In this document: one piece after another, positions 1 to 64,000 of the stretch
Layout: the number at the start of each line of letters is the position of its first letter
How positions within the stretch are numbered: the stretch's first letter is position 1
Assembly: GCA_022749295.1 (NCBI GenBank)
Contig: CP062007.1
Location: 1,984,001 to 2,048,000, forward strand
DNA from: Flavobacteriaceae bacterium GSB9
GTDB taxonomy: Bacteria; Bacteroidota; Bacteroidia; Flavobacteriales; Flavobacteriaceae
Reading direction: 5' to 3'
Length of the DNA: 64,000 nt
The notes under the pieces: generated by a model
Told to the model about the DNA's origin: nothing
The model's input: the letters and a program-made list of their open reading frames with translations, nothing else
Databases searched by the model: none
Translations under genes and position numbers: made by a program

Positions 1-1
1 T

Positions 2-64
2 GTTTGGACTTCGGTTGCCATTATATTATTGAATTATTTATTAACCGATATGCTGCTAGGATAA
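2..64 (+). CDS. MlaE-like ABC transporter permease, C-terminal end (partial)
   Basis: Only the last 20 codons lie in the window. They encode a hydrophobic helix ending in NYLLTDMLLG, and the TAA stop at 62-64 overlaps the ATG of the next gene as TAATG. That translational coupling to an MlaF-like ATPase, and the hydrophobic tail, fit the inner-membrane permease of an Mla-type phospholipid or lipid transporter. The identity is inferred mainly from the neighbour, because too little protein is visible to prove the family. Confidence 0.6.
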   Translation, partial: VWTSVAIILLNYLLTDMLLG

Positions 65-831
65 TGATTGAAGTTAAAGATTTACATAAATCGTTCGGTG
101 ACGCCCATATTCTAAAAGGCATTAGTACAACATTTGAAAAAGGAAAAACAAGCCTTGTCATTGGCCAGAGTGGTTCAGGAAAAACCGTGTTTTTAAAATG
201 TTTATTAGGCCTATTTAATTATGAAAAAGGGTGTATTGCCTATGACGGAAAGATTTTTTCGCAACTATCGGAAGACCAAAAGCGCAACCTACGTGCAAAA
301 ATAGGCATGGTTTTTCAAGGTAGTGCTCTTTTTGATTCTATGACCATTGAAGAAAACGTTATGTTTCCGTTAAAAATGTTCACAAAAATGAGCAAAAGTG
401 AAATGCAAGACCGAGCAAACTTTGTTCTTAAACGTGTTAACCTAGAAAACGCGAATAAAAAAATGCCTAGTGAAGCCTCGGGCGGGATGCAGAAACGCGT
501 AGCTATTGCTCGTGCCATTGTAAACAAACCTAAATACTTGTTTTGCGACGAACCTAATTCAGGACTTGACCCGAAAACAGCCATTGTAATTGACAATCTA
601 ATCCAGGAAATTACAGATGAGTACCAAATTATTACCGTAATAAACTCTCACGACATGAATTCGGTGATGGAAATTGGTGAGAAAATTGTGTTCTTAAAAA
701 ATGGGATTAAGGAATGGGAAGGATCTAACGAAACTATTTTCAAAACAGACAACAAAGCGGTTACCGATTTTGTTTATTCTTCAGAATTATTTAAAAAAGT
801 ACGAAAAATGTACTTGGAAGAAAATCAGTAA
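64..831 (+). CDS. MlaF-like ABC transporter ATP-binding protein
   Basis: ATPase of about 255 residues, expected to power an Mla-type lipid transporter at the inner membrane. The Walker A motif GQSGSGKT, the signature SGGMQKRVAIARA and the Walker B segment LFCDEPNSGLDP are all visible, followed by a switch histidine in NSHDMNSV. An upstream in-frame extension to position 4 exists, but ATG 64 is preferred: it overlaps the stop of the preceding permease (TAATG) and gives the normal family length starting MIEVKDLHKSF. No MlaD-type substrate-binding gene follows; the next gene is on the other strand. Confidence 0.85.
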   Translation: MIEVKDLHKSFGDAHILKGISTTFEKGKTSLVIGQSGSGKTVFLKCLLGLFNYEKGCIAYDGKIFSQLSEDQKRNLRAKIGMVFQGSALFDSMTIEENVMFPLKMFTKMSKSEMQDRANFVLKRVNLENANKKMPSEASGGMQKRVAIARAIVNKPKYLFCDEPNSGLDPKTAIVIDNLIQEITDEYQIITVINSHDMNSVMEIGEKIVFLKNGIKEWEGSNETIFKTDNKAVTDFVYSSELFKKVRKMYLEENQ

Positions 832-1021
832 TTTGTTTCTTTTTTGCTGCTGTAAGGATTCTTTATAAACAACTTTAAGTCTGAAATGCTTTTTTGGGTT
901 TTCTTTGCCCCTTCATGAACTAGGTTATTTTCGAAATAATTTAGTTATGTTTTTCCTATGATGCTAACCGTAGTGTATTTCTGTAAAGATTTTTTACATT
1001 TTAACGGCTTTATTGTTGGTG

Positions 1022-3427
1022 TTAAGGCTTTTCTAAAATTACACCTACAACATTAGAATCGTAATTTGTGTAAGTGTGCCAAGGTCCGTATAGCCATAAT
1101 AGCACTTTATATCCATTATCTGCAACAACTATTGGACGGATATTTCTATAATTTGAATTAGACGTAATTGGTTTCCAATTAATCGTTGAGATATCGTCAT
1201 TAGGACCAATGTTAGCTTGATATATTTCGTGGGTTCCGCCTAGGTCCTCACCAGTTGATGGATTAACATCTGTTGAAATAAAGATATTGGTAACATCGGT
1301 AGGATCAAATGCCATTAAACCGGTATAGCTGCTTTCAATCTTGTACAAACATTTTCCTGCATAAGCAATTTCACGATCATTCCATTTTTTGCCATCCCAA
1401 GACGATATTCTAAACCTGTGATCACTATCGTTTAAGTAAAGTGTATACCCAATATGTGGGTTATTATCACTATCTTTCTGCATAGCACATGTCCAAGCAC
1501 TATTTGGCACACTTTCATTTACCACTGGCTTTTTCTTGGTTTCACTGCCTTGATAGAGTTTTTCGCCCTCTATAGTAACTAATGGACCTTCATCTAAACT
1601 TTTAATTTTTGTACCATCAACCTTATAAAAATTATTGTCACGATATTCTACATAATACAAACTATTACCATACTTTCTGGGATGGCCATCAGTATAAGAG
1701 ACACCTATTGTATTGTCATCTAATTGCATATATCTTGCGTAAGGTCGTTGAAAACCCGTAACATCATTCACTATAAAATGGGTTCTATTCCCCCATGTTT
1801 CTCCATGATTGTCTGAGGTTATAAAAGCAGGATTAAACGTTAGTCCATCCCTAAAGAAATTGTAAAGTAGACCTTCGTTTTTTAAATAAAATAAATTCAT
1901 ATAGGTTACGCCCACTTTACTATCGTAATGATGATGAAATTCTTTAGGCCTTCCCCATTTTAAATAATTGTTGGGTGCTGAAATATTGTAATGATGAATT
2001 TTTTCATTCACATGTTTTGCCCAAACGGCCAGTAAACTGCCATCTGGTCTTTTATACAAAGCAGGAACATCATGATCGTCTTTCTGAAAGTTTTTGCTTA
2101 AAACTAAAGTACTATCTATTTTCTCCTTTTTAAGGTCGTAAACTCCCAATCTTACATCGCCGCTCTGCCCACTTATGCCTCCCATAACCAATTTGTCGTT
2201 ACTTATAACAGCTCTTGGATCTTGGTACCAGCACCAACCGCCATCTTCCATAAAAGTTGTATGGTTGGTTACTTTCTCAATGGGATAGAATTTATTAAGG
2301 TACTTATAAAGTTCTGAACTTGCCGCCAAAAATGCACCGATACCATAAACCTCGGTATAGTCTTTAAAACTTTCTCCTGGTGCTGCACCAATGGGTTGCA
2401 CATAGCCCAACATACCTTCTTCATTTACACATTTCTCGAGTGCATTATAGGCTTTCAGCAATACAGGTTCGTAAATAGCCTTGTCCAACAAGCCATTATT
2501 AACGCCCCAAGTTAGTCCAAAAGTAAAAAACGATGTACCACTGGTCTCCACATTAGGGTAATCTTTTATGTCGCCCAATAAACCGGCAGACCAAGTTCCG
2601 TCTGGCCTCTGTATTTTAATTAAAGTCTCGGCCATTTTTTTAAACAAATTCACGTAAAATGCCTTACCCTGCCAATCATCAGGCAATTCGGGAATTATAT
2701 TGGCCAGTCCACCAAAAACCCAACCGTTTCCTCTAGCCCAAAATATTTTGTTACCGTTCTTTTCTGTTTGATTAAAATACGATTTATCACGGAAAAACAG
2801 TTGCTCATTAGCATCCCAAAGTTCATCATAAGTCATGCGGTACTGCTTATCCATATACTCTAAATAAGTACTATCTTTTGTAATTCTAGCTAATTTTGCC
2901 CAAACGGGAGGCGCCATAAAAAGGGCATCGCACCAATCCCAATGGTACTCTTTTCCTTTTTCACTTTTCATTATGGAATCGAAACGTTCCTTAGTAGGTT
3001 GCAGCATTTCCTTTCTCCCGTTTACCCGCCTTAAGTTAAGGTATGTTTGGCCAACAGTGTGATCGTCTGCATGGTACATTCTTTTGTGTAGTCTCCAGTT
3101 ATTCCGTTCCCCCATTCGTATAAGCCAATTGATGTATTTAGGGTCGTGAGACACTTTGCTTAACTCAAACATTCCAGCATAAAGAGCTCCATTAGTCCAA
3201 TCTAATTCATGGTGTTTCTCTCGGTTTTGCCAAGGCTGTCTTTCGCCAGAAGGCAAAGCTCTATATTTTCCTTGGTCCTCAAAAGTTTCAATTTGCCAAT
3301 CGGCTACTTTCTCAGCAGTTTTTAATACCGTTTTTGATGAAGGCACTGGCATTTTCTCACTCTGATTTAAACTTTTACATGTAAAGAGAAGTGAAGTCAC
3401 TATTAAAAAAAATAATACTTGTTTCAT
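1022..3427 (-). CDS. GH105-like unsaturated glycuronyl hydrolase fused to a BNR_4 beta-propeller domain, lipoprotein
   Basis: Predicted lipoprotein of 801 residues with an N-terminal lipobox ending at Cys17 (LLFTC). Residues about 45-385 look like an (alpha/alpha)6 barrel of the GH88/GH105 kind, with WTNGALYAGMFEL, HADDHTVGQTY, WCDALFMAPP and RGNGWVFGGL. These enzymes remove unsaturated uronic acids from the ends of oligosaccharides made by lyases. Residues about 394-795 match BNR_4 propellers (EDGGWCWYQDPRAV, HDVPALYKRPDGS), a fold also used by PL24/PL25 ulvan lyases. The two-domain fusion suggests cleavage and trimming of a uronic-acid polysaccharide such as ulvan or pectin, but the substrate is inferred. 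No SusC/SusD genes lie nearby, so this is a solitary gene. Confidence 0.8.
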   Translation of the reverse strand: MKQVLFFLIVTSLLFTCKSLNQSEKMPVPSSKTVLKTAEKVADWQIETFEDQGKYRALPSGERQPWQNREKHHELDWTNGALYAGMFELSKVSHDPKYINWLIRMGERNNWRLHKRMYHADDHTVGQTYLNLRRVNGRKEMLQPTKERFDSIMKSEKGKEYHWDWCDALFMAPPVWAKLARITKDSTYLEYMDKQYRMTYDELWDANEQLFFRDKSYFNQTEKNGNKIFWARGNGWVFGGLANIIPELPDDWQGKAFYVNLFKKMAETLIKIQRPDGTWSAGLLGDIKDYPNVETSGTSFFTFGLTWGVNNGLLDKAIYEPVLLKAYNALEKCVNEEGMLGYVQPIGAAPGESFKDYTEVYGIGAFLAASSELYKYLNKFYPIEKVTNHTTFMEDGGWCWYQDPRAVISNDKLVMGGISGQSGDVRLGVYDLKKEKIDSTLVLSKNFQKDDHDVPALYKRPDGSLLAVWAKHVNEKIHHYNISAPNNYLKWGRPKEFHHHYDSKVGVTYMNLFYLKNEGLLYNFFRDGLTFNPAFITSDNHGETWGNRTHFIVNDVTGFQRPYARYMQLDDNTIGVSYTDGHPRKYGNSLYYVEYRDNNFYKVDGTKIKSLDEGPLVTIEGEKLYQGSETKKKPVVNESVPNSAWTCAMQKDSDNNPHIGYTLYLNDSDHRFRISSWDGKKWNDREIAYAGKCLYKIESSYTGLMAFDPTDVTNIFISTDVNPSTGEDLGGTHEIYQANIGPNDDISTINWKPITSNSNYRNIRPIVVADNGYKVLLWLYGPWHTYTNYDSNVVGVILEKP

Positions 3428-3489
3428 ATTTTATTTTTATTGAAATGCAATGAGAAGAAAATTTTAAATTATTACAAAACGAATGGAAA

Positions 3490-4956
3490 TCAATTGATGC
3501 GCTTTACTACTAAAGTATCTAAGTTAAGCTTAACCCTTAGCCATTTTTCAAGCCTATCTATATCCTTTTTTCTAGTTTCTTCTTTAGCTAAAGAATCTAT
3601 CCATTTTACTGAAAACACCGAAACAGTGTCTGTTTTAGTAAAATTTGAATTAATGACATTAGCATAAGAAATCTGCTCAACCGTTTCATAATTAATTTTA
3701 ACTTCCTTGGCAAGTTCTTCAAAGGCGATATAGCCCTTTTCTAGCTTTGAAAGGTTTCTCACCTTATTTTCCAGAAAGGCTATTTTCTGTGTTTGTGACA
3801 ACAAATCTAAGGAGTCTCTGGTTCTCAGTTCTTCCATGTACCTAAAATTATCTAGGCTTTTAGATTGGTTTTGGTTAATTACCAACTTACAATCTTTCAA
3901 CGCTCTGTACTCATCCATTCTACTTTGTAAAAGCGCAATTGTAGATTCTGGAATATCGTCCAAACCAAAAGTGTTGAGTTCTATAACAGAGCTCTTTTTA
4001 TCAGAATACTTAAAAGAGGCATTTCTCTTTAAATAATCGGCATGGGGTAAAGCCGCTAATTCCCTTTCAACAAAATTACTTGCATCCCTTTTAAAATTAC
4101 TCTCGTTCAAAACTTGCACAAATGTCCATACAGCAGGAATCATCACTACAATTGCAAGCGTTGTTGCAATTCTTGATATACGTCTTCGTTTTACGGAATT
4201 GGCATATTTTAGCATGGGAAACCTTAATACCTTTAAAACTAAAAATGTTGCCAACGCAATAAAAATGGTATTAATTGTAAACAAGTACATTGCACCAAGA
4301 AAATAATCGAACTTACCCTTAGCCAAACCATAACCAGCAGTACATAATGGTGGCATTAAAGCCGTTGCGATAGCCACTCCAAAAATAACCGATGCAATGG
4401 TACCTTTTTTTGTACGTGCAATTATTAATGCCAATCCACCAAAAAACGCTATTAAAACATCTCGAATATCTGGTTTAACTCTTCCTAAAAGCTCTGAAGT
4501 ATCTTCACTAAGAGGAAACAGCCAAAAGAATAAAAATGCTGTTATTAAACTTAAAACAATCATTATAGCCAAATTAACTAAGGACCGCTTTAAAGTGTCT
4601 ACATCGTTTATGGCAATGGAAAGCCCTACCCCTAAAATAGGCCCCATTAATGGCGATATTAGCATAGCCCCAATAACCACCGCTGTAGAGTTGGCATTTA
4701 ACCCAATTGAGGCCACAAAAATGGAACAAACCAAAATCCATGCTGTGGCTCCTTTAAACGAAATATCGGTCTGTATGGCTTTGATAGTAGAATCTCTATC
4801 GGTATCGTCTCTAAAATCCAAAAGTTCGCGTAGAAATTTGTTGATACTCGCCACTAACCCTTGAGCATCTTTTTTTACGGCTTCTTTTGATTGCTCAACC
4901 TTAGTTTCTTTCTTTTTCTCTTCTTCAGAAAAGTCAAACTTACTTTCTTCGTTCAT
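3490..4956 (-). CDS. DUF389 family membrane protein
   Basis: Integral membrane protein of 488 residues. A charged N-terminus of about 60 residues precedes several hydrophobic segments (GATAWILVCSIFVASIGLN, VVIGAMLISPLMGPILGVGL, SLITAFLFFWLF, LIAFFGGLALIIA, IATALMPPLCTAGYGLA, a final TATTL-type helix), and a soluble C-terminal half follows. The SPLMGPILG and ALMPPLCTAG motifs are those of the DUF389 (TIGR00341-type) family, whose function is unknown. Its start lies 2 bp after the stop of the mannose-1-phosphate guanylyltransferase, so the two are very likely cotranscribed. Confidence 0.85.
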   Translation of the reverse strand: MNEESKFDFSEEEKKKETKVEQSKEAVKKDAQGLVASINKFLRELLDFRDDTDRDSTIKAIQTDISFKGATAWILVCSIFVASIGLNANSTAVVIGAMLISPLMGPILGVGLSIAINDVDTLKRSLVNLAIMIVLSLITAFLFFWLFPLSEDTSELLGRVKPDIRDVLIAFFGGLALIIARTKKGTIASVIFGVAIATALMPPLCTAGYGLAKGKFDYFLGAMYLFTINTIFIALATFLVLKVLRFPMLKYANSVKRRRISRIATTLAIVVMIPAVWTFVQVLNESNFKRDASNFVERELAALPHADYLKRNASFKYSDKKSSVIELNTFGLDDIPESTIALLQSRMDEYRALKDCKLVINQNQSKSLDNFRYMEELRTRDSLDLLSQTQKIAFLENKVRNLSKLEKGYIAFEELAKEVKINYETVEQISYANVINSNFTKTDTVSVFSVKWIDSLAKEETRKKDIDRLEKWLRVKLNLDTLVVKRIN

Positions 4957-4958
4957 GA

Positions 4959-6038
4959 TTAGCCATATTGCTCTCCAAACTTGTCTTTAACCTGCTGGAG
5001 GGTTTTCTTTATATCTTGTTCTTTTGATTTAGGAAAGATAAGTAAAACTTCGTCTTTATCAACGATAATATAATCTTGAATGCCATCAACAACCACTATT
5101 TTATTTTTGCGGGTACTAATCATATTTCCGCTAGCATCTTCGGCTAATGTTCGTGCATTTACAACAGCGTTATTGTTCCCATCTTTATCCAATTTATCGT
5201 AAAGACTGCCCCATGTACCTAGATCGTTCCAATCGAAATCTGCGGCGATAACAAATACGTTATTCGATTTTTCCATAATGGCATAATCTACCGATACGTT
5301 TTCAGCTTTCGGATAATTCTCTTCTATAAAGGCTGCTTCTTCATTGGTGTTATATACTGAAATCCCTGCTTCAAAATACGCAAAAAGACTGGGTTGGTTT
5401 TTCTTAAACGCATCAACAACACTTTTCACACTCCACATAAATATCCCTGCATTCCATAAAAAATTTCCTTGCTCAATGAACTTTTTTGCTGTTTCATAGT
5501 CTGGTTTTTCCCTGAATTGGTTTACAGGTTTTATCGCTTCAGACGAAGATTTATCGAATTCAATGTAACCATAGCCTGTGTTTGGAAATGTTGGCTGAAT
5601 GCCCAAAGTCATTAAGGCATCATTTTTTGAACAGAATTCAAAAGCCTGTTTTACATTACTGGAAAAGGTTTTTTCGTCCTCGATCCAATGGTCGCTAGGC
5701 GCAACAATCATTACCGCGTCTGGATTTTCTTTTTGTATTTTCAACGAGGCATACAAAATACATGGTGCCGTGTTACGCATGGCGGGCTCTAAAACTACTT
5801 GCTTTTGGGCAACTTCTGGTAATTGCTCTAGTACCAAATCGTTGTAGCGTTCGTTGGTTAAAATATAAATGTTTTCTTTAGGTATTAAATCGGCCAAGCG
5901 ATGGAATGTTTTCTGTATTAATGTATCTCCTGTCCCCAACATATCATGAAATTGCTTAGGGAATTCCTGTGTACTAACTGGCCAAAATCTAGATCCTACT
6001 CCTCCTGCCATTAATATGGCGTAATAATTGTTTTTCAT
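4959..6038 (-). CDS. manC: mannose-1-phosphate guanylyltransferase
   Basis: Makes GDP-mannose from mannose-1-phosphate and GTP in the cytoplasm, for polysaccharide and glycan synthesis. The nucleotidyltransferase signature LMAGGVGSRFWPVST followed by EFPKQF is at the N-terminus, and the family segment NTGYGYIEFD is present near residue 155. At 359 residues it carries only the transferase domain and lacks the C-terminal phosphomannose isomerase domain of bifunctional ManC/AlgA. It sits between a SprT-like gene and a DUF389 gene on the same strand. Confidence 0.92.
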   Translation of the reverse strand: MKNNYYAILMAGGVGSRFWPVSTQEFPKQFHDMLGTGDTLIQKTFHRLADLIPKENIYILTNERYNDLVLEQLPEVAQKQVVLEPAMRNTAPCILYASLKIQKENPDAVMIVAPSDHWIEDEKTFSSNVKQAFEFCSKNDALMTLGIQPTFPNTGYGYIEFDKSSSEAIKPVNQFREKPDYETAKKFIEQGNFLWNAGIFMWSVKSVVDAFKKNQPSLFAYFEAGISVYNTNEEAAFIEENYPKAENVSVDYAIMEKSNNVFVIAADFDWNDLGTWGSLYDKLDKDGNNNAVVNARTLAEDASGNMISTRKNKIVVVDGIQDYIIVDKDEVLLIFPKSKEQDIKKTLQQVKDKFGEQYG

Positions 6039-6114
6039 TTATTTCCATTTTATTAAAGTGACCGTTTTTTACTTTTTATAATTATAAAGTATCCAAGAAG
6101 CCTCTTTACTTCAG

Positions 6115-6711
6115 TTAATTTAATAATTCTACTTCGGCATTGGGATTGAACAAATACAATTTTCCTGTTTTCACCTCAACGCACTCAAAACGCTTTACAC
6201 GCTTTTTACCCATTTTAAAAATCCGCCCGTTATACAGCTTAAAGTGTTGCCCAAATGCCACTTCGAAAACAAATTTTTTATCATTTGGTTCGTCAAACTG
6301 TTTTAAAGCTAGCGCCAATGCCGCATCTGTATCGCTCGAAGCTTTAGGGTTTTTAAAATGCTTCGCTAATAAAGGTAATAAATTGTGCGGAAAAACTTCA
6401 GGATTTAGAAATGGTAGCATTAAATGCTGAAAGGTTCGTTTCCACTCTATACCATGCGGTTTTATAAATCTTCCGTAGGTGTTGTAAGCTTCAAAATGTG
6501 CTATTTCATGCACTAAAGTGATTAAAAAACGATACGGATTTAGGTTTGAGTTTATCGTAATTTGATGTTTCCCATTCGGAAATCGCACATAATCTCCATG
6601 ACGTGTTTTTCGCTCCTTTTTTATTTTAACCAAAAGGTTATCATGTTCCAATAAGTCTAAAACTTTCAACATGGCCTTAGGCGGAATATAGTTTTGAAGC
6701 GTTTCTTGCAT
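6115..6711 (-). CDS. SprT-like zinc metalloprotein
   Basis: Protein of 198 residues with the zinc motif HEIAH at residues 68-72 and a third potential ligand in HGIEW at 86-90, the arrangement of SprT/SPRTN-like domains. SPRTN relatives act in DNA-protein crosslink repair, but the role of bacterial SprT is not established. A C-terminal part (VAFGQHFKLYNGRIFKMGKKRVKRFECV) looks like a small beta domain rather than a classical zinc ribbon. Divergent from the decayed YdeI-like gene. Confidence 0.85.
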   Translation of the reverse strand: MQETLQNYIPPKAMLKVLDLLEHDNLLVKIKKERKTRHGDYVRFPNGKHQITINSNLNPYRFLITLVHEIAHFEAYNTYGRFIKPHGIEWKRTFQHLMLPFLNPEVFPHNLLPLLAKHFKNPKASSDTDAALALALKQFDEPNDKKFVFEVAFGQHFKLYNGRIFKMGKKRVKRFECVEVKTGKLYLFNPNAEVELLN

Positions 6712-6803
6712 TACCGCTAAAATAATGGATTTTTAGCAAATAGAAATTTGACTTTACTGAAAAGTTTACTGAAATTGGGCTACAATGTTTAAATAAAAAT
6801 TGC

Positions 6804-7322
6804 ATAACCGAACGTGTAGAACAATATTTTAAAGAAGGCTGTGGAAGGTGTTCGCTTGGAGGCACACCCAATTGCAAAGTTCACTAATGGACTGAGGCGT
6901 TAGAATTATTACGAAGATTGGCTCTACAATGTGGCTTAACCGAAGAAAGTAAATGGGGCATGCCCTATTACACTTTTAACAATAAAAATGTTTTGATGGT
7001 TAGCGCCTTTAAACACTATTGTGCCATTAGTTTTTTTAAAGGAGCTTTACTCAACGACACCAAGAACATTTTGGAAAAACCCGGAGAAAACTCACAAGCA
7101 GTCCGTTTGATTAAATTCACCTCCTCTGAAAGAATAAAAAAACTTAAAAACGACATAAAAAATGCATTTGAAGCCCTAACCCCAGGGCGACAACGTGGCT
7201 ACATTCTTTACTTTTCGGCTCCCAAACAATCTAAAACCCGTGTGTCTAGAATTGAAAAGTGCTGTGGCAAAATTTTAAATGACGAAGGGCTACATGATAA
7301 ATATAAAGGATGGAAAAGGTGA
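6804..7322 (+). pseudogene. YdeI/DUF1801-like protein, disrupted
   Basis: In one frame the DNA encodes ERVEQYFKEGCGRC, SLGGTPNCKVH, then TAA at 6885-6887, then WTEALELLRRLALQCGLTEESKWGMPYYTF and a normal C-terminus to 7322. This is the full layout of the YdeI-like family, interrupted by one premature stop where a residue between His and Trp is expected (for instance AAA changed to TAA). The place of the start codon reads ATA at 6804 instead of ATG, so initiation also seems lost. A shortened product from TTG 6918 is conceivable, but it would lack the Cys-rich N-terminus. Single-base changes rather than a large deletion point to a young pseudogene. Confidence 0.7.
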
Positions 7323-7336
7323 TGCTTTTATATTAT

Positions 7337-10300
7337 CTAGCGCTTTAAACTAAAATGTCCATTGAACTTTTGACTCTCGTTGAGCTTTACCGTAAACCAA
7401 TAATCTGTCGCACCCATATTTTGCCCTTTAAACGTTCCATCCCAACCTTTATTACGCGCTAAAACTTGCTTTAAAAGTTTACCATACCTATCATAAATAA
7501 ATATTTCAGCATTGGGATAAGCAGAAACCCCTCGAATTTGCCAATAATCGTTTATGCCGTCTCCATTCGGGGTAAAGAATTTGGGGTAATCAATAACCAC
7601 CACTTCTATGGAATCTTCCCCACATCCAAACTTATCGCGTGCATAAGCTGTGTAAATGCCTCCTGCAAGCCTAGTAAACAAATTACTATCTTGATAATCG
7701 ACACCATTAATCGAATATTCAAAATCACCATCACCAGAGGCAAAAATTTCTATATAGTTATCGTCTGAAAGCTCCTTGTAATTGACCTTATCAATTGCTG
7801 GAAGAACGGAACGTATCAATTGAAATTCAAAATTATTTTCACAATATATTCCATTTTTGTTTTTCCCTACAGTCAATTTATAATGTCCCGCATCAACCAA
7901 ATCTACTTCATTAGTATTTGAAAGCACTTGCCCATCTTCATATTGCCACGAATACGTATCAAATCCTAAGTCTATATTTGTATACAAATAAGGCTCTAGA
8001 TTGCATAAAAAATAGGTTTCTTCAATACTAACCTTTGGTAATTTATTCACTACCAAATCGAAATTGGTTTCAGAATAGCATAAATTATTTTGTTGGTTTT
8101 CAACGCGAACATAAATAGTTTGAAACCATGCCTCTGTATTCTCGAACGACAAAAAAGTATCAGTCAATGAATTACCTGCCGAATCGAAATATAACACATT
8201 CAAACCAGTTTGGTTTCCTATAATTTCACTTTCAATTGCAGCGGTATTAAAAGTGCCATACCCACCGCCTTCATCACAGGCGTACAAATTTGATGGTTTA
8301 TTTATTTTGGGCTGTGCTGCAGCAGTTAGGGTCAAAGGCGTTTCTGCATAACAAGATGTTAAAGGATTTGTTACTCTAACAGTAATAATTTCTTGGTTTG
8401 GTATTGAATTAGTAAACGGATTTGGCAACGGGCCACCTAACATATTTCCATTGGAATCATAGTAAGATACTATCATATTTGTTTGATTACCCAAAACCTC
8501 ATCTTCAATGTTAGTTGTATCGAAATATTCTGAAATACCATCATTATTCTCGTCGCAACCAATCAGCTCGGTTAAAGTATTTGCTTCAGGCAAAGGGTTT
8601 ACCTTTAATTTAAATATACTCTCGCTAAAGCAAGTTGTACTTATGTTTATTACGCGAACACGTATCACCTCTTCATTTACAATCTTATTTTCAACAGCAT
8701 TTAAAGGTTCTTGTATTTTTTGGCCATTTTCATGGTAAAATTCAATATTGATTCCGGAGTTGTTTTCTAAAATACCATCCTTAACCTTTTGTAAATCGAA
8801 ATAAGCATAGCCATTGGTCTGGCTATCACACAAAACTAAATCTTCAACCGAAATTAAATTTGGTAGCGGCCTTACCAATAAATCGAAGGTGGTTTCTGAA
8901 TAGCAGCACGGATTGTCGTTATGGGCTACACGAACCGTTATCGTTTCTCTATCTTTAACCGTATTGGTAAACGGGTTTGGCAGATCATCATATTCATTAC
9001 CTGACCCATCAACAAACTTGACCAACTTATTGGTTTGCCCACCTAAAATTTCCTGTTTAACTGCAGAAACATCAAAAGCGGATGAAAAACCAGTAGAAAA
9101 ATCATCTTCACAAGCATAAATATCGTCTATACTATTGGCATTTGGTGGTTCTTTTACATCAAAAGTTTCTGTTAGTTCCTCAACTGAACCGTCATTTCCC
9201 GTAACCATTGCCGTGATGGTATAAGTCCCGTCTGCCGAAAAATCGTGAAATGGAGATAAATCTGTTGACGTATTATCAGCCCCCGATGCGGGGTCGCCAA
9301 AATCCCATATAACAGAAGCTACATCATCTTTCTTTTCTACACTGAATTCCTTTAAAAATTCTGAACAAATATTTGAAATGTTCATTTCGAAGTTGTTGGT
9401 CACATGATTTACGTTTCCTGTTACGTTGATGTAATAGCTAATGTCTCTTGATTCATAATATCCATGTGGAGTACATCCTGGTGTGTTAGATTTAATCCAA
9501 GAAACATCATTATCATACTCGGTACCAGCAATAAAAGCTGCTGAATACCCTGTGCTCCACAAATGGTTTACTTCAACAAGTAAGTATTCCACATCCTTAG
9601 GTACAACGATTGGTGAATCAAATTCTAAATTAAAAATTTTAGGATTAAGTCTATCACTGGAAGGTGGGAGTCTTAATTCTTGACTACTGCCTATTAAATC
9701 TGACTCTGAAAAAGAATTTGGAAAATTTGCATCTATTTTATAAATATTGAATTGGATCCTAACATCCCAATCTCCTACAGCAGAAAAGGCAACTTGCCCA
9801 TTATTTATTACAAACTCTTCATTATTCGAGATTCCAAAATCATCCAAAACAAATCTTCTAGAAAAATTAATAGCCCCTCCTGAACATCCATATTGGTTTA
9901 CCCAAATAGGCTGGTCGCAAACATTATGGGTTAAAGTTGTAGATGCTCCTAAGCTTTTATTATCATATGTCTCGCCTGTAACATTTATGAAAAAATTTGC
10001 ATTGGGTACCGGATTATTAAGGTTTTCGGTCGTTACATAATTATAATACTTCCTACAACCCAAATACCACGATTCCGCATTATCCAGTTCAGTACCCGCA
10101 ATAACTACCTCAGCGGAATTGGAGTTATAAGAATCGTCTCTTTTGTTTACCACTACCAATATTCTTTCAACTTCTGCTGGTACTACGATTGGATGATTGA
10201 AGTCTACTTGAAAAATTTGAGGAGCCCCACTTACAACAGGTAAAGTTGCTAATCCACCTCCACCCAAATAACGAGGCGTAGATTCAGGAAAATCTGAATC

Positions 10301-10558
10301 AATACTAAAAACTCCAAACCCAATGGATGCACCTCCGTATGCTTTACTTAGAGCAACTTGCCCTGATTTTACGATAAATTGTTCAGATGTAGATATACCA
10401 AATTCCGATAATTTAAACACACGTGCCCATGATTCGTCTCTTTCACAAGAAGGCATCCCTGTTTCAATAGGCGTATTACCCACATTATGAGTTAAGGTAA
10501 TTTGAGCCGATAAACCAAAACTAAAAAACAGAAATAGTAACGCAAGAATATTCTTCAT
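7337..10558 (-). CDS. T9SS type-B secreted multidomain protein (PKD, CHU_C-type C-terminal domain)
   Basis: Secreted or surface protein of 1073 residues with an N-terminal signal peptide (MKNILALLFLFFSFGLSAQ). Two tandem modules of about 185 residues follow, each starting LTHNV and containing an IVVP(A/K)(E/D)VE segment. A PKD domain lies near 395-470 (VIWDFGDP, DGTYTITAMV). Four repeats of about 91 residues span roughly 474-837, each with ACD/LCD at its start and a C(Y/F)(S/A)E(T/S) near its end. The last 90 residues (FFTPNGDGINDYWQI, YDRYGKLLKQ, WDGTFKGQNM) are the gliding-motility CHU_C sorting domain used for export through T9SS. An adhesin or matrix role is likely; no catalytic domain was recognised. 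Confidence 0.85.
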   Translation of the reverse strand: MKNILALLFLFFSFGLSAQITLTHNVGNTPIETGMPSCERDESWARVFKLSEFGISTSEQFIVKSGQVALSKAYGGASIGFGVFSIDSDFPESTPRYLGGGGLATLPVVSGAPQIFQVDFNHPIVVPAEVERILVVVNKRDDSYNSNSAEVVIAGTELDNAESWYLGCRKYYNYVTTENLNNPVPNANFFINVTGETYDNKSLGASTTLTHNVCDQPIWVNQYGCSGGAINFSRRFVLDDFGISNNEEFVINNGQVAFSAVGDWDVRIQFNIYKIDANFPNSFSESDLIGSSQELRLPPSSDRLNPKIFNLEFDSPIVVPKDVEYLLVEVNHLWSTGYSAAFIAGTEYDNDVSWIKSNTPGCTPHGYYESRDISYYINVTGNVNHVTNNFEMNISNICSEFLKEFSVEKKDDVASVIWDFGDPASGADNTSTDLSPFHDFSADGTYTITAMVTGNDGSVEELTETFDVKEPPNANSIDDIYACEDDFSTGFSSAFDVSAVKQEILGGQTNKLVKFVDGSGNEYDDLPNPFTNTVKDRETITVRVAHNDNPCCYSETTFDLLVRPLPNLISVEDLVLCDSQTNGYAYFDLQKVKDGILENNSGINIEFYHENGQKIQEPLNAVENKIVNEEVIRVRVINISTTCFSESIFKLKVNPLPEANTLTELIGCDENNDGISEYFDTTNIEDEVLGNQTNMIVSYYDSNGNMLGGPLPNPFTNSIPNQEIITVRVTNPLTSCYAETPLTLTAAAQPKINKPSNLYACDEGGGYGTFNTAAIESEIIGNQTGLNVLYFDSAGNSLTDTFLSFENTEAWFQTIYVRVENQQNNLCYSETNFDLVVNKLPKVSIEETYFLCNLEPYLYTNIDLGFDTYSWQYEDGQVLSNTNEVDLVDAGHYKLTVGKNKNGIYCENNFEFQLIRSVLPAIDKVNYKELSDDNYIEIFASGDGDFEYSINGVDYQDSNLFTRLAGGIYTAYARDKFGCGEDSIEVVVIDYPKFFTPNGDGINDYWQIRGVSAYPNAEIFIYDRYGKLLKQVLARNKGWDGTFKGQNMGATDYWFTVKLNESQKFNGHFSLKR

Positions 10559-10629
10559 GAGACTAAAATAGAAAAAGCTCTCAAGTTATCCGCGCTTTTC
10601 GGTTTTTATACAGAAAATTACGACGAAAT

Positions 10630-11313
10630 TTATGGCGTAGAATTAGAAACCTGTAACAACTTTCCGTTGTAATATTTTTGTCCCGTTAAAGAAAACCCAA
10701 ATATATATTCTGCCATTTCCAAGGCGGTAGTGGGCGCTTTGTAACCCGGAAAGGCTTCTTCTAACATTTCTGTTTGCACTGCTCCCAATGCCAAAACATT
10801 AAACGAAATCCCCGATTCTTTATACTCCTCAGCCAGTAACTCGGTTAGCGTAATTACGGCCGCTTTACTGGAACTGTATGCAGCTAACCCCGGAAATTTC
10901 ACGCTACCCTGTACGCCACCCATCGAACTAACTGTAACTACATGGCTGTCTTTGCTCATAAATGGCAATACCACTCGGGTGAGTTCGGCAACACCGTAAA
11001 CATTGGTTTTGTAAACCGCTTCAAAATCCTGCATAGTGATTTCAGAAAAGGGCTTGTTGACCAGCATCCCTGCGTTGTTGATTAATACGTCAACTTGCTT
11101 CCAATTCTCATTCACAAAATCTTCAACCGCTTTATAGGCTTCAACTTCACTCAAATCAAAAGAAAAGCATGATACATTTTTTAGTTTTAAATCTCTAACT
11201 GGTTTTTCATTCCGCGAAAGCGCCAATACTTGATGTCCTGCCTTTGCAAAAAGTTTTACCAATTCAAACCCTATGCCTCTGCTTGTTCCTGTTATGATAA
11301 TGTTATTACTCAT
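10630..11313 (-). CDS. short-chain dehydrogenase/reductase (SDR)
   Basis: NAD(P)-dependent oxidoreductase of 227 residues with the Rossmann motif TGTSRGIGFE at the N-terminus, NNAGM near residue 83 and the catalytic YSSSK (YxxxK) preceded by a serine in VSSMGG. At the short end of the classical SDR range. The substrate cannot be deduced. Its ATG overlaps the 3' end of the M28 peptidase gene by 8 bp, so the two are coupled. Confidence 0.88.
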   Translation of the reverse strand: MSNNIIITGTSRGIGFELVKLFAKAGHQVLALSRNEKPVRDLKLKNVSCFSFDLSEVEAYKAVEDFVNENWKQVDVLINNAGMLVNKPFSEITMQDFEAVYKTNVYGVAELTRVVLPFMSKDSHVVTVSSMGGVQGSVKFPGLAAYSSSKAAVITLTELLAEEYKESGISFNVLALGAVQTEMLEEAFPGYKAPTTALEMAEYIFGFSLTGQKYYNGKLLQVSNSTP

Positions 11314-12280
11314 TGTTCAATTGTATTTCTTGGGTTGGTGCATTTATCATACCCTCCAATGCCGGAATCATTTGATTTATAAAATCCTGCATATGTTTAA
11401 AATCCATTTTATCGACCTCATCATCTACGTGGTGATAATAGTCAAAATTTGTAAAATCGAAAGTTGAAATAGCTTGGGCCGGAATTTTAAATGCATTATA
11501 AAACGGATAATTGTCCGAGCGTTTAAACAAATTATACTGCTTGGCTTGAGGCAAAAACCCAACAATTTTATTTTGCGCATATTCGTTAAGTTTTTCAGCC
11601 ATATTCGACATTTTAAACCCCGTGATATAAGCCATGGCTTCACCTGCTGCCCTTGGCACACCTACCATTTCGAAATTAATCATGGTATAGAGGTTTAGTC
11701 CATTATTTTTAAGTTTATCTGCCAAATGTTCTGATCCTTTTAACCCCATTTCTTCAGCATCATACAGGGTAAACAAAAGACTCCGTTTGTTATTTTTGGT
11801 TTTTGAGAAATATTTGGCCCACTCCAAAACAGCTACAGTTCCAGAAGCATCATCGTTAGCGCCATTGGCAATTTTATCGCCATCAACTTCTTTAGCGACA
11901 CCAATATGGTCGTAATGGGCACCCAAAACAACAAACTCGTTTTTAAGTTCGGGGTCGCTACCCTCCAAATAACCCACTACATTATAACCATTAAGTTTTT
12001 TTACCTTAAAACTATCTCGGTAGGTTTTAAAATAGGGTTGTACGTTATGCTTTTGGAAAATATATTCTATAAATTTTGCTGCAGCCTCAATTCCAATAGT
12101 TCCTGTTTGTCTGCCTTTTAAGGCATCGGAAGCTAAATATTCCAAGGCCGATTTCATATCGGTTTCAGGCATTTTGGGAATGATAACTTCAGGTGTTTTA
12201 CCAATCACGTTAGCCGTTTTCTTTTGTGAACCGCAGGCCAAGAGGAGCAAACAGCCTATTAAAACCAAAAATTTATTCAT
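11306..12280 (-). CDS. M28 family zinc aminopeptidase, lipoprotein
   Basis: Exported peptidase of 324 residues. The signal peptide ends in the lipobox LLAC with Cys16, so it is probably lipid-anchored in the envelope. Zinc-site segments of family M28 are visible: GAHYDHIG, NGANDDASGTVAVLE and LYDAEEMGLKGSEH, plus a late histidine in DYYHHVDDEVD. Such enzymes trim amino acids from peptides in the periplasm. Upstream gene of a two-gene unit with the SDR. Confidence 0.9.
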   Translation of the reverse strand: MNKFLVLIGCLLLLACGSQKKTANVIGKTPEVIIPKMPETDMKSALEYLASDALKGRQTGTIGIEAAAKFIEYIFQKHNVQPYFKTYRDSFKVKKLNGYNVVGYLEGSDPELKNEFVVLGAHYDHIGVAKEVDGDKIANGANDDASGTVAVLEWAKYFSKTKNNKRSLLFTLYDAEEMGLKGSEHLADKLKNNGLNLYTMINFEMVGVPRAAGEAMAYITGFKMSNMAEKLNEYAQNKIVGFLPQAKQYNLFKRSDNYPFYNAFKIPAQAISTFDFTNFDYYHHVDDEVDKMDFKHMQDFINQMIPALEGMINAPTQEIQLNNE

Positions 12281-12422
12281 ATTAAAAATTGTAAAAAATT
12301 AAAGATAAAAAACTTCGTTAAAGCGCAGTACATTAACAGCCTTAATTATACAAAAAAGTATTAGAAATCGTTCATCTTGCATAACCCATTAAAATTCACT
12401 AATTTGTTAGAAACTTAAAGCC

Positions 12423-13523
12423 ATGCCAATTTATTTAGACCGTCATGAAATGCCAAATGGCGTTACAGCAGAACATGTTGCTGAAATGCACCAAGCCGAT
12501 TTAAAAATTGAACATGAATTTAATTGTAGAGGCCTTACTTATTGGTGCGATGAAAAGCGTCAAACAGCTTTCTGTCTTATCGAAGCTCCAAATAAAAAAG
12601 CTATTAAAGAACTCCATGAAAATGCACATGGAGATGTCCCTTTGCGAATAATTGAAGTGGACGAAAATATTGTAGAATCCTTTTTGGGGAGAATTGAAGA
12701 CCCCGAAAAATCTCAAAACACGGAACTAAATATTATAAACGACCCTGCTTTTAGGGTGCTTATGGCTGTTGAACTAAGCTATTACTTCAGTGAAATTGAA
12801 GACCTCCAATTCAATTTATTTGCCCAAAAGCTTCACAAAAATATAGCTGAAACAATAAAAAAATTTAACGGAAGGGTTGTAAAAAAAGACCATAACAATT
12901 ACTTAATTTCATTTCATTCTGTTACAGATGCCGTTTTATGTGCATCAAATACTATGAATAGTTCTAATTTCTGTAAACCCGATTCTGGTGTTGTTCAACT
13001 TAACATTGGCTTAAGTTGTGGTGTTCCCGTAACTCAAAAAGAAAATATTTTTGAAGACACTATAGCATTAAGTACCAGAATGTGCAACTTTGTAAAAGAA
13101 CCCCTCGTTATTTCTAATGATGTAAAACTTTTGTACGAAAGTGAAAATCAAAATGCATCAATTGACAATAAACTCGTTAAAACGCTTAAACCAAGCGAAG
13201 AAAAATTCTTAACACAGTTCGTTGATTTTTTAGAAACCACATGGGACAATCCTAACTTAAAAGTCAACGACTTTGGCAAGTCTTTAGGTTTAAGCAAATC
13301 TCAACTCTACAGAAAACTAACCAACCTCAGTGGAAAATCACCCAATAATTTTTTAAAAGAATATAGGTTACATAAAGCTTTAGATCTGTTTCGAAATCAA
13401 AAAGGAAATATATCAGAAATAGCTTTTGAAGCTGGTTTTAACAGTGCCGCTTATTTCTCAAAATGTTTTTTAAGCAAGTACGGCATTCTTCCTTCAACAT
13501 ATATTCAACAGCATTTAGCTTAA
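12423..13523 (+). CDS. three-domain AraC-type regulator (DUF4242, cyclase-like domain, HTH_18)
   Basis: Protein of 366 residues with three parts. Residues 1-92 match DUF4242/SCO4226-like domains (MPIYLDRHEMPNGVTAEHVAEMH), a family with a nickel-binding member. Residues about 105-245 resemble a class III nucleotidyl cyclase fold (FNGRVVKKDHNNYLISFHSVTDAV, LNIGLSCGVP, DTIALSTRMCNF), but the metal-binding aspartate pattern looks lost, so it is probably a sensor rather than an enzyme. Residues about 265-366 are an AraC DNA-binding domain (LKVNDFGKSLGLSKSQLYRKL, ISEIAFEAGFNSAAYFSKCF). It lies upstream of, and codirectional with, a truncated hemoglobin and an FAD oxidoreductase and may control them. 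The ligand is unknown. Confidence 0.8.
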   Translation: MPIYLDRHEMPNGVTAEHVAEMHQADLKIEHEFNCRGLTYWCDEKRQTAFCLIEAPNKKAIKELHENAHGDVPLRIIEVDENIVESFLGRIEDPEKSQNTELNIINDPAFRVLMAVELSYYFSEIEDLQFNLFAQKLHKNIAETIKKFNGRVVKKDHNNYLISFHSVTDAVLCASNTMNSSNFCKPDSGVVQLNIGLSCGVPVTQKENIFEDTIALSTRMCNFVKEPLVISNDVKLLYESENQNASIDNKLVKTLKPSEEKFLTQFVDFLETTWDNPNLKVNDFGKSLGLSKSQLYRKLTNLSGKSPNNFLKEYRLHKALDLFRNQKGNISEIAFEAGFNSAAYFSKCFLSKYGILPSTYIQQHLA

Positions 13524-13646
13524 AAAACATATTATCTGCTCTGTTTCTTCCATGGTTCAAAATTCTACTTATTTGAATTAAATGTAGAGGTAGGTTTATT
13601 TCTTCTTTTATAATTTTAATGGCATAACACCAATCAAATTAGAATT

Positions 13647-14018
13647 ATGAAAACACTATTTGAACGCCTTGGAGGTAATAGCGGTATATCTTCAATCGTC
13701 GAAGACACCGTTAACGAACACATGAAAAACCCACATGTTAATGCTCGGTTTTTACCATTTTTAGAACGGCCAGAACACTTATCTATTATTAAACAACATA
13801 CCGTTGATTTTTTCGCGGCTGGTAGTGGCGGACCAAACCAATATACGGGCAAAGATATGGTAACAGCGCATACTGGAATGAACATTAGTCCAGAAGAATA
13901 CATGCATGTCGTTGATGACATTTTTATAGCACTAGATAAAAACAATATTGATGAAGACTCAAAAAAAGAAGTGCTATCAATTTTATGGTCATTAAAAGAC
14001 ATGATCATCGGTAAATAA
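13647..14018 (+). CDS. group 1 truncated hemoglobin
   Basis: Small heme protein of 123 residues, normal for trHbN. The N-terminal FERLGG, the PHVNARFLPF segment, the QYTGKDMVTAHTGM stretch with His75 as the probable proximal heme ligand, and the final helix are all in place. Proteins of this group bind oxygen or nitric oxide and several act as NO dioxygenases; the role here is inferred. It is 14 bp upstream of the FAD-linked oxidoreductase, so the two are probably cotranscribed. Confidence 0.9.
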   Translation: MKTLFERLGGNSGISSIVEDTVNEHMKNPHVNARFLPFLERPEHLSIIKQHTVDFFAAGSGGPNQYTGKDMVTAHTGMNISPEEYMHVVDDIFIALDKNNIDEDSKKEVLSILWSLKDMIIGK

Positions 14019-14032
14019 ATCCAACTAAAATC

Positions 14033-15424
14033 ATGAAAACATTAGTAGAAGACTTAAAACCAGAGTTGTTAGAGGCTTTAGCCTCAAAGCTAAGAGGCCA
14101 AATTATCAGTTCAAATGACAAAAACTATAACGCTACAAGAAAAGTCTACAATGGGATGATAGATAAACACCCTGGCTTATTCGTTATGTGTGTAGATGTT
14201 GCCGATGTTATTGCGGCTGTAAACTTTGGTAGAGAAAACAACCTGTTGATAGCCGTAAGGGGCGGCGGCCATAATGGCGGTGGTTTAGGTTTATGCGACG
14301 GAGGCTTAGTAATAGATTTATCTGGAATTAAGTTTGTACGTGTAGACACATCAGACAATACCGTTAGAGTGGGCGGTGGTAATCTTTGGGGCGAAGTTGA
14401 CCATGCCACTCATGCGTTTGGTTTAGCGGTGCCCGCAGGAATTATTTCCACTACCGGAGTTGGTGGCTTAACACTAGGTGGTGGTGTTGGCCATTTATCA
14501 CGAAAATTCGGTTTAACAATTGATAACCTGCTGGAAGCCGATATGGTTTTGGCGGATGGCTCATTTGTTACGGTTAATGCAAAACAAAACACCGATTTGT
14601 TTTGGGCTATTCGGGGTGGAGGCGGAAATTTTGGGATTGTAACATCGTTTAAATTTCAGGCACACCCTTTAAAAACGGTAATTGGCGGGCCAACCTTATG
14701 GCCAATTGAAAGAACCGAAGAAATCATGGAATGGTACCATGCATTTATTCACAATGCACCAGAGGAATTAAATGGTTTTATTGCTACAATGGTTATTCCT
14801 GGGCCTCCTTTTCCAGATTTTTTGCATGGCAACCAATACTGTGGCATTGTTTGGTGCTATACGGGCAGTCAGGATGATTTTGACGAACTCATAAAACCTG
14901 CATTAGATTTGGAACCTGTTTTTAGCCATGTTGGCGAAATGCCATATCCAGCCATTCAAACTTTATTTGATGGGCTAATGCCTCCTGGGCTACATTGGTA
15001 CTGGAGAGCTGATTTTTTTAATGAACTTGGCCCAGAGATAAGGGCCGAACACTTAAATTTTGGATCAAAAATCCCTACACCACTTTCTCAAATGCACCTA
15101 TATCCCATAACTGGTGCAGCAAGCCGTGTGGGGCCGGAAGAAACGCCATGGGCATATCGTGATGCTAAGTATGCCGGAGTTATTGTTGGAGTTTCACCCG
15201 ACGCTTCAGACGATGCAAAGATTACTAATTGGTGTAAAAATTATTGGGAAGCACTCCATCCTTATTCCTCAGGAGGAGCCTATTCTAATTTTATGATGGA
15301 AGAGGGACAAGAACGCGTTCAAGCTAGCTATAAACATAACTACCAGCAATTAACAAAAATAAAAGCAAAATATGATCCTGATAATTTATTTAGGGTTAAT
15401 CAAAACATAAAACCCAATAATTAA
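14033..15424 (+). CDS. FAD-binding oxidoreductase with BBE domain
   Basis: Flavoenzyme of 463 residues of the PCMH/berberine-bridge type. The FAD-binding motif AVRGGGHNGGG places His80 as the probable 8-alpha covalent FAD attachment residue, and GVGGLTLGGGVGHLSRKFGL follows. The C-terminal BBE segment (NYWEALHPYSSGGAYSNFM, YDPDNLFRVNQNI) is complete. These enzymes oxidise sugars, alcohols or phenolic compounds with oxygen as acceptor; the substrate here is unknown. Sharing a transcript with a truncated hemoglobin suggests a link to oxygen or NO chemistry, which is inference. A strong terminator follows. Confidence 0.88.
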   Translation: MKTLVEDLKPELLEALASKLRGQIISSNDKNYNATRKVYNGMIDKHPGLFVMCVDVADVIAAVNFGRENNLLIAVRGGGHNGGGLGLCDGGLVIDLSGIKFVRVDTSDNTVRVGGGNLWGEVDHATHAFGLAVPAGIISTTGVGGLTLGGGVGHLSRKFGLTIDNLLEADMVLADGSFVTVNAKQNTDLFWAIRGGGGNFGIVTSFKFQAHPLKTVIGGPTLWPIERTEEIMEWYHAFIHNAPEELNGFIATMVIPGPPFPDFLHGNQYCGIVWCYTGSQDDFDELIKPALDLEPVFSHVGEMPYPAIQTLFDGLMPPGLHWYWRADFFNELGPEIRAEHLNFGSKIPTPLSQMHLYPITGAASRVGPEETPWAYRDAKYAGVIVGVSPDASDDAKITNWCKNYWEALHPYSSGGAYSNFMMEEGQERVQASYKHNYQQLTKIKAKYDPDNLFRVNQNIKPNN

Positions 15425-15433
15425 AAGGCATAA

Positions 15434-15467
15434 AAAAACCTGTTTCTCAAATTTGAAACAGGTTTTT
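15434..15467. terminator. bidirectional intrinsic terminator
   Basis: A 13-bp perfect stem (AAAAACCTGTTTC paired with GAAACAGGTTTTT) with an 8-base loop ends in T-runs on both strands. It lies between the convergent FAD oxidoreductase and pdhC genes and can serve both. Confidence 0.85.
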
Positions 15468-15527
15468 GCTTTTTATAAATGCTTTGATACTGAAATTTAA
15501 TTCAGACCGACACGTTTTCAATATAAC

Positions 15528-17165
15528 TTACACTAACATGGTTACTGGGTTCTCAATGTATCCTTTTAAAGTTTGAAGGAATTGAGCTCCTGTAGCGCCA
15601 TCAACCGTACGGTGATCACAAGCCAATGTTAATTTCATGGTATTACCAACTACAATCTCGCCATTTTTAACTACTGGTTTTTGCACAATAGCACCAACAG
15701 ACAGAATCGCCGAATTAGGTTGATTGATAATAGATGTAAAGTAATCAATACCAAACATACCTAAGTTTGACACTGTAAACGTACTGCCGGACATCTCATC
15801 TGGAGTAAGTTTTTTGTTCTTGGCTTTAATGGCAAGCTCTTTGACACCTGCTCCAATTTGTGGAAGCGATTGCTCATTAGCAAAACGCACAACAGGCACT
15901 ACCAAACCGTCAGGAACAGCGACTGCTACACCAATATGTACGTGGTTATTCAATCTCATTTTATCGTCAAACCATTGCGAATTAACTTGCGGATGTTCTT
16001 TTAACGCTAACGCACAAGCCTTAACTACGATATCGTTAAACGATATTTTTGTATCTGGAATGGAGTTAAACTGTGTTCTAAAAGCGATTGCATTATCCAT
16101 ATCGAACTCTACGGCCAAGTAATAATGTGGCGCAGAGAATTTAGATTTGGTTAACGATTTTGCAATAGCCTTACGCATTTGCGAGTTTGGCACATCGTCA
16201 AAATCTTCCTGTCCTAATGGCAAAAACTTACCTGCAGCAGCTGCGCCTGCAGCTGGTTCATAATTTTCGATATCGCGCTTAACTATACGTCCGTTTTCAC
16301 CAGAACCTTGAACTTTAGTTAGGTTAATTCCTTTTTCTTCGGCCAATTTTTTAGCTAACGGCGACACAAAAACACGGCCGTTTTCGGTTACCGGTGTTGG
16401 CGCAGGTGCACTCGATTTTGGTTTTGAAGGTGCTGGTGCAGAAGCTTTAGGCGCTTCTTTTTTAGGCTCAGCCTTAGGAGCCTCTTCCTTTTTGGCCGGT
16501 GCCGCGGAAAAATTAGAAGCCACACCAGAAACATCGGTTCCTTCAGGGCCAATAATCGCTAATAGCTCATCTACTTTTGCAGATTCGCCTTCTTGTAAGC
16601 CAATTTCCAATAAAGTACCCGATTGGAATGATTCAAATTCCATAGTTGCTTTATCGGTTTCTATTTCTGCTAAAATATCACCTTCCTCAACTTTGTCTCC
16701 AACTTTTTTAAGCCATGTAGCAACCGTACCTTCTTCCATAGTATCACTTAAGCGTGGCATGGTAACTACAATTACACCCTCTGGCAAATCTGCAGACCCA
16801 CCTGATGCTTCATTAGCTGCTTCCTCACTGGACGATGCATCTTCTTCAGTAGAATCATCTGATTCTTCATTATCTCCATCCTCTGAAGCACTACCCCCTC
16901 CATTCAGTAAATCTGATATATCTTCTCCTTCTTCACCAATAATAGCCAATAGTTCATCTACTTTTGTAGTTTCCCCTTCTTGTACACCAATGTGAAGCAA
17001 GGTTCCTTCATTGAAGGACTCGAACTCCATTGTTGCTTTATCGGTTTCAATTTCAGCTAAAATATCTCCTTCTTCAATCTTATCTCCTACTTTTTTTAAC
17101 CAAGCCGCAACGGTACCTTCTTCCATGGTATCGCTTAAACGCGGCATATTTACTACTATTGCCAT
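15528..17165 (-). CDS. pdhC: pyruvate dehydrogenase E2, dihydrolipoamide acetyltransferase
   Basis: E2 core of the pyruvate dehydrogenase complex, moving the acetyl group from lipoyl arms to CoA. At 545 residues it has two tandem lipoyl domains with lipoyl lysines at about K43 and K172 (both in ETDKATMEF), an acidic Ser/Glu-rich linker and an Ala/Pro/Lys linker. An E1/E3-binding domain lies near 262-300 (RVFVSPLAKKLAEEKGI), and the catalytic domain ends with DHRTVDGATGAQFL. The two lipoyl domains are near-identical and form a DNA direct repeat. It starts 3 bp after pdhA. The E1-beta and E3 genes are not in the window. Confidence 0.95.
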   Translation of the reverse strand: MAIVVNMPRLSDTMEEGTVAAWLKKVGDKIEEGDILAEIETDKATMEFESFNEGTLLHIGVQEGETTKVDELLAIIGEEGEDISDLLNGGGSASEDGDNEESDDSTEEDASSSEEAANEASGGSADLPEGVIVVTMPRLSDTMEEGTVATWLKKVGDKVEEGDILAEIETDKATMEFESFQSGTLLEIGLQEGESAKVDELLAIIGPEGTDVSGVASNFSAAPAKKEEAPKAEPKKEAPKASAPAPSKPKSSAPAPTPVTENGRVFVSPLAKKLAEEKGINLTKVQGSGENGRIVKRDIENYEPAAGAAAAGKFLPLGQEDFDDVPNSQMRKAIAKSLTKSKFSAPHYYLAVEFDMDNAIAFRTQFNSIPDTKISFNDIVVKACALALKEHPQVNSQWFDDKMRLNNHVHIGVAVAVPDGLVVPVVRFANEQSLPQIGAGVKELAIKAKNKKLTPDEMSGSTFTVSNLGMFGIDYFTSIINQPNSAILSVGAIVQKPVVKNGEIVVGNTMKLTLACDHRTVDGATGAQFLQTLKGYIENPVTMLV

Positions 17166-17168
17166 AGT

Positions 17169-18167
17169 TTATATTTTGTGTTGAATAAATGGATAATCTT
17201 CTTGCTCGTAAACCACATCGTACATTACGTTCTTTTCTGGGAATGGCGATTCTTCAGCAAATTTTTCACATTCTGAAACGCGTTCTTTCACTCGTTTGTC
17301 GATGGCTTTAATATCGTCTTCAGAAGCATATTTCTTTTCTAGAATTACATCTTTAACCTGAGTAATCGGGTCTATTTTCTTGTATTCCTCTACTTCATCT
17401 TTTGTTCTATAATGTTGAGCATCACTCATGGAGTGACCTCTATAACGGTAAGTTTTAAGCTCTAAAAATGTTGGCCCCCCACCATTACGTCCTCTTTGGA
17501 TGGCTTCATCGAAAGCTTCGGCTACTTTTACTGGATTCATACCATCAACTGGAGCACAAGGCATATCGTACCCTAAACCTAATTTCCAGATTTCAGTATG
17601 GTTTGCTGTACGCTCAACAGAGGTACCCATAGCATAGCCATTGTTTTCACAAACAAATACTACAGGAAGATTCCACAGCATAGCCAAGTTAAAAGCTTCA
17701 TGAAGCGAACCTTGACGTGCTGCACCATCACCGAAACAACATAAAGTCACCGCATCACTGCCGTGATACTTGTCGCCAAATGCAATGCCTGCACCCAATG
17801 GAATTTGGCCACCTACAATACCATGTCCTCCGTAAAAACGGTGTTCTTTAGAGAAGATGTGCATTGAGCCTCCCAATCCTTGCGAGGTACCGGTACCTTT
17901 TCCATACAATTCTGCCATAACACGTTTTGGATCCACACCCATACCAATAGGCTGTACGTGGTTACGATAGGCGGTTATCATTTTGTCTTTAGTCAAATCC
18001 ATAGCGTGTAAAGCTCCTGCTAACACGGCTTCTTGACCATTGTACAAGTGAAGAAATCCTCTTACTTTTTGTTGAATATACACTGCAGCTAGTTTGTCTT
18101 CAAACTTTCTCCAGAATAACATGTCTTCATACCATTTGAGGTAAACCTCTTTTGTAATTTTTTGCAT
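17169..18167 (-). CDS. pdhA: pyruvate dehydrogenase E1 component, alpha subunit
   Basis: Thiamine-diphosphate-binding alpha subunit of pyruvate dehydrogenase, 332 residues. The ThDP motif GDGAARQGSLHEAFN through to CENN is present, as is the active-site loop YRGHSMSDAQHYRTKDEV. The pair pdhA-pdhC without pdhB between them is usual in Flavobacteriaceae, where the beta subunit is encoded elsewhere. The start ATG at 18167 follows a TACTTTTG promoter-like element about 35 bp upstream. Confidence 0.94.
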   Translation of the reverse strand: MQKITKEVYLKWYEDMLFWRKFEDKLAAVYIQQKVRGFLHLYNGQEAVLAGALHAMDLTKDKMITAYRNHVQPIGMGVDPKRVMAELYGKGTGTSQGLGGSMHIFSKEHRFYGGHGIVGGQIPLGAGIAFGDKYHGSDAVTLCCFGDGAARQGSLHEAFNLAMLWNLPVVFVCENNGYAMGTSVERTANHTEIWKLGLGYDMPCAPVDGMNPVKVAEAFDEAIQRGRNGGGPTFLELKTYRYRGHSMSDAQHYRTKDEVEEYKKIDPITQVKDVILEKKYASEDDIKAIDKRVKERVSECEKFAEESPFPEKNVMYDVVYEQEDYPFIQHKI

Positions 18168-18200
18168 GGAATACTATATATAATATTAATAAGCGAAATA

Positions 18201-18208
18201 CAAAAGTA
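18201..18208 (-). promoter_or_regulatory. putative -7 element of pdhA
   Basis: On the minus strand this reads TACTTTTG, matching the Bacteroidota -7 consensus TAnnTTTG, 33 bp upstream of the pdhA start. No well-spaced -33 TTG is seen, so confidence is moderate. Confidence 0.4.
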
Positions 18209-18374
18209 ACACTTTGTACTGTATTGGAAAAACCCAATTTAACTAAAGTAGAAAAAATACAAATAATTTACTTCTTTCTTTCATCTTTAAACATTTATTA
18301 ATTATTTTGATTCTTTAGTGTTTTTATTTAAAATTCAATCGATTACATCAATCAATAAAAGAGCTTTATAGACT

Positions 18375-18857
18375 TTACAATACCGATTTATCAAACATAA
18401 AAGGTAATAGGTTTTTCAACGAGCTAGATTTCGCTACATGTCCTTTTTCACCCATAAAATATATTTCAATTGCTCTTTGCTGTTTAATTTCATACTCGGC
18501 TATAGCTTGTCTACAAGCACCGCAAGGCGGAATTGGACTTACTGTTGGCTGATTTAAAGACCCTGCACAAATGGCCATTGTTTTAATCTTGGCGTCAGGA
18601 AACTGAGAACCCGCATAATAAATAGCGGTGCGCTCTGCACATAAACCCGATGGGTATGATGCGTTCTCTTGGTTGTTGCCAGTTACAATTTCTTGATTAT
18701 CTAAAAGAATAGCTGCCCCTACACTAAAATTTGAATATGGTGAATATGCCTTTTTTCTAGCTTCGATGGCCTTTTGCATTAAATCTAACACCTCAGGCGG
18801 TAATGTTTCAAGGCTTTCAAAAAGCTGCAATGTCGACTCTAATTTAATTTCTTTCAT
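18375..18857 (-). CDS. cdd: cytidine deaminase
   Basis: Deaminates cytidine and deoxycytidine to the uridine forms in pyrimidine salvage. The zinc site is complete: CAERTAIYYAG supplies the first Cys with the catalytic Glu, and PPCGACRQ supplies the other two cysteines. About 160 residues from MKEIKLEST. An in-frame ATG five codons upstream (18872) exists, but the shorter form fits the family better. Codirectional with pdhA, with about 200 bp of gene-free AT-rich DNA between them. Confidence 0.93.
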   Translation of the reverse strand: MKEIKLESTLQLFESLETLPPEVLDLMQKAIEARKKAYSPYSNFSVGAAILLDNQEIVTGNNQENASYPSGLCAERTAIYYAGSQFPDAKIKTMAICAGSLNQPTVSPIPPCGACRQAIAEYEIKQQRAIEIYFMGEKGHVAKSSSLKNLLPFMFDKSVL

Positions 18858-18899
18858 ACATAATAGGTACACAGTAAAAATAACAAACTATTACAAACA

Positions 18900-18931
18900 A
18901 AAAAACTATTGCCGTGGCAATAGTTTTTTTT
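18900..18931 (-). terminator. intrinsic terminator downstream of porV
   Basis: Inverted repeat AAAAACTATTGC / GCAATAGTTTTT with a 4-base loop, with A/T runs on both sides. It lies just after porV on the minus strand and before cdd. Confidence 0.8.
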
Positions 18932-18988
18932 GTAATCTATATACGTAGAATGAGATGCTGAAAACAAGTTCAGCATAACATACAATTT

Positions 18989-20230
18989 CTAGTATTCGTA
19001 ATACTCTCCAGCACCGATATTAAACGTTAAAGAAAAACGTAACGTTCCTTCTAACGGGCTTTGCACTTTTGACGCCGAGAACAAATACGATAAATCAATA
19101 TTTACCACATTAGCCTTAAAGCCTGCGCCTAAGGCTAAAAATTTTCTTGCTCCTTTCTCTTCACTTTCATTAAAATAACCACCACGGAAAGCGAAGGAAT
19201 CTTGATAGGTATATTCGGCACCTAAAGCCCAAGTAAACTCTTTTAATTCTTCACTGAATCCGCCTGGCGCATCACCAAAAGATTGGAATATTCCCGACAG
19301 GAAACTAACGTCTTGCGATTTACCTTCGTAAATAACATTATCTGTTTCACTAATCAAATCGTCTTCACCTTCTTCATAAGTTCCATTTCCGTTTAAATCA
19401 TCAAAAACAACCTCTGTTCCTAATTTAGGAGGAGTAGGCACTAAAAGTTTGGCCACCTCAGCAGTAACCGATACTTTATTGTAGTCATCAAATATAAAAT
19501 CGAATCCGCCTCCTAAGCGTAAATTTGTTGGCTGAAAGTTTTCTGCCCCACCTTCATCATATTTAAATTTAGGGCCAAGGTTTTGAACGGCAAAACCACC
19601 ACGCCACCTTCCATTATAATCTGAATAGGCTTGCTCTTCACTTTGATAATACCCTGAAATATCTACACCAAAAGTATTGGCTGCCGAGGCATCACCATCA
19701 ATACCATTCAATCTTAAATCTGAACGCAAATAGCGCATAGCAACGGACATGGCAAATTGATCTGACAAACGCAAAGCATACGAGGCGTCAATTGTTAATT
19801 CATTGGGCCGTTGGATTAGAGCCTCAGAGAATTCATCCTCAACAAATTCTATATCGCCCAACGAAAAATATTTCAAACTAGCTGCAAAGGCACTACGTTC
19901 ATCCAAGCGATTAAAGTATGTTAGATTTCCTAAAAAAATATCGTTTACCAATTTGCTCAAATATGGCGTGTAACTTACACCGACACCAGATTTTGTTTCT
20001 GAAAACGCATATTTAGAGGAGTTCCACTGTTGCGAAAAAGCATCTACACTGGTGGCCACCCCCATATCGCCCATTGAGGCTGCGCGCGCATCTGAAGCAA
20101 TTAACACAAAAGGCACACCCGTTGTTATAACCCTCGAATCGTTATCGTTAGGGATAATTACAGTGGTTTCTTGGGCATTGATTTTTATAACAATGGCTAA
20201 TGCTAATAATAGCAATATTCGATTCTTCAT
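18989..20230 (-). CDS. porV: PorV, outer membrane shuttle protein of the type IX secretion system
   Basis: Outer membrane beta-barrel of 413 residues with a signal peptide (MKNRILLLLALAIVIKINAQ), related to FadL. It starts with the PorV-typical TTGVPFVLIASDARAASMGDMGVA segment and ends in a barrel strand. PorV (LptO) binds T9SS cargo and hands it to the PorU sortase. It follows porU by 34 bp on the same strand, and gldJ is divergent from porU, the standard flavobacterial arrangement. Confidence 0.95.
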   Translation of the reverse strand: MKNRILLLLALAIVIKINAQETTVIIPNDNDSRVITTGVPFVLIASDARAASMGDMGVATSVDAFSQQWNSSKYAFSETKSGVGVSYTPYLSKLVNDIFLGNLTYFNRLDERSAFAASLKYFSLGDIEFVEDEFSEALIQRPNELTIDASYALRLSDQFAMSVAMRYLRSDLRLNGIDGDASAANTFGVDISGYYQSEEQAYSDYNGRWRGGFAVQNLGPKFKYDEGGAENFQPTNLRLGGGFDFIFDDYNKVSVTAEVAKLLVPTPPKLGTEVVFDDLNGNGTYEEGEDDLISETDNVIYEGKSQDVSFLSGIFQSFGDAPGGFSEELKEFTWALGAEYTYQDSFAFRGGYFNESEEKGARKFLALGAGFKANVVNIDLSYLFSASKVQSPLEGTLRFSLTFNIGAGEYYEY

Positions 20231-20264
20231 GAATTAATTTTTAGTTAGCAAATATAAATCTTTA

Positions 20265-23200
20265 TTATAGTATTACAAGTTTCTCTATTTTCTCGACCGT
20301 TTTATTTAAAAGGCTAGAGCGTACTCTTAATTTATAAACGTAAACCCCCTTACCTATTTTATCGCCAAAATCGTCCCGGCCATCCCAAACTAAATCTCTC
20401 GACAGTGAGCTATTCGTTATGGCACCACCAGAAGTTTGTCCATTTAAGGTTCTTACTAATTTACCTGAAACGGTGAATATTTGTATAGAAACGTCTAAAG
20501 GCTCCGAACTATTGTGATTGAACCAAAATTCTGTGTAATTAACAAACGGATTAGGGTAATTGAGCACATTATTGATGACCAAATCCTGATCTTTATCGAA
20601 GACGATAAATTGGATTTCAGAAACAGAAGAATTATTATAAACATCCCAAGCCTTGAGGGTTAGGGTATGTAACCCAGGATCTAAATCGCGCATTGGAAAA
20701 CTTACCGTACCCTTAGTATAATCGTCTACCTCTGTTTGATAATAATCATTCAAAATAATTGGATTGGTTTCGTCTCCATCAATAATCGCCACAATATCAT
20801 GCCCAATACCACTAGCGGTGTTGATACCATTAGGGTCTTCAATTTTTGCCAACAAAGTAGGAGATTCGTTTGTAATACCACCCGAAACAAAACTTTCGTC
20901 ATTCATGTAAAGGGCAATTACAGGACCTGTGTTGTCTTCAGCCGCATTTTCATTAAGGCCTCCTATTTTTACGGTATTAACACTAGCCCCTGCACGATCT
21001 TGAGTCAACTCTTCATTCTTAGCATAAAAACTAACCTTTCCATAACCCACAGGTATCCCAACATCTTTCGGCACTACAAAATCAAACTCAAACTGCCCGT
21101 TTGTCACTGAGGCTTGCCCTCTGAAAATAATTTCGCCAAGCGTTTTAAAGTCAAGCTTAACCAGTTCTCCATTTAGAGTAACACCATCATTCGCCAGGGT
21201 TTGCCTTTCAATGTCTTTATCATAGATGATTGTTGAGAGCTTTCCATTGTAACCTGTCAATAAATTTCCAGCAAGATCTGTGACTTCACCCGATAGCTTA
21301 ACATAGCTTAAAGCTTTTAATGTGTCTGTTGCTTGTGCAATAGGAACGTCGTTTATTTTAGTTAGATTTATATTAGGTTGAGAAAATGCCAATTTCATGG
21401 CTGGATCGCCTATAAAAAATATTAAGCGCTTTTGACTGGAATTGGCAACACCCGCATCGCTTTTTGCCAGTCTTAAAGCTTCTGCCATTGACGGGTACTC
21501 ATAATCGCCAAAGTTATCGTTGTCACTATAAGAAAACAAATACTGCCCCAAAATACGATTGAAATTAACCGCGAAACTCACGAAAATTTGTCGGGTTGTG
21601 GTAATTAAACCTATGGCTCCTGCATTTTTATTCCAATAGGTAAATTCTCCAGCTGTTTGCCTGTAAGGGTTATCGAATCTTGAAAACTCACAAGTAACTG
21701 TAACAAAGCAGTTGAGTTTATTATAGTTACGGAAATTCTCTACGTCGGGTTTAAGAAGAATACGTTCTTCGGCCAATCCGTCCTCGCCTCCATGCCCAAA
21801 ATAATTAACCACTAAGGCTCCGTTATCTACGGCATTGGCTATTTCGGTCGTTACATCAGGATATCGTTCACCACCGGCCGAAAACTCCTGCTGAAAAGCA
21901 TCAGAATGTATTTTTACCACATTCATAAAGGGCTTTTCATTGGTCACCAAATTACCTACCTCATCTGTGGTTTCCTGAAGTAGCCCTTCCCAATCTTGAT
22001 CCACATCATCAGAAACCACCACAAAGTTATTACGCCAACTCCCAAAAGATTCTTTGGCATAATACGATTCTATTTTATCGACTAATTCTTTGGCGCGCTG
22101 CTGTGAATCTGCCAAAATCCTCCCAACGGCAATATCTAGACCATCGGAGGTTCCCATATCGCCTTCGTCATCATCCATCATACCATAAAAATCATCAGAC
22201 ACAAAAGAACTTGCTAAGTTAAAACTGTTATAGGAATACCAAGAGGGCACTATATTGGTGTTGTTGGGCACCCTGTCTTTATAATCAAAAGAACCATCTC
22301 CAAAGAGGCACAAATACTTGATACGGTTTTCGGGCGAGCTGGCATTATCGTAAACATACTTAACCATGTTCCTAATGGCCCCAATGTCGGGGTTGCCAGA
22401 ACTAAATTCATTATATATTTCGTTAAGCCCTAAAACCTTAACATTTAAATTGTATTGGTTTCTATTAATCTGAGCCAAACGTTCAGCATGATTGACCATA
22501 TTGTTTGGCGCCACGATTATGTAATCTACATCTTGAAATTGACCTTGGCCATTTTGAAAAATACTGCCCTTTATATTTTGATTACTTACTGTGGTATTGG
22601 CATCAAACTTAGGCTCAAAATAGTCAGAAGGCGACACGGCCAAATACGTATTTAAACTCCCCATGTTTGCCTTAAAGCTTAAACTTGAACTGTTTTCTGA
22701 GTTTATGAAATTTGAAATATTATAGATATCGGTAATATCCCATATTTCTGAAAGTCGTTCTGTATTGGTAATGTTATATTGAGCAATACCCGTTTGGGTT
22801 GCAGTTATGCTGTTTTTAAACCGAAATTGTTTATTGTTGAAATTTAGACTTCTAAAACCTTCCACCGAAATATAGTCTAAATACGCCAAAGTACTAGGGT
22901 TGCCCCTATTATCGAAATCTAATCTTACAACGACTTTTGATGAATTAACGCTTACATTGCCACTAAATGTTGATCCACTGGCATATGAAGGCTTACTCAC
23001 ACCCGGAAACGATAATGTCGCCTGATTGTTTCCGTTTACCTGAACGTTCATCGCACTTCCAGATTGTCCTGCCGCTGCTGCAATAACCGCTAATTTTATA
23101 GGTTGTGATGTTACAAGATCGGGGAAATCAAACTCAAATTCTTTTTGGTTATCCACATCAAAGCGGTTTCCAAACCATCGCCTGCCTAACGAAACTAGGT

Positions 23201-24152
23201 TATATTCATCTACTTCATGAAATTGATAGTCTTCAAAAGTACCAATCGTGAGATTTGGAGCTCCAGAAGGCTGGGTAAAAGGCTGAATACGCTTACCGTT
23301 CCCAGAGCTTACATTAATATAGTAGTAAGTTTTATCGGTGTAACAATTTATGTGTGTCCTGCTATCGCTATTATAACCTTTTGGTCCTTCACCATAAAAC
23401 AAAATATAATCGTTGTTATCAAAAACCCCATCTTCCTCACCCACAAACTTAATGGCGTTTTCGGGAACATCAAACGGGTACGGCTCGGCATTGGAGTAAG
23501 GAATCATTCGGCCCCCGTGGCCAAATAATTTTATGGTTCTTGGGTCTACACTATTAACATTAACCCCCAAACGTTGTAAAAAACTCTTCGACAATTTAAA
23601 AACGCCCGTGGTATCAATATAAAAACGATACCAGTCCCCAGAACTTAAAACAGAATTCGTAATAACTTTTGAGGCTTGCGCACGCTTACTACGAGCAATG
23701 CTTCTGGATTGTGTTAATTCACTTTTGTAGTTGAGTTGAAGCGAAACAATTTTTTTAAACTGCCCATTAGCATCTTTCACAATTGGTGAAAGTCGAAAAA
23801 GAGCATATATTTTATTGCGTGACTTTAAATTTCCTAAACTGAACTTTAAATCTGAAGGTACCGTTTCTTGGTTTACATCGCCCAAGGCGTCTTTCGATAT
23901 TGGCTGATAGGACACATTTGTTATTGAAACCGAGTTTTCGTCAACAGTGCCCTGAGTTTCCCATTGGTCGACAAACTGCAAACCCTGATCAAAATCAAAC
24001 ATAAAATGCGCATTATCAAAACCAGGAACCTTAACAGACGTATCACCTACGGCTAATGTTTTTGTAGCCTCCCAAGTAAGCGTATAATTTTTTTGTTGTG
24101 CTAAAATTGTTGTTGAAACCAACAACAGTATTACTAAAATATTCTTTTTCAT
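20265..24152 (-). CDS. porU: PorU, T9SS C25-family sortase
   Basis: Cell-surface cysteine protease of 1295 residues that cleaves the C-terminal signal of T9SS cargo and attaches it to the surface. After the signal peptide, an N-terminal region leads to the C25 catalytic domain with His at about 785 (NYFGHGGEDGL) and Cys at about 820 (FVTVTCEFSRFDNP). The C-terminus (LNYPNPFVNYTEFWF, KIGKGVYVYKLRV) is an Ig-like sorting-type domain, as known for PorU itself. A potential two-gene operon with porV. Confidence 0.95.
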   Translation of the reverse strand: MKKNILVILLLVSTTILAQQKNYTLTWEATKTLAVGDTSVKVPGFDNAHFMFDFDQGLQFVDQWETQGTVDENSVSITNVSYQPISKDALGDVNQETVPSDLKFSLGNLKSRNKIYALFRLSPIVKDANGQFKKIVSLQLNYKSELTQSRSIARSKRAQASKVITNSVLSSGDWYRFYIDTTGVFKLSKSFLQRLGVNVNSVDPRTIKLFGHGGRMIPYSNAEPYPFDVPENAIKFVGEEDGVFDNNDYILFYGEGPKGYNSDSRTHINCYTDKTYYYINVSSGNGKRIQPFTQPSGAPNLTIGTFEDYQFHEVDEYNLVSLGRRWFGNRFDVDNQKEFEFDFPDLVTSQPIKLAVIAAAAGQSGSAMNVQVNGNNQATLSFPGVSKPSYASGSTFSGNVSVNSSKVVVRLDFDNRGNPSTLAYLDYISVEGFRSLNFNNKQFRFKNSITATQTGIAQYNITNTERLSEIWDITDIYNISNFINSENSSSLSFKANMGSLNTYLAVSPSDYFEPKFDANTTVSNQNIKGSIFQNGQGQFQDVDYIIVAPNNMVNHAERLAQINRNQYNLNVKVLGLNEIYNEFSSGNPDIGAIRNMVKYVYDNASSPENRIKYLCLFGDGSFDYKDRVPNNTNIVPSWYSYNSFNLASSFVSDDFYGMMDDDEGDMGTSDGLDIAVGRILADSQQRAKELVDKIESYYAKESFGSWRNNFVVVSDDVDQDWEGLLQETTDEVGNLVTNEKPFMNVVKIHSDAFQQEFSAGGERYPDVTTEIANAVDNGALVVNYFGHGGEDGLAEERILLKPDVENFRNYNKLNCFVTVTCEFSRFDNPYRQTAGEFTYWNKNAGAIGLITTTRQIFVSFAVNFNRILGQYLFSYSDNDNFGDYEYPSMAEALRLAKSDAGVANSSQKRLIFFIGDPAMKLAFSQPNINLTKINDVPIAQATDTLKALSYVKLSGEVTDLAGNLLTGYNGKLSTIIYDKDIERQTLANDGVTLNGELVKLDFKTLGEIIFRGQASVTNGQFEFDFVVPKDVGIPVGYGKVSFYAKNEELTQDRAGASVNTVKIGGLNENAAEDNTGPVIALYMNDESFVSGGITNESPTLLAKIEDPNGINTASGIGHDIVAIIDGDETNPIILNDYYQTEVDDYTKGTVSFPMRDLDPGLHTLTLKAWDVYNNSSVSEIQFIVFDKDQDLVINNVLNYPNPFVNYTEFWFNHNSSEPLDVSIQIFTVSGKLVRTLNGQTSGGAITNSSLSRDLVWDGRDDFGDKIGKGVYVYKLRVRSSLLNKTVEKIEKLVIL

Positions 24153-24352
24153 CGCTAAAATAACGTCATTAACACCTTGTTATTATTAAAAACATAACAA
24201 TTTCGTAAACAAGATCAAAAATACAATAATAAATTGGTAAAATAGGCGTTAGTAGAACACAAAACACCGTCAAAAAACGACAAAAACATCGATGTACGGT
24301 TTAAAAAATAGGGTGAAATACACATTTTTTTGGTTAAAATGCAAAAAATAGC

Positions 24353-24382
24353 TTGTGTTATTGGCTTTAATTATTATATTGC
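24353..24382 (+). promoter_or_regulatory. putative gldJ promoter
   Basis: TTG at 24353-24355, a 19-bp spacer, then TATATTGC at 24375-24382, which resembles the TAnnTTTG -7 element with two mismatches. It lies about 35 bp upstream of the gldJ ATG. Confidence 0.4.
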
Positions 24383-24415
24383 ACCACCAAAACATTATTA
24401 GCTTACTTAAAAAGT

Positions 24416-26098
24416 ATGGATATGAAAAAAGTAGTAGCACTAAAGTTTCTATTAGTTACAGCACTAGTAGTCACTGCAACTGGTTGTAAAAAATCTTCGA
24501 GCTCCAAGAACACTTCAAGAGCAACCGGATGGCAAATTAATTCGAGAGAAGGCGGCTTTCAATATAATACTGACTTTCAAGAACAAGAAACCTCACCTGG
24601 TCTAGTGTTCATAGAAGGCGGTACATTTACTAAAGGCCGTGTACAAGACGACGTGATGCACGACTGGAACAACAGTCCTAACCAACAGCACGTACAATCT
24701 TTTTACATGGATGAAACCGAGGTAACCAACATCATGTATGTTGAATATCTGGATTACCTAAAACGTGTATATCCACCCTCTGAAGATATGTACAAAGCCA
24801 TCTACACCGGCGCTTTGCCAGACACCTTAGTTTGGAGAAACCGTTTGGGGTATAATGAAGTTATGACAGACAACTATTTACGCCACCCAGCATACAGTGA
24901 ATACCCTGTTGTTGGCGTTAGCTGGATTCAAGCTGTTGAATTTGCTAACTGGCGATCTGACCAAGTAGCACAACGCGCACTGCAAATGGAAGGCTATCTA
25001 AAACGTGGCTCACATCTTGAAGAAAATGCCGACCAAACGTTTAGCACAGACACTTACATTAATGCACCAACAGAAGCTTTTGGTGGCAATGAAGAAATTT
25101 TAAGACCTGAACGTGGCAGCAGAAACATTAGAGTAGATGAAGAAGGTAATGAGTCTGGCGTGTATGCCTCTCGTGAAACTGGGGTTATTCCTCCAAAATA
25201 CAGACTACCAACCGAAACAGAGTGGGAATACGCTGCTTTAGGCTTAAGTGAAATTAGAAGCTATAATCTATATCGTGGACGTAAAAAATACCCATGGGAA
25301 GGCCAATATACACGTAATGGCTCTCGTAAATACCGTGGTGACCAATTAGCCAACTTCAAACAAGGAAAAGGTGATTACGGCGGAATTGCTGGTTGGTCTG
25401 ATGACGGTGCCGACATAACCAATGCTGTTAAATCTTACGAACCGAACGATTTTGGATTGTATGATATGGCCGGAAACGTAGCTGAATGGGTAGCCGATGT
25501 TTACAGACCTATTATAGATGATGAATTTAACGATTTTAACTACTACCGTGGTAATGTTTACACCAAAAATGCCTTAAATGAAGATGGGACCGTTAAAGTG
25601 GTTACTGCCGATGAAATTGTTTACGATACCCTTTCTAACGGAAAAGTAATAGCAAGAAACCTTCCGGGTGAAATTAAGCAAGTACCTGTTGACGAAAACG
25701 AAACGTACTTAAGAACTAATTTTAATAGAAGTAATGAAATTAACTTTAGAGATGGCGACAGACGTTCTTCTCGTAACTATTACCAAAGTTTTGGTGAAGA
25801 TGAGGGCAGCGAAACCTCTTCAACTAGCAATATGTACAACTCTCCAAAACACCGAATTACAAGAGATTCTCTTGGAAACATAATTAGAGAGTACGACCAG
25901 AGCAACACTAGAACCTCTTTAATCAACGACGAGGTAAGGGTTTACAAAGGTGGATCATGGAAAGACAGAGAGTATTGGTTAGATCCAGCGCAAAGACGTT
26001 ACTTCCCACAAGATATGGCTACCGATTATATTGGGTTTAGATGTGCTATGTCTCGTGTAGGCTCAAAAAGTAAAATGAAACACAAAAAGAAAAACTAA
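24416..26098 (+). CDS. gldJ: gliding motility lipoprotein GldJ
   Basis: Lipoprotein of 560 residues needed for gliding and T9SS function in flavobacteria. The signal peptide ends in VTATGC with Cys24. The body is a formylglycine-generating-enzyme-like (sulfatase-modifying) fold without its catalytic role: FIEGGTFTKGRV, SFYMDETEVTN, YPVVGVSWIQAVEFANWRS, PTETEWEYAA and a final GGSWKDREYW...GFRCAMS. Divergent from porU, with 263 bp of AT-rich promoter DNA between them. A terminator follows. Confidence 0.95.
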   Translation: MDMKKVVALKFLLVTALVVTATGCKKSSSSKNTSRATGWQINSREGGFQYNTDFQEQETSPGLVFIEGGTFTKGRVQDDVMHDWNNSPNQQHVQSFYMDETEVTNIMYVEYLDYLKRVYPPSEDMYKAIYTGALPDTLVWRNRLGYNEVMTDNYLRHPAYSEYPVVGVSWIQAVEFANWRSDQVAQRALQMEGYLKRGSHLEENADQTFSTDTYINAPTEAFGGNEEILRPERGSRNIRVDEEGNESGVYASRETGVIPPKYRLPTETEWEYAALGLSEIRSYNLYRGRKKYPWEGQYTRNGSRKYRGDQLANFKQGKGDYGGIAGWSDDGADITNAVKSYEPNDFGLYDMAGNVAEWVADVYRPIIDDEFNDFNYYRGNVYTKNALNEDGTVKVVTADEIVYDTLSNGKVIARNLPGEIKQVPVDENETYLRTNFNRSNEINFRDGDRRSSRNYYQSFGEDEGSETSSTSNMYNSPKHRITRDSLGNIIREYDQSNTRTSLINDEVRVYKGGSWKDREYWLDPAQRRYFPQDMATDYIGFRCAMSRVGSKSKMKHKKKN

Positions 26099-26124
26099 GC
26101 CTAGTTTTTTAAAAATATCCTTAA

Positions 26125-26154
26125 AAGTCCTGATGATGTATCAGGACTTTTTTT
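26125..26154 (+). terminator. intrinsic terminator of gldJ
   Basis: Perfect 10-bp stem AAGTCCTGAT / ATCAGGACTT with a 5-base loop, followed by a T-run. It sits between gldJ and murF, so murF may have its own promoter or depend on read-through. Confidence 0.85.
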
Positions 26155-26187
26155 ATACATTTAATTCCACAAAAAAAATCATCTCTT

Positions 26188-27468
26188 TTGGAAATAAAAG
26201 CACTCCACAGCCTGTTTTTAAACTGTAACGCCGCTAATACCGATACACGTAAAATAAAACCGAACGATATGTTTTTTGCCCTAAAAGGCGAGAATTTTAA
26301 CGGGAACAGTTATGCTGAAAAGGCATTGGAGCTCGGAGCTGCATGCGCTATAGTTGATGAAGCCAAATATCATTCTTCTGAAAAAACAATACTGGTTAAC
26401 GACGTCCTTGAAACATTAAAGGATCTCGCTACATTTCATCGAAATTTTTTGAAAATTCCTATTATTGCTTTAACGGGAAGCAATGGCAAAACCACCACCA
26501 AAGAATTGATAAACGCCGTACTATCACAAAAGTTTATAACCTCGGCAACTATTGGCAACTTAAACAACCATATAGGCGTTCCGTTAACTTTACTGTCTAT
26601 GGACGGTAACACCGAAATTGGCATTGTTGAAATGGGAGCCAACCACTTAAAGGAAATTGAGTTTTTATGCAACATTGCCCAACCCGATTACGGCTACATT
26701 ACCAATTTCGGCAAAGCCCATTTAGAAGGTTTTGGTGGCGTTGAAGGTGTTATAAAAGGCAAAAGTGAAATGTATGATTATCTCATTGCCAACAACAAAA
26801 CCATTTTTGTTAATGTAGATGATTCCATTCAAGTTGAAAAAACGCAAAACGCTTTAATATTTTCCTTCGGAAACAGCAAACAATCCGCTAATGTTGGTAT
26901 AAGCTTTACAGAAGCCCAACCCTTTGTAAAATGCCATTACAATAATTTACAAATAAAAAGTCAACTTATTGGCGAATACAATTTTAACAACATTGCCGCA
27001 GCCATTGCCATTGGACACTATTTTAAAGTTTCCCACACTGACATTAAAAAGGCCATTGAAAGCTATACACCTTCAAATAATAGGTCGCAAATCATTCAAA
27101 AAGGAACCAATAAAATTATTTTGGACGCCTATAACGCCAATCCAACCAGCATGGCCGCTGCACTGAGTAATTTTGAAAAACAGAATGGTTTTAAAATAGC
27201 CATTTTGGGCGATATGTTCGAATTGGGCAAAGACGCCAAACATGAACACCAAAACATTGCGGATTTAGCAAGTTCTTTAAATATTGACGAAATTGCTCTT
27301 GTTGGACAGAATTTCTACAAAACAGTTTCAACCCAAAATAAAGTTAACAAATACGATACTTTTGAAGTCTTTAAGGAAACTTTCGGCTTATCTAAGCTTG
27401 AAAATACCACACTCTTGATAAAAGGCTCACGTGGTATGGCCTTAGAACGGATTTTAGAATTACTGTAA
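26188..27468 (+). CDS. murF: UDP-N-acetylmuramoyl-tripeptide--D-alanyl-D-alanine ligase
   Basis: Adds D-Ala-D-Ala to UDP-MurNAc-tripeptide in peptidoglycan synthesis. At 426 residues it has the substrate-binding N-terminus (TDTRKIKPNDMFFALKGENFNGN), the ATP motif ALTGSNGKTTTKEL, the metal-ligand region IVEMGANH and a normal C-terminus (LIKGSRGMALERIL). The start is a TTG at 26188; the next in-frame ATG would remove conserved residues, so TTG is preferred. It follows gldJ as in many flavobacteria. Confidence 0.94.
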   Translation: MEIKALHSLFLNCNAANTDTRKIKPNDMFFALKGENFNGNSYAEKALELGAACAIVDEAKYHSSEKTILVNDVLETLKDLATFHRNFLKIPIIALTGSNGKTTTKELINAVLSQKFITSATIGNLNNHIGVPLTLLSMDGNTEIGIVEMGANHLKEIEFLCNIAQPDYGYITNFGKAHLEGFGGVEGVIKGKSEMYDYLIANNKTIFVNVDDSIQVEKTQNALIFSFGNSKQSANVGISFTEAQPFVKCHYNNLQIKSQLIGEYNFNNIAAAIAIGHYFKVSHTDIKKAIESYTPSNNRSQIIQKGTNKIILDAYNANPTSMAAALSNFEKQNGFKIAILGDMFELGKDAKHEHQNIADLASSLNIDEIALVGQNFYKTVSTQNKVNKYDTFEVFKETFGLSKLENTTLLIKGSRGMALERILELL

Positions 27469-27472
27469 TTTG

Positions 27473-27519
27473 TGGGTCATACTGGATTCGAACCAGTGAC
27501 TTCTACCCTGTCAAGGTAA
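27473..27519 (-). tRNA. 3' half of a tRNA-Val(GAC), remnant
   Basis: On the minus strand the order is anticodon stem-loop (TTACC-TTGACAG-GGTAG, anticodon GAC), variable loop, a perfect T-arm (ACTGG-TTCGAAT-CCAGT), and the acceptor 3' strand ATGACCC plus A. The D-arm and the 5' acceptor strand GGGTCAT do not follow in 27520-27550, so no complete tRNA can form. It is a truncated copy ending at the 5' side of the anticodon stem. Confidence 0.75.
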
Positions 27520-27550
27520 CAACTCCAAAATACAGGTTTGATCATTGCAC

Positions 27551-27597
27551 AAAAAAAGTGCCCTTAAAATAGTAATTCGATTTTAACAGGCACTTTA
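27551..27597 (-). terminator. intrinsic terminator of the PAS-LuxR gene
   Basis: A long imperfect hairpin (AAAGTGCCCTTAAAAT with ATTTTAACAGGCACTTT) is followed on the minus strand by a run of seven T. It lies 89 bp after the stop of the regulator gene. Confidence 0.75.
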
Positions 27598-27685
27598 TAA
27601 TTATACTCCCTAAGTATTAATTAATAGCCTAACAAAGTTGCAAGAATAAAACCCTAAAAGCAATACTCAATTTGAGTATTTTTTA

Positions 27686-28459
27686 TCAATAAAAAAACTT
27701 TTTACTTGTTTTAAGCATTCCAATAAGCTCTCCCGTTGATGAAACATTCAGCTTTTTTAGAATATTTCTGCGATGCGTATCAACAGTATTAGGGCTTATA
27801 CCAAGTTTTTCGGCAATTTGCTTACTGGAAAAATTGAGTGCCAATAGTCTGATTACGTCACGTTCTCGGTTACTAACTCCATCAGCAAGTAATTTTTGTG
27901 AGAAATTATTATAGTAAACAGTGTTATATTCGTTATTTTCATTAAGAAGTTTGGCAGAAGCTGTTATAGGTAATTTAAGCTCACCAGATACCACTGTATA
28001 ATGTGCCAAACCAATAATAGGCTTTTGATTTAAATCGAATTCTAAAGGCGTTGTATTTTGGATGATATTAACGTATTCACCAGATACATCTTTAAATCTG
28101 TAATTCCACGTATAACTCATTTTGCCACGGTCAGTTAAGTCAATCTCACTTAACGTAAACTTCATTAAGTCGTTAAGTGCTTGTAGCCAAGACTCTAAAT
28201 CGTCTGGATGAATACGGCTCCAAAAATAGCGCATCCCCTTTGCTTTTAGAGTGTTTCTATCTAAGCCCAAACAGGCTTTATAGTTTTTACTAATATACTC
28301 GAAAGACAACTCTTGGGTATTAGTGATGCAAAAAAAAGTGGAGCTGTAGGGCAAAAAGGCATCCGATTCAATGATTTTTTTAATATGCGTTTCTAAAGAT
28401 GGAACATTATAAGATTTAAATATTTCTTTGTACGTACTTTTTATACTATTAAAATTCAT
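27686..28459 (-). CDS. PAS domain LuxR-type response regulator
   Basis: Transcription factor of about 257 residues. The N-terminal two thirds hold a PAS fold (LSFEYISKNYKACLGL, YFWSRIHPDDLESWL, WNYRFKDVSGEYV). The C-terminus holds a LuxR helix-turn-helix (VSNRERDVIRLLALNFSSKQIAEKLGIS followed by NTVDTHRRNILKKLNV). It lacks a receiver domain, so it probably senses a small molecule or redox state directly. ATG 28459 is chosen; a TTG at 28480 would add seven residues with no family support. It stands alone between a tRNA remnant and an intact tRNA-Val, so it could be an accessory insertion. Confidence 0.85.
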   Translation of the reverse strand: MNFNSIKSTYKEIFKSYNVPSLETHIKKIIESDAFLPYSSTFFCITNTQELSFEYISKNYKACLGLDRNTLKAKGMRYFWSRIHPDDLESWLQALNDLMKFTLSEIDLTDRGKMSYTWNYRFKDVSGEYVNIIQNTTPLEFDLNQKPIIGLAHYTVVSGELKLPITASAKLLNENNEYNTVYYNNFSQKLLADGVSNRERDVIRLLALNFSSKQIAEKLGISPNTVDTHRRNILKKLNVSSTGELIGMLKTSKKFFY

Positions 28460-28520
28460 TTGGTTGGGAGGTTTTCCCAAAAATACTAATTGCCATCAGT
28501 ATTTATTTAAATTTTGAGCA

Positions 28521-28554
28521 AAAAAAAATCCTAAAACAAATGTTTTAGGATTTT
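28521..28554 (-). terminator. intrinsic terminator downstream of tRNA-Val
   Basis: 14-bp perfect stem AAAATCCTAAAACA / TGTTTTAGGATTTT with a 2-base spacer. On the minus strand it comes directly after the tRNA 3' end and is followed by T residues. Confidence 0.85.
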
Positions 28555-28555
28555 G

Positions 28556-28630
28556 TGGGCGCGAAGGGATTCGAACCCCTGACCCCTTGGGTGTAAACCA
28601 AGTGCTCTGAACCAACTGAGCTACGCGCCC
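28556..28630 (-). tRNA. tRNA-Val (anticodon TAC)
   Basis: Complete cloverleaf on the minus strand: acceptor GGGCGCG / CGCGCCC with discriminator A, D-arm GCTCAGTTGGTTCAGAGC, anticodon stem CTTGG / CCAAG around loop TTTACAC (anticodon TAC), and T-arm AGGGG-TTCGAAT-CCCTT. The CCA end is not encoded. A terminator follows immediately. Confidence 0.96.
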
Positions 28631-28694
28631 TTGCTGTTAGCGTGTGCAAATATAAGCTAGTTTTTAATATTGCAAAAACTTTTTCAAAAAATTT

Positions 28695-29912
28695 TCAAAT
28701 TATTTCGGCTACCACAAACGTACTTCCACCAACAAAAATAAAATCGTCTTCGTTAGCTTGATTTAAAGCAGATTTATAAGCCTCATTAACAGAACTATAA
28801 GCCTCTCCTTTAAAACCTTGTTTTAAAAATTGGTCTTTTAGGCTTCCTGTATCTAATCCTCGAGGTATATCTGGCTTACAAAAATAATAGATAGCTTTTT
28901 TGGGCAATAGGTCTAAAACCAAACTTAAATCCTTATCGTTTACAACTCCAAAAACAATATGTAACTTCTCAAAGCTCTCTCCATTTATTTGGTTCATAAC
29001 CAAACTTAGGCCTTCACGGTTGTGACCTGTATCGCACACTATTTTTGGTTTAATTCCTAAAACCTGCCAGCGCCCTAACAAACCAGAATTTTTAGCTACA
29101 TTCAACAACCCATCCTTTAAGTTTGTTTCGGACACCTTGTATCCTTTCTTTTGCAAAAATTTTATAGTTTCAACAACGGTCTTTATATTTTTTTGCTGGT
29201 AGCTGCCAAGCAAATCAGATTTATAAATACCATGATTTTCTTGGTCTGCAAATATTATTTCAGCCCCGTTCTTGTATGCTATTTCTTTAAATACCGTTGT
29301 CGTCTCGCTTTGTGTTTCACCAATAACTACTGGCACTCTTGGTTTTATTATACCAGCTTTCTCGGAAGCAATTTCTTTTAGCGTTGTACCTAAAAACTGC
29401 GTGTGATCCAAACCTATATTAGTAATCACAGACACCTCTGGGGTGATAATATTTGTTGAATCTAGACGTCCGCCCAAACCTACTTCTACTATGGCTATAT
29501 CAACATTTTCCTTAGAGAAATAATCGAATGCCATACCGACGGTCATTTCAAAAAACGATAACTTATTGCTCTCAAAAAAAGGTTTATTCTGTTCAATAAA
29601 ACAAACAACAAACTCTTCATCTACAGGTTTTCCGTTAATCCTAATACGTTCCCTAAAGTCTTTTAAATGGGGGGAGGTGTACAATCCCACCTTGTATCCC
29701 GCTTCTTGTAAAATAGATGCAAGCATATGGCTGGTAGAGCCCTTTCCATTAGTACCGGCTACGTGAACCGATTTAAAGTTTTTTTCAGGAAAGTTTAAGT
29801 GCTTTGAAAGCTTTAAAGTATTCGACAGGTCTTTTTTAAATGCCGCACTACCCTGACGCTGATACATAGGAAGTTGCGAAAACATCCAATTTAATGTGTT
29901 TTGGTATGTCAT
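28695..29912 (-). CDS. folC: bifunctional folylpolyglutamate synthase/dihydrofolate synthase
   Basis: Adds glutamate to dihydropteroate or tetrahydrofolate in folate synthesis. At 405 residues it has the Mur-ligase ATP motif HVAGTNGKGSTSHMLA, LYTSPHLKDFRERIRING, EVGLGGRLDSTNI and ITNIGLDHTQFLG. Last gene of an apparent operon exbB-exbD-tonB-folC, with a 5-bp gap after tonB. Confidence 0.94.
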   Translation of the reverse strand: MTYQNTLNWMFSQLPMYQRQGSAAFKKDLSNTLKLSKHLNFPEKNFKSVHVAGTNGKGSTSHMLASILQEAGYKVGLYTSPHLKDFRERIRINGKPVDEEFVVCFIEQNKPFFESNKLSFFEMTVGMAFDYFSKENVDIAIVEVGLGGRLDSTNIITPEVSVITNIGLDHTQFLGTTLKEIASEKAGIIKPRVPVVIGETQSETTTVFKEIAYKNGAEIIFADQENHGIYKSDLLGSYQQKNIKTVVETIKFLQKKGYKVSETNLKDGLLNVAKNSGLLGRWQVLGIKPKIVCDTGHNREGLSLVMNQINGESFEKLHIVFGVVNDKDLSLVLDLLPKKAIYYFCKPDIPRGLDTGSLKDQFLKQGFKGEAYSSVNEAYKSALNQANEDDFIFVGGSTFVVAEII

Positions 29913-29917
29913 TGCAA

Positions 29918-30772
29918 TTACTGACTAAGTTGGAAGTTAACACTAACGAAACCTATTTGACGGGTTGGTGCTTTGGAATCTGCAGGCCACTTATGTGATA
30001 AAGCTATTTTTTTGGCTGGTTCAAGCAAGCATTGCGCTGTGTTAGTTGTCCCCCTTACACCTGGAACGGCTTCTACAACATTGCCATTTTGATTTACAAC
30101 AATTTTGACGATTACCATACCCGATTCGTTGCAATCTTGCTTCAATCTCTTAAAGGATGCTTTACCACGACCATTAAGTCCGTAACCTACACCACCACTG
30201 CCTGTTCCTTGGCCCCCAAAATAGCTTGGAGCATACGGGTTACCATCCAACTGCCCTTTATCACCTACTTGGCTATCGTTTCCTTCGCTACCAGTTTCAG
30301 TTCCTTCAGATTTGCTTACGCCACCAATCAAAGCGTCCAACTTTTTTTTCTTTTCTTCTTGTTCGCGCTTTTCTTTAGCAATCCGCTCTGCTTCAGCCTT
30401 GGCTTTTGCTTCAGCTATTGCTTTAGCTCGGGCTTCTGCCTCTTTTTGCTTTTTTATGGCGATTTCTTCAGCATTATCGGCAGTTAAAACTTCTTCTTTC
30501 ACCTCAGATGACTTTGCAGGTTCTGGTTCTGATTTAGACACGTCGGGCTGTGGCTGTTCTTCAACCTTTTTAGGTTCAGACTTCACTGGTTTTAAGGGCT
30601 GAACGTTGCCGCTTCCGACATTAGAATTACCAAAATTAACGGCAACACCGTATTCTTCTGGAGGATCCATATACTTTGTTCCAACCACAAACAGCAACAA
30701 AACGATAATAACCGTAATTAAAGCGGTTAATTTCGCTGAGTTCCTTTCATGTTTGGTCTTAAAGTATTTCAT
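29918..30772 (-). CDS. TonB-like energy transducer
   Basis: Links the ExbB/ExbD proton channel to outer membrane receptors. Of its 284 residues, one N-terminal membrane helix (LTALITVIIVLLLFVVGTKYM) is followed by a Pro/Lys/Glu-rich periplasmic stretch with a coiled Ala/Lys/Glu segment at about 95-145, and then a C-terminal TonB-type domain (GMVIVKIVVNQNGNVVEAV, KKIALSHKWP). The final Ala/Lys repeats are low-complexity. It is directly downstream of exbD, which supports the assignment. Confidence 0.88.
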   Translation of the reverse strand: MKYFKTKHERNSAKLTALITVIIVLLLFVVGTKYMDPPEEYGVAVNFGNSNVGSGNVQPLKPVKSEPKKVEEQPQPDVSKSEPEPAKSSEVKEEVLTADNAEEIAIKKQKEAEARAKAIAEAKAKAEAERIAKEKREQEEKKKKLDALIGGVSKSEGTETGSEGNDSQVGDKGQLDGNPYAPSYFGGQGTGSGGVGYGLNGRGKASFKRLKQDCNESGMVIVKIVVNQNGNVVEAVPGVRGTTNTAQCLLEPAKKIALSHKWPADSKAPTRQIGFVSVNFQLSQ

Positions 30773-30807
30773 GTTATTTAAACTCTATTCAATTTACTGT
30801 AAGTAAC

Positions 30808-31200
30808 TTATTTTGGCTTAACCGCAAGGATTACCTTAAACTTATTCCTGTTGGCAATATCCATAACTTTTACCACATTTTCAACGGGCACCGATTTTTC
30901 GGCCCTCAAAACAATGGTTGGCTTTTCTTGAGAAGACAGAGCTGCTAACAATTCGTTCTCCAGCACACTTTCACCAACGCGCTTTTGGTCTATATAATAA
31001 GTTAAATCTTTTTTTATGCTAACGGCTACCGATTTTTTATTTTCGGTTTTACCACTAGCCTTGGGCAACAAGATATCAATGGCATTAGTGGTGACCAAGG
31101 TAGATGCTATCATAAAAAAGATAAGCAACAGAAATACAATATCCGTCATGGACGACATATTGAATTCTGGCGTAACTTTATTTCTTCCTCTAAAATTCAT
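30808..31200 (-). CDS. exbD: ExbD-family biopolymer transport protein
   Basis: Of 130 residues, with one N-terminal membrane helix that carries the conserved Asp (SMTDIVFLLLIFFMIAST), followed by a periplasmic ferredoxin-like domain. Works with ExbB and TonB to use the proton gradient. It starts 5 bp after exbB. Confidence 0.93.
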   Translation of the reverse strand: MNFRGRNKVTPEFNMSSMTDIVFLLLIFFMIASTLVTTNAIDILLPKASGKTENKKSVAVSIKKDLTYYIDQKRVGESVLENELLAALSSQEKPTIVLRAEKSVPVENVVKVMDIANRNKFKVILAVKPK

Positions 31201-31205
31201 TTTAT

Positions 31206-31907
31206 CTAGGTTGGTTCGTTTAAGTGGTCTAAAAACTCTAGAGAATTGGCTTCCATTTTATAGACAACTTTATCTGTTTTTACTACCAGATGGTTATACG
31301 CCATATAAGCCACAATACCAACAATTAAACCAGCAACCGTGGTGGTCATGGCTGTGTAAAGTCCGCTTGCCAATACATCCATTTCTATGGTACCGCCAGC
31401 ATTGGCTAGTTCGAATATTGCCAAAATCATACCAATTACAGTTCCTAGGAATCCAATCATGGGTGCTGCACCAGAAATCGTAGCCAAAATACTGATGTTC
31501 TTCTCGAGTCCATAAATTTCCAATCGGCCAGCATTTTCAATAGCCGTATTGATATCGGCCAATGGTTTTCCTATTCTTGAAATACCTTTACCAATTAAGC
31601 GAGAAACAGGTGAATTAACTTGCGCACAAAGCATTTGCGCTGAATCAATTTTTCCGTTGCTCACGTGGTCTTTAATTTGATTCATGAAATTAGCATCTAC
31701 ATTTGATGCTGCTTTTATGGCAAAAATACGTTCAAAATAGATGTAGATGGCACCAACGAGTAATAAAAATAAAAGGGCTATTATTACTTGTCCAGCAACT
31801 CCTCCACTCGTAATCAACTCAATTATTGAAAGTGTTTTTTCAACCGATTCACCATCAATAGGCACTTCTGCACCTTCTTGTGTGTTTTGTATCAATGTGT
31901 TTAGCAT
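31206..31907 (-). CDS. exbB: ExbB/TolQ-family proton channel protein
   Basis: Inner membrane protein of 233 residues in the MotA/TolQ/ExbB family. One helix near residues 33-60 (VIIALLFLLLVGAIYIYF) and a pair in the C-terminal half (ISGAAPMIGFLGTVIGMI, GLYTAMTTTVAGLIVGIVAY) hold the typical GLIGTV-like and TTxxGL segments. First gene of the exbB-exbD-tonB-folC unit. Confidence 0.93.
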   Translation of the reverse strand: MLNTLIQNTQEGAEVPIDGESVEKTLSIIELITSGGVAGQVIIALLFLLLVGAIYIYFERIFAIKAASNVDANFMNQIKDHVSNGKIDSAQMLCAQVNSPVSRLIGKGISRIGKPLADINTAIENAGRLEIYGLEKNISILATISGAAPMIGFLGTVIGMILAIFELANAGGTIEMDVLASGLYTAMTTTVAGLIVGIVAYMAYNHLVVKTDKVVYKMEANSLEFLDHLNEPT

Positions 31908-31992
31908 AAAGTTTCTATTTAATGCAAATTAATAACGCTTGTTTTTTCGCTAAAGTATAATAAAAAATATTTTAAGTATTATTTACATAATC

Positions 31993-32034
31993 AAAAATGG
32001 AAAGATGGGCAAAAAACCCTAATCTTTCCATTTT
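31993..32034 (-). terminator. intrinsic terminator of nhaD
   Basis: 13-bp perfect stem AAAATGGAAAGAT / ATCTTTCCATTTT, extended by an inner GGG/CCC pairing. On the minus strand it lies just after nhaD and ends in T residues. Confidence 0.85.
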
Positions 32035-32056
32035 AAATATCGTTAAACAACAAAGT

Positions 32057-33448
32057 TTAGAACAATGTTCTGGTTACCATGAATGCCGCAGCACCCACCA
32101 AAAAACCAACAAATGCCAACCATGCAATTTTTCTTAAGTACCAAAAGAAATCTATTTTTTCCATACCCATAGCAACAACGCCAGCTGCCGAACCAATAAT
32201 TAACATACTACCACCGGTTCCTGCAGAGTAAGCAATAAAGTGCCAAAGCTCATTGTCCATAGGTTCTGAAAACATTCCTAAACTAGCCGCTACCAGTGGA
32301 ACATTATCAATAACGGCAGAACCAACACCTAACAATAACACTACCAAATCAGATACACCAGCATGGTGCAACTCGGTACCCATCATTGGCATACTTTCTT
32401 GTAAAGAGGCCGCAAAACCAAACAAAATACCTAAAGATTCTAATGCCGCTACCGCCATTAAAATACCCAAGAAAAACAAGATACTTGGCAATTCTATTTT
32501 TGAAAGTGAATAATGCACTGGACTATGGTGTGCGTGGGCATCACTTTCTTCCGCATCATGATGAGTCAAACTAAACTTTGTACTACTATAAATCTCCGCA
32601 AAAGTGGCCACAATTCCTAAAGACAACATCATACCCACATATGGCGGTAAATGAGTCGCCGTTTTAAATATAGGCACAAATACAATCGCCCCTAAACCAA
32701 GATACAACATTGTAGAACTAAAGCGGTGCTTATCTTTATCGTTTGATTCTGGCATTTCCAATTCGCCTTTAAAGGCAGGTAAAAAGCTCGCAATAAGGGT
32801 AGGTACCGCCATACATAAAAACGATGGCACCAATAAGTATCCTACCAAATGGCCTGTTGTGACTTTGTTGCCAATCCATAACATAGTTGTTGTTACATCA
32901 CCAATTGGAGACCATGCCCCTCCGGCATTGGCAGCTATAATAATCAAACCTGCGTACCAAATACGCACCTCTCTATCTTTAACAATTTTTTGAAGTATTG
33001 AAATCAATACTATTGTAGCTGTTAAGTTATCTATTATAGCAGATAGTATAAATGCTAAAATTGCGAAAATCCATAGTATTTTGGATTTCTTTTTGGTTTT
33101 AATAAACCCTTTAATAGTTGAAAATCCATCAAAATAATCAATAATTTCAACAATAGTCATGGCTCCTAAAAGGAACACCAATATTTCGGAAGTTTTCCCT
33201 AAATGGTGTAATAAGGTTTCTTCCATAAGGTGCATTTTTTCCTCATGCCCCAAGAGCCCAAAGTTTTCTAGTAAAGCATGCGCGCCCGAATCGAACCATT
33301 GCGGAAAGTTATCAATACCCAGAGCAATCAATGCCCAACAAATGGCCATCATTACCAATGCTGGTATGAGTTTGTCTATTTTTATACTATGCTCTAAAGT
33401 GATGGCTAAATAGCCCATAACAAATACGAAAATAATCGCTGATTCCAT
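32057..33448 (-). CDS. nhaD: NhaD-family sodium/proton antiporter
   Basis: Inner membrane antiporter of 463 residues in the ion transporter superfamily, expected to expel Na+ in exchange for protons. About a dozen hydrophobic segments are seen, along with NLTATIVLISIL, NAGGAWSPIGDVTTTMLW, SAVIDNVPLVAASLGMF and GTGGSMLIIGSAAGVVAMG, all NhaD hallmarks. A His-rich cytoplasmic or periplasmic loop (DAEESDAHAHHSP) sits near residue 300. It begins 11 bp after the dehydrogenase gene and is likely in the same transcript. Confidence 0.93.
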   Translation of the reverse strand: MESAIIFVFVMGYLAITLEHSIKIDKLIPALVMMAICWALIALGIDNFPQWFDSGAHALLENFGLLGHEEKMHLMEETLLHHLGKTSEILVFLLGAMTIVEIIDYFDGFSTIKGFIKTKKKSKILWIFAILAFILSAIIDNLTATIVLISILQKIVKDREVRIWYAGLIIIAANAGGAWSPIGDVTTTMLWIGNKVTTGHLVGYLLVPSFLCMAVPTLIASFLPAFKGELEMPESNDKDKHRFSSTMLYLGLGAIVFVPIFKTATHLPPYVGMMLSLGIVATFAEIYSSTKFSLTHHDAEESDAHAHHSPVHYSLSKIELPSILFFLGILMAVAALESLGILFGFAASLQESMPMMGTELHHAGVSDLVVLLLGVGSAVIDNVPLVAASLGMFSEPMDNELWHFIAYSAGTGGSMLIIGSAAGVVAMGMEKIDFFWYLRKIAWLAFVGFLVGAAAFMVTRTLF

Positions 33449-33459
33449 ATAATTTAGTG

Positions 33460-34686
33460 TTAGATAATTTGTTTTAATGCAATTTCAAAGGCTGTTGCAC
33501 TAATTTCGGTTTTTGATTTATTCTTATTGTAAATTTTTTGCAATGCTTCTTTAATCCTATTGGACGTGTCATTAAAAATAGCTTCATCAGTCATCAGCAC
33601 CCTGCGTTCCATAAAATAAGCAAAAACCCTAGCCATACCACAGTTCGATATAAAATCGGGAATAAGGCTTATTTTGTAATCGGTATGCTCCATAATAGGG
33701 CCAAAGAAAATTTCTTTATCGGCAAAAGGAACATTGGCTCCGCAAGACACCACTTCCAATCCACTATCAATCATTTCGTCTATCTGATTGATGGTTATTA
33801 ATCGTGACGCTGCACAAGGTGCAAATATTTCGGTTTTTAACGACCATATTTGTTCATTAATTTCCTCAAAAGGTATTAAATTTTCAGCCACTAATGTATT
33901 GCCCTTTTTGGTAAGAAAAAAATGATTTATATCATTTAGAGTGAAACCATTTTCATTAATCAAACCTCCTGTTGCATCAATAATGCCTACTATTTTAACC
34001 CCCATTTGAGCTAAATAAAAGGCTGCTGCAGCTCCAACATTACCAAAACCTTGCACCACAGCTCTTTTCCCTTTTACCGAACCACCATAGATATTGTAAT
34101 AGTGTTTAACAGCTTCGGCTACGCCAAAACCGGTTATCATATCGGCTATGGTGTATTTTCTTGAAACACTTGGCGAATACAAAGGGTTTTCAATCACCTT
34201 TATAACACCTTGGCGCAACTGCCCAATTCGGTTTATCTTATCGGCTTCGGTAGGCTTAAAATACCCATTAAAAACCCCTTCTTGCGGATGCCAAACACCA
34301 CTTGCTTCTGTAATGGGTATTACCTCGTGAGCTTCATCGACATTTAAATCGCCTCCAGTACCATAATAACTTTTTAATAAGGGCGAAACTACGGCGTACC
34401 ATCGTTCTAGAACACCTCTTTTTCTTGGGTCGGTGGGGTCGAAATTTACACCGGACTTCGCGCCTCCAATGGGCGGTCCCGAAACCGTGAATTTAATTTC
34501 CATGGTTTTTGCCAAAGATAATACCTCATCCAAATCCAGTCCCTTTCGCATTCTGGTGCCACCACCAGCAGCACCGCCACGCAACGAATTTATAACCACC
34601 CAGCCTTCGGCTTCTGTTTCAGAATCTCTCCAATGGAAGACTATTTCGGGGGATTTGTTTTCGTACTTTTTTAATAACGCTTTCAT
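33460..34686 (-). CDS. Glu/Leu/Phe/Val dehydrogenase
   Basis: NAD(P)-dependent amino-acid dehydrogenase of about 408 residues, interconverting an amino acid and its 2-oxo acid. Visible are the substrate-binding GPPIGGAKSGVNFDP, GTGGDLNVDEAHEV and the Rossmann segment AVVQGFGNVGAAAAFYL. The start at MKALLKKYENK (34686) is chosen; an upstream in-frame ATG at 34731 adds 15 residues without similarity. The preferred amino acid cannot be told. Upstream gene of a pair with nhaD. Confidence 0.9.
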   Translation of the reverse strand: MKALLKKYENKSPEIVFHWRDSETEAEGWVVINSLRGGAAGGGTRMRKGLDLDEVLSLAKTMEIKFTVSGPPIGGAKSGVNFDPTDPRKRGVLERWYAVVSPLLKSYYGTGGDLNVDEAHEVIPITEASGVWHPQEGVFNGYFKPTEADKINRIGQLRQGVIKVIENPLYSPSVSRKYTIADMITGFGVAEAVKHYYNIYGGSVKGKRAVVQGFGNVGAAAAFYLAQMGVKIVGIIDATGGLINENGFTLNDINHFFLTKKGNTLVAENLIPFEEINEQIWSLKTEIFAPCAASRLITINQIDEMIDSGLEVVSCGANVPFADKEIFFGPIMEHTDYKISLIPDFISNCGMARVFAYFMERRVLMTDEAIFNDTSNRIKEALQKIYNKNKSKTEISATAFEIALKQII

Positions 34687-34797
34687 TTCTATTTGTTGAA
34701 TCTTTAAATTATAGTTTGAATTTCTTAACACCTTTTTTTGATAAAAAACGTAGCTATAACTGATCCATATTTATAGAAAATTAAAATCTTATTGCAA

Positions 34798-34805
34798 CAA
34801 ATATA
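34798..34805 (-). promoter_or_regulatory. putative promoter of the dehydrogenase-nhaD unit
   Basis: TATATTTG on the minus strand, an exact TAnnTTTG match about 110 bp upstream of the dehydrogenase start, with a possible TTG (34822-34824) 16 bp further upstream. Confidence 0.4.
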
Positions 34806-34844
34806 AAAAACTAAACCCCCTCAAAGATTAAATTTGTTTAAATT

Positions 34845-35909
34845 TTAAGGAAGGAAAACAACCCCAGAACTATGATTTTTTGACGCTCCGGTAACACTTT
34901 GTAAACAGTTAACTTCGTTACGAAGTTTTAAAACGCCCAAAAAACCAAAAATCAGGGCTTCTTTAAATTCAACAATGTCCGCTTGTGGAATAATAATCTT
35001 TTGGTTGGAAAGTTGTTTTATTCTCTCGATTAAGTACACATGATAAGCACCACCGCCCGTCATTAAAACAGACGCGCTCCTTTTTGAATTAATTTCTGAA
35101 GTAATCTGAACAGCAATGTGCTCTACAAAGGTTTTCAAAACATCTTCAGTGCTTAATTGAAAATCATCAACCAAAGTCAAAATTGTGGTTTTAACCCATT
35201 CCAAGCCTAAAGATTTTGGTGGTTTTTGAGCGTAAAAGCCAATTGCATTGAGTTTATTTAAAAGCGAAGTGTTCAATTGGCCTCTCGAAGCAATTTGCCC
35301 GCCATCATCATATTCAAAACCTAATTTTTCAACATAATGATTCAGCACAATGTTTACGGGACAAATATCGTAAGCCACCCTTTCGTTATTTATTTCTGTT
35401 GAAATATTGGCAAAACCTCCCAAATTCAAACAATAATCATATTCCGAAAACAAGAGCTTGTCACCAATGGGTACCAATGGCGCCCCTTGTCCGCCAAGTT
35501 CAACATCCTGAACCCTAAAATCGCAAACTACCATTTCATCCAATATTTGGGCCAACTTAGGTTTATTGCCTATTTGAAGCGTAAGCTTGTTTTGAGGCTG
35601 GTGCAACGCCGTATGACCATGCGAACAAACCGCATCAATATTTTTGATTTTATTTTTATCGATAAATGTTTTTATAACAGTACCAAGATGCGTGGTGTAT
35701 TCGTCATTAATCGTAGCTAAATCTTTTGAAGACATCGACACCAAGCTTAATAATGTTTTTTTCCAATGCTTAGAATAAGGTACTGTCTCGCAATGTAACA
35801 ACTCAAAACGCCAAGAATTTTCAAAATAAAACTTAGCCTCGACCAAATCGATACCATCCAAAGAGGTGCCCGACATAACCCCAACAACATGATAGTTTTG
35901 TTTTTCCAT
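34845..35909 (-). CDS. anmK: anhydro-N-acetylmuramic acid kinase
   Basis: Phosphorylates and opens 1,6-anhydro-MurNAc to MurNAc-6-phosphate in cell-wall recycling. About 354 residues with the kinase motifs VGVMSGTSLDGIDL, CSHGHTALHQP, LNLGGFANIST and LMTGGGAYHVYL. The start at MEKQNYHVVG (35909) is chosen over an ATG eight codons upstream. Divergent from the acyl-CoA dehydrogenase. Confidence 0.94.
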   Translation of the reverse strand: MEKQNYHVVGVMSGTSLDGIDLVEAKFYFENSWRFELLHCETVPYSKHWKKTLLSLVSMSSKDLATINDEYTTHLGTVIKTFIDKNKIKNIDAVCSHGHTALHQPQNKLTLQIGNKPKLAQILDEMVVCDFRVQDVELGGQGAPLVPIGDKLLFSEYDYCLNLGGFANISTEINNERVAYDICPVNIVLNHYVEKLGFEYDDGGQIASRGQLNTSLLNKLNAIGFYAQKPPKSLGLEWVKTTILTLVDDFQLSTEDVLKTFVEHIAVQITSEINSKRSASVLMTGGGAYHVYLIERIKQLSNQKIIIPQADIVEFKEALIFGFLGVLKLRNEVNCLQSVTGASKNHSSGVVFLP

Positions 35910-35932
35910 ACCAGACAAAAATAACAAAGCCA

Positions 35933-35963
35933 TTGAATAATTAACAACAAAAAGATATATTTG
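35933..35963 (+). promoter_or_regulatory. promoter of the acyl-CoA dehydrogenase gene
   Basis: TTG at 35933-35935, a 20-bp spacer, then TATATTTG at 35956-35963, an exact match to the TTG / TAnnTTTG Bacteroidota promoter. It lies 40 bp upstream of the ATG. Confidence 0.65.
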
Positions 35964-36002
35964 TAAATATATTTTAGTGAAATCACAAAATTTTTATCAA
36001 TT

Positions 36003-37145
36003 ATGAATTTTACGCTTTCTGAAGAACACAAAATGATTCGAGATGCTGCCCGCGATTTTGCCCAAAACGAATTACTACCGGGTGTTATTGAACGTGATGA
36101 AAAACAACACTTCCCACAAGAATTAGTCAAAAAAATGGGCGATTTAGGTTTTTTGGGTGTTATGGTCGACCCCAAATATGGCGGTAGCGGGATGGACACC
36201 TTATCATATGTGCTCATCATGGAAGAGTTATCAAAAGTCGATGCTTCGGCTTCCGTTATTGTATCCGTAAATAATTCATTGGTCTGCTACGGCATTGAAG
36301 CTTATGGGAGCGATGAACAAAAAGAAAAATACTTAACCAAATTAGCCACAGGCGAATACGTTGGTGCCTTTTGCTTGAGCGAGCCCGAAGCCGGCAGTGA
36401 TGCCACCTCGCAACGCACCACGGCTATCGATAAAGGCGACCATTACCTTATTAACGGCACCAAAAACTGGATAACCAATGGCGGTCGTGCCGATGTTTAT
36501 ATTGTTATCGCCCAAACCGATAGAGACAAAGGCTCTCACGGCATCAACGCGTTTATCGTTGAAAAAGGTACCGAAGGGTTTCATGTTGGCCCTAAAGAAG
36601 ACAAATTGGGCATCCGTGGTAGCGACACGCACACGCTTCAGTTTAACGATGTAAAAGTGCCCAAATCGCAACGCATTGGCACTAATGGTTCGGGTTTTCG
36701 GTTTGCAATGAAAACACTTTCCGGTGGCCGTATTGGCATTGCTGCACAAGCTTTAGGTATTGCATCTGGCGCTTATGAATTGGCCCTTAAATACTCGAAG
36801 GAACGTAAGGCATTTGGTACCGAAATTTGTAACCACCAAGCCATTGCTTTTAAATTGGCTGATATGTACACCGATATTGAAGCAGCACGCATGCTGGTCA
36901 TGAAAGCTGCATGGGACAAAGACCAGTGCAGCAATTATGACAAGAGCAGTGCCGTAGCCAAACTGTACGCCTCGCAAGTAGCCATGGACCATACGGTTGA
37001 AGCCGTACAAATACACGGCGGCAATGGTTTTGTAAAGGAATACCATGTGGAACGCCTGATGCGCGATGCTAAGATTACACAGATTTACGAAGGCACGTCC
37101 GAGATTCAAAAAATTGTAATTTCACGCAGTTTAATTAGGGAGTAA
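36003..37145 (+). CDS. acyl-CoA dehydrogenase
   Basis: FAD enzyme of 380 residues oxidising acyl-CoA to enoyl-CoA, probably a short-chain or butyryl-CoA type. The motifs CLSEPEAGSDA, the FAD-binding TNGGRADVYIVIA stretch, LSGGRIGIAAQALGIA and the C-terminal catalytic-glutamate region IYEGTSEIQKIVISR are intact. A single-gene unit with its own promoter. Confidence 0.92.
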   Translation: MNFTLSEEHKMIRDAARDFAQNELLPGVIERDEKQHFPQELVKKMGDLGFLGVMVDPKYGGSGMDTLSYVLIMEELSKVDASASVIVSVNNSLVCYGIEAYGSDEQKEKYLTKLATGEYVGAFCLSEPEAGSDATSQRTTAIDKGDHYLINGTKNWITNGGRADVYIVIAQTDRDKGSHGINAFIVEKGTEGFHVGPKEDKLGIRGSDTHTLQFNDVKVPKSQRIGTNGSGFRFAMKTLSGGRIGIAAQALGIASGAYELALKYSKERKAFGTEICNHQAIAFKLADMYTDIEAARMLVMKAAWDKDQCSNYDKSSAVAKLYASQVAMDHTVEAVQIHGGNGFVKEYHVERLMRDAKITQIYEGTSEIQKIVISRSLIRE

Positions 37146-37265
37146 CATCAGAGTTTTTTTAATACGAAGCATAAACCCTTTTGATAATTTTCATTTTAAC
37201 TCATCAAAACAAACTGAATATTTTTCATTTTTTTTCTGTTAAGTCTTTCTAAAACTGCCGACCTA

Positions 37266-37293
37266 TTGACTACGGATTTATATCTTTAGTCAA
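37266..37293 (+). promoter_or_regulatory. inverted repeat bracketing the putative arsenosugar operon promoter
   Basis: Perfect 7-bp arms TTGACTA (37266-37272) and TAGTCAA (37287-37293) separated by 14 bp, with a TATCTTTA -7-like box (37281-37288) between and overlapping the right arm. It ends 12 bp before the first ATG of the cluster. A repressor operator is possible; no regulator gene is linked. Confidence 0.4.
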
Positions 37294-37305
37294 AAAAACT
37301 ATTAC

Positions 37306-37641
37306 ATGCAAAAAACATACTACGACCCTGCAGATTTGAAAAAATTTGGAAAAATTAGCGAGTGGAACCAAGAACTAGGCGACAAATTTTTTGAATACTA
37401 CACCAAAGTCTTTGAAGACGGCGCATTATCTGCCCGCGAAAAGTCGTTGATCGCTTTAGCCGTAGCTCACACCGAGCAATGCCCTTATTGCATCGATGCT
37501 TACACGCAAGATGGCCTGCAACGTGGCATTACCAAAGAAGAAATGATGGAAGCCCTACATGTTGGCGCAGCCATTAAAAGCGGTGCCGCTTTGGTACATG
37601 GCGTGCAAATGATGAACAAGGTAAATAAATTAGACGGTTAA
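37306..37641 (+). CDS. arsenosugar-cluster carboxymuconolactone decarboxylase-like peroxidase
   Basis: Of 111 residues, AhpD/CMD-like all-alpha protein with a redox CPYC at Cys59-Cys62 (HTEQCPYCIDAY). It belongs to the subgroup found beside ArsS (TIGR04169-type), where some members carry selenocysteine; here both positions are TGC cysteine codons. It probably reduces a peroxide or a thiol/arsenical intermediate, but no reaction is proven for the family. First gene of the cluster, with ArsS 119 bp downstream after a repeat. Confidence 0.85.
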   Translation: MQKTYYDPADLKKFGKISEWNQELGDKFFEYYTKVFEDGALSAREKSLIALAVAHTEQCPYCIDAYTQDGLQRGITKEEMMEALHVGAAIKSGAALVHGVQMMNKVNKLDG

Positions 37642-37643
37642 AA

Positions 37644-37732
37644 TTTGGGCGTTACCACAAGGGCCGGGTTTTCGGCAGTCGCTTCCTCCTGCGTCGGCGA
37701 GCTCCAACAAACGCCTCAATCCCTAACGCAAA
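37644..37732 (+). repeat. GC-rich interspersed repeat with inverted ends
   Basis: An 89-bp GC-rich block starting TTTGGGCGTTACC and ending ATCCCTAACGCAAA, so the ends carry GCGTTA and TAACGC as inverted repeats. The layout (GGGCGTT, then a GGGCCGGG core, then CAATCCCTAACGC) resembles an intergenic repeat I know from many Bacteroidota genomes; this is recalled, not searched. It interrupts the cluster between the peroxidase-like gene and arsS. Confidence 0.6.
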
Positions 37733-37760
37733 CCCCAACTAAAAAAGAACAATTCAATTA

Positions 37761-38816
37761 ATGGTTACAAAATCCTTACATAAGCGGAACAGCGATTTGG
37801 CAAAAAGCAACAAACAATTGGAAATCCTATCCAACGGTATCTTTCAAAACGGGGAATTGCCCACTTTTAAAAATAAAATTGCAGAGAGCAACCAGTTTCC
37901 GCTAAAAGCTAAAAAACTAGAAATCCTACAAATTAATGTGGGCTACATGTGTAATCAAACCTGTGCGCATTGTCATGTTGATGCTGGGCCAGACCGCAAG
38001 GAAATCATGACTCGCGAAACCATGAAGCAGTGTTTGGACGTTATAAAAACCACAGGCGCTCACACTTTAGATTTAACCGGTGGCGCACCAGAAATGAACC
38101 CTAATTTTCGATGGTTTGTAGAAGAAGCTTCAAAAGTGGGCATAAAAGATTTTATTGTACGCTCCAACCTTACCATTATCAGGGCCAATAAAAAATATTA
38201 CGATTTACCTGAATTTTTCAAAAAACATAATGTGCATGTGGTGAGTTCGATGCCCCACTGGACGCGAGGAAAAACAGACAAACAACGTGGCGATGGCGTG
38301 TTTAATGCATCCATTGAAGCATTAAAAATGCTGAACGACGCAGGTTACGGTATGCCCGAAAACCCGTTGCGTTTAGATTTGGTTTATAACCCATCCGGAG
38401 CATTTTTGCCCGGAAATCAATCTTCAATGGAAAAAGAGTTTAAAAAAGCTTTAAAAGAAGATTTCGATATTCATTTCCACAATTTATTCGCCATAACCAA
38501 TTTGCCAATTTCAAGATTTTTGGATTATTTGATAGCCTCTGAAAATTACGAAGATTATATGTACACATTGGTCGAGGCCTACAACCCTACTGCCGTTTCA
38601 AACGTAATGTGTACCAACACACTTTCTGTGAGTTGGAATGGGTATTTGTACGATTGCGATTTTAACCAAATGCTTGAATTGCCCGTTAACAGTAAGGCTA
38701 AACATATTTCAGAATATAACGAAAACCTTTTGGAAGGACGCGACATTGTTATCTCGCAGCACTGCTACGGTTGTACCGCTGGTGCCGGAAGTAGCTGTCA
38801 AGGTAGTGTAGCATAA
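37761..38816 (+). CDS. arsS: arsenosugar biosynthesis radical SAM protein ArsS
   Basis: Radical SAM enzyme of 351 residues. Cys64, Cys68 and Cys71 (CNQTCAHC) bind the [4Fe-4S] cluster, and LDLTGGAPEMNPNF follows as the SAM-binding GGE-like region. The C-terminal DUF3641 part is Cys-rich (VMCTNTLS, YDCDFNQM, HCYGCTAGAGSSC). ArsS proteins transfer the 5'-deoxyadenosyl group to dimethylarsenic, giving the nucleoside precursor of arsenosugars. The family includes selenoproteins, but this copy has cysteines only. It is followed after 3 bp by the rhodanese gene. Confidence 0.93.
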   Translation: MVTKSLHKRNSDLAKSNKQLEILSNGIFQNGELPTFKNKIAESNQFPLKAKKLEILQINVGYMCNQTCAHCHVDAGPDRKEIMTRETMKQCLDVIKTTGAHTLDLTGGAPEMNPNFRWFVEEASKVGIKDFIVRSNLTIIRANKKYYDLPEFFKKHNVHVVSSMPHWTRGKTDKQRGDGVFNASIEALKMLNDAGYGMPENPLRLDLVYNPSGAFLPGNQSSMEKEFKKALKEDFDIHFHNLFAITNLPISRFLDYLIASENYEDYMYTLVEAYNPTAVSNVMCTNTLSVSWNGYLYDCDFNQMLELPVNSKAKHISEYNENLLEGRDIVISQHCYGCTAGAGSSCQGSVA

Positions 38817-38819
38817 GCC

Positions 38820-39314
38820 ATGAAACAGATTATCACATACCTTATTTTAATAGTATCCTCCTCGTGTTTTTCACAAAAGACACTTGAAAAACTATTAAAA
38901 AAACACAACACCGATAGTATTCCATATATAAGCGTAAGCACACTAGACACCATACTAAACCAGGTTATTTTATTAGACGCCAGAGAAACGAACGAGTTTA
39001 AAACCAGTCATTTAAAAAACGCCATCCATATAGGCTATGATGCTTTTGATTTTAAAACATTAAAGGAAAACGTACCTAATAAGCATTCGGAAGTAGTAGT
39101 ATATTGCTCACTTGGCATACGCTCAGAAGCTATTGCATTGAAATTAAAAAAGGCGGGGTATACCAATGTTAAAAATATATATGGCGGTATTTTTGAATGG
39201 AAAAACAACAACCTCCCCGTTTACAATTTAAATGAAAAACAAACCGATAGCGTTCATGTGTATTCCAAGGCATGGCAAAAATGGTTAAAAAAAGGCATAA
39301 AAGTTTATGAATAA
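38820..39314 (+). CDS. exported rhodanese-like protein
   Basis: Of 164 residues with a signal peptide (MKQIITYLILIVSSSCFSQ), so it is predicted periplasmic or, if Cys16 is lipidated, membrane-attached. A single rhodanese domain carries the active-site loop CSLGIRS with Cys96 and the ends ILLDARETNEF and YGGIFEWKNNNLPVY. It could pass sulfur or bind thiol-reactive arsenic; the role in arsenosugar metabolism is inferred from context. It overlaps the next gene by 8 bp. Confidence 0.85.
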   Translation: MKQIITYLILIVSSSCFSQKTLEKLLKKHNTDSIPYISVSTLDTILNQVILLDARETNEFKTSHLKNAIHIGYDAFDFKTLKENVPNKHSEVVVYCSLGIRSEAIALKLKKAGYTNVKNIYGGIFEWKNNNLPVYNLNEKQTDSVHVYSKAWQKWLKKGIKVYE

Positions 39315-39936
39315 AACACTGGTTATTGTTTTTGTAAAAAACCCTAAACTAGGGAAAGTAAAGACCCGTTTGGCAAAAAGTATTGGAAATGAGGCTGCTT
39401 TAGCCGTGTATTCTAAATTGCTAAAAGTCACCGAAAATGCGGTAAAAAAACTCGATACCGATGTCCTTATTTATTTTTCAGAACATATCGAAGAAGAGGC
39501 ATGGCATAATTTCAACAAAAACATACAGCATGGAAAAGATTTAGGCGAACGCATGCGGAATGCATTCCAGCAAGGTTTTGAAGACGGTTACGAGCGGATT
39601 GCTTTAATCGGTTCTGATTTACCCGATATTTCCGAGAATCATATTAAACAGGCATTACATGTTTTAACGCAGAACGAAGTCGTTTTTGGACCTGCCAAAG
39701 ATGGGGGTTACTACCTTATTGGACTCAGCAAAATGCATACTTCAATCTTTCAAAACAAACCTTGGAGCCAGCCCAATCTGTTATCGGAAACCCTAAAAGA
39801 ACTTCACAAAAACAATACAAGTTTTATTACCTTAGAAACCTTAAACGATATTGATACCTATGAAGATTTAATAGCTTCAAAGTTGTATCAAGACAATTTT
39901 AAATTACAAGAGAAAACCAAGCAGTTACATGATTAA
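39307..39936 (+). CDS. TIGR04282-type arsenosugar biosynthesis glycosyltransferase (DUF2064)
   Basis: Of 209 residues, nucleotidyltransferase/GT-A-like fold with VIVFVKNPKLGKVKTRLAKSIG at the start, IALIGSDLPDISENH and FGPAKDGGYYLIGLS. This is the TIGR04282 group that is linked to ArsM and ArsS genes. It presumably activates or transfers the sugar or aglycone part; the reaction is unproven. It overlaps its neighbours on both sides by 8 bp, showing tight translational coupling. Confidence 0.88.
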   Translation: MNKTLVIVFVKNPKLGKVKTRLAKSIGNEAALAVYSKLLKVTENAVKKLDTDVLIYFSEHIEEEAWHNFNKNIQHGKDLGERMRNAFQQGFEDGYERIALIGSDLPDISENHIKQALHVLTQNEVVFGPAKDGGYYLIGLSKMHTSIFQNKPWSQPNLLSETLKELHKNNTSFITLETLNDIDTYEDLIASKLYQDNFKLQEKTKQLHD

Positions 39937-40741
39937 ATTTATTGAAGAGACCGTTGAATACCTTAAAGGAAAAGGTTTTGAAAACCCAGAAATAGGAATC
40001 ATACTAGGCACCGGGTTGGGGCAACTTATAAATAATGTAGAAATTATTGCTGAAGCCAGCTACAACCATATTCCTAACTTCCCAACGGCAACCGTAGAGT
40101 TTCACCAAGGAAAACTTATTTATGGCAAAATCGCAGGAAAAACAGCGGTAGTCATGCAAGGCCGCTTTCATATTTATGAAGGTTATTCACCTCAAGATGT
40201 CACTTACCCCGTACGCATTATGGAAAAACTGGGCATCCATACCTTATTGGTTTCCAATGCTGCAGGTGCCATAAACCTTAATTTTAAAAAGGGCGAGCTG
40301 ATGCTTATTGAAGACCACATTAATCTTCAAGGTAGTTCACCATTGGCTTTTAAAGGTGTTGAACTTTTAGGTGAACGCTTTACCGATATGAGTGCGCCTT
40401 ACGATTCAGAAATCAACACAACACTTAAGCAAATAGCCAAAAACAACGACATTAAACTTCACGAAGGCGTTTACGCCAGTGTTGTTGGCCCACAACTGGA
40501 AACCCGTGCCGAATACCGCATGTTAAAACTTATTGGTGCTGATGCCGTGGGCATGAGTACCGTACCCGAAATAATTGTAGCCAACCATTTAAATTTAAAA
40601 GCAGTAGCGGTGTCGGTTTTAACTGATGAATGTGACCCAGACAACCTAGCGCCAGTAGATATTAAAGATATCATTGCCAGCGCCGAAAAAGCAGAGCCCA
40701 ACATGATAACATTATTCAAAGCATTAATAGAAACATTTTAA
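39929..40741 (+). CDS. purine-nucleoside phosphorylase
   Basis: Of 270 residues, trimeric-type PNP cleaving purine nucleosides with phosphate. The motifs GIILGTGLGQLI, GRFHIYEGYSPQDVTYPVRIM, VSNAAGAINLNF, TRAEYRMLKLIGADAVGMSTVPE and the late VSVLTDECDP are intact. In this cluster the natural substrate may be a dimethylarsinoyl-adenosine, with adenine being released so that the sugar can be decorated. That is inference from the gene order; ordinary purine salvage is the alternative. Confidence 0.92.
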   Translation: MIKFIEETVEYLKGKGFENPEIGIILGTGLGQLINNVEIIAEASYNHIPNFPTATVEFHQGKLIYGKIAGKTAVVMQGRFHIYEGYSPQDVTYPVRIMEKLGIHTLLVSNAAGAINLNFKKGELMLIEDHINLQGSSPLAFKGVELLGERFTDMSAPYDSEINTTLKQIAKNNDIKLHEGVYASVVGPQLETRAEYRMLKLIGADAVGMSTVPEIIVANHLNLKAVAVSVLTDECDPDNLAPVDIKDIIASAEKAEPNMITLFKALIETF

Positions 40742-40830
40742 TAATTGACAGTCAGAAAACGGAATACTGCAGGCCGCCAACTGAACACTATTTACTGAGA
40801 TTTGTTCACCGAACATTAAATACTGAAAAA

Positions 40831-41799
40831 ATGAGCTACCTAGAAACCACTCACGACATATATAAAGAAGCAGCGCTAACACCCGATGTTGGTCTTTGCT
40901 GCACCACAAACCCCATTTGGGAATTGCCCGGGTTAAAAATACCCAAAATCATGCAGGAAATGAATTATGGCTGTGGATCAACGGTGCATGCCCGCGATTT
41001 ATCAAACAACCCAAAAATGCTTTACGTAGGTGTTGGAGGCGGCATGGAACTTTTACAGTTTGCTTATTTCAACAGAACAAAAGGCGGCGTTGTTGGTATT
41101 GATGTGGTTGATGAAATGCTGGAAGCATCACGCAATAATTTTATTGAGGCCGAAAAGCAAAACCCGTGGTTTAAAAGTGAGTTTGTCGATTTAAAAAAAG
41201 GGGATGCGCTCCATTTACCTGTGGATGATAACAGTATTGATGTGGCCGCCCAGAACTGCTTATTTAACATTTTTAAGGCCGAAGATTTAAAAAGGGCTAT
41301 TGCCGAAATGTACCGCGTACTGAAACCCCATGGCAAATTGGTAATGAGTGACCCCACTTGCGAACAGCCCATGAACGACCAGTTGCGAAACAACGATAGG
41401 TTACGCGCCCTATGCTTAAGTGGAAGCTTACCTATAGCCGATTATGTAAAAATGCTAACCGACGCCGGTTTTGGCACGATTGAAATAAGAGCCAGAAAAC
41501 CATATCGTATTTTAGACCCTAAGCATTACCCTACCAATGAGTTGGTTTATATTGAATCCATTGAAGTAGCTGCCATAAAAGACCCTATACCCGAAGATGG
41601 GCCATGCATTTTCACGGGGAAAACAGCTATTTATTATGGTGAAAACGATTATTTTGATGACAACAAAGGCCACGTTTTACTTAAAAATCAACCCTTGGCC
41701 ATTTGCGATAAAACAGCCAGCGCTCTGGCTTCATTAGGTAGAGATGATATTTTTATAAGTGAATCGACTTTTCATTACGACGGTGGCGGTTGCTGTTAA
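40831..41799 (+). CDS. arsM: arsenosugar biosynthesis arsenite methyltransferase ArsM
   Basis: SAM-dependent methyltransferase of 322 residues with motif I YVGVGGGMELLQ near residues 65-76, followed by VVGIDVVDEMLEASR and VAAQNCLFNIF. Likely arsenic-binding thiols are Cys23-Cys24 (GLCCTTNP), Cys48 (NYGCGS), one in SDPTCEQP, and a C-terminal GGGCC. It is expected to methylate As(III) to mono- and dimethylarsenic, the first steps of arsenosugar synthesis. An 89-bp gap separates it from the phosphorylase gene. Confidence 0.92.
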   Translation: MSYLETTHDIYKEAALTPDVGLCCTTNPIWELPGLKIPKIMQEMNYGCGSTVHARDLSNNPKMLYVGVGGGMELLQFAYFNRTKGGVVGIDVVDEMLEASRNNFIEAEKQNPWFKSEFVDLKKGDALHLPVDDNSIDVAAQNCLFNIFKAEDLKRAIAEMYRVLKPHGKLVMSDPTCEQPMNDQLRNNDRLRALCLSGSLPIADYVKMLTDAGFGTIEIRARKPYRILDPKHYPTNELVYIESIEVAAIKDPIPEDGPCIFTGKTAIYYGENDYFDDNKGHVLLKNQPLAICDKTASALASLGRDDIFISESTFHYDGGGCC

Positions 41800-41813
41800 A
41801 CCATTTTTTTCTG

Positions 41814-42704
41814 ATGGAAAAATATTTAGACATCATAAAAAACTCTTATTTGGGGTATTGGAATTATCTGAATAACGAGATTTTCTTTCCAAATAACTGG
41901 CACAATTATTTTTATGGCTTAATAGCCATTTCACTAATTGTTTGGATTTTAGAAATCGCTTTTCCATGGCGAAAAAACCAATCTATTTTCAGAAAAGATT
42001 TTTGGTTGGACACCTTTTACATGTTCTTCAACTTCTTTCTTCTTAATTTAATTGTGCTTATCGCTTTATCCAACACGGCCGCCGAAATACTCAATGATAT
42101 TTTGGGTGCCGTCGAATTACAACTGGCCGATTTCCAGCTTTTCGATGCAAACGATTTACCCAAATGGCTAGGGCTACTTATTTTTTTTCTGGTATCAGAC
42201 TTTGTACAATGGAACACGCATAGGTTATTGCATAGTTCGCCGTGGCTGTGGAACTTCCATAAAGTACACCATTCGGTTAAAGAAATGGGGTTTGCCGCCC
42301 ATTTGCGCTACCATTGGATGGAACCTGTAGTTTACAAGTCGTTACTTTATATCCCCTTGGCCCTTATTGCTAATTATAGCGCGCAAGACGTGGCTATTGT
42401 TTACTTTTTTAGTATTGCCATTGGCCATTTAAACCACGCTAACTTAGGCTGGGATTACGGCATTTTAAAGTACATTCTCAACAACCCTAAAATGCATATT
42501 TGGCACCATGCTAAAAAACTCCCGGAGCATGTTAGGTTTGGCGTTAATTACGGACTAACATTAAGCTTGTGGGACTACCTTTTTAAAACCAATTACGTAC
42601 CATTCAGTGGACGCGATATTGAATTGGGATTTGAAAGTGATGAGAATTTCCCTGAAGACTTTGTTAACCAAGAGCTTTATCCATTATCTAAAAGAAAATC
42701 ATGA
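41814..42704 (+). CDS. sterol desaturase/fatty acid hydroxylase family membrane protein
   Basis: Membrane di-iron oxygenase of about 296 residues. Several hydrophobic segments surround the histidine clusters HRLLH, NFHKVHHSVKEMG, HLRYHW and IWHHAK that bind the iron pair. ATG 41814 is chosen, 14 bp after the arsM stop; an alternative start at 41790 would overlap arsM. Members hydroxylate or desaturate lipids, so it may act on the fatty part of an arsenolipid. That substrate is inference from context. Confidence 0.85.
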   Translation: MEKYLDIIKNSYLGYWNYLNNEIFFPNNWHNYFYGLIAISLIVWILEIAFPWRKNQSIFRKDFWLDTFYMFFNFFLLNLIVLIALSNTAAEILNDILGAVELQLADFQLFDANDLPKWLGLLIFFLVSDFVQWNTHRLLHSSPWLWNFHKVHHSVKEMGFAAHLRYHWMEPVVYKSLLYIPLALIANYSAQDVAIVYFFSIAIGHLNHANLGWDYGILKYILNNPKMHIWHHAKKLPEHVRFGVNYGLTLSLWDYLFKTNYVPFSGRDIELGFESDENFPEDFVNQELYPLSKRKS

Positions 42705-43402
42705 ACAACACATTGCTTTCTGTTATATTCCTTTTTGTTGTAAACATCAATTACGGCCAGCATGTAAGCCATCATGTTTGGAATGACTTGCTTCATAACT
42801 ATGTCTCCACCTCGGGAAAAGTGAATTACAAGGGCTTAAAAAAACAAGAAAAAGACCTTGGAAAATATATAAAATACTTGACTGAAAACATTCCAAAAAG
42901 CACTTGGCTCAAAAATGAAACATTGGCTTATTGGATTAATGCGTACAATGCGCTTACCGTCGATTTAATCTTGAAACACTACCCAGTAAAAAGTATCAAG
43001 GATATAAAAAACCCGTGGAAACAACGTTTGTGGGAATTGGGCGGAAAAGCATATAGTTTAGATAAAATTGAGCACGATATATTACGAAAAATGGACGAGC
43101 CTCGAATTCATTTCGCTATAGTTTGCGCCTCCTATTCGTGTCCTAAACTCCAAAACGAAGCGTTTACCCCCAAGCAGTTAGACCATCAATTAACTAATGC
43201 TACAAAGGATTTTTTGAGTGACTCGAGCCGAAATGAAATATCAAAAAACAAATTAAAACTTTCAAAAATATTTCAATGGTTTTCCAAAGATTTTGAGAAA
43301 AATGGGAGTTTGATTGATTTTTTAAATCAGTATTCCGATATTGAGATTTCACCTAAAGCAAAAACAAATTTTAAAGATTATAGCTGGGATTTGAATGAAT
43401 AA
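42701..43402 (+). CDS. DUF547 domain protein of the arsenosugar cluster
   Basis: Of 233 residues with a signal peptide (MNNTLLSVIFLFVVNINYG) and a DUF547 body: SGKVNYKGLKKQEKDLGKY, WINAYNALTVDLILKHYPVKSIKDI, IHFAIVCASYSCPKLQNEAF. DUF547 has a thiol-protease-like fold suspicion but no proven reaction. It overlaps the preceding gene by ATGA and the next gene by 8 bp, so it is a fixed part of the unit. Confidence 0.85.
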   Translation: MNNTLLSVIFLFVVNINYGQHVSHHVWNDLLHNYVSTSGKVNYKGLKKQEKDLGKYIKYLTENIPKSTWLKNETLAYWINAYNALTVDLILKHYPVKSIKDIKNPWKQRLWELGGKAYSLDKIEHDILRKMDEPRIHFAIVCASYSCPKLQNEAFTPKQLDHQLTNATKDFLSDSSRNEISKNKLKLSKIFQWFSKDFEKNGSLIDFLNQYSDIEISPKAKTNFKDYSWDLNE

Positions 43403-44087
43403 AATTTCTATTGTAATTCCAATTTTAAACGAAGCTGAATTTATTACAAAATTGCTTCGACACCTCATAGATAATACTAACCCAAGAAATATTTCAGAAA
43501 TTATTGTTGTAGATGGTGGCAGCACCGATGGTTCGCAAAAGTTAGTTTCAAACTTCGGTAATATCATCCTTTTAAATTCTGAGAAAGGCCGCGCCAAACA
43601 AATGAACTTTGGAGTAAAGCAAGTTACAGGAAACGTTCTTTATTTTTTACATGCCGATTCGGTTCCGCCAAAACATTTCGACCAGCTCATTCTCAACGAA
43701 ATACAAAGAGGAAATGAAGCTGGATGCTTTAGAATGCAATTTAACAGCAACCATTGGTGGCTTAAGTTGGCAAGTTGGTTCACCCAATATAACTGGCGTA
43801 CCTGTCGTGGTGGGGATCAAAGCTTGTTTATAACCAAAACACTTTTTGATGCAGTTGGTGGTTTTAACGAAGATTACAAAATCTACGAAGACAATATTTT
43901 AATCAACCAACTTTATGACCGAAATCAATTTGTGGTTATCAACAAAAAACTCCAAACCTCAGCAAGAATGTACCAAAAACACGGTATTTGGAAACTCCAG
44001 TTTCATTATTGGGCCATTTATTTAAAAAAATGGTTGGGTGCAGATGCCAACGCCCTTTTTAGGTATTATAAAAAGCATATTAGCTAA
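43395..44087 (+). CDS. TIGR04283-type arsenosugar biosynthesis glycosyltransferase
   Basis: GT2-fold enzyme of 230 residues: VIPILNEAEFITKLLRHL, IVVDGGSTDGSQ, EKGRAKQMNFGV, LYFLHADSVPP and a catalytic-region TCRGGDQSLF. The TIGR04283 group is tied to ArsM/ArsS clusters and presumably adds or transfers the sugar. Last gene of the cluster. Its TAA stop overlaps, on the opposite strand, the TAG stop of the convergent metallophosphatase. Confidence 0.9.
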   Translation: MNKISIVIPILNEAEFITKLLRHLIDNTNPRNISEIIVVDGGSTDGSQKLVSNFGNIILLNSEKGRAKQMNFGVKQVTGNVLYFLHADSVPPKHFDQLILNEIQRGNEAGCFRMQFNSNHWWLKLASWFTQYNWRTCRGGDQSLFITKTLFDAVGGFNEDYKIYEDNILINQLYDRNQFVVINKKLQTSARMYQKHGIWKLQFHYWAIYLKKWLGADANALFRYYKKHIS

Positions 44088-44815
44088 CCTTTATTTCTCC
44101 CTGTTTCATTGGGGTATAAACCTGGTAAATTATCACTTTGCCAAAATACTTTAGAATCGACATCAATACCCGTTAATTTCCCTTTAAAAGCAGCACCCGT
44201 ATCGATGTTCCAAACATTGGCAGCGTTCATGGGTTCTTCAGAATTAAAATTGGTGGTCGGGGTATGACCAATATAAATTTCATCGTAGTGTTTTAGTCGA
44301 TTAGGAAACAAAGCCGAATCTCTTTCAATGCGCTTATCCATGGTCAGCGCCATTTCCCAAAGGGTTCTGTCAAAATACAAAGTGGTTTGAAACACTTCTT
44401 TTTCAACGCCGTGCATCGATGTAAATCCGGCATGTAAAAACAAGCGGTTCTTTTCATCCAAATGATACATTTTTAAGTTTTCGAAAAACTCGAGATGTTT
44501 TTGTTTGGCTTCACCGGAAAATCCGTAATAACTATCCATGGTTTCTTTTCCTCCATGCATATACCATGTTGGATTAACCTCACCATCGCGCAACCAATTT
44601 TCGCACCACACATCGTGGTTTCCTTTTATAAAAATGCAGTTAATTTTTTCTGATAGTTCAATTAAAAGTTGAATAACCTGTGCCGATTCGCTCCAGCCAT
44701 CCACATAGTCACCCATAAAAATCAGGGTATCTTCGTCTTTAACTTCCATTACATTTAAAACTTGCACCAAGGCCTTTAAGCCACCATGAATATCTCCTAT
44801 TGCTAAAACTCGCAT
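44084..44815 (-). CDS. calcineurin-type metallophosphatase
   Basis: Of about 243 residues, serine/threonine phosphatase-like with metal-binding motifs GDIHGGL, GDYVDGW and GNHDVW and a later HAGF and GHTP. It acts on a phosphoester that cannot be identified; relatives include diadenosine tetraphosphatase-like enzymes. The start MRVLAIGDIHG (44815) is chosen over an ATG six codons upstream. Confidence 0.88.
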   Translation of the reverse strand: MRVLAIGDIHGGLKALVQVLNVMEVKDEDTLIFMGDYVDGWSESAQVIQLLIELSEKINCIFIKGNHDVWCENWLRDGEVNPTWYMHGGKETMDSYYGFSGEAKQKHLEFFENLKMYHLDEKNRLFLHAGFTSMHGVEKEVFQTTLYFDRTLWEMALTMDKRIERDSALFPNRLKHYDEIYIGHTPTTNFNSEEPMNAANVWNIDTGAAFKGKLTGIDVDSKVFWQSDNLPGLYPNETGRNKG

Positions 44816-44956
44816 AATTTTCGTTTTCAACAAAACTAGTAGTTTACAAACATACGAATCAAGAAGAATATGAAATATTGTTAAAAATGATTTAGGTCAT
44901 TAACATAAATTCGTATTTTAAGCACGCTATTAACAAACTAACTAAACACACCTTCC

Positions 44957-47900
44957 ATGAAAATTAAAAAAGTTTTAGTGGCCAACCGTGGCGAAATTGC
45001 CATACGGATTTTTAGGGCATGCACAGAAATTAACGTTAAAACCGTTGGCATATATACTTACGAAGACCGCTATTCGTTGCATCGTTACAAGTCAGACGAA
45101 TCCTACCAAATTGGTGACGACAATGAGCCATTAAAACCTTATTTGAATATTGATGCCATTATAAAAATAGCCTTAGAAAGTGGCGCCGATGCTATCCATC
45201 CCGGTTATGGCTTTTTATCTGAAAACGCAAATTTTGCCCAAGCCTGTGCCAATAACGACATTATTTTTGTCGGCCCAAAAGTATCTGTTTTAAAAGCTTT
45301 GGGCGATAAAATAACCGCTAAAGAGGTAGCCATTGCCAACAACATACCCATAATAAAAAGTAACGAAAACCCTTTAATCAATGTTGATATTGCTATTTCC
45401 GAAGCCAAAAAAATAGGCTATCCCATCATGCTAAAAGCTGCCTCTGGCGGCGGCGGAAGAGGCATGCGCGTCATCAGAAACGAAGAGGAACTTAAAAAAG
45501 CATACACCGAAAGTAAACGCGAAGCGCTAAACGCATTTGGAGACGATACGGTATTTTTGGAAAAATTTGTTGAGAATCCCAAACACATTGAAATACAAAT
45601 TGTAGCCGACAGCCATGGCAATACGGTTCATCTTTTTGAGCGTGATTGCTCGGTACAACGCCGCTACCAAAAGGTTATTGAATTTGCTCCATCCTATGGT
45701 TTAAATGAAGAAACTAAAAACGCATTGTACAACTATGCCATTACAATTTGTACGGCTGTAGATTACAATAACATTGGCACTGTAGAATTTTTGGTGGATG
45801 ACGACGATTCCATTTATTTTATTGAAGTCAACCCCAGAATTCAAGTCGAACATACGGTAACCGAGGTGATAACCAATATCGACCTTGTAAAAACGCAACT
45901 GTTTATAGCTGGTGGTTATAAACTAAACGACGAGCAAATAAAAATTACCAACCAAGAGTCGATAAAAATAAACGGCTACGCCCTACAATGCCGCATAACT
46001 ACCGAGAATCCTCAAAGCGATTTTAAACCAGATTACGGCACGGTTTCGGCCTACCGCAGCGCCTCTGGATTTGGTATTCGTTTGGATGCCGGCAGTATTT
46101 ATCAAGGTGCTAAAATCTCACCATTTTTCGATTCTATGCTGGTTAAGGTTACCGCACATAGCCGTACCCTTGATGGCGCGAGTCGAAAAATTCGGCGTGC
46201 CTTGGCAGAATTCAGAATTCGTGGCGTAAAAACAAACATGCCCTTTCTCGACAACATCCTAAAACACGACACCTTTAGAAAAGGATTGGTTACGGTTAAT
46301 TTTATAAAAGAAAATCCCGACTTATTTGAATTTAAAGCCCCACGAAACAGGGCTACAAAACTCATCACCTATTTGGGCGACATTATTGTTAATGGCAACC
46401 CCGATGTTAAAAATATTGACCATTCGAAAACCTTTGTAAAACCTATAGTACCCAAGTTTGATGCTTACGCAGAATACCCCGAAGGCACCAAAAACCTTCT
46501 ATCAAAACTAGGTCCTGAACAATTTTCTGAATGGCTTAAAAACGAAAAGAAAGTTCATTTTACAGATACTACCATGCGCGATGCCCATCAAAGTTTATTG
46601 GCTACCCGCATGCGTACCTTCGATATGCTAAAAGTTGCCGAGGGTTATGCCAAAAACCACCCTGATATTTTTAGCATGGAAGTATGGGGCGGTGCCACTT
46701 TTGATGTGTGTTTACGCTTTCTGCAAGAAAACCCTTGGGAACGACTTCGCCTGCTACGAAAAGCGATACCAAATCTTTTACTCCAAATGCTTATTCGAGG
46801 GTCAAATGGTGTGGGCTACAAAGCCTATCCAGATAATTTAATTGGTGAATTTGTTGAACATGCCTGGGAAAACGGCGTGGATGTGTTCCGGATTTTCGAC
46901 TCGCTAAACTGGATGAAATCGTTGGGCCCTTGTATCGAGCATGTACGCACCCGAACCCAAGGCTTAGCGGAAGGCTCCATTTGCTACACCAACGATATTT
47001 TAAACCCCAACAATAAAAAATATGATTTAAAATATTACGTTACCCTTGCCAAAGATATCGAAAATGCCGGTGCCCATATTTTAGGTGTAAAAGACATGGC
47101 TGGCTTACTAAAACCCTATGCCGCTTACGAGCTCATTTCAGCCTTAAAGACTGAATTGAATATTCCTATTCACTTACACACCCACGATACGTCGTCTATT
47201 CAAGCAGCCACTTACTTAAAGGCTATTGAAGCTGGTGTTGATGTGGTTGATGTTGCCTTGGGCGGGTTATCGGGCCTCACCTCACAGCCCAATTTTAATT
47301 CGGTAGTAGAAATGCTAAAATTCCAGGAACGGGCTTCCGATATAAATATTGATTCATTAAATAAATATTCCAATTATTGGGAAACGGTAAGAGCATATTA
47401 CTACCCCTTTGAATCGGGTTTAAAATCTGGTTCGGGAGAAGTTTTTAAACATGAAATTCCGGGCGGACAATATTCTAATTTAAAACCTCAAGCACGCGCT
47501 CTTGGTTTGGAAGATAGGTTTCATGAAATTACGCAAATGTACAGCGATGTTAACCAACTTTTTGGCGACATTGTAAAAGTAACACCAAGCTCAAAAGTGG
47601 TGGGCGATATGGCGCAATTTTTAGTCAGCAACAACCTCAGTATTCAAGATGTTCTTGAACGGGGCGATAGTTTATCTTTTCCGCAGTCGGTAGTCGATTT
47701 TTTCAAAGGTGATCTAGGGCAACCTGTTGGTGGATTCCCAAAAGACCTTCAAAAACTCATTTTAAAAGACCAAAAACCATACACCGACCGACCCAATGCC
47801 CATATGCCCTCTCTAGATTTAGAAAAGGAGTATACAGATTTTAAAAAAATATTTGAACAGGATTTAAGCAGAACTATTGAATATACCGATTTTCTATCCT

Positions 47901-48409
47901 ATCAATTATACCCCAAAGTGTTTACCGATGCTTACAACAAGCATTTAAAATACGACAACCTTATGAACTTACCTACCAAAAACTTCTTTTACGGTATGGA
48001 AATTGGCGAGGAGATTATTGTGGAAATTGATAAAGGCAAACGCATTCTAATTACTTTAGAATCAATTGGACAACCCAATAAAGACGGTATGGTAACAGTT
48101 TATTTTAAGCTTAACGGACAAGGCCGAAGTGTTGACATTAAAGACCAATCCATAAAAGTCGATAAAGTAGAACATATTAAAATCGATAAAACTGATGACG
48201 GTCAAATTGGCGCACCACTACAAGGCATGCTTTCCACAATTCTAGTAAAACGCGGTGAAAAAGTAACGAAAAACCAACCCTTATTTGTTATTGAAGCCAT
48301 GAAAATGGAAACCACCATTACAGCCAATGCCGACGCCATAGTTAAAAAGTTGATTTTAAAGCCTGGAATTATGGTTAATGCCGATGATCTGGTTATGGTA
48401 TTAGAGTGA
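44957..48409 (+). CDS. pyc: pyruvate carboxylase
   Basis: Biotin enzyme of 1150 residues, carboxylating pyruvate to oxaloacetate. The biotin carboxylase domain spans about 1-450 (VLVANRGEIAIRIFRAC, MLKAASGGGGRGMRV, EVNPRIQVEHTVTE). The carboxyltransferase domain starts near 533 (HFTDTTMRDAHQSLLATRMR, WGGATFDV). The C-terminal carrier domain has the biotinyl Lys at about residue 1116 in EAMKMETT. All parts are on one chain, the normal long form. Confidence 0.96.
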   Translation: MKIKKVLVANRGEIAIRIFRACTEINVKTVGIYTYEDRYSLHRYKSDESYQIGDDNEPLKPYLNIDAIIKIALESGADAIHPGYGFLSENANFAQACANNDIIFVGPKVSVLKALGDKITAKEVAIANNIPIIKSNENPLINVDIAISEAKKIGYPIMLKAASGGGGRGMRVIRNEEELKKAYTESKREALNAFGDDTVFLEKFVENPKHIEIQIVADSHGNTVHLFERDCSVQRRYQKVIEFAPSYGLNEETKNALYNYAITICTAVDYNNIGTVEFLVDDDDSIYFIEVNPRIQVEHTVTEVITNIDLVKTQLFIAGGYKLNDEQIKITNQESIKINGYALQCRITTENPQSDFKPDYGTVSAYRSASGFGIRLDAGSIYQGAKISPFFDSMLVKVTAHSRTLDGASRKIRRALAEFRIRGVKTNMPFLDNILKHDTFRKGLVTVNFIKENPDLFEFKAPRNRATKLITYLGDIIVNGNPDVKNIDHSKTFVKPIVPKFDAYAEYPEGTKNLLSKLGPEQFSEWLKNEKKVHFTDTTMRDAHQSLLATRMRTFDMLKVAEGYAKNHPDIFSMEVWGGATFDVCLRFLQENPWERLRLLRKAIPNLLLQMLIRGSNGVGYKAYPDNLIGEFVEHAWENGVDVFRIFDSLNWMKSLGPCIEHVRTRTQGLAEGSICYTNDILNPNNKKYDLKYYVTLAKDIENAGAHILGVKDMAGLLKPYAAYELISALKTELNIPIHLHTHDTSSIQAATYLKAIEAGVDVVDVALGGLSGLTSQPNFNSVVEMLKFQERASDINIDSLNKYSNYWETVRAYYYPFESGLKSGSGEVFKHEIPGGQYSNLKPQARALGLEDRFHEITQMYSDVNQLFGDIVKVTPSSKVVGDMAQFLVSNNLSIQDVLERGDSLSFPQSVVDFFKGDLGQPVGGFPKDLQKLILKDQKPYTDRPNAHMPSLDLEKEYTDFKKIFEQDLSRTIEYTDFLSYQLYPKVFTDAYNKHLKYDNLMNLPTKNFFYGMEIGEEIIVEIDKGKRILITLESIGQPNKDGMVTVYFKLNGQGRSVDIKDQSIKVDKVEHIKIDKTDDGQIGAPLQGMLSTILVKRGEKVTKNQPLFVIEAMKMETTITANADAIVKKLILKPGIMVNADDLVMVLE

Positions 48410-48429
48410 CCTAAAATAAATTATAGAAA

Positions 48430-48925
48430 ACGTACACTTTAAAAATTAAAGTAGAATTTAAAGAAATACAAAGGTTTAGCCAATGGTGGCTTTGGCTCAT
48501 TTTAACATTCATAGCCGGATTAACCCTTTGGACCGTTTACAAAAACAATTTATTCTAGGCGGAAAATTTGGAGATAACCCTACGCCCAACCTAGGCCTTT
48601 TAATATTTTCTGTTGTTATGTTTTCAATAATCGGCTTGTTTGTGTTCATGCGATTAAATACCGAAATAGACGAAAAAGAAATCCGTATAAATTTCTTTCC
48701 TTTAACCAAGAAGGTTTTCAAATGGCATACCATAAAAAAAGCTGAAGTTTTAAACTATGGATTTGTAGGTGGTTGGGGCATTAGAATTTGGACAAAATAT
48801 GGAACCGTTTATAACACTAAAGGCAACAAAGGCTTGGCCATTGAACTTTACAGCGGGAAAAATATTTAATTGGCACCCAAAAAGCAACTGAACTTAGCAA
48901 TGTTGTTGAACGCTTTAAACAATAA
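48430..48925 (+). pseudogene. small two-helix membrane protein, disrupted by two frameshifts
   Basis: Three frames together encode one protein. Frame 1 gives KIKVEFKEIQRFSQWWLWL and a first hydrophobic segment up to about 48545. Frame 2 gives FILGGKFGDNP, a second helix and FVGGWGIRIWTKYGTV with AIELYSGK. Frame 3 gives IGTQKATELSNVVERFKQ and a stop at 48925. The breaks sit near an A5 run (about 48541) and a T3 run (about 48868), each explained by loss of one base. The likely start reads ACG instead of ATG. A conserved hypothetical family is recognised by layout only. Confidence 0.7.
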
Positions 48926-48928
48926 GAA

Positions 48929-48955
48929 ACCCCTATTGATTAATCCAATAGGGTT
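48929..48955. terminator. hairpin between pseudogene and beta-lactamase-like gene
   Basis: CCCTATTG / CAATAGGG stem with a 7-base loop and weak flanking T/A residues. It lies between two convergent genes; an intrinsic terminator is likely but its T-run is poor. Confidence 0.5.
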
Positions 48956-49008
48956 ATATCTTCTTACATCTTCAACACAAAACGCTCGAATTCTAATTCC
49001 AGGAAAAC

Positions 49009-50112
49009 CTAATTACCTGTTTGTAGTGTTTCAAATATTTCGTTTATAAGTTTATCGAACATTTTTTCAGAATTAGGGTTTGAGCAATTTGCCATAATTG
49101 TGATAACCACGTTAGTTTCTGGATATACATAAAAAATACTATAACCTCCTAAACCATTTCCTATATGTCCAAAATAAGGCCGACCCGAAGCATCATAACT
49201 CACTTGAAAACCAATTCCATAATAGGTTGAAGCAAAAGTATTATTGGATTTTATTTTTTGGGCTGTTATAAATGTTTTTAGCGTATTGGGGTCAACCAAC
49301 AACTTATTTAACAAGGCATTCCCAAAAGTGTTGATATCTTTACATGTTGACAAATACCCTCCTGACGCCAACTTAAAATAGTTGTTCACCTCTTGTACTG
49401 GTTTAAATTCTCTTCTTCCTTTTTTTTGATAAAAAACAGCTTTACCTTTTAAGTATTGGTTTTTATCAGCAAAGGTTTTATCCATCCCAAAAGGGATTAA
49501 CACCCTTGTTTTTACAAAATCTTCAAAAGCCACATGAGTTTGCTCTTGTATGGCCAGCGAAATTAAATTCCAATTATAGCTGGAATAGGCAAAATTTGTA
49601 CCTGGTTTGAACCTAAGAGAATCATTTTCAAAAAAAACTATGCCTTCCTTTATAGTTAAAAGGTTGTTGTTTCTAAACTCATTCCCTTTATAATTCCTAA
49701 TCCCAGAGGTGTGCTCACCTAATTGCCTTATGGTTATATCATATTGCTTTTTGGGGAAATAGGGCACATACTCGTTAACCGAACTATCCAAATCGATTAA
49801 GCCATTTTCTACCGCTTTCAATAACGCAATCGCCGATATAGGCTTAGAAACACTAGCAATTCTGAAAATAGTATGTTCTGTACTAACGGGCACATTTCTT
49901 TTAATATCTGCAAGCCCAACACCTTTAGACCATACTACCTCTTGGTTTTTAGAGACCATTATGGCCATTCCAGGCACTTTTCGTTTACGTAGCATTCTTT
50001 CCGCAATACGCTCGGCTTTTTTAAACCCTTTTAAGGGGTTGTTTTGCGCCATGGTTTTACCAGAAAATAAACACATGGAACAAAATATAATTAAAAAAAT
50101 AACTCTTTCCAT
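49009..50112 (-). CDS. beta-lactamase-like serine hydrolase
   Basis: Exported protein of 367 residues with a signal peptide (MERVIFLIIFCSMCLFSG) and the penicillin-binding-protein fold of class C beta-lactamase family. The nucleophile is in SVSK (Ser87, Lys90), a Tyr motif is in FAYSSYNWN and HIGNGLGG supplies the third motif. Such enzymes hydrolyse esters, D-amino-acid peptides or peptidoglycan; resistance cannot be assumed. Last gene of the four-gene unit, 2 bp after the Omp85-like gene. Confidence 0.87.
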   Translation of the reverse strand: MERVIFLIIFCSMCLFSGKTMAQNNPLKGFKKAERIAERMLRKRKVPGMAIMVSKNQEVVWSKGVGLADIKRNVPVSTEHTIFRIASVSKPISAIALLKAVENGLIDLDSSVNEYVPYFPKKQYDITIRQLGEHTSGIRNYKGNEFRNNNLLTIKEGIVFFENDSLRFKPGTNFAYSSYNWNLISLAIQEQTHVAFEDFVKTRVLIPFGMDKTFADKNQYLKGKAVFYQKKGRREFKPVQEVNNYFKLASGGYLSTCKDINTFGNALLNKLLVDPNTLKTFITAQKIKSNNTFASTYYGIGFQVSYDASGRPYFGHIGNGLGGYSIFYVYPETNVVITIMANCSNPNSEKMFDKLINEIFETLQTGN

Positions 50113-50114
50113 AA

Positions 50115-51383
50115 CTAAAAATACTGCCCAATACCAAAAACAAAACCCCTGCTAGCATTTTGGTTTATGCCATAGCCATAATCTATTCTAAAAATTGCGT
50201 TGTAAATTTCTTTATGAATAAATCGAAGCCCCACCCCAGGATACAACTTCATGTTCTCTGATTTGGTAAAATCAGTTAAATCGCCACCAGGGTTTCTCCA
50301 AGACCCAGCGTCAATAAAGGCATTTCCTTGCAATACAAACCAGCCTTTTTCAATAAGTGTTTGCCTGAGTTCGGTATTAAATACTATTGTACCTGTACCT
50401 CTGTCAATGGTATTGCCAACGCCTCTCACATTTAAATTGTTGTCTACTGAGAAAGGCGCAAACGGGGTTTTATCATTGGTTGAAAACCCCACGCGAACTC
50501 TGGTTGCCCAATTTCCTCTTGTACCTAATCTTTTAAAGTATAAAAAGTCGTTCCAGCCAATAAAAAAATCGGGCAACATATCGTTGGTAGAGGTAACATA
50601 TTGAAAATTAAATTGATTCCTAATCCCAGAAATATAGTGGTAGAAATAATCTAATTTATTATAATCATAAATACCCTTAACCAACCATTTGTGTACGCTT
50701 AATTCTGGCCTGTTATTAATATTTTCACCTTTAAACTTATAATCTTCAATAAAATAATTGGCTCCTAACCCCAGCCTGTTCTTTAAATCAAACTGAAACA
50801 AACCCATCATTTCCATCGATTTATTTCGATATTTGTAATTAGCAGTTTCATCATCAAAAAAAACGGGCTCTTGTGTGGTTAAATCTTGAAAGTTTAAGGC
50901 TAGCCCCAATCGGTTTGTAAATAAATAGGGAGCTCTAAAATTTAACGCATAAGAACTGTAAATATCCTTTTGGTAAAATCCGCCAAAAATCATATTTCTT
51001 CCTAGAACATTATACTCGTACAACCCGATGCGATAAGCAAACTCGTCCTCATCAGTCGTATATACATTTAACGACGGAATAAGGGTGAAATTTTCAACAA
51101 TATTATAAAACAAGTTATACTGATTTCCCTCAACAGGAAAAACTTGGAAAGAAGCATGAGATACTGACGGCAATCGTTTTAAACGAACCATATCCTGTTC
51201 AATAACAACAGAATCTAAAACCACTCCACTTTTTATTGAAGATATTCTTTTTATAAATGACGCTTTTAGTTTTTTGTTCCCCTGAATTTTTAAGTCGCTA
51301 ACCGTTTTATCTTGGCATTCAAAACTCTGCAAGGTCAAGATTGAAAACAGCAAGGGCAATAAAAAGCGCATTGTTTTATTCAT
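50115..51383 (-). CDS. Omp85-like outer membrane protein with a single POTRA domain
   Basis: Of 422 residues: signal peptide, one POTRA domain at about 27-98 (VSDLKIQGNKKLKASFIKRI, VIEQDMVRLKRLPSVSHASF), then a surface-antigen beta-barrel (LGLYEYNVLGRNMI-type start, RVGFSTNDKTPFAPF, NLNVRGVGNTIDRG, GVGLRFIHKEIYNAIFRIDYGYG). This is smaller than BamA, which has five POTRA domains, so it is a compact BamA/TamA relative. The role is unknown. It overlaps the upstream GH113-like gene by 8 bp. Confidence 0.85.
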   Translation of the reverse strand: MNKTMRFLLPLLFSILTLQSFECQDKTVSDLKIQGNKKLKASFIKRISSIKSGVVLDSVVIEQDMVRLKRLPSVSHASFQVFPVEGNQYNLFYNIVENFTLIPSLNVYTTDEDEFAYRIGLYEYNVLGRNMIFGGFYQKDIYSSYALNFRAPYLFTNRLGLALNFQDLTTQEPVFFDDETANYKYRNKSMEMMGLFQFDLKNRLGLGANYFIEDYKFKGENINNRPELSVHKWLVKGIYDYNKLDYFYHYISGIRNQFNFQYVTSTNDMLPDFFIGWNDFLYFKRLGTRGNWATRVRVGFSTNDKTPFAPFSVDNNLNVRGVGNTIDRGTGTIVFNTELRQTLIEKGWFVLQGNAFIDAGSWRNPGGDLTDFTKSENMKLYPGVGLRFIHKEIYNAIFRIDYGYGINQNASRGFVFGIGQYF

Positions 51384-52377
51384 TTAATCTGTACTGTTTT
51401 TTTATTAAGCTTTGAACCGGCTTATTTTGAGGAGTAAACCTCGAATTTGCTTTCCCCCCTGCCTGTTCGTGGTTATGATGCCACTTCCAAATAAAGCCTC
51501 CTACAAACCAAGATTCACTCCAAAAGGTTTTGAATAAAGCTGCCGTTGTATGGGTTTGTGCTTTTAGGTTTACCTCCTTCATACTCCGGTCACTTTTCCA
51601 TGGTGCTCGCCCAGCAAAATCTACACTTCTGTACCCGTATTCTGTAAACAGAATAGGTTTATTATATGCTTCCCATGCTTCAAAAATCTTATTTTTATAA
51701 GATTTCCAACCAATCAAACATTCCTTTAGCGATGGGGTTTTGCTATTACTTACAGGAAAATAGGCATCAATTCCTATAAAATTCATTTTATTCCAAAAGG
51801 GCGTACTTTCAAACTCATTCCAATTAGCGGCGTAGGTAAGTTTTCCATTGTAAATGCTTCTAATTTCACTTATCAATTGGTGCCAATATTCTGGCCTGTG
51901 CTCAATAAATTTTTCGAGTTCTGTACCAATACAAAAGATATCGACATCCATCGTTTGGGCAAGCTGCGCAAAATCAAGTATAAATTGTGAATATGAGGTT
52001 TCAAGACGCTTCCAACCAACCTCATCATCCATTTTAATCTGCCCGGTGAATTCACCATGCCACACCCATATTTGCGGTTTTAGCATAATGCTTATACCTT
52101 GTTTATTGAGCGTTTTGATATATTGCTCAATACCGGTTTTGGTCTCGCCAAACCATTGTTTTTCGGTATTGAACACAATTTCTGGATGCTTTAGGTTTTT
52201 AATAAACCCATAAGGTATTACCGCGGCGTAATTTGCATTCAGTTCAACTAAAGGCTTAACGTGATGGTCGGTAATTGAATCTTTTGAAGCCACAAAACTC
52301 ACGCCGTTTATTTTTTCCATTTGTGGAACACAAAACTGAAAAGCCAGAATAAGCAGTAGAGGCAAAAATTTAGTCAT
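51376..52377 (-). CDS. GH113-like glycoside hydrolase
   Basis: TIM-barrel protein of 333 residues, exported by an N-terminal signal (MTKFLPLLLILAFQFC). IKPQIWVWHGEF-type strands, a probable acid/base Glu in CIGTELEKF and a probable nucleophile in LFTEYGYRSVD fit the GH113 beta-mannanase-like family. The substrate cannot be read off; envelope glycan or plant/algal mannan are both possible. Overlaps the Omp85-like gene, 42 bp downstream of the barrel gene. Confidence 0.8.
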   Translation of the reverse strand: MTKFLPLLLILAFQFCVPQMEKINGVSFVASKDSITDHHVKPLVELNANYAAVIPYGFIKNLKHPEIVFNTEKQWFGETKTGIEQYIKTLNKQGISIMLKPQIWVWHGEFTGQIKMDDEVGWKRLETSYSQFILDFAQLAQTMDVDIFCIGTELEKFIEHRPEYWHQLISEIRSIYNGKLTYAANWNEFESTPFWNKMNFIGIDAYFPVSNSKTPSLKECLIGWKSYKNKIFEAWEAYNKPILFTEYGYRSVDFAGRAPWKSDRSMKEVNLKAQTHTTAALFKTFWSESWFVGGFIWKWHHNHEQAGGKANSRFTPQNKPVQSLIKKQYRLNE

Positions 52378-52419
52378 AAAAACGGAATAAATTCACACTT
52401 CTAATTTAGCATAAAATTG

Positions 52420-53304
52420 TTAAAATAATGCTCTAAGTCCTAAGTTAAAAGTTTGCCCTAGCCCTGTGCTTGTACCACGAATAAAATTAGTATACAAGGC
52501 CTCAATATTTAAAACCGAATTCAGTTGATATTTGGCACCACCACCAACGGCCGTAAAATCTTGTGAAAAATTATTCCCTAAATCCAAAAGTTGTGCGTGC
52601 TGCACCAACGCCAATACCGTAAACTTGGAACTTGGAAAATAACTCAAAAATACCCCTGGCGTTAGCCTTAAACTATTATTGGCAAAGCTATTTTCTTTTT
52701 TTCCGAAGTTTAGCTCGGTATTCAATTCAGAAAACAATTGCCAATCGCCATTGGCAAAACTGTAATCGTAAAAAAATCGGTTTTGAAGAATAAACCCTTT
52801 TTGATCCAAATATACCCCGTTTTCAACCTCATTATCTATCAAAGGAATATGAAATGCCGTTTGAACCGTAAAGTTTGAAATGGTTTTTATTGGGTTGAAC
52901 TTTATCGCTGGAGCAATAGATGTAAAACCAGAACGTGCAGAATTTGATGCACCATCAAATTTAAACACGTCGAAAGTATTTCGCCCACTAACTACATTAG
53001 AACGAAATTCCAACAACACACCTATGTTAAAATTATTATTATCCGAAATACCTGAAAAAACATCTATGGTTGAAGTAAAGAATGTGTTTCTTGGAATACT
53101 TCGCTTTGTACCATTGTCTCCGAATAAATCTTCAGTTTCAGTGTATAAATTATTAAACCATTTAATATCCCACTGGCCTTTTTTTAACAATTTGGACGGC
53201 GTGTAAGTCTGAATGTTACTTTGTTGATTTGATTGCCTATTGTCTTGCGAAAACCCAATACAGAAACCCACTAAAAAAAGAAACAGGGTAATTAAATGCC
53301 TCAT
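52420..53304 (-). CDS. putative outer membrane beta-barrel protein
   Basis: Of 294 residues with a signal peptide (MRHLITLFLFLVGFCIGFSQ), a short Gln/Asn-rich linker and alternating beta-strand pattern to a terminal aromatic residue (LGLRALF). No enzyme motif was recognised. It resembles transporter-like barrels of flavobacteria and is first in a likely four-gene envelope operon with the GH113-like, Omp85-like and beta-lactamase-like genes. Confidence 0.7.
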   Translation of the reverse strand: MRHLITLFLFLVGFCIGFSQDNRQSNQQSNIQTYTPSKLLKKGQWDIKWFNNLYTETEDLFGDNGTKRSIPRNTFFTSTIDVFSGISDNNNFNIGVLLEFRSNVVSGRNTFDVFKFDGASNSARSGFTSIAPAIKFNPIKTISNFTVQTAFHIPLIDNEVENGVYLDQKGFILQNRFFYDYSFANGDWQLFSELNTELNFGKKENSFANNSLRLTPGVFLSYFPSSKFTVLALVQHAQLLDLGNNFSQDFTAVGGGAKYQLNSVLNIEALYTNFIRGTSTGLGQTFNLGLRALF

Positions 53305-53502
53305 GCGAAGTTGTTTAGATTAGTTAGAATGTCGTTTCAGTCGACTCAAGCATTAACAACCTTACAAATTAAACATAAACCTCAGCTTTAAAAGCTGTTT
53401 GTTTCTCTCAAAAAAGAGTTTATTTATTGTCATTCTAAATTTAAGACTAAAAAATAAGTTATTACCTTTAACATCGACCTATAAGAACATAATCAACAAA
53501 AT

Positions 53503-54819
53503 ATGGAAGAACATATTGTAATTATTGGCAATGGTATTTCGGGTGTAACGGCAGCACGACACATTAGGAAATTGTCCAATAAAAAAATTACGATTATTTC
53601 TACCGAAACCGAATATTTCTTTTCACGCACTGCGCTCATGTACGTTTACATGGGGCATATGACATTTGAACACACCCAACCCTACGAAAATTGGTTTTGG
53701 AAAAAAAATAGAATCGAGCTGAAGAAAGCTTATGTGAATACTGTTGATACCTCAACAAAAACCTTATATTTTTCTGAAGGTGATACGCTGCAATATGATA
53801 AGCTCATTATTGCCTCAGGCAGCAAACCCAACAAATTTGGCTGGCCGGGCCAAGATTTAAAGGGCGTTATAGGATTTTACCACAAACAAGATTTGGAAAA
53901 TTTAGAAACATATGCGCCCAATAACCAAGTGTGCAAACGCGCCGTCATTGTTGGTGGTGGACTTATTGGTATCGAATTGGCCGAAATGCTTAGTTCGCGT
54001 AACATTCCTGTGACGTTTTTGGTTCGTGAATCCAGTTTTTGGAACAGTGTTTTGCCCGACGGTGAAAGTGAAATGATTAATCGACATATAAAAAACCATC
54101 ATATTGACTTGCGCTTGAGCACCAACTTAAAGGAAATCAAATCTGATGAAAACGGAAAAGTAAAATCGGTAATTTTCGAAGAAACCGATGAAGAAATTGC
54201 ATGCGATATGGTAGGGTTAACTGCAGGGGTATCACCAAACATTGATTTTTTAAAGTCAAGTAAAATAGAGACAGGCAAAGGCGTAAAAGTAAATCGTTTT
54301 TTAGAAACCAATATTAAAAATGTTTATGCCATTGGTGATTGTGCCGAACAACATGAAGCCATTGGGAACAGACGTCCTATTGAAGCCGTTTGGTACACGG
54401 GTCGTATGATGGGCGAAGTTGTGGCACAAATCATTTGTGGCAACCGCTTGCCTTATAATCCAGGGCATTGGTTCAATTCAGCCAAATTTTTCGATATTGA
54501 ATACCAAACCTACGGCTGGGTGCACGGCAAAAAAGGAAAGCCCGATTACGAAACCCATTTTCATTGGAAACATAACGACGACACTAAATGCATTACCGTA
54601 GCCTATAATAAAAACACCAAAGTTTTTTTGGGCATAAACACATTTGGTATCCGAATGAGGCACGAAACTTTCAATACATGGCTTAATGAGAAACGCGATA
54701 TTGATTTCGTTGTGCAAAATTTAGCAGTAGCCAATTTCGACCCTGAATTTTACACCCCCTACGAACAAGAGATTTTATCCGCTTACAACAAACAAGTACA
54801 AACAACACTATCTGTATAA
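53503..54819 (+). CDS. FAD/NAD(P)-dependent pyridine nucleotide-disulfide oxidoreductase
   Basis: Of 438 residues, two-dinucleotide-fold oxidoreductase: FAD motif IIGNGISGVTAARHIRK, NAD(P) motif VIVGGGLIGIELAEML and the second FAD motif NVYAIGDCAEQHEAIG. No redox CxxC is seen, so it is of the ferredoxin or nitrite-reductase-like reductase class. The polyferredoxin gene starts 24 bp downstream, suggesting electron transfer between NAD(P)H and that membrane protein. Confidence 0.87.
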   Translation: MEEHIVIIGNGISGVTAARHIRKLSNKKITIISTETEYFFSRTALMYVYMGHMTFEHTQPYENWFWKKNRIELKKAYVNTVDTSTKTLYFSEGDTLQYDKLIIASGSKPNKFGWPGQDLKGVIGFYHKQDLENLETYAPNNQVCKRAVIVGGGLIGIELAEMLSSRNIPVTFLVRESSFWNSVLPDGESEMINRHIKNHHIDLRLSTNLKEIKSDENGKVKSVIFEETDEEIACDMVGLTAGVSPNIDFLKSSKIETGKGVKVNRFLETNIKNVYAIGDCAEQHEAIGNRRPIEAVWYTGRMMGEVVAQIICGNRLPYNPGHWFNSAKFFDIEYQTYGWVHGKKGKPDYETHFHWKHNDDTKCITVAYNKNTKVFLGINTFGIRMRHETFNTWLNEKRDIDFVVQNLAVANFDPEFYTPYEQEILSAYNKQVQTTLSV

Positions 54820-54843
54820 TCAAATAATAATCCCACTTAAGAA

Positions 54844-56409
54844 ATGGCATTAACCAAACCCGAAATACATCATCTATCCACCAAGCAAAAAATTGCTGTT
54901 TTTCTAGGTAGTGTTGGTTTATTCATTTTGGCCTTGGCCCTATTTGGCTTAAACTTTCCCAACAAAAGTTTATTTTTGATGCTTTCGTTGGGGCTTATTT
55001 CTGTTGGTACTATTATTTTTTCAAACAATCTTTATTTATCAAAATCCGAAGGCATAAAAAACGATGCTGCTTGGTTTAAATCCATTTCCTCACGAGGTGT
55101 TATGGCTTGGATTTTGGGCATCGTCTTAACCTGCTTTTACATTGTATTGTATTTTTATCCTAAATATTTGGGACAGACCCCTACCGATGAACCCAACAAA
55201 GGACTCATTGCACTATTCGACCCCTTGAGCGAATTACTTAGCGGTCGTCCGGCAAGCCAATGGTTCGTTTACGGAACGCTTTATACAGTGGCTATTTTAA
55301 TTTTTGGATATAAATTTTTGTTGAAATATCGACATAATCGTTACGAGCAACTCCGAACCATTTCTGTGATGTTCTTTCAATTGGCGTTTGCTTTTTTAAT
55401 ACCGGAATTCATGTATGTTATGAACTCCGATTTACCCTATTACGACCTTAAAAACATCTGGCCACTCAATTATTACAATTTTGAACAGTATCGGGTAAAT
55501 GCATTTATTAATTCGGGAACTATTGGTTTGGCCATGCTCATTTTTGGAATACTATCTATTTTTGTCATCACACCCATTCTCACTTATAAATATGGAAAAC
55601 GTTGGTATTGCTCTTGGGTTTGCGGCTGTGGCGGATTGGCAGAAACTGCTGGCGACCCCTTCAGACATTTAAGTGACAAACGGCTTTTTGCCTGGAACGT
55701 GGAGCGCTGGGTAATACACAGTGTTTTGGTTTTTGTGGTGTTAATGACCACAGCCGTAATCTATACCTATTTGGGTTATAACCCCAAAAAATATTGGCTA
55801 ACGCGAGATGTCCTTTTGTATTCGGTTGCTAGTTTTTTAACCCTAATTTTTGTGCTCACCATGGTTTTTAAACGCCATGAATTGGGTAAAGATGCCAAAT
55901 ATGGTGCCATTGGCTATTTTGCAATTATTATGGCACTCGTCGCTATTCATCTGTTCAGTTCTGAAACTAAACTGTTTTTATTTAAAGCTGAAACACTACG
56001 GTCTTCATATGCGTTTTTAATTGGTGCTATTTTCTCAGGGGTGATTGGCACGGGGTTTTATCCCATTTTTGGAAACAGGGTGTGGTGTCGCTTTGGATGC
56101 CCCATGGCTGCTATTCTCGGTTTTCAGCAAAGGATGTTTTCAAAATTTAGGATTACTACCAATGGCGGACAATGTATTTCTTGTGGAAACTGCTCGGTAT
56201 ATTGCGAGATGGGCATTGACGTTCGCGCCTATGCTCAAAAAGGTGAAAACATTGTGCGCTCCAGTTGTGTGGGGTGTGGTATTTGTTCGGCCGTTTGCCC
56301 ACGTGGTGTTTTAAAATTGGAAAATGACAGCATGAACGGACGTATTAATTCCAACGACATTTTATTGGGCAACGATGTTAATTTAATGGATTTGGTCAAC
56401 AAGAAGTAA
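54844..56409 (+). CDS. NapH-like polytopic membrane protein with 4Fe-4S ferredoxin domain
   Basis: Membrane protein of 521 residues with several hydrophobic helices and Fe-S motifs: RWYCSWVCGCGG and RVWCRFGCPM in the membrane part, then a C-terminal dicluster (CISCGNCSVYCEMGI, CVGCGICSAVCPRG). Architecture is that of NapH/RnfB-type and CcoG-like electron carriers. It probably passes electrons between a quinone pool and a soluble partner; the FAD reductase upstream is the candidate partner. Confidence 0.85.
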   Translation: MALTKPEIHHLSTKQKIAVFLGSVGLFILALALFGLNFPNKSLFLMLSLGLISVGTIIFSNNLYLSKSEGIKNDAAWFKSISSRGVMAWILGIVLTCFYIVLYFYPKYLGQTPTDEPNKGLIALFDPLSELLSGRPASQWFVYGTLYTVAILIFGYKFLLKYRHNRYEQLRTISVMFFQLAFAFLIPEFMYVMNSDLPYYDLKNIWPLNYYNFEQYRVNAFINSGTIGLAMLIFGILSIFVITPILTYKYGKRWYCSWVCGCGGLAETAGDPFRHLSDKRLFAWNVERWVIHSVLVFVVLMTTAVIYTYLGYNPKKYWLTRDVLLYSVASFLTLIFVLTMVFKRHELGKDAKYGAIGYFAIIMALVAIHLFSSETKLFLFKAETLRSSYAFLIGAIFSGVIGTGFYPIFGNRVWCRFGCPMAAILGFQQRMFSKFRITTNGGQCISCGNCSVYCEMGIDVRAYAQKGENIVRSSCVGCGICSAVCPRGVLKLENDSMNGRINSNDILLGNDVNLMDLVNKK

Positions 56410-56468
56410 CACCTCCATTTTAAACTGAAAACAGAAAATTTATCAAAATAATTAACCGTAAATTTTTA

Positions 56469-56490
56469 TTAGTTAGGATAACTAACTTTG
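56469..56490 (+). promoter_or_regulatory. MarR-type operator overlapping the promoter
   Basis: Perfect palindrome TTAGTTA-GGA-TAACTAA at 56469-56485, which overlaps the -7 element TAACTTTG (56483-56490, exact TAnnTTTG). A dimeric MarR protein could bind here and repress its own gene, which follows at 56626. Confidence 0.6.
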
Positions 56491-56617
56491 AAGCTGTCTA
56501 AAAAGTCGTCATTCCGAACGAAGAGAAGGAATCTTTATAAATCAAAAGTTGGTTGTCAGATTACTTCGAAATAAAAATTTCTCGTAATGCGTTTGTTAGT
56601 TACTTTTTAGACAGCCT
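56491..56617. mobile_element. 127-bp MITE-like element with terminal inverted repeats
   Basis: Ends AAGCTGTCTAAAAAGT (56491-56506) and ACTTTTTAGACAGCCT (56602-56617) are inverted repeats matching at 15 of 16 positions. The inside holds TCGTCATTCCGA, an ATTCC/GGAAT hairpin and a GAAAT/ATTTC hairpin, but no ORF. It sits exactly between the promoter and the start codon of the MarR gene. No clear target-site duplication was seen. Confidence 0.6.
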
Positions 56618-56625
56618 CTTTAATT

Positions 56626-57231
56626 ATGTACAATAGCATTTTCAATCCAGATTTTCAGCAGCAAAACGTACCCAGCAAAATTGTGGCTGGTTTAGAGCGT
56701 ATTTCAGAGGTTTTTAAAGTCTTACTTTGGGAAAAAGCTAAGTTATTGGGCTTAAGCCCTATCCAAATTCAAATTCTCATTTTTATCCATTATCATAACT
56801 TAGAGTTTTGTAATGTGAGCCATTTAGCAAAAGAATTCAACGTTACTAAACCCACCATTAGTGATGCTGTAAGGGTTTTGGTAAAAAAGCAATTGATTGA
56901 AAAAGTATCGGCTTCCTCCGATAGCAGAAGCTATGCCATCCAATTAACCGAAACAGGAAAAAACATCGTTTCCGAAACCGAAAACTTTGCTCAGCCACTA
57001 AAAACCCAATTGGAAAACATTAATGAAAATGCACTAGAAAGCACTTTTGAAACGTTGAGCCAACTTATTTATAAACTCAACCAAATTGGGATTTTAACCG
57101 TACAACTCACATGCTACGCTTGTAAATTTTATAAAAAATTTAAAGACGGCCATTTTTGCAATTTGATGGAAAAGGAATTGCTAAATACCGAAATTAGAAT
57201 TGATTGCCCGGAGTTTGAGGTTAAGAATTAA
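56626..57231 (+). CDS. MarR-family regulator with Cys-rich C-terminus
   Basis: Of 201 residues: a winged helix-turn-helix MarR core (LGLSPIQIQILIFIH, FNVTKPTISDAVRVLVKKQLIEKV, SRSYAIQLTETGK) plus a tail with Cys163, Cys166, Cys178 and Cys194 (CYAC, FCN, DCPEF). The spacing C-x2-C-x11-C-x15-C suggests a zinc or Fe-S site, so redox or metal sensing is plausible. It follows the FAD reductase/polyferredoxin pair in the same direction and may control it; own autoregulation is suggested by the operator upstream. Confidence 0.85.
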   Translation: MYNSIFNPDFQQQNVPSKIVAGLERISEVFKVLLWEKAKLLGLSPIQIQILIFIHYHNLEFCNVSHLAKEFNVTKPTISDAVRVLVKKQLIEKVSASSDSRSYAIQLTETGKNIVSETENFAQPLKTQLENINENALESTFETLSQLIYKLNQIGILTVQLTCYACKFYKKFKDGHFCNLMEKELLNTEIRIDCPEFEVKN

Positions 57232-57335
57232 CCAATAAAAAAATTCCTTACGAGGAAGTAGCAGCCTGCATTAAGCACAATTAAGTGTGGCCATCTTTTT
57301 ATCAGAACTAAATTTCAACATTGCCACGTAACTCC

Positions 57336-57347
57336 TCGGAATGACGA
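57336..57347 (-). repeat. inverted copy of a 12-bp repeat motif
   Basis: TCGTCATTCCGA on the minus strand, identical to 56506-56517 inside the element upstream of the MarR gene. The two copies face each other around the gene, and this one lies next to the dnaE stop. The surrounding 57240-57349 holds no gene. Confidence 0.5.
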
Positions 57348-57349
57348 AG

Positions 57350-60300
57350 TTATTTCAACTTAAACATGACGTCTTGAGCCTGAAGTTCGTTAATTAATTC
57401 CTGACTAACTTTTACTTTTTGCCTTCTGCTAGGCATATGCAACTTCATTTTTTCCTTGGTATCGTAAACCACAAAATTTAGTGCTTTGCTACCCGGATGA
57501 AGACTAATGAGCTCTTTAAGTGCAACTATTTTCTGTTCGCTTAAATCATTAATATCAACCTGTATGGATAGTTTTTTAGCATACTGCTCCATAACATCGT
57601 GTAACAACTGGAAGTTATTGAACTGCAGTCTGGGGTCGCTGCGCTTGCCGGTGTCTTTATTTATCCAACCTTCGCGCACAAACGTTTTTACGAACACAAA
57701 ATTATTCTTCATTAAAAAATGTCGGAATTTTAAATATTCTTCACCAAAAATTCGGAATTCGTAACTATCAGTGTAATCTTCAATAGTGAACAATGCCCAA
57801 CCTTTACCCTGTTTACTAACACGGTGCTGCACATCGGTAACCACTCCACCAAAAACAAGTTCTCGATTCACGTAAGGCTCCAAATTATTAAACATGCCTA
57901 CTTTGGCATTGCAGAAGGTTTTCATTTCGAGTTTAAAATCATCCAGGGGATGTCCAGAAATATAAACACCAACTACTTCGCGCTCTTTACTGAGTTTTTC
58001 CATGGTGCCCCACTCTTCACACGGCGGCACTTCGGGCTCGGCTATTTGTACTTCACTGGCATCGCCAAACAAACTGACTTGTGCCGAGTTTTCATTTTCT
58101 TTATGCTTTTGGGCGTATTTAATGGCTTTTTCCAAAAAGGTAATACCATCGCCTTCATCATGAAAATATTGTGCACGATGGGTTTCGCCAAAACTATCGA
58201 AACCACCTGCTAAAGCTAAGTTTTCAAAAGCTTTTTTATTGGCTGCACGCAAATCGATACGTTTAGCTAAATCGAAAATGGATTTATAATGCCCGCCTTC
58301 CTTTCTATTTTCAACAATGGTCATCACTGCGCCATGGCCAACCCCCTTAATGGCCCCCATTCCAAAGCGAACCGCACCATCTTTATTTACCGAGAATTTA
58401 TAGTAACTTTCATTAACATCAGGCCCGAGAACGTCTAGTTTCATACGCTTACACTCTTCCATAAAGAACGTGACCTGCTTGATATCGTTCATATTATTGG
58501 AAAGCACAGCCGCCATATATTCCGCTGGATAGTGAGCTTTTAAATAAGCCGTTTGGTAAGCAATCCAAGCATAACAGGTAGAGTGTGATTTATTGAAGGC
58601 ATAGCTCGCAAAAGCTTCCCAATCTTTCCAAACTTTTTCCAGAATTTTCGCATCATGTCCATTCGCACTGGCCTGTTCGATAAACTTGGGTTTCATTTTT
58701 GCCAGTACGGCAATTTGCTTCTTACCCATCGCTTTACGCAGAACGTCGGCTTCACCTTTTGTAAAATCGGCCAATTTTTGCGAGAGTAACATCACCTGCT
58801 CTTGATACACCGTAATACCATAAGTTTCTTGGAGGTACTCTTCCATCGCAGGCAAATCGTACTCAATGTCTTCTTCACCGTGCTTTCTGCGGACGAAACT
58901 CGGAATGTATTCCATAGGCCCCGGACGGTACAAGGCATTCATGGCAATGAGGTCTTCAAAAACCGTAGGCTTTAAATCGCGAAGATGCTTTTGCATGCCA
59001 GGCGATTCGTACTGGAACACCCCAACCGTTTCACCCCGTTGGAACAGCGCATAAGTTTCTTCATCGTCAAGCGGAAAGGTTTCGGGATCTAATTGAATAC
59101 CATGTTTGGCTTTTACAATTTTAACGGTGTCTTTAATTAGGGTGAGTGTTTTGAGTCCTAAGAAATCCATTTTTAGAAGCCCGGCCGATTCCACGACCGA
59201 GTTATCAAACTGGGTAACGTACAAATCGGAATCTTTGGCTACGGAAACGGGCACGAATTTGGTAATATCGTCGGGCGTTATAATAACCCCACAGGCGTGA
59301 ATACCTGTATTTCGCACCGAACCCTCTAATACTTTAGCCAGGTTCACCGTTTCGGCCTGTAAATCGCTGCCATCGGCAATATTTAAAAGCTCGTTGATTT
59401 TCTCTACATCTTCAGACCTAAATTTTTTGCCCAATTCTTTTTCGTCCAAACCAAAAATCTTATTCAGTTTAGACATATTAGGAATGAGCTTTGCTATCCT
59501 ATCGGCATCAAACAGGGGTAAGTCCAACACACGTGCAGTATCACGAATGGATGATTTCGCGGCCATGGTACCATAGGTGATGATCTGTGCCACTTGATTC
59601 GCGCCATATTTTTCAATCACATAATCCATCACGCGGCTTCGGCCTTCGTCATCAAAATCGATATCGATATCGGGCATACTAACTCGATCGGGATTCAAAA
59701 ACCGCTCAAAAAGCAGGTCGTACATCATTGGATCAATGTTGGTAATCCAGAGGCAATAGGCTACTACCGAACCTGCTGCCGAACCACGTCCTGGCCCCAC
59801 CGAAACATCCATATTTCGGGCTTCCCGGATAAAATCTTCAACAATCAAAAAATAGCCGGGATATCCTGTGTTTTCAATAACGCTGAGCTCGAAATCGAGC
59901 CTTTCGGTAACTTCTGTCGTAAGCGGTTCGCCATAGCGTTTTTTGGCGCCTTCGTAAGTTAAATGGCGTAAATAGGCATTTTCACCACGCTTGCCGCCGT
60001 CAACCAAATCTTCTTCGTGCTTAAATTCATCGGGGATGTTGAAAGCAGGCAACAACACGTCGCGCGCCAATACAAAAGGTTCGACTTTATCAATAATTTC
60101 CTGAACATTAAAAATCGCCTCAGGAATATCTTGAAACAATTTTTTCATGTCTTCAGAAGATTTAAAATAATACTCCTGATTGGGTAAACCGTAACGGTAA
60201 CCACGTCCGCGACCAATGGGGGTGGATTGCTTTTCACCATCTTTTACACACAACAAAATATCGTGTGCATTGGCGTCTTCCTGCTTTTGGTAATAGGTAT

Positions 60301-61738
60301 TGTTGGTGGCTACAATTTTTACATCATGTTTCTGGGCCAAGCTAATCAACGTCGGGTTAACACGGTTTTCATCCTCTTGGTTGTGGCGCATCAATTCAAC
60401 GTACAAATCGTCGCCAAATTCCTCCTTCCACCACAACAGGGCTTCTTCGGCTTGGTTTTCGCCGACATTTAATACTTTGCTAGGCACTTCACCGTATAAA
60501 TTTCCGGTAAGCACCATGATATCCTCTTTATATTGTTGGATGAGTTTTTTATCAATTCGAGGTACGTAGTAAAATCCATCGACAAAGGCATGCGACGACA
60601 GTTTCGCCAAATTATGATAACCATTTTTATTTTTGGCCAACAGCACAATTTGGTAGCCGTTGTCTTTTCGGGTTTTATCGGTATGGTCTTCACAAACAAA
60701 AAACTCACAGCCCACAATAGGTTTTATTTCTTTGGCCGTAACGGTTTCACCTGATGCTTTGGCAGCTTCAATCTTTGCTTGAATGCCTTTATTGTGGTTG
60801 CTTACGGCATTCACAAAATGAAACGCTCCCATCATGTTGGCATGATCGGTTAAGGCTACAGCTGGCATATTGTGTTCGGCAGCGGCACTAACCAAATCGG
60901 CCACACTCATAGTAGATTGCAACACCGAAAATTGCGAATGGTTATGCAAATGTGCAAACTCAACTTCCGCTAAATCGGAACGGTTTTGTTTGATTTCTTC
61001 GGAAGAAATCTGCCTGCTTTCAGCCTTTTTTAATCGCTCACGGATTTTGGCACTTTCACGTTTTAGATTGATGTGCTTTAGCCCTATAAGTTGTATTTCG
61101 GATGGGTTGGCTTCCTTGAAATTTTTGAAATAATCAGGTTCAACATCCAACTCTTCTTTAGTGTACTCACCTAAACGAACCAGCTCTAAAAAACAACGCG
61201 TTGTCGCTTCCACATCCGCAGTGGCATTATGTGCTTCGGCAAAAGGCTCATTAAACAAATATTCGTGCAGCTCGGTAAGTGTTGGCAATTTAAATTTTCC
61301 GCCACGACCACCTGGTATTTGGCATAATTGCGCAGTATGCTCGGTACAGGTATCTAAAACAGGGAGTTCCTGCAAAGGGTTTTCAACATTTTCCCGCACA
61401 AACTCGGCCCCCATAATATTCAAATCAAACTTTACATTTTGCCCCACCACAAATTTGGTTTTCGCTAAAGCAGCATTGAATTTTTGTAGTACGTCAATTA
61501 ATGGCACCCCTTGTTCTTCAGCCAATTCGGTTGAAATACCATGTATTTTTTCAGCATCAAAAGGAATATTGAATCCTTCAGGCTTTACCAAAAAATCTTG
61601 ACTTTCAATGCAATTCCCCATAGCATCGTGCAACTGCCATGCAATTTGAATACACCGAGGCCAGTTATCTACATCGGTTATTGGGGCATCCCAACGTTTT
61701 GGCAATCCTGTGGTTTCGGTATCAAAAATTAAGTACAT
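57350..61738 (-). CDS. dnaE: DNA polymerase III alpha subunit with N-terminal 3'-5' exonuclease
   Basis: Replicative polymerase of 1462 residues. Residues 1-~200 are a DEDD-type proofreading domain (LIFDTETTGLPKRWD, VGQNVKFDLNIM, AHNATADVEATTRCFLEL) fused in front. The PHP domain starts near 258 (AHLHNHSQFSVLQ). The palm aspartates are in MPDIDIDFDDEGR at about 683, with GPGRGSAAGS before them. A fingers/tau-binding and OB domain (ELVFGGVVTDVQHRV) follow near 1290. The fused exonuclease is typical for Bacteroidota, replacing a separate DnaQ. The start ATG at 61738 gives MYLIFDTETTG. Confidence 0.95.
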   Translation of the reverse strand: MYLIFDTETTGLPKRWDAPITDVDNWPRCIQIAWQLHDAMGNCIESQDFLVKPEGFNIPFDAEKIHGISTELAEEQGVPLIDVLQKFNAALAKTKFVVGQNVKFDLNIMGAEFVRENVENPLQELPVLDTCTEHTAQLCQIPGGRGGKFKLPTLTELHEYLFNEPFAEAHNATADVEATTRCFLELVRLGEYTKEELDVEPDYFKNFKEANPSEIQLIGLKHINLKRESAKIRERLKKAESRQISSEEIKQNRSDLAEVEFAHLHNHSQFSVLQSTMSVADLVSAAAEHNMPAVALTDHANMMGAFHFVNAVSNHNKGIQAKIEAAKASGETVTAKEIKPIVGCEFFVCEDHTDKTRKDNGYQIVLLAKNKNGYHNLAKLSSHAFVDGFYYVPRIDKKLIQQYKEDIMVLTGNLYGEVPSKVLNVGENQAEEALLWWKEEFGDDLYVELMRHNQEDENRVNPTLISLAQKHDVKIVATNNTYYQKQEDANAHDILLCVKDGEKQSTPIGRGRGYRYGLPNQEYYFKSSEDMKKLFQDIPEAIFNVQEIIDKVEPFVLARDVLLPAFNIPDEFKHEEDLVDGGKRGENAYLRHLTYEGAKKRYGEPLTTEVTERLDFELSVIENTGYPGYFLIVEDFIREARNMDVSVGPGRGSAAGSVVAYCLWITNIDPMMYDLLFERFLNPDRVSMPDIDIDFDDEGRSRVMDYVIEKYGANQVAQIITYGTMAAKSSIRDTARVLDLPLFDADRIAKLIPNMSKLNKIFGLDEKELGKKFRSEDVEKINELLNIADGSDLQAETVNLAKVLEGSVRNTGIHACGVIITPDDITKFVPVSVAKDSDLYVTQFDNSVVESAGLLKMDFLGLKTLTLIKDTVKIVKAKHGIQLDPETFPLDDEETYALFQRGETVGVFQYESPGMQKHLRDLKPTVFEDLIAMNALYRPGPMEYIPSFVRRKHGEEDIEYDLPAMEEYLQETYGITVYQEQVMLLSQKLADFTKGEADVLRKAMGKKQIAVLAKMKPKFIEQASANGHDAKILEKVWKDWEAFASYAFNKSHSTCYAWIAYQTAYLKAHYPAEYMAAVLSNNMNDIKQVTFFMEECKRMKLDVLGPDVNESYYKFSVNKDGAVRFGMGAIKGVGHGAVMTIVENRKEGGHYKSIFDLAKRIDLRAANKKAFENLALAGGFDSFGETHRAQYFHDEGDGITFLEKAIKYAQKHKENENSAQVSLFGDASEVQIAEPEVPPCEEWGTMEKLSKEREVVGVYISGHPLDDFKLEMKTFCNAKVGMFNNLEPYVNRELVFGGVVTDVQHRVSKQGKGWALFTIEDYTDSYEFRIFGEEYLKFRHFLMKNNFVFVKTFVREGWINKDTGKRSDPRLQFNNFQLLHDVMEQYAKKLSIQVDINDLSEQKIVALKELISLHPGSKALNFVVYDTKEKMKLHMPSRRQKVKVSQELINELQAQDVMFKLK

Positions 61739-61899
61739 GTGCTATGTTATTTTCTGTGTTTTGTTTGTCGGAAATGAGTTTATAAAAATACATAGAATTT
61801 GTACTTTTTTGGAGTGAAGTTGTTATGAGTTTTAAACAATATAAGCACTCTTTAAATCAATTTAAAAGTTATATTTTTGAAAAAACACCCAATCCTTTT

Positions 61900-62973
61900 A
61901 TGAAACTGCATTTAGTCGTTCTTCTCACACTAATTAATTTAGCAACTGTTGCTGCTCAAAACATTCCACTATACGTAGGCACTTTTACCAACGAAGATGC
62001 ACAGGGGATTTATCGATATCAGTTCAACACCGAAACAGGAGAATTAAATAATCAAGTTTTAGCCGTTGCTATCGAAAGCCCTAATTTTATAACCTATTCG
62101 CCCAACAGGAGATTTATGTATTCGGTAAATCGTTCTTCAGACTCGGAAAGGCCCGATTATGTTGCCGCCTATAAAATTAACACCGATGGCTCACTAATAC
62201 TGCTTAATACACAAAACAGCCACGGTAAATCGCCCTGCCATATCGCGGTTAATGCATCGGCCACCAAAGTTGTTATTTCAAACTATAACGGTGGTACGGT
62301 TGTTATTTACAATATTACTAACGATGGTAGTTTAAGCGAAGCTTCACAAATTTTTAATCATAACGCAGAAACTGAAAAATCACACGCACATTCGGCACAT
62401 TTTTATAGCGATGACATGTTTGTTGCCGATTTAGGCAGAAATGCTCTATACCAATACACATTAGAAAATAATACATACCAACTCGTCAGCTCTAAAATTG
62501 TTGACATGGCAGGCAATCCTGGTCCACGTCATTTTTCGATTAGCAAAAACGGAAAATTTATTTATATCATCAACGAATACGGCAGCTCCATTACCTCGGT
62601 AAAAAAAACCAAAAAAGGATTCAAAAAAATTGACCACGATTCTACTCTAAGTGATAACTACAAAGGAAAAAACTCTTGTGCAGACATTCACCTATCAAAA
62701 GACGAGCGTTTTTTATACGGTTCTAACCGCGGCGAAAATTCCATCGCTGTTTTTAAAAGAAACACTCGAAACGGAAAAATCAAGAAAATACAGAACATTA
62801 ACGTTGAGGGTAACTGGCCGCGCAACTTCACTTTAGACCCTACTGGAAACTTTCTTTTGGTTGCCAACCGCCGTAGCAATAACATCTCGGTCTTTAAAAT
62901 AAACAAAGCTCATGGGACGCTATCTTTTTTACATGACATAAAATCACCAACGCCCGTGTGCTTATTGTTTTAG
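61900..62973 (+). CDS. lactonase-family beta-propeller protein (6-phosphogluconolactonase-like)
   Basis: Exported protein of about 357 residues with signal peptide MKLHLVVLLTLINLATVAAQ and a seven-bladed propeller of the YbhE/lactonase family (PLYVGTFTNEDAQGIYRY, NFITYSPNRRFMYSVN, GPRHFSISKNGKFIYIIN, GNWPRNFTLDPTGNFLLVANR). It may open a sugar lactone in the periplasm. ATG 61900 is preferred because it places the signal peptide at the N-terminus; the longer frame from 61825 adds 25 charged residues. Divergent from dnaE. Confidence 0.87.
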   Translation: MKLHLVVLLTLINLATVAAQNIPLYVGTFTNEDAQGIYRYQFNTETGELNNQVLAVAIESPNFITYSPNRRFMYSVNRSSDSERPDYVAAYKINTDGSLILLNTQNSHGKSPCHIAVNASATKVVISNYNGGTVVIYNITNDGSLSEASQIFNHNAETEKSHAHSAHFYSDDMFVADLGRNALYQYTLENNTYQLVSSKIVDMAGNPGPRHFSISKNGKFIYIINEYGSSITSVKKTKKGFKKIDHDSTLSDNYKGKNSCADIHLSKDERFLYGSNRGENSIAVFKRNTRNGKIKKIQNINVEGNWPRNFTLDPTGNFLLVANRRSNNISVFKINKAHGTLSFLHDIKSPTPVCLLF

Positions 62974-63036
62974 TTTTCAAGGTCAAAAGCCTTAAATTTC
63001 ATTTTAAAAAAGCATGGTTTATTAAAAATAATAGAG

Positions 63037-63044
63037 TATCTTTG
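63037..63044 (+). promoter_or_regulatory. putative rpsP promoter -7 element
   Basis: TATCTTTG, an exact TAnnTTTG match, 48 bp upstream of the rpsP ATG. A short hairpin GAGGT-CGAGA-ACCTC lies in the leader between it and the start. Confidence 0.5.
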
Positions 63045-63091
63045 CGCCCTCATTAATAACCGAGGTCGAGAACCTCAAATAATTAATTATT

Positions 63092-63610
63092 ATGCCAGTA
63101 AAAATTAGATTACAACGTCACGGTAAAAAAGGAAAACCTTACTACTGGATCGTAGCCGCAGATTCGCGCGCAAAAAGAGATGGTAAATACCTTGAAAAAT
63201 TAGGTGCTTACAACCCAAACACTAACCCAGCAACTATTGATTTAAACCTTGATGGTGCTGTAAAATGGTTACAAAATGGAGCACAACCAACAGACACTGC
63301 TAAAGCTATTTTGTCTTTCAAAGGTGCGCTATTGAAAAATCATCTTGCAGGTGGTGTTAAAAAAGGTGCTTTAACCGAAGAGCAAGCTGAAGAAAAATTC
63401 AAAGCTTGGTTAGAAGAAAAAGAAGCAAAAATTCAAGCTAAAGCCGAAGGTTTATCAGAAGCAGAAGCTAAAGCTAAAGCTGAAGCCCTAGCTGCTGAAA
63501 AAGCCGTTAACGAAGCCAGAATTGCTGCTCAAACCCCTGCTGTTGAAGAAGAAGCTGCCGAAGAGGAAGCTCCTGCTGCAGAAGCTGAAGCAACAAACGA
63601 AGAAGAATAA
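63092..63610 (+). CDS. rpsP: 30S ribosomal protein S16 with long C-terminal extension
   Basis: Ribosomal small-subunit protein. Residues 1-~82 are a normal S16 ([59 protein letters not shown]). At 172 residues it is about twice the usual size because of a charged, Ala/Glu/Lys-rich tail that looks helical ([19 protein letters not shown]) and ends in an acidic EEEAAEEEA stretch. Such tails occur in Bacteroidota; no function for it is known. First gene of rpsP-rimM. Confidence 0.96.
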
Positions 63611-63631
63611 AAATTTATTTTTTATACTTTT

Positions 63632-63662
63632 AAACTCCGATGGGCAACTATCGGAGTTTTTT
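63632..63662 (+). terminator. intrinsic terminator or attenuator between rpsP and rimM
   Basis: 9-bp perfect stem AACTCCGAT / ATCGGAGTT with an 8-base loop, then a T-run. It could reduce rimM expression relative to rpsP. Downstream, 63670-63784 holds two copies of CTTTTCGGAAAT and no ORF of its own. Confidence 0.8.
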
Positions 63663-63784
63663 GTTTAATCCTTTTCTTTTCGGAAATGGGCCTAACAATT
63701 TCCATGGAAACGGGAAACCCAAAATCCATACGCTTTAAAACTATGAGATTTCCGACTTTTCGGAAATAGAAAACATCTAATTCA

Positions 63785-64000
63785 ATGAAAAAAGAAGATT
63801 GCTTTTACCTAGGGAAAATCGTAAAAAAATACAGTTTTAAAGGTGAGATTTTAGCCAAACTCGACACTGACCAACCCGAACTTTACGAAAACCTGGATGC
63901 CATCTTTTTAGAACTAAAAAACAACCTCGTCCCCTTTTTCATAGAAAAATCACAATTGCACAAATCAGATTTGCTTCGCTTAAAATTTGAAGACGTTGAC
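63785..64000 (+). CDS. rimM: 16S rRNA processing protein RimM (partial)
   Basis: First 72 residues of RimM, starting [20 protein letters not shown], with [11 protein letters not shown] and the [23 protein letters not shown] stretch of the N-terminal RimM domain. It helps mature the 30S head and binds S19. The reading frame is open to the end of the window. The rpsP-rimM order is common. Confidence 0.9.

What the first reader, a model, noticed from the sequence alone, without database searches (positions are those of the whole stretch)
37306..44087. Nine-gene arsenosugar-type cluster, possibly leading to an arsenolipid
Nine genes in one direction, several overlapping by 4-8 bp, hold ArsM, ArsS, a purine nucleoside phosphorylase, two arsenosugar-type glycosyltransferases, a CxxC peroxidase-like protein and a rhodanese. 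ArsM and ArsS chemistry is established for the families. The order suggests that the phosphorylase removes adenine from a dimethylarsinoyl-adenosine and that the transferases then decorate the sugar. The membrane hydroxylase and exported DUF547 protein inside the same unit have no assigned step and could act on a lipid or envelope product. No arsR, arsenite pump or reductase is in the window.
Basis: partly seen in the sequence, partly recalled or inferred. Interest (0 to 1): 0.75.

Follow-up and report, generated by a model that had tools for sequence, protein, structure and literature searches.

The report
Flavobacterial arsenosugar gene cluster
Nine neighbouring genes in a flavobacterium-type genome very probably turn toxic arsenic into an arsenic-containing sugar; the kind is already known, but the comparison points to how the unsolved middle steps may run.

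Summary
In detail: nine same-strand, tightly packed genes at 37306-44087. Seven pass NCBIfam cut-offs, five of them already labelled arsenosugar biosynthesis (ArsS, ArsM, peroxidase-like, TIGR04282, TIGR04283). The kind is widespread: ArsS is in 148 of 199 genomes of the host's family.

The cluster joins two modules: peroxidase-ArsS, and rhodanese-TIGR04282-phosphorylase-[ArsM-hydroxylase]-DUF547-TIGR04283. In those 199 genomes ArsM (117 carriers) and the cluster-type hydroxylase (60) occur only with ArsS; DUF547 or sterol-desaturase genes also flank ArsS in Proteobacteria. Against exclusivity, the second module survives without ArsS or ArsM in 6 of 20 ArsS-negative genomes examined.

The 'purine nucleoside phosphorylase' has methylthioadenosine-phosphorylase-like (MTAP-like) residues at two substrate-pocket positions, and ArsS regions of two Burkholderiaceae carry an MTAP instead. 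This favours adenine removal from dimethylarsinoyl-adenosine. 'Glycosyltransferase' TIGR04282 is closest in fold to guanylyltransferases, suggesting arsenoribose 1-phosphate, then NDP-arsenoribose, then transfer by TIGR04283. These steps are inferred. An arsenolipid is possible but unshown. A separate ars operon lies elsewhere in the genome.

The parts
37306..37641 (+). CxxC AhpD/CMD-type protein, 'arsenosugar biosynthesis-associated peroxidase-like'
   Evidence: TIGR04169 187.2 bits, cut-off 120; PF02627; within 10.5 kb of ArsS on the same strand in 120 of 120 named or same-family loci and 37 of 40 loci of other Bacteroidota families
37647..37728 (.). GC-rich repeated element in the peroxidase-ArsS gap (extent judged by eye)
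   Evidence: 17-mer at its start found 5 times in the genome with at most 1 mismatch, 3 of them exact, reversed control 0; its first 10 bases lie in the same gap in L038, L041, L042, L046, L150 and L170
37761..38816 (+). ArsS, radical SAM enzyme joining dimethylarsenite to 5'-deoxyadenosine
   Evidence: TIGR04167 441.5 bits, cut-off 300; CX3CX2C (CNQTCAHC) read in the sequence
38820..39314 (+). rhodanese-domain protein with a signal-peptide-like start (by eye)
   Evidence: NF045521 'rhoda_near_glyco' 199 bits, cut-off 145
39307..39936 (+). TIGR04282/DUF2064 protein, annotated glycosyltransferase; here proposed nucleotidyltransferase
   Evidence: TIGR04282 211.5/134 bits; model pLDDT 94.4; after its own family (3cgx, Z 26.7) the best folds are guanylyltransferase-type, Z 16-19
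39929..40741 (+). trimeric-type purine nucleoside phosphorylase with MTAP-like pocket residues (Asp233, Ile245)
   Evidence: NF006054 335/218 bits; residues compared
40831..41799 (+). ArsM, arsenosugar-type arsenite methyltransferase
   Evidence: NF038099 575.5/400 bits; three Cys aligned with those of solved arsenic methyltransferases (their role is recalled)
41817..42704 (+). membrane fatty-acid-hydroxylase/sterol-desaturase superfamily protein
   Evidence: PF04116 92.8/31 bits; clade at 69% identity or more in 60 of 199 genomes, all 60 ArsS-positive, 58 of 60 within 25 kb of ArsS
42701..43402 (+). DUF547 protein with a signal-peptide-like start (by eye)
   Evidence: PF04784 105.3/27 bits; confident model without a significant PDB match
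43395..44087 (+). TIGR04283 family 2 glycosyltransferase
   Evidence: TIGR04283 232.2/182 bits; PF00535

Best explanation
An arsenosugar biosynthetic operon of the flavobacterial type. ArsM methylates arsenite to dimethylarsenite (shown for the families, not here); ArsS joins it to 5'-deoxyadenosine (shown for the family). The phosphorylase then removes adenine by phosphorolysis, giving 5-deoxy-5-dimethylarsinoyl-alpha-ribose 1-phosphate (inferred); TIGR04282 activates this sugar phosphate to an NDP-arsenoribose (inferred); TIGR04283, of the inverting family GT2 (recalled), transfers the sugar to an acceptor such as glycerol or a glycerol-headed lipid, which would give the beta-riboside of natural arsenosugars (inferred). 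Peroxidase-like protein and rhodanese probably handle arsenic/thiol redox (inferred). Hydroxylase and DUF547 protein belong to the unit and may modify or move a membrane-bound product (weak inference). The genome's separate arsR-like/arsC-like/acr3 operon would do plain arsenate detoxification.
For: Family calls over cut-off. Conserved order, 26 of 26 complete sets. ArsM in 117 of 199 genomes, all 117 with ArsS. PNP-I in 148 of 148 ArsS-positive genomes against 27 of 51 ArsS-negative. PNP residue 245 is Ile/Val in 109 of 109 flavobacterial-type copies tallied from ArsS-positive genomes, His in 8 of 8 classic copies, Val in the B. glumae MTAP; residue 233 is Asp in every copy tallied and in that MTAP. 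Human PNP H257 binds O5', and MTAP's hydrophobic pocket suits 5'-substituted 5'-deoxynucleosides (PMC5147791 passages); Glu201Gln/Asn243Asp human PNP cleaves adenosine-type prodrugs (PMC2799393 passages); nucleoside phosphorylases yield alpha-ribose 1-phosphate (PMC7226091 abstract). MTAP beside TIGR04283-TIGR04282 in ArsS regions of Burkholderia glumae (annotated; over the TIGR01694 cut-off) and Cupriavidus (tblastn only). TIGR04282 fold nearest to guanylyltransferases. DUF547, TIGR04283, TIGR04282, a methyltransferase and a phosphate transporter follow ArsS in Acinetobacter portensis; a sterol desaturase is beside ArsS and TIGR04282 in Ca. Thiodictyon.
Against: Six of 20 ArsS-negative genomes examined keep rhodanese-TIGR04282-phosphorylase-TIGR04283 (four also DUF547) with no ArsS and no NF038099 ArsM: the set has a use without arsenic or outlived ArsS. 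TIGR04283 occurs without ArsS in 66 of 200 carriers. The MTAP-like pocket is shared by the same PNP clade in ArsS-negative genomes (13 of 13), so arsenic did not shape it. In 40 of 40 ArsS loci of other Bacteroidota families no match to the window's phosphorylase or to the B. glumae MTAP was found within about 10 kb. 31 of 148 ArsS-positive genomes lack NF038099 ArsM. The PNP keeps Glu191 where the MTAP has Ser, and fails the MTAP cut-offs. The own genome also has a DeoD-type PNP, which could do the step. No product has been measured.
Confidence: 0.5

Rival explanations
1. Arsenosugar formation is real (ArsM, ArsS, TIGR04282, TIGR04283), but the phosphorylase is simply the family's housekeeping purine/methylthioadenosine phosphorylase, co-transcribed by history and with no arsenical substrate.
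For: One copy in nearly all carriers (two in G033 and G178), present in 27 of 51 ArsS-negative genomes; same pocket residues there; no match near ArsS in 40 of 40 loci of other Bacteroidota families.
Against: Within 10.5 kb of ArsS on the same strand in 61 of 80 named and 32 of 40 unnamed same-family loci; where it lies apart from ArsS it is still next to ArsM in 15 of 20 loci; a different phosphorylase (MTAP) sits in ArsS regions of Burkholderiaceae.
Confidence: 0.28
2. Rhodanese-TIGR04282-phosphorylase-DUF547-TIGR04283 is an arsenic-independent envelope or glycolipid (ribosylation) pathway into which ArsM, ArsS and peroxidase genes have been inserted for co-regulation, for example under phosphate stress.
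For: Module kept without ArsS/ArsM in 6 of 20 ArsS-negative genomes examined; TIGR04283 in 66 of 239 ArsS-negative genomes of the phylum sample; phosphate-transporter-type genes on the same strand within the fetched stretch in 10 of 120 named or same-family loci and in 2 of 6 plasmid regions.
Against: TIGR04283 is still far commoner with ArsS (134 of 156 against 66 of 239); DUF547, TIGR04282 and TIGR04283 are beside or near ArsS in Proteobacteria as well.
Confidence: 0.17
3. The phosphorylase serves as an arsenate reductase through arsenolysis, feeding arsenite to ArsM.
For: No PF03960 ArsC-family or ACR3 match in the window; PNP was once proposed as an arsenate reductase (cited in PMC2292810, passages).
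Against: The same review says this was refuted; the genome has an arsenate reductase over the TIGR00014 cut-off and an arsC-like gene before acr3.
Confidence: 0.02

Closest known systems
ArsM-ArsS arsenosugar pathway of Synechocystis (Xue et al. 2019; ArsS mechanism Cheng et al. 2021; both known here only through passages and references in PMC8552651 and PMC12159101)
   Same: ArsM and ArsS families and the first two reactions
   Different: Here both are in one unit with phosphorylase, TIGR04282, TIGR04283, hydroxylase, DUF547 and rhodanese; in the one cyanobacterial plasmid region looked at (Pseudanabaena) only ArsM and ArsS of these were found
NCBI arsenosugar annotation set (TIGR04167, TIGR04169, TIGR04282, TIGR04283, NF038099)
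   Same: Five of the nine genes pass these cut-offs
   Different: None of these five labels covers a phosphorylase, hydroxylase or DUF547 step; TIGR04282 is called a glycosyltransferase, whereas its fold is nearest to guanylyltransferases
ArsS regions of Burkholderia glumae bglu_2p and Cupriavidus sp. KK10 p1
   Same: ArsS with TIGR04282, TIGR04283, DUF547 and a nucleoside phosphorylase
   Different: The phosphorylase is an MTAP, not PNP-I; no hydroxylase homologue was annotated (B. glumae) or hit
Arsinothricin cluster arsQML (PMC8552651 and PMC12159101, passages)
   Same: ArsM plus a radical SAM enzyme making a C-As bond
   Different: The radical SAM enzyme transfers a 3-amino-3-carboxypropyl group; the product is an amino acid, not a sugar

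Membership tests
Arsenosugar biosynthesis cluster | ArsS over curated cut-off | tested here: met
   TIGR04167 441.5 bits, cut-off 300
Arsenosugar biosynthesis cluster | Arsenosugar-type ArsM over curated cut-off | tested here: met
   NF038099 575.5 bits, cut-off 400
Arsenosugar biosynthesis cluster | Arsenosugar produced from arsenite | not testable with these tools
   needs culture and HPLC-ICP-MS
Arsenolipid (arsenosugar phospholipid) pathway | Enzyme joining arsenoribose to a lipid | not testable with these tools
   TIGR04283, hydroxylase and DUF547 are candidates only
PNP (PRK08202 / NF006054) | Curated model cut-off | tested here: met
   335 bits, cut-off 218
MTAP (TIGR01694) | Curated model cut-off | tested here: not met
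   91.2 bits, cut-off 274.85
MTAP (works like) | Asp for the 6-amino base and a hydrophobic residue in place of the 5'-OH-binding His | tested here: met
   Asp233 and Ile245 align with Asp and Val of the B. glumae MTAP; against it, the MTAP's Ser is Glu191 here; one MTAP only, with an alignment gap nearby
Glycosyltransferase (TIGR04282 label) | Glycosyltransferase rather than nucleotidyltransferase | tested here: inconclusive
   Guanylyltransferase-type chains Z 16.1-19.4, mannosylglycerate synthase Z 13.5; fold shows no function
Ornithine lipid hydroxylase OlsE (NF052566) | Curated model cut-off | tested here: not met
   82.5 bits, cut-off 475
Classical ars resistance operon | ACR3 pump and ArsC reductase in the unit | tested here: not met
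   Genome matches: ACR3 at 1318337; PF03960 at 518082 and 2144415; the window is 1984001-2048000. arsR was not searched for by profile

The most novel reading that the evidence does not exclude
A complete bacterial arsenosugar route by way of arsenoribose 1-phosphate and an NDP-arsenoribose: a nucleoside phosphorylase of methylthioadenosine type (recruited separately as PNP-I in Flavobacteriaceae and as MTAP in Burkholderiaceae), a CofC-like nucleotidyltransferase hidden under the label TIGR04282 glycosyltransferase, and a GT2 that puts the sugar on a membrane glycerolipid later handled by the hydroxylase and DUF547 protein. Flavobacteria, many of them alga-associated, would then be makers of arsenolipids.
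Probability: 0.25. Interest if true: 0.8.

Novelty: new variant of a known kind. Interest (0 to 1): 0.5.

Why it matters
In the passages I could read, only the first two steps of arsenosugar making (ArsM, ArsS) are assigned; how adenine gives way to the aglycone is open. The comparison names a testable enzyme for each missing step and shows that hydroxylase and DUF547 genes accompany ArsS in more than one phylum. It also warns that TIGR04282 and TIGR04283 alone do not prove arsenosugar making, since they occur without ArsS.

Tried and rejected
PNP as arsenate reductase: dropped, since the idea is reported refuted and the genome has a reductase. Asp233 as a mark of arsenic specialisation: dropped, since all 20 ArsS-negative copies examined have it too. 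A folded RNA element in the 119-nt peroxidase-ArsS gap: z-score -0.23, no Rfam match there. DUF547 function by fold: Foldseek gave no hit at E <= 0.001 and the second look nothing above Z 5.0; that excludes no family. Sigma-70-like promoter matches: 32 against 22.8 (sd 4.9) in shuffles, only weakly above chance, and terminator-like sites 5 against 9.1 (sd 3.0); not used, as the consensus does not suit Bacteroidota (recalled). Papers: in the rows listed by searches I saw none joining DUF547, a sterol desaturase or a nucleoside phosphorylase to arsenosugar genes; several listings were cut (for example 15 of 314, 15 of 236, 12 of 60,543), and the library holds open-licence PMC papers only. Passages were seen in PMC12159101, PMC8552651, PMC8787705 (references only), PMC2799393, PMC2292810, PMC7345539, PMC5147791, PMC5738077 and PMC7226091; other papers as listings. 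Xue 2019 (PMC6467767) is not held.
Full report
WHAT IS THERE. Nine + strand genes run from 37306 to 44087: CMD/AhpD peroxidase-like protein (TIGR04169), ArsS (TIGR04167), rhodanese (NF045521), TIGR04282, purine nucleoside phosphorylase (NF006054), ArsM (NF038099), a fatty-acid-hydroxylase superfamily protein (PF04116), a DUF547 protein (PF04784) and TIGR04283. Overlaps of 4-8 nt and short gaps suggest one operon with a possible break at the 119-nt peroxidase-ArsS gap, which holds a repeated GC-rich element. An acyl-CoA-dehydrogenase-like gene precedes the unit and a convergent metallophosphatase-like gene follows it (by eye).

HOW COMMON. The window is part of a 3.63-Mb single-contig genome. 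ArsS over cut-off is in 148 of 199 genomes of the same family and 156 of 395 of the phylum sample. By the titles of related loci the family is Flavobacteriaceae (80 loci kept of 589 matches, one of the 80 titled Chlorobiota). In 120 ArsS loci (those 80 and 40 unnamed same-family ones, partly the same genomes), all nine genes have tblastn matches within 10.5 kb on one strand in 26, always in the window's order. Counts there, named then unnamed: peroxidase 80 of 80 and 40 of 40, TIGR04282 (paralogues included) 75 and 36, phosphorylase 61 and 32, ArsM 51 and 30, rhodanese 54 and 26, DUF547 41 and 28, TIGR04283 35 and 27, hydroxylase 23 and 17. Many loci are cut by flank or contig ends, so these are lower bounds.

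TWO MODULES. In 20 PNP loci chosen because the PNP of an ArsS-positive genome is not beside ArsS (one of them, L292, a second, classic copy), ArsM is next to the phosphorylase in 15 of 20 and TIGR04282 in 19 of 20. So the unit divides into peroxidase-ArsS and rhodanese-TIGR04282-phosphorylase-[ArsM]-DUF547-TIGR04283; the window has them fused. Of 51 ArsS-negative genomes, 27 have PNP-I; I fetched 20 of these 27 loci, and 6 keep rhodanese-TIGR04282-phosphorylase-TIGR04283 in the same order (4 of the 6 also DUF547) without ArsS and without an NF038099 ArsM at E <= 1e-100 in the genome. This is the strongest result against reading every gene as arsenic-specific.

CO-OCCURRENCE. In the same 199 genomes: ArsM in 117, all ArsS-positive; 31 ArsS-positive genomes lack it. 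Hydroxylase: a clade at 69% identity or more in 60 genomes, all 60 ArsS-positive (60 of 148 against 0 of 51, Fisher p 5.5e-10, not corrected for phylogeny), 58 of 60 within 25 kb of ArsS, one on another contig and one 173 kb away. Weaker matches, 47-63% identity where printed, are in 89 genomes, 79 ArsS-positive and 10 ArsS-negative; of the 78 ArsS-positive ones with printed places only 4 (G033, G057, G107, G143) lie within 25 kb of ArsS. DUF547 at E <= 1e-55, counted by hand: 129 of 148 ArsS-positive, 8 of 51 ArsS-negative; 8 weaker matches were left out. PNP-I: 148 of 148 and 27 of 51 (four genomes without a match were not printed and were identified by elimination). In the phylum sample TIGR04283 is in 134 of 156 ArsS-positive and 66 of 239 ArsS-negative genomes.

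OTHER FAMILIES AND PHYLA. In 40 ArsS loci of other Bacteroidota families, the commonest same-strand neighbours among the nine are the peroxidase (37), TIGR04282 (18) and TIGR04283 (14); ArsM and DUF547 are there in 7 each (DUF547 in 2 more on the other strand); the phosphorylase in none. Hydroxylase-family matches lie within 10 kb in 5 of 40, three on the same strand. A tblastn of plasmid records found ArsS in 51 records, 46 of them Burkholderia; I looked at six regions. Acinetobacter portensis: ArsS, TVP38/FAD-oxidoreductase, DUF547, TIGR04283, TIGR04282, methyltransferase, phosphate transporter. Ca. Thiodictyon: GT2, sterol desaturase, ArsS, TIGR04282; its desaturase is 31% identical to the window's over 143 residues. 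Burkholderia glumae: TIGR04282-TIGR04283-MTAP on one strand, ArsS 6.9 kb away on the other, then DUF547. Cupriavidus: phosphate-transporter-like, ArsM-like, ArsS, TIGR04283, TIGR04282, MTAP and DUF547 matches in one run (unannotated record, tblastn only). Hymenobacter: DUF547, TIGR04283, two dehydrogenases, ArsS. Pseudanabaena: ArsM, TVP38, ArsS.

THE PHOSPHORYLASE. In an alignment of 165 sequences (the tally covers 130 copies, leaving out other fetched loci, many of them repeats), residue 233 is Asp in every copy tallied and in the B. glumae MTAP. Residue 245 is Ile or Val in 90 of 90 linked and 19 of 19 unlinked flavobacterial-type copies from ArsS-positive genomes and in 13 of 13 from ArsS-negative genomes, but His in 8 of 8 classic copies; the MTAP has Val. 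I equate 233 with human Asn243 and 245 with human His257; that equation rests on my recall of the human sequence, not on an alignment made here. Human H257 contacts O5', and the MTAP pocket is hydrophobic and suits 5'-substituted 5'-deoxynucleosides (PMC5147791, passages); E201Q/N243D human PNP cleaves adenosine-type substrates (PMC2799393, passages). The window enzyme keeps Glu191, where the MTAP has Ser. So it is a PNP by family with two MTAP-like determinants, a good fit for a 5'-dimethylarsinoyl adenosine. The trait is that of the clade and does not depend on ArsS. DeoD-type PNP has a match in 101 of 199 genomes, the host among them, so the host has a second PNP.

TIGR04282. The model (pLDDT 94.4) matches its own family's structure 3cgx (Z 26.7), then 3-phospho-D-glycerate guanylyltransferase 7p97 (19.4), the probable nucleotidyltransferase 2i5e (18.6) and Rv2983 (16.8; a guanylyltransferase by recall), above mannosylglycerate synthase (13.5). 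A K-[ST]-R-L segment is kept in most of 39 homologues (K19 in 37, R21 in 33). Together with the phosphorylase this suggests sugar-1-phosphate activation. A shared fold does not prove the reaction; the reading is inferred.

DUF547 AND HYDROXYLASE. DUF547 folds confidently (pLDDT 93.8) without a significant PDB match; invariant or nearly invariant residues in 38 homologues include N80, Y82, N83, E124, H137, C142, C147, P148, Y227 and W229. The hydroxylase carries HX3H and HX2HH histidine boxes (read in the sequence). Both are tied to ArsS by co-occurrence, but no step can be assigned.

PHOSPHATE LINK. Phosphate-transporter-type genes (PiT, or Pst-like ABC genes by order and Pfam domains) lie on the same strand within the fetched stretch in 10 of 120 named or same-family loci and 1 of 40 others, and in 2 of 6 plasmid regions. 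In a green alga, phosphate supply shifts arsenic between arsenosugars and arsenosugar phospholipids (PMC7345539, passages). Regulation by phosphate is a plausible setting here, untested.

CONCLUSION. A known kind of cluster in a flavobacterial variant.

Noticed in passing
window 37647-37728; also genome 2074579, 2831756, 495328, 1941375: GC-rich repeated element; its first 17 bases occur 5 times in the genome with at most 1 mismatch. One copy sits in the peroxidase-ArsS gap, and its first ten bases are in the same gap of L038, L041, L042, L046, L150 and L170.
   Followed up: partly
L054:11897-18816; SusC-type neighbours on the same strand in 18 of 160 ArsS loci: A SusC-SusD-sodium symporter-metallophosphatase module, often with a second TIGR04282 gene, lies near peroxidase-ArsS in some relatives but not in the window; it looks like an uptake system tied to ArsS.
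   Followed up: partly
L147:2329-5740, L071, L035, L087: Pst-like phosphate ABC genes or a PiT phosphate transporter embedded in the arsenosugar cluster of some relatives.
   Followed up: partly
L304:5760-8381 (genome about 1316759-1319380): The host's separate ars operon: arsR-like (by eye), a 155-aa protein, arsC-like (weak TIGR02691 match) and acr3.
   Followed up: partly
L069:16470-20435: Four DUF547-like genes in a row in the Aquimarina algiphila cluster.
   Followed up: no
window 63052-63087: S16-Flavobacteria ribosomal protein leader (RF03138), over its gathering score.
   Followed up: no
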